Below are positions 1 to 32,279 of a stretch of 32,279 nucleotides of DNA, one piece after another (position 1 is the first letter of the stretch; the number at the start of each line of letters is the position of its first letter). This stretch comes from Candidatus Bathyarchaeota archaeon. GTDB taxonomy: Archaea; Thermoproteota; Bathyarchaeia; 40CM-2-53-6; DTDX01. A model generated the notes under the pieces. The model worked only from the letters and a program-made list of their open reading frames with translations, searched no databases and was not told where the DNA came from. Position numbers and translations under genes: made by a program. The stretch covers positions 1 through 32,279 of the forward strand of contig JAGTQY010000008.1 of the NCBI GenBank assembly GCA_018396815.1, given 5' to 3'.

Positions 1-121
1 ACTACTCATTATTGCTCAACTCATTAAAAGCAAAAAACTTTACACAATTTTATAGTCAAAAATGATTACAACCAGAAAAGAAGTATATAAATCGCTCGTT
101 TTTCATTATTTCTAATGTTTG

Positions 122-297
122 TGGTCCCGCGGGGGTGAATTTCATCGGCATGATGCCGTTTTGAACACCCGACACTCCGGTATCTGCTGTTAGCCTGGCA
201 GGCTGAATTTGGTTTACGCTTTAAGCGTAAACCTACAGCCTCTCCGTTAGCTTTTTAAAGCTAACTCGGAAGCTCTACCAGGCTGAGCTACCGCGGG
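122..297 (-). tRNA. tRNA-Tyr(GTA) with three introns
   Basis: On the minus strand the gene starts CCCGCGG, with the C1-G72 pair typical of archaeal tRNA-Tyr, and ends with discriminator A and an encoded CCA (122-124). Three bulge-helix-bulge (BHB) introns can be placed. A 27-nt intron at 240-266 lies between positions 30 and 31, with central helix CTTC/GGAG and an 8-bp inner stem. A 51-nt intron at 182-232 is at the canonical 37/38 site, with central helix CTGT/GCAG and two inner hairpins. A 21-nt intron at 139-159 lies in the T-loop at 59/60, with central helix TTCA/TGAA. Removing all three leaves a 77-nt cloverleaf with loop CTGTAGA, T-loop TTCAAAT and every stem paired. Confidence 0.95.
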
Positions 298-354
298 ACC
301 TAATTTTTTTTAAAGTATTATTTTTTCTCTATTAATAAAGATTTCGAAGAGTTT

Positions 355-432
355 TGGCGCCCTGGCCGGGATTTGAACCCGGGTCAGGCGGGCGACAGCC
401 GCCTATACTCGACCGGGCTATACTACCAGGGC
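355..432 (-). tRNA. tRNA-Asp(GTC)
   Basis: This is an intron-free tRNA on the minus strand. The acceptor GCCCTGG pairs with CCAGGGC, the discriminator is G, and CCA is encoded (355-357). The anticodon stem GGCGG/CCGCC closes the loop CTGTCGC, giving anticodon GTC. The T-arm CCGGG/CCCGG closes TTCAAAT. It lies between the intron-bearing Tyr and Lys genes and is the only one of the five tRNAs here without an intron. Confidence 0.96.
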
Positions 433-548
433 TTCTAAGTAAAACTTCAAGTTTAGCCTTTAATAAATTTTTTGATCTTAAATTGATTAATATTGGTTAA
501 TCAAAGCAGTATTATAAACAGTACTTGAAATTAAGTTTTATGAAGTTT

Positions 549-684
549 TGGCGGGCCCGGCGGGATTCGGACCCACGACCCTTACCCAGAGCTTATTTGC
601 TCTACCGGGTGGCTTCCACCAGGTTAAAAGCTTCACTAAGCTTTTTCAGCTTTCCGGTGCTCTACCTGGCTGAGCTACGGGCCC
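549..684 (-). tRNA. tRNA-Lys(TTT) with three introns
   Basis: The acceptor GGGCCCG pairs with CGGGCCC; the discriminator is G and CCA is encoded (549-551). Introns by BHB folding are as follows. At 632-653 (22 nt, 30/31) the central helix CACC/AGTG has one mismatch and encloses an AAGCT/AGCTT stem. At 611-624 (14 nt, 37/38) the helix is CTTT/GAAG with a loop rather than an inner helix. At 582-604 (23 nt, 43/44, start of the variable loop) the helix is ACCC/GGGT with an AGAGC/GCTCT inner stem. The spliced form is 77 nt, with anticodon stem CCGGG/CCCGG and loop CTTTTAA. The T-loop reads TCCGAAT, with C instead of the near-universal T at position 55. Confidence 0.93.
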
Positions 685-766
685 ACAATTTGAAAAATGT
701 AGATATCACTACAAAATATATTTTTCGTTTTTCTTAAGAAAAAACATATAACCCATTTTTTTAGCA

Positions 767-778
767 AACTTTATAAAA
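767..778 (+). promoter_or_regulatory. TATA box for the RNA polymerase operon
   Basis: The string CTTTATAAA (769-777) with an A-rich upstream element lies about 22-25 nt before the rpoH ATG. There is no Shine-Dalgarno sequence before that ATG. TATA-to-start spacing of this size implies a leaderless or nearly leaderless transcript. Confidence 0.6.
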
Positions 779-794
779 CTGTTTTTTATCCTTT

Positions 795-1130
795 ATGGAT
801 AGATTGCTTAGAAATTCTTATATTGAAGTACCTAATTTGAAAAGTTTGTTTTATGGGGAAAACTTAAAGTTGAAAATTGAAGAGAAGAATGAAAAAAAAG
901 TCTTCAGCGTTTTTGATCATGAACTTGTTCCGAAACATATTATTTTAAGCAAAGAAGAAGCTGAAGAAGTGCTTAAAAAATACCATATTAAACCTTACCA
1001 GTTACCTTACATTAAAAAAAGTGATCCAGCCGCTAAAGAAATAGGTGCAAAACCTGGTGATATAATAAAAATTATCAGAAAAAGTCCAACTGCTGGAGAA
1101 GCTATAGCTTACAGGTATGTTGTTGAATAA
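795..1130 (+). CDS. rpoH: DNA-directed RNA polymerase subunit H (Rpb5 family)
   Basis: This is the archaeal counterpart of the C-terminal domain of eukaryotic Rpb5, part of the polymerase lower jaw. The conserved body runs from about residue 38: a PKH start, an acidic helix, [13 protein letters not shown] and a C-terminal IAYRYVVE strand. At 111 residues it is longer than the usual 75-90, because about 35 N-terminal residues precede the core. The next methionine in frame is not clearly better, and a TATA box sits at leaderless distance from this ATG, so I keep it. The gene is first in the operon, 20 bp before rpoB. Confidence 0.95.
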
Positions 1131-1150
1131 AGAAAGGAGAGAAAAAAGAA

Positions 1151-4100
1151 ATGAGTTTAAAATTAAGTTTATGGGAATTAACGAAAAAATTTATTGAAGA
1201 GCAAGGTTTAGTTCGTCAACATATAAACTCTTATAATGAATTTATTGAGAAAGGTCTTCAAGAAATAGTAAATGAAGTTGAAGAAGTCCCATTAGAAGTT
1301 GAAGGTTACTCAATAAAAGTTAAACTTGGAAAAATAGAGGTTGGTTCTCCAAGAGTAATGGAAGTTGATGGTTCAGAAAGAGAAATTTACCCAATGGAAG
1401 CCCGGATAAGAAATCTAACTTATGCTGCTCCACTATATTTAGAAATGAGTTTAGTTGTGGATGGGCGTGAAAAAACACCTGAGATTGTTTACATAGGCGA
1501 CTTACCTGTAATGCTTAAATCCAAAATTTGTCCTTTATCAAAGTTAACTGCTGATGAATTAATGGAGATAGGGGAAGACCCATTAGATCCAGGAGGATAC
1601 TTTATAATTAACGGTTCAGAAAGAGTTATTGTGGGATTTGAAGATTTAGCTCCAAACAGAATTTTAGTTGAAGCAGAAAAAACAGGTACAGCAACAACTT
1701 ATATAGCTAAAGTTTTCTCTACAACAGTTGGTTTTAGAGCTAGAATTGAAACTAAAATGAAAAGCGATGGCGCAATAAATGTATCTGTCCCTGGGATTCC
1801 ATCTGAAATACCATTCATAGTTTTAATGAAAGCTTTAGGTGTAGAAGAAGACATTAAAATTGCTGAAATGGTTTCTTTAGAAAATGAAATCCAAAATGAA
1901 CTTGAAGCATCTTTTGAAAAAGCTTCAGGCATATTCACAACTAGAGATGCCTTAATCTTTATTGGAAATAGACTTGCTCCAGGACAAGTTGAAGAATATA
2001 GAATTAAAAAAGCTGAAACTTTAATTGATAGAAATTTCCTTCCGCATTTAGGTAGAAAACCTGAAAACAGATTTGATAAAGCATGTTTTTTAGCTGAAAT
2101 AGCTAGAAGACTTATCGAGCTTAAACTTAAAAGAAGAGTTGAAGATGATAAAGATCATTACGCTAATAAAAGATTAAGGTTAGCAGGTGAATTATTAGCT
2201 GATTTATTCAGAGTAGTTTTCAGAAATTTAATGAAGGATTTAAAATATCAATTAGAGAAAATTTATCTTAAAAAACGATCTGAACTTTCAATTGCTAATG
2301 CTGTTAGACCAGGCATAATAACTGAACGAATTCAACATGCAGTAGCTACTGGAAACTGGATTAGAGGAAAAGTTGGTGTTACTCAACTTCTAGATAGAAC
2401 AAATTATATTTCAAGTATTAGCCATTTAAGAAGGCTTCAATCTCCTTTAAGCCGCAGCCAACCAAACTTAGAAGCTAGAGATCTTCATCCAACTCATTGG
2501 GGTAGACTTTGCCCAAATGAAACACCTGAAGGTTCAAATTGTGGATTAGTAAAAAATTTAGCTCTTTCCTCAGAAATATCAACAAGCGTTCCATTAAATG
2601 AAGTTATTGAAAAACTTTTTAGATTAGGGGTTATCCCAATTAAAGAAGCTGATAAAAACTTAATTAAAGATGGAACAAAAGTAATAGTGGATGGTGTGAT
2701 TATAGGTTATTGTAGAGATCCTGAAGCTTTAGCTAAAGAAATAAGAATGTTAAGGCGTTCTGGAGGAATAAGTTCGCAAGTAAATGTTGCTTATTATTCA
2801 CCTTTAATTAAAGGTGCCAAACCTGAACTATATGTGAATTGCGATTCTGGAAGAGTTAGACGACCATTAATAATTGTTGAAAATGGAAAACCAAAATTAA
2901 CCCAAAATGAAATAGAAAAACTTATTAAAGGAGAGTTAGATTGGAACGATTTAATTACTCAAGGCTTTATAGAATATTTAGATGCTGATGAAGAAGAAAA
3001 CGCGCTTATAGCTTTAGATGAAACAAAAATAACTGAGAAAACAACGCATTTAGAAATCACACCTTATACAATTTTAGGTGTATGCGCATCATTAATTCCT
3101 TACGCAGAACATAATCAATCTCCAAGAAACGCGTATGAGGCAGCTATGGCTAAACAAGCTTTAGGTTTACCTTCAAGCAACTTCTTTAATAGAGTAGACT
3201 CCAGAGGACATTTACTTCATTATCTTCAATTTCCTATAGTTAAAACTAAACCTATGGAATTAATTAAGTACTTCCGTAGACCTGCAGGACAAAACTGTGT
3301 AGTTGCTGTTTTATCATTTCAAGGCTATAATATGGAAGATGCAATTATAATAAGTAAATCAGCAATTGAAAGAGGTTTATTTAGATCAACATTCTTTAGA
3401 TCTTATGAAGGAGAATGTAGACAATATCTCGGTGGATTAAAAGATAAATTTGAAATACCTGAGCCTGGAATTAGAGGATATAGAGGAGACAAATATTATA
3501 GATTACTTGAAGAAGATGGAGTTGTTCCAATTGAAGCTGAAGTTTCAGGAAATGAGGCTTTAATTGGAAGAACAAGCCCCCCAAGATTTTTAGAGGAATA
3601 TAGAGAATTTGAAGCTAAAGGACCAACAAGAAGAGATTCATCAATATGTATGAGACCTTCAGAAAAAGGTATTGTAGATGCTGTTTTTATTACTGAATCG
3701 ATCGAAGGAAACAAACTTATAAAAGTTAGAGTTAGAGATCAAAGAATTCCAGAGATAGGTGATAAATTCGCTTCAAGACATGGACAAAAAGGAGTTATAG
3801 GAATAACTATTAGCCAAGAAGATCTTCCATTCACAGAAGATGGTGTAGTCCCTGATATAATTATTAATCCTCATGCTTTTCCATCAAGAATGACTACAGG
3901 GCAATTTGTTGAGTCTATAGCGGGGAAAGTTGCTGCCTTAACAGGTGAACCAGTTGATGGAACACCATTTGCCAATGATAATGTAGAATATTTAAGGAAA
4001 AAATTAATTGAACTTGGTTTTCAATACAGCGGCAAAGAAGTTATGTATAATGGGATTACAGGTGAGAAGTTTGAAGCAGACATTTTTATAGGAGTAATTT

Positions 4101-4495
4101 ATTATCAAAAGCTTCACCATATGGTTTCAGATAAAATCCACGCTAGAGCTAGAGGCCAAGTTCAAATGTTAACTAGGCAACCTACAGAAGGACGTGCTAG
4201 AGGAGGAGGCTTAAGATTTGGAGAAATGGAGCGAGATTGCTTAATAGGTCATGGAGCCTCAGCACTCTTAATGGATAGATTACTTGAAGAATCAGATAAA
4301 GCTACAGTTTTAGTATGCGAAAACTGTGGTTTCTTAGCTTATCACGATGCTAAACAAAATAAATATGTTTGTAGAGTTTGCGGTGAAAAAGCCTCTATTT
4401 CAACAGTAACTTTATCTTATGCTTTTAAGCTTCTTCTTCAAGAGTTAATGTCGCTTGGTATAGCTCCAAGATTAAAACTGGAGGAGAGAGCTTAA
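1151..4495 (+). CDS. rpoB: DNA-directed RNA polymerase subunit B (unsplit)
   Basis: This is the second-largest RNA polymerase subunit, forming one side of the active-site cleft. The 1114 residues cover the whole protein, so B' and B'' are not separate genes as they are in many methanogens. Visible landmarks are HLRRLQSPLSR followed by HPTHWGRLCPNETPEG, the KFASRHGQKGVIG segment near residue 872, the GGGLRFGEMERDCLIGHGAS segment near 1020, and a C-terminal zinc site (C1056, C1059 and a later CRVC). An AGGAGAG-like Shine-Dalgarno precedes the ATG. Its TAA overlaps the rpoA ATG by one base, implying translational coupling. Confidence 0.98.
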   Translation: MSLKLSLWELTKKFIEEQGLVRQHINSYNEFIEKGLQEIVNEVEEVPLEVEGYSIKVKLGKIEVGSPRVMEVDGSEREIYPMEARIRNLTYAAPLYLEMSLVVDGREKTPEIVYIGDLPVMLKSKICPLSKLTADELMEIGEDPLDPGGYFIINGSERVIVGFEDLAPNRILVEAEKTGTATTYIAKVFSTTVGFRARIETKMKSDGAINVSVPGIPSEIPFIVLMKALGVEEDIKIAEMVSLENEIQNELEASFEKASGIFTTRDALIFIGNRLAPGQVEEYRIKKAETLIDRNFLPHLGRKPENRFDKACFLAEIARRLIELKLKRRVEDDKDHYANKRLRLAGELLADLFRVVFRNLMKDLKYQLEKIYLKKRSELSIANAVRPGIITERIQHAVATGNWIRGKVGVTQLLDRTNYISSISHLRRLQSPLSRSQPNLEARDLHPTHWGRLCPNETPEGSNCGLVKNLALSSEISTSVPLNEVIEKLFRLGVIPIKEADKNLIKDGTKVIVDGVIIGYCRDPEALAKEIRMLRRSGGISSQVNVAYYSPLIKGAKPELYVNCDSGRVRRPLIIVENGKPKLTQNEIEKLIKGELDWNDLITQGFIEYLDADEEENALIALDETKITEKTTHLEITPYTILGVCASLIPYAEHNQSPRNAYEAAMAKQALGLPSSNFFNRVDSRGHLLHYLQFPIVKTKPMELIKYFRRPAGQNCVVAVLSFQGYNMEDAIIISKSAIERGLFRSTFFRSYEGECRQYLGGLKDKFEIPEPGIRGYRGDKYYRLLEEDGVVPIEAEVSGNEALIGRTSPPRFLEEYREFEAKGPTRRDSSICMRPSEKGIVDAVFITESIEGNKLIKVRVRDQRIPEIGDKFASRHGQKGVIGITISQEDLPFTEDGVVPDIIINPHAFPSRMTTGQFVESIAGKVAALTGEPVDGTPFANDNVEYLRKKLIELGFQYSGKEVMYNGITGEKFEADIFIGVIYYQKLHHMVSDKIHARARGQVQMLTRQPTEGRARGGGLRFGEMERDCLIGHGASALLMDRLLEESDKATVLVCENCGFLAYHDAKQNKYVCRVCGEKASISTVTLSYAFKLLLQELMSLGIAPRLKLEERA

Positions 4496-7400
4496 TGGCT
4501 TTAATGGAAGAAGTTGTTAAATCTATAAACTCAATAAAATTCTCTTTACTTTCACCAAATGAAATTCGAAAACTTTCAGTAGTTGAAATTAAAACTCCAG
4601 ATACTTATGATGAAGATGGTGTTCCAATCACTTCAGGTTTAATGGATGGTCGTTTAGGAACTTTAGAGCCCAGACAAAAATGTAAAACTTGTGGGCATAC
4701 AGCAGCTAATTGCCCAGGACACTTTGGTCATATAGAATTAGTCGAACCTGTAATTCATGTTTCATTTGCCAAAATAATTTATAAACTTTTAACATCTACT
4801 TGTAGAAATTGTGGAAGAGTCCTTTTATCTCAGGATAAAGTAGATCGATTAAAAATAGAGATTCAAAAAGAAATTGAGCTTATGAATTCTGTTTCCCAAG
4901 AAACATATGATAAAATATTTAAATCTATGAAAAATATTCGTTCCTGTCCGCATTGCGGTGAACCTCAATACCCCATAGAATTCTCTAAACCAACAACTTT
5001 CTATGAATTAATTGATGGTGGAGCCGTAAGATTAATGCCAAGCGTTATTAGAGAAAGACTTGAAAGAATACCCGATGAAGATTTACTTCTTTTCGGTATA
5101 GATCCTAAAACAGCTAGGCCTGAATGGGCCATTCTTCAAGTTTTACCTGTTCCACCCGTTTGTGTTAGGCCGTCAATCACTTTAGAATCTGGAATTAGAT
5201 CAGAAGATGATTTAACTCATAAACTTGTAGATATAATTAGAATAAATCAAAAGTTGAAGGAAGCTTTAGAAGCTGGGGTACCAGCAAACATAATTCAAGA
5301 GTTACATGATTTACTTCAATACCATGTAACTACATATTTTGATAATGAAGTTTCAGGTTTACCACCTGCAAGACATAGATCTGGAAGAGCTTTAAAAACT
5401 TTATCTCAAAGACTTAAAGGTAAAGAGGGAAGATTTAGAGGAAACTTATCAGGTAAAAGAGTTGATTTTTCAGCTAGAACAGTTATCTCTCCAGATCCAA
5501 ACTTAGAAATGGATGAGGTAGGTGTACCTTTAGAAGTAGCGTTAAAACTAACCGTTCCTGAATGGGTTACTGAATGGAATATTGATGAAGCAAGAAAATT
5601 AATAATAAATGGTCCTGAAAAATATCCTGGAGCCCTATACCTTATAAGGCCAGATCAAAGAAGAATAAGACTTGAATTTGTAACTGAAAGGGAAAAATTA
5701 GCTGAAGCGCTTCAACCAGGCTATATTATTGAAAGACATTTAAGAGATGGCGATATTGTCTTATTTAATAGACAACCTTCACTTCATCGAATGTCAATTA
5801 TGGCTCATAAAGTTAAAGTTTTACCCTACAAAACTTTTCGTTTAAACCCTGTTGTTTGTCCACCTTATAACGCTGACTTTGATGGAGATGAAATGAATCT
5901 TCATGTTCCGCAAGGAGAAGAAGCTAGAGCTGAAGCTAAACTTTTAATGCATGTTCAAGATCAAATTCTTTCACCTAGATATGGTGGACCAATAATTGGA
6001 GCTGTTAGAGACTTAATAACAGCAGCTTTTCTTTTAACTCAAGAATCAACTTATTTAACTAAGGAAGAGGTTGGAAAACTTTTAGTAGCTGCAGGTTATG
6101 AAGGTCCATTGCCTGAGCCAGCTATTAAAAAACCTAAACCTTTATGGAAAGGAAAACAAATCTTTAGTTTATTCATACCTAAAGGATTAAATTATGTTGC
6201 AAAATCCAATTTATGCAGCGCTTATAAATGTAAAGAATGCTTAAAAGAAAAATGCAAATACAACGCTTACGTAGTAATTAAAAATGGTGTTTTAGAGAAA
6301 GGCGTAATAGATAAAAACGCTATTGGAGCTGAAAGATCTGAAAGCCTCCTTCATAGAATAGTAAAAGATTACGGTTCAGAAGAAGGAAGAAAATTCTTAA
6401 ATGCTATAGGGAAACTCCTTGAAAGATTCTTAACGTTAAGAGGATTTACATATGGTTTAGATGAACTCGATATTCCAGATAAAGTTAAAGAAAAAATTAA
6501 AGCAGCAATTCAAGAAGCAGAAGAAAAAGTAAAAGAACTAATTAAAAACTATAATAAGGGAATTCTTGAAAGGCTTCCTGGGAAAACACTGGAAGAAACT
6601 CTAGAGATATACATAATGAATGAACTTTCAAAAGCTAGAGATGCTGCTGGAGAATACGCTGATAAATATTTTACTTTAGATTATAACGGTGTAATTATGA
6701 CTAGATCAGGAGCTAGAGGCTCTATGCTAAACATAGCTCAAATGACTGCTTGTGTTGGTCAACAATCAATTAGAGGTAAAAGAATACTTAGAGGTTTTAG
6801 AGAAAGAGCTTTAGCATTTTTTGAACCTGGAGATAAAGGACCTGCAGCTAGAGGCTTCGTTTATTCCTCTTATAGAGATGGTTTAAACCCAATAGAGTTT
6901 TTCTTCCATGCTATGGGTGGAAGAGAAGGCTTAGTCGATACAGCTGTTAGAACCCAACAAAGTGGTTACATGCAAAGAAGATTAATAAACGCTTTAGAGC
7001 ATTTAAGGCTTGAATATGATGGAACTGTTAGAGACGCTAGAGGAAACATCATCCAATTTAAATACGGAGAAGATGGAGTAGACGTTAGTAAAAGCGATCA
7101 TGGAAAAGCTGTAAATGTAGAAAGAGTTATTGAAGAAACTAAACTTGTTTATAAAGGTGAGCCCGCTTCAAAAACCTATATTGAAAACAAAGTTAAAGAT
7201 GTGGAAAGCAAATTAACTCCTGCGTTAACTAAAGCTTTAAAAGAAAAACTTTTAGAATCTAACCTCTCTAAAGAAGGTGTAATAAACGTTATAAATAAAG
7301 TGTTAAAAGGTTATAGAAAAGCTTTAATGGAACCTGGTGAAGCAGCTGGAATAGTTTCAGCTCAATCTATTGGGGAGCCTGGAACACAAATGACTCTTCG

Positions 7401-8331
7401 AACTTTTCACTTCGCTGGAGTAAAAGAGCAAGATGTTACTTTAGGTTTACCAAGACTTATTGAAATAGTTGATGCTAGAAAAGTTCCCTCTACTCCAACA
7501 ATGACTATTTACCTAGATAAAAAACATAGAGTAAGCAGAGAAAAAGCTGAAGAAATAGCTAAATTAATAACTTACACAACTTTAAATGATATCTCTTTAA
7601 GTATAGAATTAGATGTAACAGAGTTAAAAGCAACTATATATTTAAATCCTCAAGCAATGAATGAAAAATCGATATCTATAGAAGATATAAGAAGTGCTCT
7701 TAAAACTTTAAATTGCGAATTTAAAATTGAAAAATACACTATTGAAGTTAAACCTAAAACTAGCGATTTAGAACACTTTAAAAAACTTTCTAATAAACTT
7801 TCAAACTTAAGAGTAAAAGGTATACCTGCGATTAAGAGAACTTTAGTAATTGAAGAAAATGGTGAATGGTTAATTAAAACTGAGGGTTCAGATTTAAAAG
7901 CTGTTTTAAATACTCCAGGAGTAGATCATACAAGAACGGTAACAAACAATATTTATGAAGTTGCTTCAGTTTTAGGAATAGAAGCAGCTAGAAACGTTAT
8001 TATTAAAGAAGCTTTAAATGTTCTTGAAGAACAAGGTTTAGATGTTGATATAAGGCATATAATGTTAGTGGCTGATGCTATGACCGCTACAGGGGAAGTT
8101 CTTCAAGTTGGAAGACATGGAGTTAGCGGTGAAAAAGCAAGCACTCTTGCTAAAGCAGCTTTTGAAATTACTGTTCCAACAATAGTTGAAGCAGCTCTTA
8201 AAGGAGCTGTAGATGAATTAAAAGGTGTAGCTGAAAACGTTATTGTTGGAAGACAAATTCCAATGGGAACAGGTTTAATAGAAATCTACATGAATGTAGA
8301 AAATGTAGAAATGGAGCGTTCAAATAAATGA
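4495..8331 (+). CDS. rpoA: DNA-directed RNA polymerase subunit A, fused A' and A''
   Basis: This is the largest RNA polymerase subunit. It carries the catalytic Mg site NADFDGD at residues 459-465. The N-terminal zinc site (C63-x2-C...CPGHFGH) and a second CRNC...CPHC pair are present. The A' part ends near residue 870. It continues without a stop into A'', whose bridge/trigger-loop region GEAAGIVSAQSIGEPGTQMT lies near residues 947-966. Most Euryarchaeota and Crenarchaeota encode A' and A'' separately, so 1278 residues in one frame is a taxonomic marker seen in Thaumarchaeota, Aigarchaeota and related lineages. The stop overlaps the next ATG (ATGA). Confidence 0.98.
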   Translation: MALMEEVVKSINSIKFSLLSPNEIRKLSVVEIKTPDTYDEDGVPITSGLMDGRLGTLEPRQKCKTCGHTAANCPGHFGHIELVEPVIHVSFAKIIYKLLTSTCRNCGRVLLSQDKVDRLKIEIQKEIELMNSVSQETYDKIFKSMKNIRSCPHCGEPQYPIEFSKPTTFYELIDGGAVRLMPSVIRERLERIPDEDLLLFGIDPKTARPEWAILQVLPVPPVCVRPSITLESGIRSEDDLTHKLVDIIRINQKLKEALEAGVPANIIQELHDLLQYHVTTYFDNEVSGLPPARHRSGRALKTLSQRLKGKEGRFRGNLSGKRVDFSARTVISPDPNLEMDEVGVPLEVALKLTVPEWVTEWNIDEARKLIINGPEKYPGALYLIRPDQRRIRLEFVTEREKLAEALQPGYIIERHLRDGDIVLFNRQPSLHRMSIMAHKVKVLPYKTFRLNPVVCPPYNADFDGDEMNLHVPQGEEARAEAKLLMHVQDQILSPRYGGPIIGAVRDLITAAFLLTQESTYLTKEEVGKLLVAAGYEGPLPEPAIKKPKPLWKGKQIFSLFIPKGLNYVAKSNLCSAYKCKECLKEKCKYNAYVVIKNGVLEKGVIDKNAIGAERSESLLHRIVKDYGSEEGRKFLNAIGKLLERFLTLRGFTYGLDELDIPDKVKEKIKAAIQEAEEKVKELIKNYNKGILERLPGKTLEETLEIYIMNELSKARDAAGEYADKYFTLDYNGVIMTRSGARGSMLNIAQMTACVGQQSIRGKRILRGFRERALAFFEPGDKGPAARGFVYSSYRDGLNPIEFFFHAMGGREGLVDTAVRTQQSGYMQRRLINALEHLRLEYDGTVRDARGNIIQFKYGEDGVDVSKSDHGKAVNVERVIEETKLVYKGEPASKTYIENKVKDVESKLTPALTKALKEKLLESNLSKEGVINVINKVLKGYRKALMEPGEAAGIVSAQSIGEPGTQMTLRTFHFAGVKEQDVTLGLPRLIEIVDARKVPSTPTMTIYLDKKHRVSREKAEEIAKLITYTTLNDISLSIELDVTELKATIYLNPQAMNEKSISIEDIRSALKTLNCEFKIEKYTIEVKPKTSDLEHFKKLSNKLSNLRVKGIPAIKRTLVIEENGEWLIKTEGSDLKAVLNTPGVDHTRTVTNNIYEVASVLGIEAARNVIIKEALNVLEEQGLDVDIRHIMLVADAMTATGEVLQVGRHGVSGEKASTLAKAAFEITVPTIVEAALKGAVDELKGVAENVIVGRQIPMGTGLIEIYMNVENVEMERSNK

Positions 8332-8639
8332 TAGACTTAAATAAACAATTAAAAATTTTAATTAAAACTGGAAAAGTTTATTTTGGAGTTAAACAAGCTA
8401 TTAAAGCTGTTAAAACAGGAAAAACAAAAATGGTCATCATATCTTCAAATTGTCCAGATAAGATTAAACAGGAAATTTTATATTGCGCGAAAATATCTAA
8501 TATTCCTGTTTATGCTTATAAAGGTGGAAGCTTAGATTTAGGAGCTTTATGCGATAAACCTTTCCCTATATCAGCCTTAACGATAATTGATCCTGGAGAT
8601 TCAGAAATATTAAAATTAGCTGAAATAGAAGAGGAGTAA
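8328..8639 (+). CDS. rpl30e: 50S ribosomal protein L30e
   Basis: This 103-residue protein belongs to the L7Ae/L30e RNA-binding family. Visible features are the N-terminal TGKVYFGVKQAIKAVKTGK segment, the middle VIISSNCP strand-loop, and YKGGSLDLGALCDKPFPIS near the C-terminus, which matches L30e rather than L7Ae. It sits in its usual archaeal place after the large polymerase subunit and overlaps rpoA by four bases (ATGA). Four bases separate it from nusA, so the three are almost certainly co-translated. Confidence 0.95.
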   Translation: MIDLNKQLKILIKTGKVYFGVKQAIKAVKTGKTKMVIISSNCPDKIKQEILYCAKISNIPVYAYKGGSLDLGALCDKPFPISALTIIDPGDSEILKLAEIEEE

Positions 8640-8643
8640 AAAA

Positions 8644-9081
8644 ATGTTATCTAGCAAAATTCGTTTAACAAGCGATGAAATGAAGTATATAGCTTTATTC
8701 GAAACCACAACTGGAGCTACTGCTAAAGATTGTTTAATTGATGAAAAAAATAATAGAATAATCTTTGTAGCTAAAGAGGGTGAAGCGGGATTAGCTATAG
8801 GAAAAAACGGTAAAAAAGTTGAGTTGCTTAAAAAAATGGTTGGGAAACCTATTGAAGTTGTAGAATACGCTGATAAACCTGAACAATTAATTAAAAACGC
8901 TTTATACCCAGCTAAAATAAAAAATATTAGAAAAATAGAGAAAAACGATAAAGTAACACTTATTGTTGAAGTAGATCCTAAAGATAAAGCCTTAGCTATA
9001 GGGAAAAATGGTAAAACAATTGAGAAAGCTAGAATGCTTATAAAAAGATATTTCCAAATAGAACGCGTTATGATTGTTTAA
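8644..9081 (+). CDS. nusA: NusA-like transcription factor with KH domains
   Basis: Archaeal NusA consists only of the KH-domain core of bacterial NusA, and this 145-residue protein fits that length. Two KH-type IGKNGK loops are visible: LAIGKNGKKVE in the first half and LAIGKNGKTIE near the C-terminus. The family binds RNA and is placed in transcription elongation or termination by homology. An AGGAG Shine-Dalgarno lies inside the end of rpl30e. Its last 14 bases overlap the 3' end of the convergent HD-domain gene. Confidence 0.95.
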   Translation: MLSSKIRLTSDEMKYIALFETTTGATAKDCLIDEKNNRIIFVAKEGEAGLAIGKNGKKVELLKKMVGKPIEVVEYADKPEQLIKNALYPAKIKNIRKIEKNDKVTLIVEVDPKDKALAIGKNGKTIEKARMLIKRYFQIERVMIV

Positions 9082-9610
9082 GTTTACGCATATATTTTAA
9101 CTCGATTAAAAAATCTTTAAAATTTTTTAATTCATTTTCAGTTGTTTCCCAAAACTCTTCAAGGTTAATATTTAATTTTTCTTCATAAAGTAAAGCTTGA
9201 AAAACCATTTCTAGCTTATCTAACTCTTTAATTATTTTTGCTTCTTTAGAAGAAGCATTTTTATATTCTAACCATAAACTATAATATTTACGTTTTAAAC
9301 TTGAAGGTAAATGAGATAGAATTTTTTTTACAGCTTTTTTTTCAAGCTCTCTTAAATTCATTTTCCTACTTTTTTCTTCAGGTGTTAAATCTCCTAAAAT
9401 AGCTTCTTCTAAATCGTGAATAACCGCCAACCTAAACATTTTTTCAATATTTAAATTTTTTAAATCACTTATTAACATTGATAAAACAATTAATCCATAC
9501 ACGTGTTCAGCAACAGATTCAGGGTTTTTCACTCCAGCCTTAATCCATCCACTTCGTTTAATATCTTTAAGTTTTACAGCATACCTTAAAAATTTTATAT
9601 ACTTCTTCAT
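9068..9610 (-). CDS. HD-domain hydrolase (YfbR/HDDC2-like)
   Basis: This 180-residue HD-superfamily protein resembles the YfbR/HDDC2 5'-deoxynucleotidase group. The first metal His is in VAEHVYG, the HD pair is in AVIHDLEEAILGD followed by LTPEEK, and a late ELDKLEMVFQAL helix supplies the last Asp. Members remove phosphate from deoxynucleoside monophosphates, but the substrate here is inferred. It is the last gene of a minus-strand run pyrI-orf94-HD with 12 and 14 bp gaps, which fits a nucleotide-metabolism role. The 3' end overlaps that of nusA by 14 bp. Confidence 0.85.
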   Translation of the reverse strand: MKKYIKFLRYAVKLKDIKRSGWIKAGVKNPESVAEHVYGLIVLSMLISDLKNLNIEKMFRLAVIHDLEEAILGDLTPEEKSRKMNLRELEKKAVKKILSHLPSSLKRKYYSLWLEYKNASSKEAKIIKELDKLEMVFQALLYEEKLNINLEEFWETTENELKNFKDFLIELKYMRKLKQS

Positions 9611-9622
9611 TTATGGACTCTC

Positions 9623-9907
9623 TTAGCTAAGTTTTAAAACAAGATTCTTAATTAATTCAGTTTTTTCCTTTAAAGTTTTATAGCTTAAAGGAAAAACTAT
9701 AAGTGGATAATTTTTCTTCATTAAAAAATTTAAAGATGATTTAACCCAAAAATAAACTTTATCACTCATTAAAATTAAATTTGTTTTTTGAAAAACTTTT
9801 TTTATAACAGCTTCAGCTTCAAACTTATTTTTTACAGTTATGTACTTATTTTTAATCTCTTTAAGGTACATAGCAGTTTCTTCATCAACTATTACAAAAA
9901 ATTTCAT
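9623..9907 (-). CDS. Small Rossmann-like protein, possibly ATP synthase subunit F-like
   Basis: This is a 94-residue protein that I cannot name with certainty. It begins with a hydrophobic strand and VDEE (MKFFVIVDEE), then alternates helices and strands (NLILMSDKV, YPLIVFPLS). That resembles the compact alpha/beta fold of V/A-type ATP synthase subunit F. The glycine-rich segment usual after the first strand of subunit F is absent, and no other ATPase genes are nearby. It lies between pyrI and the HD hydrolase with gaps of 14 and 12 bp, so it is probably co-transcribed with them. Confidence 0.45.
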   Translation of the reverse strand: MKFFVIVDEETAMYLKEIKNKYITVKNKFEAEAVIKKVFQKTNLILMSDKVYFWVKSSLNFLMKKNYPLIVFPLSYKTLKEKTELIKNLVLKLS

Positions 9908-9921
9908 TTTTAAAATCCTTT

Positions 9922-10386
9922 TTAAAACTGTTTAAGAATATCTTCTTTTTCCATTATTCTATTGCAGTAATGACAACGCAACCTTAAGGGGTTAACGCTT
10001 TCAACAGTGAATAATGGTTCTATAGGTTCTCTAGCATTAGAAATGCATGAAGGATTACTGCATTTAACAATATCTTTAATTTCTTTAGGAAGTTTTACCT
10101 TCTTTTTTTCATAAACTTCATAATCCCTAATAATGTTTATTGTGGCTTCAGGCGCTATTAAAGCTATTTTATCAACTTCCTCAGGTTTAAGCTCTCTATT
10201 ATCCACTTTAACTATATCTTTTTTACCATATTTTTTACTGGGAACATTCATCGCTATACTTACTATATGAGAATCTTTACCTGTTATCTTCAATATTTTT
10301 AATACATCAAAAGCGTGACCTGCTGTTATATGGTCAATAACTGTTCCTTGTTGAATTTTTCTAATATAAAGCTCTTTCTTACTCAT
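9922..10386 (-). CDS. pyrI: Aspartate carbamoyltransferase regulatory chain
   Basis: This is the regulatory subunit that binds nucleotide effectors and attaches to PyrB in pyrimidine synthesis. The N-terminal allosteric domain shows [17 protein letters not shown], then [12 protein letters not shown]. The C-terminal zinc domain shows the four-cysteine pattern CSNPSC...CHYC. Its length, 154 residues, is normal. It is divergent from pyrB, separated by 98 bp holding promoters for both, whereas many archaea keep the two as one operon. A TATA-like ATTATAAAG lies on its upstream side. Confidence 0.97.
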
Positions 10387-10444
10387 TTCAGCATCCCAAA
10401 TAGAATTTCCATAAATCTCTTTATAATATTTTGTTAACTTAAAA

Positions 10445-10480
10445 TTTTTATACTTTCCTTAATAATTAAGTTAAAGGGTG
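10445..10480 (+). promoter_or_regulatory. pyrB promoter and Shine-Dalgarno
   Basis: The TATA-like TTTTTATACT (10445-10454) and the Shine-Dalgarno AAAGGGTGA (10472-10480) precede the pyrB ATG at 10485. This lies in the 98-bp divergent spacer shared with pyrI, so effector-linked control of both directions from here is possible. No operator symmetry was obvious. Confidence 0.5.
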
Positions 10481-10484
10481 AAAC

Positions 10485-11405
10485 ATGAGATTTCTTGGTA
10501 GAAACGTTATTTCAATAAAAGACTTCACTCGAGAAGATATAGAGTATATTCTTTCTATAGCGGATTCTATGGAGCCAATAGCTAGAAAAGGCTCTGATTT
10601 ACTTAAAGGAAAAATTATGGCTGCTTTATTTTTTGAACCAAGCACTAGAACTCGATTAAGTTTTGAATCTGCAATGAAAAGACTCGGTGGAGAAGTAATA
10701 GGTTTTTCCGAAGCGAAAGGGACTTCAATTGAAAAAGGTGAAAATTTAGCTGATACGATAAGAGTTGTTGAAAATTATGCTGATTTAATTGTGATTAGGC
10801 ATCCGCTTGAAGGAGCAGCTAGATTAGCAAGTGAATTTTCAAAAGTTCCAATTATAAATGCTGGTTCTGGAGCTGAAGAACATCCAACACAAGCTATGCT
10901 CGATTTATATACTATAAAAAAAGAAAAAGGAACTTTAGATGGTTTAAATATAGCTTTAGTTGGTGATTTAAGGTATGGTCGAACAACGCATTCTTTAGCT
11001 TATGCTTTAGCTTTATATAATGTTAACTTATTTTTAGTTTCTCCTGAACTTTTAAAAATGAGACGAGAAGTAGTTGAGGATATTCAGAAAAAAATACCTG
11101 TAAAAGAATTGAATGATTTAAATGAAGTTTTACCAATTTTAGATGTAATATATGTTACTAGAATCCAAGAAGAAAGATTTGCTGATCCAGCTGAATATGC
11201 AAAAGTAAAAAATTCTTATAGATTAACAGCTAAAGATTTGGATAAAGCTAAAAAAAATGTTATAGTTATGCATCCTCTCCCAAGAATTGATGAAGTAAGC
11301 TTTGATGTAGATAAATTACCATGCGCGAAGTATTTTAAGCAAGTTTGGTATGGGCTTCTTTTACGGATGGCTCTTTTAAGCGCTATTCTTGGAGCAGTAA
11401 AATAG
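10485..11405 (+). CDS. pyrB: Aspartate carbamoyltransferase catalytic chain
   Basis: PyrB joins carbamoyl phosphate and aspartate to form carbamoyl aspartate, the committed step of UMP synthesis. The carbamoyl-phosphate loop EPSTRTRLSFESA lies near residues 50-62, HPTQAMLDLYTI near 135-146, GDLRYGRT near 160, and the aspartate-site segment MHPLPRIDEVS near 262. The 306 residues match the family length. It is transcribed alone. Its 3' end stops 5 bp from the convergent NrdD-like gene. The stop codon is TAG. Confidence 0.98.
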   Translation: MRFLGRNVISIKDFTREDIEYILSIADSMEPIARKGSDLLKGKIMAALFFEPSTRTRLSFESAMKRLGGEVIGFSEAKGTSIEKGENLADTIRVVENYADLIVIRHPLEGAARLASEFSKVPIINAGSGAEEHPTQAMLDLYTIKKEKGTLDGLNIALVGDLRYGRTTHSLAYALALYNVNLFLVSPELLKMRREVVEDIQKKIPVKELNDLNEVLPILDVIYVTRIQEERFADPAEYAKVKNSYRLTAKDLDKAKKNVIVMHPLPRIDEVSFDVDKLPCAKYFKQVWYGLLLRMALLSAILGAVK

Positions 11406-11410
11406 AATTT

Positions 11411-13660
11411 TCAACTTAAAGCATAACAAATTCTATTTTCCAAATCCTTCCTTTTAGCTTCAGCCCAAAGAGTTAAAGGTGTGAACATATTCTCTGTTCT
11501 AGCTATTTGAAGTAAATCACTTGTATCACATTTTAAACATTTATAAAGAATACCTGGAAAAATTCGAGAGCAATTAAAACAATAGGAATAATCACCTGTG
11601 TAAAACATGAATTTAACACCTTTATCTTTAGCGTTTCTACTTAATTTAAGCAAGTTTTCAATATTATTAAACCTTTTAGTTTCAAAATAAATTGGTAAAG
11701 AACTGCTTTCTAAAATATTATGGATTTTAGCTTCAATTTTAATTCTATTTTCTAAAGGTATCTTTAATGACGCTGGTAAAACTGTCCCATCAGTATAATA
11801 AGGTTTTTCAAAAGAACCTTGAATTCTAACTGTTAATTGACCATATTTTTCAGCATCTAATTTAGCTAATCTAGTTGAGGCTTCATCACTTGGTAATTGA
11901 GCAATTAATAAGCGTAAATCAAGTTTTTTAGATAAATTAGCAGCTTCATTAACCATAATTTTTAAAGTATTAATAACAAACTTTAAAGCTTCTTCATCAG
12001 CATTTACTCCTGTGCCAACATGAGTTATTGCAGTTTCATTTAATCCTACAAAACTAATTGTGTACACTTCATTATCTTTAACATAATAAAATGTGTTCCC
12101 TAAAGGTTTAGAAAGTAAAGGTAATAATCCCTTATTTAAAGCTGAATTTAAATAGGTTTTTTTAACTTTTAAAGCTTCAGCAGCTAAATTCATTGTTTTA
12201 ATTAATAACTCTTTAAATTGTTCATCATTACCTTTAGCTTCATAAGCTATTCTAGGTAAATTTATAAAAACAGTTCCCGCATTTCCAGCATTTAAAGTTA
12301 CATCCCAAAAATCACTTGAACTAGTTAATTTAACTCCTTTAGAGGAGTAATTAGCAGCTTCATTATCATTTAAAAATGCGAAATATGGAATAGACGATTC
12401 AACCGCTAATTTATGGCATTTTAAAAGCATTGAATAATTATCTTGAAAATCTTTATCTCTAACTTTAAAAATTAATAATGGGTTTATTAATGGATGATGA
12501 TTTATCAATTCTAATGCAACATCAATTATTAAATCTAAAAGTAAATTTGCTTCTTGAGCATAATCACCATATACACCTTTAATTTCTCCATTTAAAGTTA
12601 CAGCTTCTACATTTTCAAGAAATTTTGGTATAGAAAATTCTAAGCCTAAAGAAAGCCTATTAACAGGTGGATTAAAAATTGTTAAAACATTAAAATCTTC
12701 AAGAAATTGATATAATGCTTCTTTAACTTCTTCTCTAGAAGCATTAACCAAGTATGGTGCTAAAAAAACATTAAACATATCAAAATGCTGCTCTTCACTA
12801 ATTTCTCTTGAAAAAGAATAGAAAACTCTTCTTAAAACCATTAAAGCTTCTCTAAAGTTTTTAGGAGGTTTCGAATTAAAACCTTTCTTTAAAAAGAACC
12901 TAATATCATGCCTAACTTCATTTGGAGCTAAAATCCAATTTGTTAATCCATTTAAGTGAATGTTTCCTGAAAGATGAGCGTCTGCAACTTCTCTAGGTAA
13001 AGCATTTAATAAAACATATTCTTTAATAACTGCTTCTCCTGCTTTTTCTTTAATAAAGTTTACATTAAGTTTTTTTTCGCTAGCAAAATTAAATAATTGA
13101 GTCACATCATAAACAGGCATTCCAAGCCTAGTTAGTTTATGCCTATATTCCTCAAGCTTCTTCTCAATTAATACTGAATTAACAAATTCTCGAATTAAAG
13201 GTGCTGTAAGATATTTTGTTCCAAGCTTAATTAAACGTTCTTCAACTTCAGCAGCTATTTCTTGAGCAAGCTCATATGGAACAGAAGCTTCATTAACTAA
13301 AGAATTAACTATTTTTTCTCGATTAAACTCTTCTATAGAAAATCTTGAGGTTCTAACAAACATTTTACCTTTTTTAACAGCAATATACTCTTCAATATTT
13401 CTTGAAAAATTAACTATCATGCGTCCTAACTCAGTTACATTATACTTTTTTTCCTTCTCATTTAAACTTATTAAACCTGCAGCAATCAAGCTTTTTAAAT
13501 GATAAACAAATTTTCCAGCATCTCTTACAGGATCCAAATTTACAGCAGCCATGATTTCAGTATATGGAAGCGGACCTTTAACATTTAAAAGTTTTAAAAT
13601 CTCCATTCTTATATATGATGAAGCAGCATCAAAAACATCTGAGCTTTTTTGAGCATCCAT
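11411..13660 (-). CDS. NrdD-like protein with N-terminal HTH and ATP-cone, apparently lacking catalytic residues
   Basis: Three parts are visible in 749 residues. Residues about 15-85 form an ArsR-like winged helix. Residues about 95-185 form an ATP-cone nucleotide-binding domain (RFSIEEFNREKIVNSLV...APLIREFVNSVL). The rest resembles anaerobic ribonucleotide reductase NrdD, most clearly in GNAGTVFINLPRIAY. The segment before that block, where active NrdD carries the Cys-Cys thiyl site, reads NYSSKGVKL without cysteine. The C-terminal zinc pairs CFNC...CLKC are kept. The following stretch reads RTENMFTPLTLW and has no RVxGY-type glycyl-radical motif. No NrdG activase is adjacent. I infer a nucleotide-sensing regulator or a divergent enzyme rather than a working reductase. 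Confidence 0.75.
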   Translation of the reverse strand: MDAQKSSDVFDAASSYIRMEILKLLNVKGPLPYTEIMAAVNLDPVRDAGKFVYHLKSLIAAGLISLNEKEKKYNVTELGRMIVNFSRNIEEYIAVKKGKMFVRTSRFSIEEFNREKIVNSLVNEASVPYELAQEIAAEVEERLIKLGTKYLTAPLIREFVNSVLIEKKLEEYRHKLTRLGMPVYDVTQLFNFASEKKLNVNFIKEKAGEAVIKEYVLLNALPREVADAHLSGNIHLNGLTNWILAPNEVRHDIRFFLKKGFNSKPPKNFREALMVLRRVFYSFSREISEEQHFDMFNVFLAPYLVNASREEVKEALYQFLEDFNVLTIFNPPVNRLSLGLEFSIPKFLENVEAVTLNGEIKGVYGDYAQEANLLLDLIIDVALELINHHPLINPLLIFKVRDKDFQDNYSMLLKCHKLAVESSIPYFAFLNDNEAANYSSKGVKLTSSSDFWDVTLNAGNAGTVFINLPRIAYEAKGNDEQFKELLIKTMNLAAEALKVKKTYLNSALNKGLLPLLSKPLGNTFYYVKDNEVYTISFVGLNETAITHVGTGVNADEEALKFVINTLKIMVNEAANLSKKLDLRLLIAQLPSDEASTRLAKLDAEKYGQLTVRIQGSFEKPYYTDGTVLPASLKIPLENRIKIEAKIHNILESSSLPIYFETKRFNNIENLLKLSRNAKDKGVKFMFYTGDYSYCFNCSRIFPGILYKCLKCDTSDLLQIARTENMFTPLTLWAEAKRKDLENRICYALS

Positions 13661-13833
13661 TTTTAAACCTCACTAATCTAGCTTTAAAACCAACGTTTAA
13701 AAAATTAGAGTTACCACGCTTATTAAGTTTAGTTTTATCAAAAATGTAGAGATTTTAATTCTTCTTTAGCAAACATTTTCAGCTTCTCGTAAAATTAAAT
13801 ATTCATTTTTTTGAAATTTGTTAATCTAAAAAC

Positions 13834-13841
13834 ATTTAAAT
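13834..13841 (+). promoter_or_regulatory. TATA box of tRNA-Pro
   Basis: ATTTAAAT is centred about 25 nt before G1 of the tRNA-Pro gene, the distance expected for archaeal TBP-driven initiation. Confidence 0.5.
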
Positions 13842-13862
13842 CAAGAAGTTTGAAATTATTTT

Positions 13863-13976
13863 GGGGCGGTGGTCCAGCTTGGTCTAAGATACCGGCCTCG
13901 GGTCAAGCTGTTTTATGCGAGGGAGCCGGTGATCGCGGGTTCAAAATATACAAGAATGAAAATCCCGCCCGCCCCA
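13863..13976 (+). tRNA. tRNA-Pro(CGG) with two introns
   Basis: The acceptor GGGGCGG pairs with CCGCCCC; the discriminator is A and CCA is not encoded (CTT follows), unlike the other four tRNAs in the window. A 21-nt intron at 13903-13923 sits at 37/38, with a perfect central helix CTCG/CGAG and bulges GGT and GGA. That fixes the loop CTCGGGA and anticodon CGG. A 17-nt intron at 13946-13962 sits in the T-loop at 59/60, with helix TTCA/TGAA. The spliced RNA is 76 nt. The D-stem has a 13-22 C-A mismatch. The gene ends one base before the stop codon of the convergent phosphoesterase gene. Confidence 0.93.
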
Positions 13977-13977
13977 C

Positions 13978-14787
13978 TTAAACTTGAAGATTTATAACTT
14001 CACCTAAAAAAGAGCCATCAAGAAGATAAACTTCAGCATCCATCAAGTTTATACTACCTGACCTTAAGATTGGCCCAATATACTCCTTTTCATTATCTTT
14101 TTTCCAAACTAAATTAACTGGTTGTCCACCTAAAAAAGGATTAAAAGAAGGCATAATTAAGCATTGGGAAAGGTTAATTACTAAATCTTTTTTTAATTTA
14201 TTTTTAAACCTCTTCATTAACGCATTAACAAGATTGTTTTTGTTAAACATGGCTTTAATCCAAACTTGTTTAAAAGATCGAAAACCAAAATGATCTTTAA
14301 ATGCTACAACAGGATGCATATGCCCCATGATTAATCCTTTACATTTAAGCAATTTCAAAGAAAACCATGCATGTCCATGAATTAAACCAATATTTTCTTG
14401 AGCTACAACACCTGAAGAAGAAAGCACCTCTATATTTGATGGAAGTAAAGATTTAATGTTTCCATCGTGATTACCAGGAATCAATTTTATTTTTTCAACT
14501 TTTTTGCTTAATTCCTCAAGAAAAAAAGGGATATCTTGTCTTTCTTCAATTTCAGCTCTAGCTATTGTATGTTTTAAATCTCCTAAAATGATTATAGAAG
14601 AAGGCTTAGAGATTTTAATTAATTTCAACATAATTTTTAACATTTTTGGTGTTTGAGATGGAATATGAATTCCTTGCTTAGCTAAAGCAGCTTCCCAACC
14701 TATATGCAAATCTGAAACAATTAATGTTCTTTCTTTACCTTCTAAAATTAAAGCTGGAAAAGGCGTAAGCAACCTCAATTTAACCAA
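13978..14787 (-). CDS. ICC-like metallophosphoesterase of the Lhr neighbourhood
   Basis: This calcineurin-like phosphoesterase of 269 residues has the ordered metal motifs LIVSDLHIGW (D26, H28), IILGDLKH, LIPGNHDGN, LIHGHAW and LIMGHMHP. It matches the archaeal group (COG1407-like) found beside lhr helicase genes and thought to act in nucleic-acid repair or processing. Its substrate is unknown. It is divergent from the SWIM gene across 62 bp. The final 60 residues (FNPFLGGQPVN) are typical of the family. The 3' end nearly touches tRNA-Pro. Confidence 0.88.
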   Translation of the reverse strand: MVKLRLLTPFPALILEGKERTLIVSDLHIGWEAALAKQGIHIPSQTPKMLKIMLKLIKISKPSSIIILGDLKHTIARAEIEERQDIPFFLEELSKKVEKIKLIPGNHDGNIKSLLPSNIEVLSSSGVVAQENIGLIHGHAWFSLKLLKCKGLIMGHMHPVVAFKDHFGFRSFKQVWIKAMFNKNNLVNALMKRFKNKLKKDLVINLSQCLIMPSFNPFLGGQPVNLVWKKDNEKEYIGPILRSGSINLMDAEVYLLDGSFLGEVINLQV

Positions 14788-14849
14788 TTAAAATAAGTTA
14801 TTAAAGGTTTATTAATATAAAGTGAGCTTAAAGTGAAAAGGAGTTAAAA

Positions 14850-15275
14850 TTGAACAAGGAAAAAAGCGAAATTGAGATTTTAAACGAAGCTTGTAAAGAA
14901 ATAAGTTTAAAAAACAAGCTTACTGATGAGTTAAAAATTAAACTTCAAAAAAAATTTCCTAAAACTTTTAATGAAGCTTTACAACTTGTTTACACTAAAC
15001 GCGTGAAAAAATATGTTTTTAAACCAAGCAATAGAGTTTTATGGATTGTTTTAGGACGAAAAGATGAATACCAAGTTATTCCAGAAGCAAATTTTTGTAG
15101 TTGTAACGATTTTTATTTTAGAGTTATTGGAGGAAAAAAGAAGCTTTGCTATCATTTAATAGCTCAAAAACTAGCTGAAGCTTTAAAAATTTATGAAGAA
15201 AAAGAGTTAACCAATAGTGAATATGAAAAAATGATAGATAAATGGAGAGGAAAAATTAAAAAAGCTGTTTGTTAA
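14850..15275 (+). CDS. SWIM zinc-finger protein
   Basis: This 141-residue protein starts at TTG behind a strong AAAAGGAGTT Shine-Dalgarno. The C-terminal half carries a SWIM-type zinc site, CSCNDF...LCYHLIA (CxC then CxH), a fold linked to DNA or protein binding. The N-terminal half is charged and helical with no motif I recognise. It lies between the phosphoesterase and Lhr, so I infer a part in the same DNA/RNA-handling module. A tiny membrane-protein gene follows 26 bp downstream. Confidence 0.85.
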   Translation: MNKEKSEIEILNEACKEISLKNKLTDELKIKLQKKFPKTFNEALQLVYTKRVKKYVFKPSNRVLWIVLGRKDEYQVIPEANFCSCNDFYFRVIGGKKKLCYHLIAQKLAEALKIYEEKELTNSEYEKMIDKWRGKIKKAVC

Positions 15276-15301
15276 CTATTCAAGAAAAAGAGGTGGAATT
15301 A

Positions 15302-15415
15302 TTGCCTATTGATGAATTTTATGAACTATTAAAAACAACAACTGTAGTTTTAGGTTTCTTAACAATAATTTTGATTTTTATTTATTTAAGTTTAGAGAAA
15401 AGAGTGTTAGAGTAA
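15302..15415 (+). CDS. Small single-pass membrane protein, 37 residues
   Basis: A TTG start at 15302 lies 5 bases after a good Shine-Dalgarno (GAGGTGG, 15290-15296). The 37 residues begin with an acidic segment (PIDEFYELLK), followed by one membrane helix of about 20 residues ending in IYLSLEKR. An in-frame GTG at 15293 would add three residues but sits on top of the ribosome site. I do not recognise the protein. Its support is the ribosome site, the clean membrane helix and its position just after the SWIM gene. It converges on lhr, whose stop lies 13 bases away. Confidence 0.55.
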   Translation: MPIDEFYELLKTTTVVLGFLTIILIFIYLSLEKRVLE

Positions 15416-15428
15416 AAATTACTGTTTT

Positions 15429-18257
15429 TTAATTCCAAAAAATTCTCGTTCTAACGTATTCTCTTTCAGCTTTAATTAATTCATTATAAAGATCTTCTTC
15501 CGTTTTTAAAGGTTTTCTTAAAATTCTAACTGCTGTAGCAGGTCCAACTCCATGACCACTTAAAGCAATAACCGCTTTCTTTCCATAGTTTTGAATTAAA
15601 CTCGCTGTTTTCCAAGCTTCTTTCCAAGCTTCTTTTTCTTCATTATTTAACACTTGTCCCTTTAATTTTTTCTTTATAATTCTCTCTAAATCCTCTTTAA
15701 CATTTGAAACAGCTATAAGTGTTGAACCACATTTAGGGCATTTAATTTTTTCAGGAATATTTTGAACAGTTTTAATACAACTCCAATCCCCATTAAAAAG
15801 ACATATTAATTTTACAGTTTTAGAAAGAATCCTTTCCTTAACTACTTCTGTTAAAGGTTTCTCTGGTAAAATAGGTTTAAGAATTTCACGCGGTACAATT
15901 TTATCTAGCATTGGATAAGCTAAAATTGAGCATGAATCTTTATCCTCAACAACTTCTATTGTTATTTCCCCTTTTTCTAAATTAGCTAAAACTTTTTTTG
16001 TATTTTCTATATCAAATTTTTCTAAAAAAATCTCTCTTTTAGCTTCTTTATTTATTGGAGTTGAATGAAAAACTTTTATAAGTATTTTAGCTTTACTTCT
16101 ATTAAAGTTAGCATTTTTTTCTAAAGCTCCAAACCTTTTAGCTACATGCCAATGCCTCCAAGCAAAAAGCTCAGACTCCTCTAAATAAGCGTTTATCACA
16201 TCAATTAAATTATCTGAATTTAAACTTTTTAAAGCTTCAACTATGATTTTAGGGTTTGGTTTAAATGGAAAAACAAAACCTATTCTATAAGGATCTATTT
16301 GAAAAGAAATGTTTACATTATATTTCGAGTTTAAAATTGTAAGTAAAGCCATAGCTAACGTTTCATTAACTAAATTCCCGAAACATGAATGAATAATTAT
16401 AGCATTTTCAAATCTTTCTATAACAATTTTCTTATTTGTTGGAATAGGGCAACTTTTCGTTGAAAACCTTAAAGCTTCAGAAATTTTCTTTAAAGTTTCA
16501 ATATTAGTTTTTTGAGTTAAAAACTTTGGATACTCATTTTCTTTAAGTTTAATTAATTCTTCTCTAAGTTTCCCCACTTCATTTGCAACCATAAATTCTA
16601 CAGGAATTAATTCACCTTCCCAACTTGGAATAGCTTGAAAACTTGGAGGAGCAGGTTCAACATCTATTGAAAGTTTTTCTTCATCAATTTTTATTACTTT
16701 CCATGTGTAACCATGCATTATAAACTCTAAGCCTGGAAAACAACGTTTAGCTACAAACTCTTGATCTAAAACACCAATTTTTCTTCTTCGAGTAAAATCA
16801 AAAACAGAGAAATGTTTCACTTCAGGAATCATAGATAAATTTTCGTAGTAGTATTTAAAGGCTCTTTTAAACCTTAATTTAATAGTATTATCTTTAGTAA
16901 TTTTTAAAATTCTTAATTCATTTAATTGCTTTATAACTTCAAGAAAATCCTCAAAAGTTAAATTTCTATAGGTATAAGCTTTTTTAATAACTTCATAAAT
17001 TTCTTTAAGAGGTAACTCTTTAAAGTCTAAAGTTAAACCAACTATTTGATGCGCTAAAACATCTAAAGAATTTTCATGAAGCTTAATTTCTTCAAGCTTC
17101 CCTTTTCTTGCAAATTCAGTTATTACAATTGATTCAAGAAAATCGTCAATTCCATTTGTTATTATAACGCCTTTAGGTTCAGCTTCAATTGAGTGCCCGC
17201 TTCTACCAACTCTTTGAATTAAATTTACTGCTTGTCTAGGCGACATATACTGAATAACTAAATCAACTGTTCCAACATCTATTCCAAGTTCAAGAGAGCT
17301 TGTACATACAACAGCTTTAATTTCCCCAGATTGAAACTTAGATTCAACCTCCTCTCTAACCTCTCTTGAAAGAGAACCATGATGAACCTCAACTGGAATA
17401 TATGGATTTAAAGCTTTAATTTGAGCTCCTAAAGCTTCAGCATGCTCTCTAGTATTAGTAAAAATTAAAGTTGAATTATGATTCGAAACCAGCTCACATA
17501 TATATTTTATTCTTGCAATAACGTTTGAAGAAAATCCCGTTTCCTTCTCTTTCTTTTCCTCCTCAATACTTGGTGTTACATACTCAATGTTAATGTTGAA
17601 CCCTTTAAATGTACTCGCTTTAATAATTTTCACTCTTCTATTTACACCTACAAGAAAATTAGCAATTTTTTCTTCATCACCAACAGTAGCTGATAAACCT
17701 ATTCTTTGAGGTTCAACTCCAATCAATTTAGTTAATCGTTCTAAAGCAATAGAAAGTTGGACTCCTCTTTTATCGCAAGCCAATTCATGTATTTCATCTA
17801 TAATAATCCATTTAACCCCCTTTAAATGTTCTCTCATTTTTTTACCTGGAAGAATGGCTTGAAGAGTTTCAGGAGTTGTAATCAACATGTCTGGAGGTGT
17901 TTTAACTTGTAAAACCCTAACTTTATTTGGTGTATCACCATGCCTAACTTGAACATTTATACCTAGTTTTTCACCAAGCGAAGCAATACGCCTTAAAATA
18001 TCCCTATTTAAAGCTCTTAAAGGTGTTATATAAAGGATTGAAATCCCTTTTAATTTTTTACAAGCTTTAATTGAAAGAAAAAGACTAAAAACAGGTAAAA
18101 CTGCTGCATAAGTTTTTCCAGTTCCTGTAGGCGCAATTAAAAGAGTATTTTCTCCCTTCAAAATGTGAGGAATCGCTAACTTTTGAATCTCACTAAGATT
18201 ATTTAATATACCTGCTTTTAACAAGCATAAATTTAAAAACTCTTGAATAGTATTCAT
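15429..18257 (-). CDS. lhr: Lhr-core ATP-dependent helicase
   Basis: This is a superfamily 2 helicase of 942 residues. Walker A is APTGTGKT, the DExH box is IIDEIHE, motif III is GLSATVGD, and motif VI is QRVGRSGHS. The region after the two RecA domains contains the winged-helix and large Lhr-specific domain (KRCFPGLEFIMHGYTWKV, AIPSWEGELIPVEF). The C-terminus adds a four-cysteine zinc site (CLFNGDWSC...CPKC) and a helix-hairpin-helix-like SGHGVGPATAVRIL. Lhr enzymes unwind branched DNA and RNA:DNA hybrids. The start is an ATG, with tRNA-Thr and a long gap upstream. Confidence 0.95.
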   Translation of the reverse strand: MNTIQEFLNLCLLKAGILNNLSEIQKLAIPHILKGENTLLIAPTGTGKTYAAVLPVFSLFLSIKACKKLKGISILYITPLRALNRDILRRIASLGEKLGINVQVRHGDTPNKVRVLQVKTPPDMLITTPETLQAILPGKKMREHLKGVKWIIIDEIHELACDKRGVQLSIALERLTKLIGVEPQRIGLSATVGDEEKIANFLVGVNRRVKIIKASTFKGFNINIEYVTPSIEEEKKEKETGFSSNVIARIKYICELVSNHNSTLIFTNTREHAEALGAQIKALNPYIPVEVHHGSLSREVREEVESKFQSGEIKAVVCTSSLELGIDVGTVDLVIQYMSPRQAVNLIQRVGRSGHSIEAEPKGVIITNGIDDFLESIVITEFARKGKLEEIKLHENSLDVLAHQIVGLTLDFKELPLKEIYEVIKKAYTYRNLTFEDFLEVIKQLNELRILKITKDNTIKLRFKRAFKYYYENLSMIPEVKHFSVFDFTRRRKIGVLDQEFVAKRCFPGLEFIMHGYTWKVIKIDEEKLSIDVEPAPPSFQAIPSWEGELIPVEFMVANEVGKLREELIKLKENEYPKFLTQKTNIETLKKISEALRFSTKSCPIPTNKKIVIERFENAIIIHSCFGNLVNETLAMALLTILNSKYNVNISFQIDPYRIGFVFPFKPNPKIIVEALKSLNSDNLIDVINAYLEESELFAWRHWHVAKRFGALEKNANFNRSKAKILIKVFHSTPINKEAKREIFLEKFDIENTKKVLANLEKGEITIEVVEDKDSCSILAYPMLDKIVPREILKPILPEKPLTEVVKERILSKTVKLICLFNGDWSCIKTVQNIPEKIKCPKCGSTLIAVSNVKEDLERIIKKKLKGQVLNNEEKEAWKEAWKTASLIQNYGKKAVIALSGHGVGPATAVRILRKPLKTEEDLYNELIKAEREYVRTRIFWN

Positions 18258-18904
18258 AAAATTTTTCCTCTATTCTAATAGAAAAAACAAGCTTTAATTC
18301 AGTATTAGTTAATTTTATGCATCACCATATATCTAAACTAATGCCCTTTAAATTCCTACCTAAATAAGAAAAAAATAAATATATACTTTATGATTATTAG
18401 AAAAAAGTTGTTTGAATTAAACCCTAATAGGTTTAAGTTTTTTATTAAAGGTTGTTTTAAGCAATAGCCTTTACAATTATAAGCTTCATTACATATTTTA
18501 GATTCTTGAAAAAGCTAAGAAATTAATGAGGGAGAAGAAATAGAAACAGAAATACAAATATTAAGCTTTTAGCTTTTATTTTATATTTATATTTTATTTT
18601 AAATTTTCATCATTATTTCAATTATGTATAGCAGGGAAGCACTTACCTCAGCTACTATTATAGTTGAGCCAAGAATCATTGGATTACCTAGAACTTAACC
18701 AGTCTTGAAATTAACTGAAGGCATTAATGAATGAATTAAGTTTAAAAACGATAGTATTGCTACCCTCCACTATTGTTGTTAAAAGAGTAGAAAACGTTAT
18801 CGCAATTATATTATGATTAAACATCTTTAAAAACTTAGTTTTAATTTTTTAGATTTAAAAAAATTAGCGTTTTAAAAACTTCATTAAAACATAATTCCTT
18901 TTAT
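18258..18904. other. Non-coding stretch, possibly with a decayed ORF
   Basis: No intact gene is visible. It is strongly AT-rich with many stop codons. The only protein-like pieces are a 24-codon frame from an ATG at 18624 (TSATIIVEPRIIGLP) and a later piece in another frame around 18760-18810 (STIVVKRVENVIAII). They resemble parts of one broken gene, but I cannot name it. The lhr promoter must lie at the left end. Confidence 0.3.
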
Positions 18905-19015
18905 TGGAGCCCCGGGCGGGCTTCGAACCCGCGACCTTCGGCTTTTTAGAGTTTTACCAAGCCGACGCCCCAACCAGGCTAGGCTTTCCCGCCATCATAA
19001 TGATGGAACCGGGGC
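18905..19015 (-). tRNA. tRNA-Thr(GGT) with two introns
   Basis: The acceptor GCCCCGG pairs with CCGGGGC, with discriminator T (typical of archaeal tRNA-Thr) and encoded CCA (18905-18907). A 22-nt intron at 18986-19007 splits positions 8 and 9, with central helix CCCG/CGGG, bulges GTT and AAA, and inner stem CCATCA/TGATGG. An 11-nt intron at 18944-18954 is at 37/38, with helix TTGG/CTAA (one G-T pair). The spliced RNA is 78 nt with anticodon stem TCGGC/GCCGA, loop TTGGTAA, and T-arm GCGGG/CCCGC around TTCGAAG. Confidence 0.93.
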
Positions 19016-19234
19016 TAAATTATGGGGCGTCATTTTTTAATATTTTAATGTTTTTAATCTAATATAACAATCTTCTGCTTGAATTAAATGTCCTCACTAT
19101 TCTTCATTTTCAAGGATTTATAAATATATTTTTTATGTTTGAAATGGAAACTTGTTTAATGAATTTTTTCGTTGGAAAGGTTTAAAAGGATTAATGATGC
19201 ATAAGTAAATTTAAAAGTTTAAGGAGGAAAAAAT

Positions 19235-19960
19235 TTGGTTAAGAAATGTCCTGCATGTGGATTTGACAATAGAGATGATGCCAATTTCTGCGCTAATTGT
19301 GGGGTTTCTTTAGCAGCTCCACCCACAGTCAAACCGGTTCCTGCAGTAAGAGTTGTTTCTCCAGTTGCTCCTCCAGCTCCAATTCGAGTTCCACCACCAG
19401 GAATGTGCTATTACCATCCTAATTTACCAGCTGCTTATATTTGCGCTAGATGCGGAAGAGCAATATGCAAGGATTGCGCTAAAATTTACAATGGTTTAGT
19501 GCTTTGTCCTCAATGCTATTCGCTTGTAGCTGTACCTGAATATGTTCCTCCACCAGCTGTGCCAGCTCCTCCGCCACCACCAACTTATGCTCCGCCACCA
19601 CCACCAACTTATCCACCTGCTAGAGCTTTATGGGGTTTTATAATATCTCTTATTGCAGGTATATTAATCATAATTAATGCTGCGGCTTTGCTTTCAGCAG
19701 GTTTCTACGCTACTTTAGTTGGAATATTCCCGTGGATAAGTTGGTTTGGTGCGCCTCCGCCATGGCTTTTAGTTGTTATAGGATTAATTTTAGGTATAAT
19801 AGCATGTATAGGCGCATTATTAATGATACTTGGTTATGGAACAATAGGAAGCGTAGTAGTATTCCCAGCAGCTATAATCTCATTAGTGCTTGGTGGAGGA
19901 TTCGTAGCAGGTTTCGTGTTAGGCATAGTTGGCGGAATCATGGGAATGCTTGGCAGATAA
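19235..19960 (+). CDS. Membrane protein with zinc ribbon and B-box-like finger
   Basis: A TTG start sits behind AAGGAGG. In 241 residues the order is: a zinc ribbon (CPACGFDNRDDANFCANCG), a Pro-rich linker, a B-box-like finger with ligands in CYYH, CARC, CKDC and CPQC, a second Pro-rich linker, and a hydrophobic C-terminal 115 residues with about four membrane helices. Both zinc modules therefore face the cytosol on a membrane anchor. It opens the ubiquitin-like locus, 51 bp before the JAMM gene. A paralogue closes the locus, sharing 72 identical bases over the finger. An E3-like or adaptor role is inference; similar fingers occur in other archaeal membrane proteins. Confidence 0.85.
   Translation: MVKKCPACGFDNRDDANFCANCGVSLAAPPTVKPVPAVRVVSPVAPPAPIRVPPPGMCYYHPNLPAAYICARCGRAICKDCAKIYNGLVLCPQCYSLVAVPEYVPPPAVPAPPPPPTYAPPPPPTYPPARALWGFIISLIAGILIIINAAALLSAGFYATLVGIFPWISWFGAPPPWLLVVIGLILGIIACIGALLMILGYGTIGSVVVFPAAIISLVLGGGFVAGFVLGIVGGIMGMLGR
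19399..19470 (+). repeat. 72-bp direct repeat, copy 1
   Basis: This is identical, including synonymous positions, to 23974-24045. It encodes the first part of the B-box-like finger. After two mismatches the identity resumes for about 16 bases (ATTGCGCTAAAATTTA). Confidence 0.95.
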
Positions 19961-20011
19961 AGCAAATAAAAACCCCTTTAAAACAATTTATTTTTCCTTT
20001 TTTTAAAGTTC

Positions 20012-21616
20012 TTGAGGCTTGAAATAAAAGTGGTTTCACTCAAAGTTTCAAAAAATATTTTTGAAAAAATAATGAAGGATGTTAATGAAAGCCCAGATAA
20101 GAAAGTTGTAGGAGTTTTAATCGGTAAAATGAATAAAGATTCCCTAGTTATAGAGGATGTTGCAAGTGGTGAAGTTAAAAGAAACGGTGTAACTATCTCT
20201 TTAACTCCTACAGCTATAGCTAAAATAGCTGATAAAATATTAAAAGGAGAAATAAAAGGGAATATTATTGGATGGTATCATACTCATCCAGGATATAGCG
20301 TTGCTATGTCTAAAATAGACGAAAAAACTCAAAATATTTTAAGCCAGTTTTATCCTGAAACTATTAGTTTAGTTTTAGATCCTACATTTAAAGAATATAT
20401 GTTTTATACTTTAGATGAGAAAAAAAGGTTAAAACCTATTGAAGAAAATAAAATAAAGTTTTTTGGTTCAGGGGATATTTCGGAATGGAAGCAGCCACCA
20501 ATTAAGAAAAGCGAGGAGATTCCCCCATCAATTGAGCCTTCACCTTTTCCCCCTGTTAGAAAGCCTTTAAGTAAAAAACAAATTTGTGCTTTAACATTAA
20601 CCTTAATTTTAATTGCTGCTTTAATTTTAGGTTTTTTAATTTGGGGTTACGGGCAATATGGTGGAGGCTTACCTTTAATTAAACATACTCCCATTACAAA
20701 CGCTGTTGTAGGTTCAAGCATTACTCTTAAAGCTGAAGTTACAGGTGGCGTAGGTGGAATAGCTAATGTCACATTGTATTACGAATGGTCTAAATTTGTT
20801 AAAGCTAATAGTGAAATTTCAAGTGTTCAAATGCCTTGGAAATCTGCTTTAATGCTTCTTGTAGCAGCTGGAGGAAACGAATATGCTTATACTATACCAG
20901 GCTCTGAAGTTTTAGGTGATATAGATTATTTTATTGTGGCAGTCGATAAAGCTGGAAATAAAGCTAGCACATCAATTCAAACAATTAAAGTAGCTGATTT
21001 TGATATTTCCCCTTTAACAGATTCAATTACAGTTTATGTGGGAAGCTCAACATCAGTTAAAATTTTAGTTAAATCAATAAATGGTTTTTCTTCTAAAGTA
21101 AAGTTTTCAACAGCAACACCCCCATATGGAATTTTAATCTCTATTAATCCATCTGAAATTACTCTTTCACCAGACGGAAGCGCAGTAACAACATTAATTG
21201 TTTCAGTTCAATCAGCTCCAGGAACTTTCAGGGGAATCTTCAATTTAGAGGTTTATGGAGAATCAGGTGAAGCTAAACACTTAACTATTTTAACGGTAAC
21301 TGTTCCAAATCTAGATTTTTCTATAGAGCCTAAAACAAAAACCGTACCTAAAGGTGAATCCGCCTTATATAATATTAAGCTTGTTCCCTCCTTTAATTTC
21401 ACCGCTGATATAACTTTTACTTTAAACGGTTTACCTGAAGGGACTTCATGGGAAATTATTTTACCTCAAAATAAACTTGAATTAGCAAATTTGATAAATT
21501 TAATTTTAAAAATTGATACAACATCTAAAACTCAATCTGGAACATATAATTTAACAGTTATCATTGTTGGAGGGGGATTAAAACTTCAAGAAACAATAAC
21601 GTTAATCATAAAGTGA
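20012..21616 (+). CDS. Membrane-anchored JAMM/MPN protein with extracellular Ig-like region
   Basis: The N-terminal ~150 residues form an MPN domain. The zinc/active motif HTHPGYSVAMSKID gives H90, H92, S100 and D103, like Rpn11. The usual Glu three residues before the first Gly (ExxG) is K31 in KVVGVLIG, which looks like Rpn8. A basic linker and one membrane helix (about 190-212) follow, then about 320 residues of beta-rich Ig-like modules predicted outside. Rpn11-type enzymes cleave ubiquitin-like proteins from targets; activity here is uncertain without the Glu. The TTG at 20012 lacks a good ribosome site, and a GTG at 20030 behind a weak GAGG is an alternative. It lies 96 bp before the Ubl gene. 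Confidence 0.88.
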   Translation: MRLEIKVVSLKVSKNIFEKIMKDVNESPDKKVVGVLIGKMNKDSLVIEDVASGEVKRNGVTISLTPTAIAKIADKILKGEIKGNIIGWYHTHPGYSVAMSKIDEKTQNILSQFYPETISLVLDPTFKEYMFYTLDEKKRLKPIEENKIKFFGSGDISEWKQPPIKKSEEIPPSIEPSPFPPVRKPLSKKQICALTLTLILIAALILGFLIWGYGQYGGGLPLIKHTPITNAVVGSSITLKAEVTGGVGGIANVTLYYEWSKFVKANSEISSVQMPWKSALMLLVAAGGNEYAYTIPGSEVLGDIDYFIVAVDKAGNKASTSIQTIKVADFDISPLTDSITVYVGSSTSVKILVKSINGFSSKVKFSTATPPYGILISINPSEITLSPDGSAVTTLIVSVQSAPGTFRGIFNLEVYGESGEAKHLTILTVTVPNLDFSIEPKTKTVPKGESALYNIKLVPSFNFTADITFTLNGLPEGTSWEIILPQNKLELANLINLILKIDTTSKTQSGTYNLTVIIVGGGLKLQETITLIIK

Positions 21617-21635
21617 AGCTTATGGTTTATGAAAT

Positions 21636-21670
21636 ATTTATTTTTATAGAGGCATTTATTTTTATGGAGG
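21636..21670 (+). repeat. Tandem 17-bp repeat upstream of the Ubl gene
   Basis: Two copies of ATTTATTTTTATRGAGG (21636-21652 and 21654-21670), one base apart and differing at one position, lie between the JAMM and Ubl genes. They could be operator-like, or TATA/ribosome-site duplicates. Confidence 0.6.
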
Positions 21671-21678
21671 TTTAAGGT

Positions 21679-21707
21679 TTTTATAAATAATTAAAAAAAG
21701 GAGGTTT
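21679..21707 (+). promoter_or_regulatory. Ubl-E2-E1 promoter element and Shine-Dalgarno
   Basis: TATA-like TTTTATAAA (21679-21687) is followed by the strong ribosome site AAAGGAGGTT (21698-21707) six bases before the Ubl ATG. If the TATA box is used, the leader is very short, so some transcripts may instead start further upstream. It allows the conjugation genes to be expressed separately from the JAMM gene. Confidence 0.5.
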
Positions 21708-21712
21708 AAAAA

Positions 21713-21955
21713 ATGAGGTTATTTATTCAAGCTCCAATAGGGCCGCAAACAGGTTTAGCTGAAATAGAAGTTATTCCAGACCATACAATAGGTGAAATTA
21801 AACAGCAGGTTTGCGCTTCCTTTGGTATAGATCCATCAACTGTAGCCTTAATGTATGGCGGTGTAATTCTCGATGATAATACTACTGTTGCTAAAGCAGG
21901 AATTCCTGAAAACGCTCAATTAGCTTTAATGCCTTTTAATATTGTAGGCGGCTAA
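21713..21955 (+). CDS. Ubiquitin-like modifier ending in Gly-Gly
   Basis: This 80-residue beta-grasp protein aligns with ubiquitin along its length: a starting strand MRLFIQAP, the IGEIKQQVCASFGI helix, the LMYGGVILDD strand-turn (ubiquitin LIFAGKQLED), and a last strand ALMPFNIVGG. The frame stops directly after the two glycines, so the C-terminus is ready for activation and needs no processing. Only K30 (near ubiquitin K27) and K61 could carry chains. The strongest ribosome site of the locus precedes it, suggesting high expression. The E2 gene begins 5 bases after its stop. Confidence 0.93.
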   Translation: MRLFIQAPIGPQTGLAEIEVIPDHTIGEIKQQVCASFGIDPSTVALMYGGVILDDNTTVAKAGIPENAQLALMPFNIVGG

Positions 21956-21960
21956 AAAAT

Positions 21961-22518
21961 TTGGATGTTGAACTTTTATATAAGGAAAAAAAAGCTGTTA
22001 ACCATCAGTTTCCTATGGTAACCGCCTTAAATGATCCTCCATCAATTTATGAAGGTCTCATTAGATGCGAAAAAGGCGAAGTTAAAAAGCTTGCTGAAGA
22101 AAAAATTTGGCCTTTCACAGAATACGTGAATTGGCATAGGTTTAGACTTGAATTACCTGGTGAATACCCTATTAAACCTCCTATAGTTACATGGCTTACT
22201 GAAATTTCTCATCCAAATATTGTTCCTAAAATTCCTGGAGCTGTATGTGTATCCATTTTAGGGGAAGGTTGGAAACCAAGTTTAAGATTAGCCTCTGTAA
22301 TAAATGCTTTATATTATCTTCTTTCAGATCCAAACCCTACTAATGTTTTTGATCATCCAAACTGCTTGAAAGCAGCTGAAGTATGTCGAAGATATGGTTT
22401 TCCAAAAATGGGTGAGAAAAAAACCGAGAAAACCGAAACCTTTAATGTTATTCCTATACCTTCCTCATGCGTAATAGAAAAACAAAATGAAATCCTTCGT
22501 TTCAGAATAATCGAGTAG
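21961..22518 (+). CDS. E2 ubiquitin-conjugating enzyme-like protein
   Basis: This is a UBC-fold protein of 185 residues starting at TTG, 5 bp after the Ubl stop. The E2 signature is clear: YPIKPPIVTWLT, then HPN (residues 84-86), the catalytic Cys C96 in GAVCVSIL, W at the next loop (GEGWKPSLRL) and LLSDPNPTNVFDHPNC. E2 enzymes accept the modifier from E1 on this cysteine and pass it to a target lysine. The C-terminal 30 residues after the fold are not recognised. Two consecutive TAG codons end the frame. No strong ribosome site is seen, so coupling to Ubl translation is likely. Confidence 0.93.
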   Translation: MDVELLYKEKKAVNHQFPMVTALNDPPSIYEGLIRCEKGEVKKLAEEKIWPFTEYVNWHRFRLELPGEYPIKPPIVTWLTEISHPNIVPKIPGAVCVSILGEGWKPSLRLASVINALYYLLSDPNPTNVFDHPNCLKAAEVCRRYGFPKMGEKKTEKTETFNVIPIPSSCVIEKQNEILRFRIIE

Positions 22519-22524
22519 TAGGAT

Positions 22525-23766
22525 ATGCAGGTTAAAGCTGAAATTCCATTATTTAAAGAAGTTTATATTGAAGTTAATGAAAATGAAAAAATTAAAGATT
22601 TAAAAAGGAAAATTTGCGAGAGACTTAATTTACCTGAAAATTTAACTCTTCTTCTTTTAAACGGTAAAGTTCTTCCAGAAAACTCTTTAATTAAAGAGTT
22701 TGATTTTAAATCTAAAGCTGTAACAATCGATTATTTATGGGCTAGATTTCTTCCTCTTTGGGGAGAAAAAGCTCAAAAAGCTTTAAGAGAATCTTCAATT
22801 ATTTTAGTTGGAGCTGGAGCTTTAGGAAATGAAATAGCTAAAAACCTTGCTATGCTTGGTATTGGAGAAATAATAATAGTGGATTACGATAAAGTAGAAT
22901 TCTCTAACTTAACTAGAAACGTGTTTTTTGATGAAAACGATATAGGTAATTTTAAATCTTTAGTGTTAGCTAAAAAACTTAAAAGTAAATACTCATATTT
23001 AAAAATTGAAGTTTATAATTGTAAAATTGAAGATTTACCTCTTGAAGTTTTTTTAAGATCAAACGTGATTATTTCAGGGTTAGATAATTTAGCTTCAAGA
23101 GTTTATTTATCAATAATTGCAAGTAAATACAAAATTCCATTGATTGACGGTGGAATAAACGGTTATCAAGGAAGAATTCAAGTTTTTATTCCTCCTAACT
23201 CTCCATGTCCCATATGTGCTATTCCATTGAAGGATTATGGTAGATTAATTGGGCTTAGAAATCCATGCAGCAACCCAATAATTGAAGGAACAGTACCTTC
23301 TCTTCCAACAGTTGCCTCTTTAGTTTCAGCTATTCAAGCTCAAGAAGCTGTTAAATTAATTTTTAACCAGAAAATACAAGAAAATATTGAAAAACCTTTA
23401 AATGGACTTTTAATTTTAGATTTAAGATTCAACCGTTACAATATTCTGGAGCTTAAAAAAAATCCTGAATGCATTGTTTGTGGAAGAAACGGTCTAGGAA
23501 AAAGCGAAACTAAAATAATTGAGGTTTCAATTGAAGATTGTTTAAACTCTATAGCTGAAATGATTAAAATCGCCTCTATAAAAACTGATTTAAAAGAACC
23601 GCATGAAATAACAGTTTTTAAAGAAAATTTTAAAGGCGAATTAATTAAGTTACCAGCTTTTAGTAAATTAGACGAGTATAAATTAAAAAAGGGAAGCTTA
23701 ATTAGGGCTATATTTAAAAACTTAAAGCAAGAAGATTATAAGGAAGTTTTAATTAAATTAATTTAA
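22525..23766 (+). CDS. E1-like activating enzyme with N-terminal ubiquitin-like domain
   Basis: The 413 residues begin with about 72 that look like a ubiquitin-like fold: KIKDLKRKICERLNL helix, LLLLNGKVLPENS, then a last strand AVTIDYLW. The ThiF/E1 adenylation domain follows, with GAGALG at 96-101, VDYDKVEFSNLTRN, and SGLDNLASR. A zinc site is formed by C228/C231 (CPIC) and C316/C319 (CIVC). C248 in RNPCSNP is the best nearby candidate for the thioester cysteine, but this is not certain. The last ~90 residues may be an E2-binding ubiquitin-fold domain. The gene starts 6 bp after the E2 stop. Confidence 0.9.
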   Translation: MQVKAEIPLFKEVYIEVNENEKIKDLKRKICERLNLPENLTLLLLNGKVLPENSLIKEFDFKSKAVTIDYLWARFLPLWGEKAQKALRESSIILVGAGALGNEIAKNLAMLGIGEIIIVDYDKVEFSNLTRNVFFDENDIGNFKSLVLAKKLKSKYSYLKIEVYNCKIEDLPLEVFLRSNVIISGLDNLASRVYLSIIASKYKIPLIDGGINGYQGRIQVFIPPNSPCPICAIPLKDYGRLIGLRNPCSNPIIEGTVPSLPTVASLVSAIQAQEAVKLIFNQKIQENIEKPLNGLLILDLRFNRYNILELKKNPECIVCGRNGLGKSETKIIEVSIEDCLNSIAEMIKIASIKTDLKEPHEITVFKENFKGELIKLPAFSKLDEYKLKKGSLIRAIFKNLKQEDYKEVLIKLI

Positions 23767-23803
23767 AGCTTAAAATTTAAATTTATGGGAGAGTTAAATT
23801 AAA

Positions 23804-24187
23804 ATGGTTATATGCAGTTTTTGCAGTAAAAATAATAGAAGTGAAAGTAAATTCTGTTATAATTGCGGTAAACCTTTACAAAGGCAACCTGTAAAAGTTA
23901 ATGTTTTACTCCCAATTTTAAAAGCTTCAAGCGGTTTTATGGTTAAGCCTTTACCAAGAATAATACCTGGTGTAGGAATGTGCTATTACCATCCTAATTT
24001 ACCAGCTGCTTATATTTGCGCTAGATGCGGAAGAGCAATATGCAAATATTGCGCTAAAATTTATGGAGCATTAGTTTTTTGTCCTGAATGCTTCTCACGA
24101 ATAACCTTTATTCAACCAACTACTCAATTTGCTCCAGCTTACCCATCTTCTTCAATCTTTCAATCGCCTGCATCAATCTTTCCTTAG
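23804..24187 (+). CDS. Soluble zinc-ribbon and B-box-like protein
   Basis: In 127 residues there is an N-terminal zinc ribbon (CSFCSKNN...CYNCG), a linker, and a B-box-like finger nearly identical to that of the protein at 19235 (CYYH, CARC, CKYC, CPEC). The protein then ends in a short Pro/Ser-rich tail with no membrane segment. The paralogue has four helices there, so this copy may be truncated. Its last 68 bases overlap the 3' end of the opposite-strand gene. It follows the E1 by 37 bp, so it is likely in the same transcript. Role as adaptor or E3-like factor is inferred from position only. Confidence 0.8.
   Translation: MVICSFCSKNNRSESKFCYNCGKPLQRQPVKVNVLLPILKASSGFMVKPLPRIIPGVGMCYYHPNLPAAYICARCGRAICKYCAKIYGALVFCPECFSRITFIQPTTQFAPAYPSSSIFQSPASIFP
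23974..24045 (+). repeat. 72-bp direct repeat, copy 2
   Basis: Identical to 19399-19470. Flanking parts of the two genes differ at protein and DNA level, so the identity is confined to the finger. Confidence 0.95.
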
Positions 24188-26132
24188 TCAATCCTAAATC
24201 TTCAATAGCTTTAGGGATAGAAATTGTTCCTCCATGAGAAACAATATAATCCAAAACTTTTTTATCTTCCTCCGTTAAAAGTGAAGTTGAAGCAGCATAA
24301 GGAAATTGGTAAGCTCCACATTTACTACAGTATAAAGCGCCTTTAGGAATTTCTAAACCGCATTGAATGCATTTATTTTTAGGTTGTTCAGGCTTTAATA
24401 ATTTAGGGAAACCAATCCTAATAAGAGATCCAATTTTATTAAGAAGATGAAATTTTTTAGCATAAACAAAAATTATTGTAGCAACTGTTGCAGTTAAAAT
24501 TAACCCTATAATAAATAGAATTGCTGTTGAAGGATAAATTAAAGTTGAAGCTGAGCTTCCTGAAAATTTTTCTGAACCTAAAAACTCGACTTTAATTTTT
24601 ATTGAGTTTACTGAGGAAAATTTGCATTTCGAAAAAGCTTCACCAAAATTATTTGTTAAAACTGTTTCTTTATAAATTGGGTTATCATTAACTATAAAAG
24701 TGAATGTTAAAGAAGCATTTGAAATAGGGTTATTAAATTCATCTTTTAAAATTGCTTTAACTTGAATTTCATTTCCTTGAATAAAAGGTTGCGTAATTAA
24801 AGTTAAACTTGTTTTTATAGGTTCAACAGTAATGATGGTTAAAGCATAGCAACTTGAATAATTTTCGTTTCCCTCGTATAAAGCTTTAATTTGAATTCTC
24901 CCTTTATTTAAAGGTTTATATGTAAATTTAGCTTCACCTAAACTATTCGTTAAACCAGTTAAAATTTGAGAATCTGCATGAAGCTTAATAGTAGCCCCGC
25001 CTATAGACTCATTATACTCATCAATAAGCTTAACTTTAATTAAAGATTCTTCATTCACTTTTCCAGTTTCAGGTGCTTCAATTACAATTTTAGTTGAAGC
25101 TTTCTCTATAGTTAAAGTTATTGAAGAATTTGAAGCTTCAAAAATGTTTGATCCAGGGTATTCAACTTCAACTTTATATTTTCCAGCTTTAAAATTCGCA
25201 TTAAAAATTAAAGTTGCTTCTCCAGTATTGCTTGTTAAATTCATGCCTATAAAACTTGAGTTTAAATAAAACTTTACGGGTGCTTCAACAATTGGTTTTT
25301 CATTTACATCTTTAAGTTTAATAGTTAAAATTGTTGATTCTTTGTATTTAATTGTTGAAGGCGCATAAATATCAATTTTAACTTTTAATTTAACAACTTT
25401 AACTTGAATATTGAAATTTTCAATATGAGATATACCTCTAAAATCAAAATATAGAATTTGAAATGTTAATTGATGAATTCCCAATGCTGCTTCTAAAGGT
25501 GCTGAAACAAAAAGAAATGTTTCTAAAGTTTCTTCAGGTTTTAAACTTCCTAAACTTTTAAAATTTGGAGTCACAATTAATCCTGAAGATTCAACAACTT
25601 TCATTGAAATATTAAGCATTTCATCGTTTCCACCATTTTTAAAGTTTATTTTTAATTCAGAAGGTTTTTCAGCTCCAGCTTGAGCTTCAACAATTGAGAA
25701 ATCGAAATCTTTAATAAACAATTTAACAATAATAAGTTTAAATTGATAAACATCTTCTTGAATAGCTATAGTTTCATTAAGCCAGTAAAGCTCAATCCGC
25801 ATTAAATATTCTTTAGGTCCTTTAAGATTAGAAACAACTATTTTTCTTGAAGTTTCACTGTTTAAAGGACAGAACCAAGGTTGAGAAGCTTCATCATAAA
25901 CTAAAATGTTATCCGCGAAAACTGTTAAGAAAAATTTTGGGTCTTCAAAAGTTGATGTTACACCTTGATTCCTTACAGTTACATCAATTAAAATAGGTTC
26001 ACCATCATAAACTTTAGGGTTAAATTGAACATTTTTAAAGAAAGCTTCCTTAAAACCTTCAGTTTGAGTAATGAAACCTAAAAAAATTGTTGAAGCTAAA
26101 AGAAAAATTAAAAAAACTTTTTTAATGTTCAA
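24120..26132 (-). CDS. Receptor-like membrane protein: Ig-like repeats, zinc ribbon, winged helix
   Basis: This protein of 670 residues starts at TTG with a signal peptide (KKVFLIFLLASTIFLGF). The outside part holds a CARDB-like pair of modules and then three Ig-like (Big-type) repeats with the recurring TNxxGEA pattern. One membrane helix (TAILFIIGLILTATVATIIF) lies near residue 560. The cytosolic end has a zinc ribbon (CIQCG...CSKCG) and a winged-helix-like domain (VLDYIVSHGGTISIPKAIEDL). This looks like a surface sensor or adhesin with a nucleic-acid-binding tail; the function is unknown. It converges on the last gene of the ubiquitin-like locus with a 68-bp overlap. Confidence 0.78.
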   Translation of the reverse strand: MNIKKVFLIFLLASTIFLGFITQTEGFKEAFFKNVQFNPKVYDGEPILIDVTVRNQGVTSTFEDPKFFLTVFADNILVYDEASQPWFCPLNSETSRKIVVSNLKGPKEYLMRIELYWLNETIAIQEDVYQFKLIIVKLFIKDFDFSIVEAQAGAEKPSELKINFKNGGNDEMLNISMKVVESSGLIVTPNFKSLGSLKPEETLETFLFVSAPLEAALGIHQLTFQILYFDFRGISHIENFNIQVKVVKLKVKIDIYAPSTIKYKESTILTIKLKDVNEKPIVEAPVKFYLNSSFIGMNLTSNTGEATLIFNANFKAGKYKVEVEYPGSNIFEASNSSITLTIEKASTKIVIEAPETGKVNEESLIKVKLIDEYNESIGGATIKLHADSQILTGLTNSLGEAKFTYKPLNKGRIQIKALYEGNENYSSCYALTIITVEPIKTSLTLITQPFIQGNEIQVKAILKDEFNNPISNASLTFTFIVNDNPIYKETVLTNNFGEAFSKCKFSSVNSIKIKVEFLGSEKFSGSSASTLIYPSTAILFIIGLILTATVATIIFVYAKKFHLLNKIGSLIRIGFPKLLKPEQPKNKCIQCGLEIPKGALYCSKCGAYQFPYAASTSLLTEEDKKVLDYIVSHGGTISIPKAIEDLGLTKERLMQAIERLKKMGKLEQIE

Positions 26133-26237
26133 TTTTCTTCAATATAACCTACTTTTACTCTTGAATAAAACTTTTAATCAAAAACGCTTTAAATTAAATG
26201 TTCCTTTAAAAATTTAATTAATTTAAGAGGTTTAAAA

Positions 26238-26513
26238 ATGGGTGTTTCAAGCTATTATAAAGGTAGAAGCCGAGAATACTATGCTATGAGGCTTTTAAGG
26301 AAAGAGGGCTGGATTTGTATTCGAAGCGCAGCTAGTCATTCACCTGCAGATATACTTGCAGCTAAAAACGGTGTTATACGTTTAATTCAAGTTAAAAGTG
26401 GAAGAATAAATTTAAAAGAGAAAAAAGAGTTAAAACGTTGGGCTAAAGCATTTAAAGCTAAAGCTGAAATTTGGCTTTTTAAAAATGGTAGAGTAATAAA
26501 GGAAGTTATTTAA
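26238..26513 (+). CDS. Hjc-like PD-(D/E)xK nuclease
   Basis: This 91-residue protein is close to the archaeal Holliday-junction-resolvase fold. YYKGRSREYYAMRLLRKEGW supplies the N-terminal Glu/Arg helix. SPADILAAKNG gives the metal-binding Asp, and IRLIQVKSGR gives the QxK version of the ExK motif. It is shorter than standard Hjc (about 120-140 residues), so it may belong to a small sister family. It sits between two surface-protein genes, is preceded by an AAGAGGTTT ribosome site, and is followed 22 bp later by the next gene. Confidence 0.75.
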   Translation: MGVSSYYKGRSREYYAMRLLRKEGWICIRSAASHSPADILAAKNGVIRLIQVKSGRINLKEKKELKRWAKAFKAKAEIWLFKNGRVIKEVI

Positions 26514-26535
26514 CAAAAATAAAAGAGGGAAAAAA

Positions 26536-28032
26536 TTGACTTTAAAACAATTAATTAAACTTACTTTTTTTATAATTCTTCTTATATTTACAGCTACTTT
26601 CCCTATTTTTAAACCCTCCCTCTCTATAGATGGAGAGTTAACTATAGATGGTAATCAAACTTTCATTGTTAACTCAAGAATTTTAATTCACACCGGAAAC
26701 ATTACGATTAAAGATAATGGAACTCTTTTAATTGAAAATGGAATGTTGCAACTTTCAATTAGGGGAGAAAACCCATATAATATTACAGTTAAAGATAAAG
26801 GTAAAATCTTAATTAGAAACGGAAACCTTACAGCTTTAAATGAAGCTTCAACAATAACTTTAATGAATAACGCTAATTTAACATTATTAAACTCTTTTAT
26901 ATCAGGCTTTAAAATAGTTAAATTTAATGGAAACTCAAGTTTTATAATTGAATCTTCTAAGTTAAACGTTAAAACTGTTTTAGGAAACTGCTCTATAGTT
27001 AAAATTCAAAATAGTAATGCGGTTGAATCAATAATAAACTTAAACTGCTCTAAAGCTTTTATAGAAAATTTTCATAGTAAAACCTTAATTTTAAATTCTA
27101 CATTCGCTTCTATAACAAGTTTTCAAGGAACAACATTTACATCCTCAAGCTTAAAAATCAAGTTAGAAAATAGTTTAATTGAAAAAGCTTTAATCGGAAG
27201 CTTAAACGCTTCAATAAAAGACTCCAGCTTTAAACTTTTAATTGTTAATGGTTTCGGGAAAATTTATAATGTTACAACTACTGAGAAACCTGTAGAAGCT
27301 GGAGGCATGATTTACGCTTTACCAAATTCAACATTTTTAAGATACTGGTATTTAACTTTAAACGTAATAGATTTAACTAATACAGGTATACCTGCTAACA
27401 TTACAATATACGATTTAAACAATTCAGTTGTGTTAAAAGGGCAAGCTTTAATAAATGGAAAATTTAAAACAGCTATTTTAGCTGAAAAAATAAATGAAAC
27501 AAAAACGCTTTTTGTAGGAAATTACTTAGTTCAAGCTGAATACAAAAACTATTCAACCTTTAAAACACCTTTAACAATTGATGGAAACAAGGAAATCTTA
27601 ATAAAATTCTATTATATTATACCTATTGAAAGCGCTGTATCAATTCAAATTTTGAAAAGTAAAGTGAAAGTTGGTGATTCTATCACAGTTAAAGGTATAA
27701 TTAATCCTCCATTAGGAAACGCCTTAATTGAAATTCATTACATTAAACCTGACGGTTCAGAAATAGTTAAAGCTACCTTCACAAATATTGATGGAATATT
27801 TACAAGTAAATTTAATCCTGATGCGCCTGGAAAATGGTTAATTTATGCAAATTGGGTTGGTGGAGAAAATTATATTGGGAACAAAGCTGCTTTCACACAA
27901 AAGTTAACGCTTTATGTTGAAGAAAAGCCTTCTCCAGTAAAAGCTCTTTTAACTATAGCCCCAATAATCATAATAGTTTTAACTGTGCTTTTAGCTTTAG
28001 CTTTTTTCACGCTTCAAAAAAGAAAAAAATAG
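26536..28032 (+). CDS. Secreted, C-terminally anchored beta-helix-like surface protein
   Basis: The 498 residues start at TTG behind GAGGGA. A signal peptide (FFIILLIFTATFPIF) is followed by about 250 residues of short repeated strands rich in Asn (NGTLLIENG, NGNLTALN, NNANLTLLN), which suggests a right-handed beta-helix. An Ig-like module (SKVKVGDSITVKGIINPP) comes next, then a final membrane helix and a KRKK tail. Many NxS/T sites suggest N-glycosylation. The protein is exposed on the cell surface; its ligand or role is unknown. Confidence 0.75.
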   Translation: MTLKQLIKLTFFIILLIFTATFPIFKPSLSIDGELTIDGNQTFIVNSRILIHTGNITIKDNGTLLIENGMLQLSIRGENPYNITVKDKGKILIRNGNLTALNEASTITLMNNANLTLLNSFISGFKIVKFNGNSSFIIESSKLNVKTVLGNCSIVKIQNSNAVESIINLNCSKAFIENFHSKTLILNSTFASITSFQGTTFTSSSLKIKLENSLIEKALIGSLNASIKDSSFKLLIVNGFGKIYNVTTTEKPVEAGGMIYALPNSTFLRYWYLTLNVIDLTNTGIPANITIYDLNNSVVLKGQALINGKFKTAILAEKINETKTLFVGNYLVQAEYKNYSTFKTPLTIDGNKEILIKFYYIIPIESAVSIQILKSKVKVGDSITVKGIINPPLGNALIEIHYIKPDGSEIVKATFTNIDGIFTSKFNPDAPGKWLIYANWVGGENYIGNKAAFTQKLTLYVEEKPSPVKALLTIAPIIIIVLTVLLALAFFTLQKRKK

Positions 28033-28082
28033 TTTAAAACAGTAAAGCTTTTATTCTTCATGAAAGTAAAATTATTTTTTTA

Positions 28083-29075
28083 ATGAAAAAACTTAAAAAT
28101 ATTAAGAGTAAAGGCGTAAACACAGTTATTTCTTCTCTTCTTCTCATTTCCATCGCTACTGCAACAGCCTTATTATCCTATTATTACATTATGAATTATA
28201 CTACTCCCCCTTCAACAAAACCTATCGAAATAATTCAAATAGATAATGTTATTTGGTTTAGCCAAAATAAAATCTTAGCCTACATTTCTAATTATGGTTC
28301 AGTTAAAAGAGTTATTGAAGTAGCTTTTATAGATGGAAATAGAGGTTTCCCTAGCGCATTAGTTGAAGTTAACCCAGGAGAAACTAAAATTATAGAGTTT
28401 ACTTTTGAAAATAATATTCAACCAGGAGAGCATTTAATAAAAGTTGTATGTCAAGATGGAACACTAGGATTATTAACATATAGATTCTTAGAGCCTTCCA
28501 CAATAACAACAACTTCTTTTACCACAACAACTTTAACAACTACAACCACTACTGAGACAAGCCCATGCTTTATTGTTCAAGCTTACTATGACGCTGAAAA
28601 ATCCACTGTCCTACCTGCCGTAAGGGTTATTCAATCATTCAGAGATAATATCATAGCTAAATCTTCAATAGGTTTTCATCTTTTAAAAGTTTTTAATTCT
28701 TTATATTATCCTTTATCAAAGTTTTTAACTCCTTTAGTAATGAAGTACCCTACGTTAAGTTTAATTGTAAAAATAGCTTTAAGCCCAGTTTTAGTTTTAA
28801 CTTTATTTTTAATTAATTTCGTTTATCTTTTAAATTCTGAAATTAAATTTTTATCTTTTATTTTAATTAATTCTGTATTCTTTTGTATAATCTATTTAAA
28901 GCCAGCTTCATTAACTAAGAAGCGTTCCATTAATGCTTTAAAAGATTTAACATTTATCACTTTAATTTTAACACTTACACTTGAAGCTTTATCTTTAAGC
29001 GTATTAGCTTCAACATTTATGATAGCATCAATATTATGTTTAACATTCCTCTTAATAACTTTATTATTTATTTAA
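28083..29075 (+). CDS. Pilin-like N-terminus with CFI-box C-terminal membrane domain
   Basis: In 330 residues the N-terminus has a class III (pilin-type) signal, KSKGVNTVISSLLLISIA, like archaeal pilins. A small beta-rich domain follows, then a Thr-rich linker. Next is CFIVQAYYDAEK...IQSFRDNII, which matches the CFI-box C-terminal module, usually CFIATAAYGS...LRxFRD. At least four membrane helices end the protein. No ribosome site is seen, so it may be leaderless. It lies 50 bp after the beta-helix gene. The function is unknown; surface display is inferred. Confidence 0.7.
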   Translation: MKKLKNIKSKGVNTVISSLLLISIATATALLSYYYIMNYTTPPSTKPIEIIQIDNVIWFSQNKILAYISNYGSVKRVIEVAFIDGNRGFPSALVEVNPGETKIIEFTFENNIQPGEHLIKVVCQDGTLGLLTYRFLEPSTITTTSFTTTTLTTTTTTETSPCFIVQAYYDAEKSTVLPAVRVIQSFRDNIIAKSSIGFHLLKVFNSLYYPLSKFLTPLVMKYPTLSLIVKIALSPVLVLTLFLINFVYLLNSEIKFLSFILINSVFFCIIYLKPASLTKKRSINALKDLTFITLILTLTLEALSLSVLASTFMIASILCLTFLLITLLFI

Positions 29076-29388
29076 GCGATTTTCTAAATGAAATTTTATT
29101 CTTGCATTATAATGCTCTCCTTGATTATAGCTTTTGTAAGTTTCCTTCTTGCATTCTCAATAAACTATTTCTAGAAACACATTTTTACTTCCCCTTTCTC
29201 AAAAGAAAGTTTCTCCAACTCAATAAGCTTTAAAGCTTCAACTCCAATTAAATCTAGCTAATTGATTCTTTTCCTTTATTTAGAGTAGAATTAAACTTTT
29301 TAACTGAATTACACATGAAAGCACATGAGCTAAAAAATTTATTATTAATTCATTAATTAAAGAGTTATACATTTTATGCTTCTATTTT
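29076..29388. other. Gene-poor decayed stretch
   Basis: No intact gene is seen. A 28-codon hydrophobic frame from the ATG at 29088 to the TAG at 29174 has no ribosome site. On the minus strand around 29190-29260 there is a helix-like fragment (GVEALKLIELEKLSFEK) without a start. Both look like leftovers. Confidence 0.3.
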
Positions 29389-29787
29389 TTATGGAGCTAA
29401 ATTATTAAGTTTTAAGGTTTTAATGTAAGGTTTCGCTTTATTTATTATTTCTTCATCCTCTGTTATTAATGTTAAATTCATTTTTTTAGCATAAAAAACA
29501 TAAGAAGCATCGGTAAAAGTTAACTGCAATTTTTCAGCTATAGTAAGTATTTCTTCCTCATGGCATTCAATAACTAAAGATTTTTATAAGGCTAAAGCGT
29601 ACTCTTAACAAATTCCATCAATTTTAGCTTCGTTACAGTTAACTCTACCATAAAGAATGCTTTCCTTCCATAGAACATTGTATAACTCGTATCTAGCTAA
29701 CTCTATTGTGTAATTTTTAGATAAAACTTCAACAGTATTCCTCGCTATTGCCTTAAATATTGCGGAAGAATCGAAAAGATAACTCAT
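29389..29787 (-). pseudogene. vapC: VapC PIN-domain toxin, inactivated by two in-frame stops
   Basis: Read from the ATG at 29785-29787, the frame encodes a PIN-domain RNase start (MSYLFDSSAIFKAI, with the first metal Asp) and TIELARYELYNVLWKE. It then meets TAA at 29605-29607 and again at 29584-29586. The same frame continues with a normal VapC end (AEKLQLTFTDASYVFYA, LTLITEDEE) to TAA at 29389-29391, 133 codons in all. The second stop could be a CAA-to-TAA change. The start overlaps the stop of the vapB remnant (ATGA), the usual vapBC arrangement. Confidence 0.85.
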
Positions 29788-30008
29788 CGTTTTTCTCTAT
29801 CCTCTCTAATAGACTTCACAATATCCTCTATTGGAATCTTGGCTAGTATAGGCTTTAAAGCCTCATGCTTTCTTTCAGCCTTTTAACTTCCTCCTCCATA
29901 ATAACGTCTTCAATCGCTTTTCTTAAAACTTTTGATGGTTTTAAACCCAGCTTTTTAAGTTTCTCCTTAACTTGGAACTTTAGTGGATATAGTGGTGTAA
30001 CCACTCAA
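29784..30008 (-). pseudogene. vapB: VapB antitoxin remnant with two frameshifts
   Basis: Three pieces in changing frames join to a typical VapB. A start piece (SGYTTISTKVP from the TTG at 30008) is followed by KEKLKKLGLKPSKVLRKAIE in another frame, then ALKPILAKIPIEDIVKSI in a third. The last piece runs to the TGA that overlaps vapC. At least two indels are needed, so the antitoxin is dead together with its toxin. Confidence 0.8.
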
Positions 30009-30396
30009 TATGACCACCATTTAAGTTTACCAATAATGCCTAACATAAAGTTTACTAAAAATTCCACTTCTTTCAGCTATAAAAAGAAAAAATAAAGTAA
30101 CTTTAATCCATTACCAAGATGAGGCCTATATTCAGTAGAAATACCGGTAAGCTCATTAAACAGAAAGCTATAAGTCGTAGATAACTCACTAATTGCGAGA
30201 AAACCATGCTTTTCCTTTCATAAAAATGTTTTCTCCTCTCTTTCCTCTTTAAGCTTAATTCTTTTTAACTTCCAGTACAATTATACTTTCAATGAAAATA
30301 CTTAAATGCAAGCAGGTTAATCTTGCATTAAATTCTTCTATAATTTAGTCTTAAAACTAAAGCCTTAATAAATATTGAAAAATTTAAATAGTAAAG
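30009..30396. other. Intergenic region between vapB remnant and pilin gene
   Basis: No intact gene. A minus-strand open stretch around 30080-30220 (containing FLAISELSTTYSFLFNELTG) has no convincing start or ribosome site and I do not recognise it. Confidence 0.3.
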
Positions 30397-30441
30397 CTTT
30401 ATATAATCTAAAGAAAAAAATCTAAAGTAAATAATGGAGGA
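30397..30441 (+). promoter_or_regulatory. Pilin promoter and Shine-Dalgarno
   Basis: TATA box CTTTATATAA (30397-30406) is followed about 30 bases later by the ribosome site TGGAGGATT (30434-30442) and the ATG at 30449. The spacing is ordinary for a short-leader archaeal transcript and looks strong. Confidence 0.6.
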
Positions 30442-30448
30442 TTAAAAA

Positions 30449-30898
30449 ATGAAGGTTTTAAGGCGTAAATTGAATAGGAAAGCCGTAAGCCCAGTTATAG
30501 CTACATTATTAATGATTGCTATAGCTGTTGCAGCTTCCATTCTAGTCTATGTATGGAGTATGGGGTTAGTTGGCTCGCTGCAAGGTACAGGCGGACAACA
30601 AACAAAAGAACAATTAATTGTTGAGGCTTATGATGCCACGGATACGGCATCTCCTTACGGTTGGACCTTACGTATAAGAAATGTTGGTCCTGCAACATCA
30701 ACTATCGCAGCTGTTTATGTTGAGGGGCAACCAACAACACTTAGTGGGACGACTACTTATTCTCCTGGGGCTTCAGGTTCTTTGACAATTACCTTTTCGG
30801 CTCCTACTGTAACTAATGGGATGGCGTATACAGTAAAAATCGTAACTACTAGTGGAGCAGTATTTTCAATTTCAGTAATCGCCGGTCGTGCGGCATAA
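30449..30898 (+). CDS. Archaeal type IV pilin
   Basis: This 149-residue protein has a class III signal peptide (RRKLNRKAVSPVIATLLMIA). Cleavage is expected after NRKA by a PibD/FlaK-like peptidase, leaving the hydrophobic VSPVIATLLMI helix. The mature domain is Thr/Ser/Gly-rich and beta-structured (WTLRIRNVGPATSTIAAVYV), as in archaeal adhesion pilins. It has a good TATA box and ribosome site. Its base composition is less AT-rich than its neighbours, which could reflect high expression or transfer. A broken copy of its 3' end lies downstream. Confidence 0.9.
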   Translation: MKVLRRKLNRKAVSPVIATLLMIAIAVAASILVYVWSMGLVGSLQGTGGQQTKEQLIVEAYDATDTASPYGWTLRIRNVGPATSTIAAVYVEGQPTTLSGTTTYSPGASGSLTITFSAPTVTNGMAYTVKIVTTSGAVFSISVIAGRAA

Positions 30899-31059
30899 TT
30901 TATTAGCATAGTTTATTAGTAATTACTTTAAATCCTCTCTTTTTTCATTCAAAACAAGTTACTGTTGTTAATTTATCTTTCGCATTATATGAAGGTTCGT
31001 TAAAGGCTATAGCTTCTAATTCTCTTATTTTGAGTTGAGTCATCTAATAAATTTTTATG

Positions 31060-31176
31060 TTTAAGGCTTATGCTGAGTCTTCAAATTAACTTTTACTCCA
31101 GGTGCTGCTTATACAGTATAGTAACGCAAAGTGGAGCTGTTTTTCCTATTCAGTAATTTATGGGCGTGCAGGTTAA
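31060..31176 (+). pseudogene. Remnant of a second pilin gene
   Basis: Pieces in shifting frames read LTFTPGAAYTV, VTQSGAVF and SVIYGRAG then stop. They match the end of the intact pilin (LTITFSAP, AYTVKIVTTSGAVF, SVIAGRAA). At least two indels and a stop interrupt the frame. The N-terminal signal segment is missing, so this is a relic of a tandem duplication. Confidence 0.75.
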
Positions 31177-31215
31177 AACTTACAAAACCGTTTTTTATTC
31201 TTAAAATTTTTTAGG

Positions 31216-31452
31216 CTACTTATATAGAGAAAAATGTGGAATACTAACTTTATGCCATACCATTAAAGCAGTCAAGTATATTACAATAACTGTTAATAGA
31301 ATTCTCTCTTTTTCTCCTTTATTATATCCATTTTTTAGAATGTAGGTGATGCTTAAAATGAAGCTGGGCATAAACGTTAAGATGTGATATTCTAAAACTA
31401 GGCCTGACGATAAAGGGATTATAAAGCTTAAAAACCAAAAGGATACTATGCG
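31216..31452 (-). pseudogene. C-terminal part of the glycosyltransferase beyond an amber codon
   Basis: Directly after the TAG at 31453-31455 the same frame stays open for 78 more codons to a TAG at 31216-31218. It encodes hydrophobic helices (IVSFWFLSFIIPLSSG, ILLTVIVIYLTALMVW) that fit the end of a PMT-type membrane enzyme. No start codon with a ribosome site precedes it, so it is most simply the cut-off end of the upstream gene. Confidence 0.65.
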
Positions 31453-32279
31453 CTATTCTTTAAAATTATTATTAAAGGCTTTCATAAGGCTTGCGAATAC
31501 AGCGAAAACAGAAATAGTCCAAGTTAATGGGTTAAACGAGTAAGTTAATGCTAATCCCTTTGTAGCTACAATTTTGATTACTTCACCTGTTTGCTCATCT
31601 ATAAAGAAGGTTGTGCGAGTTTCAGGGCCTATAATCCCAGCTAAAAGAAGAAGCCATATTCTTAATGCTCCTTGATAAAAAGGAAAGCTTGAATGAAATT
31701 TATAAATTGATAATTGTAAAGTTAAAAAATCGATAAAGCTATGTCCGCTTAAAAAATAAGTTGTATAGGAGCTTGTGTAAACAAGAAAAGCTAAAGGTAA
31801 ACTAGCCATAAAATAACCTAGTTTTCTCCAATCTTTATTAACCAGAAGAAAAGTTATAAAGGCGAGTGTTATTAATCCGCTTTCCCATTTACATGCTACA
31901 CCGAAACCAATTATTATGGAAAGAATTAAGAAAAGCTTATGATTCTTAATAGCATAAAGAAATATTAAAACCGATAGAGAAATAAAAAACATAGCATAAA
32001 TATCAAGCATTGAAGAGCGGGCTTCAGAAAGAAAAAGCTTCTCTAAACTAAGCATATAAACAGGTATTAATGCGAAAATAGTTTTACCTAAAAGCTTAAT
32101 GGAAAGCAAATAAATTATGATTAATACAGCTAAACTGAATAAACCATTCATAGTAGTTGGGTTTTGAAATAAAATTTCTGAAAAACCTATAAAAAACTTT
32201 GCTAAAGGTGGATGCTCGAAATTAAATTCATTTGGTGGAACACCATGAATATACAACCATCCTGCTAAAGCATAAATTT
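31453..32279 (-). CDS. PMT/GT39-like membrane glycosyltransferase, partial (5' end outside window)
   Basis: The frame is open to the right edge (reading IYALAGWLYIHG before the first possible start), so the true start is outside. The family motif HPPLAKFFIG follows NFE. Many membrane helices and a short extracellular loop around RTTFFIDEQTGEV resemble dolichyl-phosphate-mannose-protein mannosyltransferases, which move a sugar from a lipid carrier to proteins. The frame stops at TAG (31453-31455), but homologous-looking sequence continues in frame for 78 codons, so the gene is probably truncated. Surface-protein glycosylation would fit the Asn/Thr-rich proteins nearby. Confidence 0.75.
   Translation of the reverse strand, partial: IYALAGWLYIHGVPPNEFNFEHPPLAKFFIGFSEILFQNPTTMNGLFSLAVLIIIYLLSIKLLGKTIFALIPVYMLSLEKLFLSEARSSMLDIYAMFFISLSVLIFLYAIKNHKLFLILSIIIGFGVACKWESGLITLAFITFLLVNKDWRKLGYFMASLPLAFLVYTSSYTTYFLSGHSFIDFLTLQLSIYKFHSSFPFYQGALRIWLLLLAGIIGPETRTTFFIDEQTGEVIKIVATKGLALTYSFNPLTWTISVFAVFASLMKAFNNNFKE

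Follow-up and report, generated by a model that had tools for sequence, protein, structure and literature searches.

The window, a stretch of 32,279 nucleotides, carries an open reading frame for a predicted membrane protein with a JAMM domain, located among the genes of a ubiquitin-like modifier (Ubl) system. The zinc ligands of this domain are in place and a lysine occupies the position of the catalytic glutamate. The question raised by the locus is whether such a protein is still an isopeptidase, which relies on another acid, or whether it has become a binding subunit. Both options had been put forward in a sequence-only reading of the window, together with a third, a receptor that would sense outside and act inside.

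Results

The open reading frame (nucleotides 20012–21616, + strand) starts with a TTG, is open throughout and encodes a protein of 534 amino acids, termed here JAMM-A. In the congener (G001) of the organism from which the window derives (G000), the gene begins at a matching GTG and the frame is closed by a stop shortly before it; the GTG at 20030 is therefore probably the true start, and Lys31 would thereby become K25. All residue numbers given below are counted from the TTG at 20012 (Lys = 31). The JAMM/MPN domain (20030–20503; residues 7–164) matches Pfam JAB (PF01398) with an E value of 5e-13, and its closest solved relative is the Rpn11 protein of Caldiarchaeum (6fjv, E 9e-14). When modelled alone with AlphaFold2, the domain reaches a pLDDT of 93.8, and Foldseek searches with this model retrieve CSN5, CsRpn11, Rpn11 and Sst2. 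The model shows two short strands (55–58 and 61–64) where Ins-1, a hairpin that aligns the Ubl tail (PMC6043591), is expected.

The full-length AlphaFold2 model (mean pLDDT 80.9) places a transmembrane helix at residues 188–215 (20573–20656), followed by three beta-sandwich modules extending from residue 222 to the end. Hydropathy detects a single membrane segment, at 191–211. The 15 residues before this segment include four Lys/Arg and the 15 residues after it, one; as the positive charges sit on the JAMM side, this half most likely faces the cytoplasm. The three modules (20675–21613; residues about 222–334, 338–431 and 433–533) would then be outside the cell, and Foldseek relates them to Ig/titin-like proteins. 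This outside half comprises about 315 residues in the model, in good agreement with the approximately 320 Ig-like residues that had been read from the sequence. A scan of named genomes yielded no JAMM; its single match, in a Bacilli MAG, covers a stretch of the outside half.

JAMM-A is the second gene of an operon. It is preceded by ZnB1 (19235–19960, + strand), in which a zinc ribbon and a B-box-like zinc finger are joined to a part that spans the membrane several times. Downstream, on the same strand, are the genes for a Ubl modifier of 80 amino acids that already ends in Gly-Gly (21713–21955; PF00240, E 4e-11), an E2-like conjugating enzyme with the HPN...C motif (21961–22518; PF00179, E 3e-18), an E1-like activating enzyme of the ThiF type with an N-terminal Ubl-like domain (22525–23766; PF00899, E 1e-51; PF00240, E 3e-8) and, directly after E1, ZnB2, a small zinc-ribbon/B-box-like protein (23804–24187). 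IgTM follows on the opposite strand (24120–26132, − strand); it has Ig-like repeats on the outside and a zinc ribbon on the inside of a membrane segment. A matching gene row is present in G001, G002, G010, G013 and G036, and also, distributed over two contigs, in G005. The E2 of this operon type was found in 14 of the 257 genomes of the class, every one of them in the order of the window. Ubl proteins are 80–95% identical to that of the window, versus 30–76% for JAMM-A proteins; this ubiquitin-like conservation holds between families in which JAMM-A identity is about 30%.

Several features of the neighboring genes can be pointed out. The Ubl-like domain ahead of ThiF in the E1 N-terminus is kept among the relatives aligned. 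ZnB1, with its membrane spans, and ZnB2 are related to each other and flank the Ubl operon. By its position and its zinc fold ZnB2 is a candidate E3, possibly of a non-RING type: it sits after E1, the place at which one might look for a RING E3, and no RING family matched this protein. IgTM adjoins the operon in those genomes whose contigs reach it, its copy in G001 gives a winged-helix match, and it may belong with the JAMM-A operon to one membrane system.

The state of the catalytic column was then compared among relatives. The codon of Lys31 (20102–20104) lies three positions before that of the invariant G34, the first MPN glycine. The sequence-only reading had singled out this residue, and the alignment with 6fjv, gap-free across the Glu column (KKVVGVLIG versus REVAGLLVG), bears it out, as does the Arg found at the same position in G001 and in G002, a member of the next family. 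In G005 the residue is Ala, with a 3-base in-frame deletion. A sequencing error at residue 31 was considered and rejected: two other genomes have Arg there, and the deletion in G005 is in frame. The JAMM-A proteins of G010, G013 and G036 have Glu, as do a membrane JAMM of another class (G539), all ten aligned copies of a soluble second JAMM (JAMM-B, see below), JAMM-C and the Caldiarchaeum-type JAMMs; every soluble JAMM examined has Glu at this column. For JAMM-B, the Glu was read by counting from the invariant Gly (E-Q/R-I-G), as the automatic alignment had a gap there. The zinc motif, H90-x-H92...S100...D103 (20279–20320), was confirmed as intact: H90, H92, S100 and D103 are invariant over the 25 aligned JAMMs. 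The three genomes with Lys or Arg keep all of the invariant JAMM positions G34, G38, W88, H90, H92, S100, D103 and D123.

Aligning the orthologues at residue 31, as had been suggested, gave a mixed picture of Glu, Lys, Arg and Ala. Glu in orthologues had been named in the sequence-only reading as an outcome that would speak against it; it is found in a part of them, and the change represents a loss inside the family and not a misalignment: the loss is real in the clade of the window (families f1 and f2), but it is not family-wide. A tree of the operon genes E1, E2, Ubl and ZnB1 groups G000, G001 and G002 apart from the Glu carriers with 91% support, and a single loss therefore explains these three genomes. 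The same tree places G005 within the otherwise Glu-bearing family f5. The alignment and the tree indicate that Glu is the ancestral state in JAMM-A, that its loss is clade-specific and that it occurred at least twice, in the window clade and in G005. The JAMM-A domain is present in only seven genomes. As the JAMM gene tree gives JAMM-A monophyly a weak support of 45%, orthology rests on synteny.

We next compared selection on the JAMM domain in two pairs of genomes, using a simple counting method. In the Lys/Arg pair (G000-G001) omega is 0.355 (95% interval 0.21–0.59), and in the Glu pair (G010-G013) it is 0.124 (0.06–0.22). The value is higher in the Lys/Arg pair in 99.75% of bootstraps and still below 1; purifying selection on the Lys/Arg JAMM domain is relaxed, not absent. 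No comparable increase is seen in the outside half (0.24 in the Lys/Arg pair versus 0.29 in the Glu pair), and JAMM-B leans the opposite way (0.106 versus 0.183; 91% of bootstraps). In amino acid identity, the outside part exceeds the JAMM domain in the Lys/Arg pair (81% versus 69%), and the order is reversed in the Glu pair (70% versus 85%).

JAMM-B of the window genome is encoded at C2:25138 and has the Glu, the HxH and the SxxD; a further JAMM, of the common archaeal type, is located at C1:97325. Within the order (38 genomes, counted regardless of relatedness) JAMM-B is present in 13 of the 14 genomes with Ubl versus 2 of the 24 genomes without Ubl (p 2.5e-7). Exceptions occur in both directions: G007 has JAMM-B and lacks Ubl, and G009 has Ubl and lacks JAMM-B. 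Every genome with a JAMM-A domain has JAMM-B as well. No conserved gene neighbor of JAMM-B was found across families, so that gene context points to no partner. G009, which has neither a JAMM-A domain nor JAMM-B, encodes on contig C84 (L019/L054) a different JAMM, complete in its catalytic motif and considerably extended at the C-terminus.

The C-terminal ends of the Ubl proteins also differ. Ubl ends in a bare Gly-Gly in G000, G001 and G036, and carries a tail after Gly-Gly in G002, G005, G009, G010, G013, G015 and G021. As the window Ubl already ends in Gly-Gly, it needs no maturation cut. G002 (Arg; tail GGKPN) and G005 (Ala; tail GGGLGLRPAL) have a tailed Ubl and a JAMM-A devoid of Glu, and another enzyme, JAMM-B or other, must therefore mature Ubl in these genomes. 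A rule by which Glu is lost where Ubl needs no maturation was tried and fails, on account of these two genomes and of G036, in which JAMM-A with Glu coexists with a bare Gly-Gly.

In other lineages the JAMM domain is missing altogether. In the four f4 genomes G004, G012, G017 and G023, the gene at the JAMM-A position keeps the membrane segment and the Ig modules and lacks JAMM; in G017 and G004 the DNA ahead of the present start still resembles a broken JAMM beginning, a likeness that is suggestive only. No JAMM-A-type gene was found between ZnB1 and Ubl in G009, G015 and G021. Family f4 also has separate paralogues of the membrane-Ig half, of about 390 amino acids and with no JAMM domain, at loci L087, L088, L090, L091, L094, L096 and L097. 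As these lie elsewhere in the genome, the outside module is also used without JAMM.

Discussion

The reading that we favor, with a probability of roughly 0.52, is that JAMM-A is a former deubiquitinase turned into a zinc-keeping pseudo-enzyme, which serves as a Ubl-binding membrane anchor, and that soluble JAMM-B does the cutting. JAMM-A would have come from a membrane-anchored deubiquitinase that resembled Rpn11 and was active in an archaeal Ubl-E2-E1 system. Replacement of its catalytic Glu by Lys or Arg in f1 and f2 should prevent the zinc-bound water from being activated; the zinc site and the fold would have been retained. On the cytoplasmic face of the membrane, JAMM-A would now bind Ubl or proteins tagged with it and leave them uncut, cleavage having been handed over to the separate JAMM-B. 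JAMM-A thus stands as a candidate for the binding subunit that had been listed among the options: it has no Glu but all zinc ligands, its fold is predicted with high confidence and purifying selection persists. To judge from the residue change, the Lys form would cleave little or not at all. That Ubl binding was kept is suggested by analogy with Sst2, a yeast AMSH-like JAMM of which the Glu-to-Ala mutant E286A was crystallized with ubiquitin (PDB 4msm). JAMM-A would be a natural counterpart of such trap mutants. Like JAMM-A, this mutant is a Glu-less JAMM with the zinc site and the fold; it is laboratory-made, has Ala and binds ubiquitin, whereas JAMM-A is natural, has Lys or Arg and is known from sequence. 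The assignment of the cutting to JAMM-B is likewise a presumption. Some points count against this reading. Lys or Arg next to the zinc, being basic, could interfere with binding of the metal or of Ubl, and the Ubl tails do not strictly track the Glu state. Against a hand-over to JAMM-B count its presence in Ubl-less G007 and its absence from Ubl-bearing G009.

An alternative, somewhat unlikely in our estimation, is that the catalytic half of JAMM-A is a relic in decay: it would have become dispensable after JAMM-B took over and be disappearing stepwise, so that only the anchor and the Ig modules still matter. It is a serious rival because the domain did vanish in f4, where the membrane-Ig part was kept and the DNA of two genomes recalls a broken JAMM start; the empty position between ZnB1 and Ubl in G009, G015 and G021, and the better conservation of the outside part in the Lys/Arg pair, reversed in the Glu pair, fit it too. 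A domain in plain decay, however, is hard to reconcile with an omega clearly below 1, with a reading frame and a full set of invariant JAMM positions kept in three genomes, and with a predicted good fold. The joint occurrence of JAMM-A and JAMM-B in all genomes with a JAMM-A domain would also suit an inactive partner that binds JAMM-B, recruits it to the membrane and perhaps activates it, in the manner of Rpn8/Rpn11 or Abraxas/BRCC36. Eukaryotic MPN-minus subunits do activate their MPN-plus partners (PMC7692841, PMC4140821), and the basic residue in the Glu column had been likened to the inactive Rpn8. Nevertheless, JAMM-B persists without a JAMM-A domain in f4 and in G007, it coexists with Glu-bearing JAMM-A in G010, G013 and G036, and the Rpn11 of Caldiarchaeum is active alone (PMC6043591), all of which makes such a partnership decidedly improbable. 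Least credible, with a very small chance of being correct, is that JAMM-A is still an isopeptidase in which the water is activated by D29, by the lysine itself or by the substrate. The zinc ligands are all intact, D29 lies on the same strand and is found in all three Lys/Arg proteins, and something must remove the Ubl tail in G002. But since D29 stands next to an intact Glu in G539 and in JAMM-C too, it did not come in as a replacement for the lost Glu; G005 lost Glu and gained no acid. For the acids around E46, which the sequence-only reading had offered as replacements, the alignment gives no support: the Glu-Asp at 48–49 is shared with Glu-containing orthologues and therefore does not look like a replacement acid.

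The anchor reading can be set against known systems. CsRpn11, from Ca. Caldiarchaeum subterraneum (6fjv, 6fnn), has the same JAMM fold (TM 0.75, rmsd 2.5) and zinc ligands, and its gene lies beside those of an archaeal-type Ubl, E2 and E1. The genome carrying it among those compared, taken as that of Caldiarchaeum, belongs to the same phylum as the window and to another class. Ubl, E2, E1 and JAMM are found in one cluster in the window as well; the tail after Gly-Gly of a Caldiarchaeum-type Ubl precursor is absent from the window Ubl. CsRpn11 has Glu and neither a membrane segment nor Ig modules, whereas JAMM-A has Lys and a membrane anchor. CsRpn11 is soluble and matures its Ubl precursor (PMC6043591), unlike the situation in the window, where Ubl needs no maturation.

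Rpn8, CSN6 and Abraxas/ABRO1 share with JAMM-A the MPN fold, an incomplete catalytic set and coexistence with an active paralogue. The likeness to Rpn8 holds as far as the loss of Glu is concerned; it does not extend to the zinc site, which JAMM-A keeps and which Abraxas, for one, lost, being inactive for that reason (PMC7692841). The loss of Glu in JAMM-A is independent of the eukaryotic MPN-minus losses. We do not class JAMM-A with these proteins, though it may work likewise as a pseudo-enzyme. A combination of active and inactive MPN subunits such as that of eukaryotes has been stated to be not known in archaea (PMC6043591).

The membrane JAMM of G539 (L128:4686-6473), from the same phylum and another class, resembles JAMM-A in its JAMM domain, its one membrane segment, its large C-terminal half and its clustering with closely related E2, E1 and Ubl. 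It differs in having Glu, in being the sole JAMM match in its genome and in the unrelated sequence of the C-terminal half. Ubl and E2 of G539 form one ORF (L128:9568-10443, − strand; 291 amino acids), joined right after Gly-Gly; as the fusion is in frame, a peptidase cut is needed to free both. In addition, a Caldiarchaeum-type Rpn11 homologue of G330 (L138:5844-6644, − strand) has Glu and, C-terminally, a hydrophobic stretch resembling a membrane span, and is possibly another membrane-anchored archaeal JAMM. A literature search, covering few of the subscription journals, brought up no paper on an archaeal JAMM that is anchored in the membrane or lacks Glu.

A wider reading, to which we give a small chance, is that membrane-bound inactive and soluble active JAMMs cooperate at the membrane. 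They would then form an MPN-minus/MPN-plus pair that arose independently of Rpn8-Rpn11, CSN6-CSN5 and Abraxas-BRCC36, with the active, the Glu-lost and the domain-lost stages all present in living relatives. In the favored reading, with JAMM-A as an anchor, close relatives document how one catalytic residue disappears and the zinc site stays, from an active enzyme to a putative pseudo-enzyme and to loss of the domain. The tethered JAMM, the zinc-finger membrane protein and the outside Ig modules point to a ubiquitin-like system that is tied to the membrane.

Follow-up and report, generated by a model that had tools for sequence, protein, structure and literature searches.

The E1 gene and its operon

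An E1-like enzyme of a member of the Bathyarchaeia begins with a ubiquitin-like domain, which raises the question of where this domain came from and what it does at the N-terminus of an activating enzyme. The gene lies in the window (the whole stretch of 32,279 nucleotides analysed here), inside a same-strand run in the order Zn-ribbon/B-box, JAMM, ubiquitin-like modifier (Ubl), E2, E1 and Zn-ribbon/B-box. The genes of this run and the parts of the E1 are as follows:

19235..19960, + strand: Zn-ribbon/B-box-like protein with C-terminal TM segments (PF12773, PF00643, sequence)
20012..21616, + strand: JAMM/MPN domain with TM helix and Ig-like ectodomain (PF01398, E 5e-13; alignment)
21713..21955, + strand: ubiquitin-like modifier, ending ..NIVGG-stop (PF00240, E 3.6e-11; alignment A2, 84% mean pairwise identity)
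21961..22518, + strand: E2 (UBC) with HPN motif and catalytic Cys96 (PF00179, E 2.6e-18; sequence)
22525-23766, + strand: E1 ORF, 413 aa, ATG start
22525..22740, + strand: N-terminal ubiquitin-fold domain of the E1, residues 1-72, without Gly-Gly (PF00240, AF2 models, matches to ubiquitin, ISG15 and NEDD8)
22741..23490, + strand: adenylation domain (ThiF) of the E1, residues 73-322 (PF00899, MoeB/ThiF Z 31, invariant columns)
23206..23481, + strand: zinc-binding Cys quartet C228/C231/C316/C319 (invariant in alignment A1)
23266..23268, + strand: Cys248, candidate catalytic cysteine in the crossover loop (invariant)
23500..23763, + strand: probable C-terminal beta-grasp (UFD-like) domain, residues 326-413 (AF2 secondary structure, UBA1/UBA3/SAE2 alignments)
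23804..24187, + strand: second Zn-ribbon/B-box-like protein, in the slot of the Caldiarchaeum small RING E3 (PF12773, PF00643; conserved beside the E1)

With core genes, among them those of archaeal RNA polymerase subunits, on the contig and no plasmid match covering at least 80% of the E1, a plasmid or mobile origin of the locus was rejected; proteasome subunits are encoded in the same genome. A defence system was likewise discarded, since the PADLOC matches were generic only (E1 core, JAB domain). Among the Bil and E1-E2 defence proteins of PADLOC, only the adenylation core matched parts of the E1-E2 models, and the E2 is here a separate gene.

At the position of the conserved catalytic Glu, the JAMM protein of the window has Lys31 and those of genomes G001 and G020 have Arg (alignment; L129, L130, L133, L195); G014 and G076 lack the JAMM domain but retain the TM/Ig part. 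Modifiers in genomes without this Glu mostly end exactly at Gly-Gly and genomes with it mostly have extended modifier precursors, the exceptions to this pattern being G127, G020 and G045. The host genome also encodes a second, soluble JAMM (G000:C2:25138-25452, L197) in which both the Glu and the HSH..S..D motif are intact; the deubiquitinase activity may come from this protein. Another gene kept beside the operon across the order, on the minus strand (24120-26132), encodes a large protein that combines Ig-like repeats and a TM helix with a Zn-ribbon and a winged-helix-like part at its C-terminal end. Taken with the TM segments of the JAMM and Zn-finger proteins, this protein suggests a connection between the system and the cell surface.

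The N-terminal domain has a ubiquitin fold and no tail

In Pfam, residues 1-72 alone match the ubiquitin family PF00240 with E 7.2e-9 and 35.7 bits, and the whole protein scores 33.6 bits, both above the curated cut-off of 25.4 bits. Rad60-SLD matches the same residues as well, and no match was obtained for the ThiS family, unlike in ThiS-ThiF fusions, which have Gly-Gly. In a profile search with the E1 family, positions 2-64 fall on ubiquitin chains in the PDB. The full-chain AlphaFold2 model shows a ubiquitin-type beta-grasp for residues 1-72 (mean pLDDT 87.5), with strands at 2-7 and 11-16, a helix at 23-34 and further strands at 41-45 and 66-70 (pLDDT ~78-97). Since the fold search with the whole model was uninformative on residues 1-36, the N-terminal domain (N-domain) was also folded and searched alone: residues 1-76 adopt the same fold as in the full chain (pLDDT 83.6), and the top matches of the isolated model are ubiquitin, ISG15 and NEDD8 (Foldseek TM ~0.8). 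Among the matches listed by VIA, these and similar domains reach Z 12.3-13.3 with an rmsd of 1.2-2.2 Å. The sequence-only reading of this locus had proposed a beta-grasp fold for about 72 N-terminal residues and named any other predicted fold of residues 1-72 as its refutation; the PF00240 score and the models, alone and in the full chain, bear the proposal out.

That reading had also described the domain as lacking Gly-Gly, and rightly so: the last strand (VTIDY) directly joins the start motif of the E1 (LWAR..), with neither a linker nor Gly-Gly between them. In the alignment of E1s with this domain (N-Ubl E1s), Gly-Gly is absent from all 16 and the last strand leads into DY(L/I/F)W(A/S)R. 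By its sequence the N-domain is not a conjugatable modifier, as a free or freeable C-terminal Gly-Gly is lacking. Its invariant residues are concentrated in the core and around the junction (P8, L26, K27, C31, L44, D69, Y70, W72 and R74).

Adenylation domain and C-terminal domain

ThiF (PF00899) spans residues 76-316 with E 1.2e-51, and the domain is nearest in structure to MoeB and ThiF (Z 31). The nucleotide-binding loop GAGALG occupies residues 96-101, its pattern G96-A-G-A-x-G101 being invariant in the alignment, as is Arg74 immediately past the junction of N-domain and adenylation domain. The ThiF domain, the GxGxxG-type loop and the zinc-binding Cys quartet place the protein among the E1/ThiF enzymes. 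Cys248, invariant in all N-Ubl E1s and in their bacterial relatives, is a candidate for the thioester with the modifier; the surrounding loop (247-257) is modelled with pLDDT < 50. UBA5 likewise has a cysteine in the crossover loop.

At the other end of the protein, residues 330-412 show the beta-grasp order of elements in the full-chain AlphaFold2 model, and PF00240 gave no Pfam match there. Structural alignments with UBA1, UBA3 and SAE2 (VIA) reach residue 413, but with an rmsd of 5-7 Å over the chain. The order of elements and the extent of these alignments make a UFD-like C-terminal domain likely, so that a ubiquitin fold probably lies at each end of the E1 (Ubl-adenylation-UFD); the C-terminal one had been missed in the sequence-only reading. 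This domain is missing from a Thermoplasmata relative (L040) and is fast evolving elsewhere.

Distribution and phylogeny

Relatives were recovered from the contigs when an alignment served as query, and none when the E1 sequence was used by itself. The survey covered the genomes of the host's order, a sample of 398 genomes of its phylum and the phylum of L040. The E1 is present in 14 of the 38 genomes of the order, each time with the N-terminal domain (14/14). The sole further carrier in the phylum sample is G483, of another class, whose E1 (L128) scores 30.2 bits against PF00240. The Thermoplasmata genome L040 carries the N-domain on a 322-residue E1 without C-terminal domain, and an N-Ubl E1 was found in none of the 291 other genomes of its phylum. 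The fusion is present in all E1s of this type found in the order and in two relatives beyond it, which answers the earlier call for a check of its spread among related archaea. E2 genes occur in 53 of the 398 genomes sampled.

A tree built on the adenylation domains groups all 16 N-Ubl E1s into a single clade (SH-aLRT 99), with the Caldiarchaeum-type E1s (99) and the bacterial relatives (99) standing apart. A single gain of the N-domain is the simplest history, and the scattered occurrence outside the order suggests transfer.

Several relatives have modifier and E2 in one ORF (Ubl-Gly-Gly-E2, no intervening stop), namely L128:7572-8444:- (G483), L174:6232-7047:+ (G285) and L175:6552-7370:+ (G409). 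By analogy with ubiquitin-ribosomal protein fusions, the modifier would have to be cut free from these, presumably by the JAMM. In the Thermoplasmata genome, the E2 at L040:5181-5867:+ starts with a ubiquitin-like domain that is degenerate and has no Gly-Gly, and a separate modifier gene, ending GGKDE, is present as well.

Origin and constraint of the N-domain

Among the profile comparisons (hhalign), the best was that of the N-domain with the operon's own modifier (E 5.5e-8), followed by the Caldiarchaeum-type C-terminal UBL (3e-7) and the Caldiarchaeum-type modifier (1.7e-6). Derivation from the C-terminal domain of the E1 itself was rejected, as no profile similarity was seen. In a tree of the short domains, N-domain and modifier are sister groups with SH-aLRT 87; the weak point is that this relation is drawn from 78 columns with long branches. 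Cys31 is common to all N-domains, all 16 modifiers and most Caldiarchaeum-type modifiers, and is absent from the C-terminal UBLs. An origin from a Caldiarchaeum-type C-terminal UBL is possible in view of its E value, but less favoured, the modifier being the source indicated by both Cys31 and the tree. The greatest similarity to the operon's own modifier and the shared Cys31 suggest that the N-domain arose by duplication of the modifier, fusion and loss of the tail. A relation to the modifier next door, as the sequence-only reading had assumed, is in line with both the hhalign and the tree results.

Mean pairwise identity is 0.45 for the N-domain, 0.29 for the C-terminal domain, 0.57 for the adenylation domain and 0.84 for the modifier. 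In the five pairs with measurable dS, dN/dS of the N-domain is 0.12-0.42; the domain is under purifying selection.

Possible function of the N-domain

We propose a compact UBA5-like E1, with one adenylation domain and a candidate catalytic cysteine in the crossover loop, that would serve the ubiquitin-like modifier of the operon. Residues 1-72 would be a former copy of the modifier, fused once in the ancestor of the N-Ubl E1 clade and no longer activatable without the Gly-Gly tail. The copy would now most likely be a fixed docking module that brings a partner of the cascade, most probably the E2, to the activated modifier. We infer both the docking role and the origin by duplication, and would give this proposal a probability of about 0.4. 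A docking module fits with a selected N-domain in an enzyme whose C-terminal domain evolves fast and has disappeared from one lineage; the persistence of the N-domain in L040 counts for it. The E2 is the most plausible partner because a ubiquitin fold binds E2 in other E1s, as is established for the C-terminal ubiquitin-fold domains of the eukaryotic enzymes. The N-domain would be analogous to these domains and may share their role or have taken it over. Since 15 of the 16 N-Ubl E1s have a C-terminal region at the place of the UFD, the latter has not been replaced in most of them, and the existence of a minimal E1 without either domain (L175) shows that an extra ubiquitin fold is dispensable for such a cascade.

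The sequence-only reading had thought of the domain as a mimic of the modifier, and this idea fares poorly. Only 11 of 49 near-invariant positions of the modifier are kept in the N-domain, mostly in the core and at Cys31; no position of the E1-recognition tail is retained, and the position of ubiquitin Val70 is the invariant Asp69 (alignment by eye). That neither surface nor tail is preserved argues against a mimic competing for the site of the modifier. The same data weigh on an autoinhibitory or regulatory role, in which the N-domain would cover the surface that binds the modifier, either in cis or on the other protomer of the dimer, and would have to move or be displaced by free modifier. 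Its relation to the modifier and its attachment right before the invariant Arg74 speak for such a role, as does the equivalent N-terminal segment of MoeB-type E1s, which reaches the ATP site of the other protomer. Without a tail and a linker, however, the domain is unlikely to reach the adenylation site as the modifier does, and we regard autoinhibition as unlikely.

We see a similarly low chance that the N-domain is purely structural, lending stability to the E1 homodimer or to the N-terminal helix without serving any particular partner: the missing linker and the invariant residues at core and junction would suit this, but the related Caldiarchaeum-type and bacterial E1s are intact without such a domain. 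Docking to something other than the E2 is improbable. Here the N-domain would bind the membrane-anchored JAMM and Zn-finger proteins or the proteasome and so place the E1 at the membrane or at a degradation machine, in agreement with the TM segments of the operon's JAMM and of one Zn-finger protein and with the proteasome subunits of the genome. Several genomes that retain the N-domain, however, have a degenerate JAMM domain or none.

To return to an E2-docking module derived from the modifier, a wider formulation would be that a duplicated modifier was joined to its own E1, shed its tail and became a new E2-recruiting or E1-gating domain, which we consider conceivable, though rather doubtful. 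If true, the E1 ubiquitin-fold domain would have been invented a second time, independently and at the other terminus of the enzyme, and the N-domain would show a route from modifier domain to enzyme part. How E1s came by the ubiquitin-fold domain that recruits E2 is a question in the beginnings of ubiquitin signalling, and in the N-Ubl clade a ubiquitin fold has been added at the other end of an E1 whose archaeal operon has E1, E2 and Ubl complete. The variants that nature offers, some having and some lacking the C-terminal domain, and the Ubl-E2 fusions (L128, L174/L175) make the question testable with small recombinant proteins.

Comparison with known systems

Like the eukaryotic UBA3, UBA1 and SAE2, the window E1 combines an adenylation domain with a probable C-terminal ubiquitin-fold domain. 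To our knowledge, none of these enzymes, nor UBA5, has an N-terminal ubiquitin fold, and VIA aligns them to the window E1 from about residue 38 or 69 on. The nearest adenylation domains in the tree are those of bacterial E1-E2-Ubl clusters (Planctomycetes, Clostridia, Chloroflexi; L041-L116), whose neighbours include a Ubl and an HPN-type E2, as in the window; an N-terminal ubiquitin-fold domain was not found on these E1s.

The ubiquitin operon of Caldiarchaeum subterraneum comprises Rpn11, Ub, E2, E1 and srfp; the E1 of this operon carries a UBL at the C-terminus and is a binding partner of the E2 (PMC5654768). The window shares the gene content and the order Ub, E2, E1, small Zn protein, together with the presence of a JAMM, the ubiquitin-type modifier and an additional ubiquitin-fold domain on the E1. 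The Caldiarchaeum-type E1s (relatives L169-L185), read beside E2 genes of the phylum sample, however, start directly at ERYDRQ without an N-domain and carry their UBL at the C-terminus, where that of L182 matches PF00240 (331-389), unlike the window E1. They also have an insert of ~60 residues at the catalytic-Cys domain, of which the profile alignment shows none in the window E1. In the main texts of openly accessible articles we found no report of a ubiquitin-family N-domain on an archaeal E1.

In bacteria, ThiF of the Campylobacter jejuni type has an N-terminal ThiS-like domain, and its operon encodes a ThiS-like modifier as a protein of its own (Iyer et al. 2006, PMC1779556). The host genome itself encodes an E1 with an N-terminal ThiS/MoaD-like domain (L137:3903-5228:+, G000:C1 about 383902-385227), which matches ThiS with E 7.9e-11 and keeps Gly-Gly (PIVGGG). 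As in the ThiS-ThiF fusions, a beta-grasp sits on the N-terminus of an E1-like enzyme and a separate modifier is encoded in the operon; those fusions, however, belong to the sulfur-carrier family and have no E2, whereas the N-domain of the window E1 is of the ubiquitin family. Whereas N-terminal ThiS-like domains on ThiF were known already, new is a tail-less ubiquitin-family domain on the E1 of a ubiquitin-type E1-E2 cascade.
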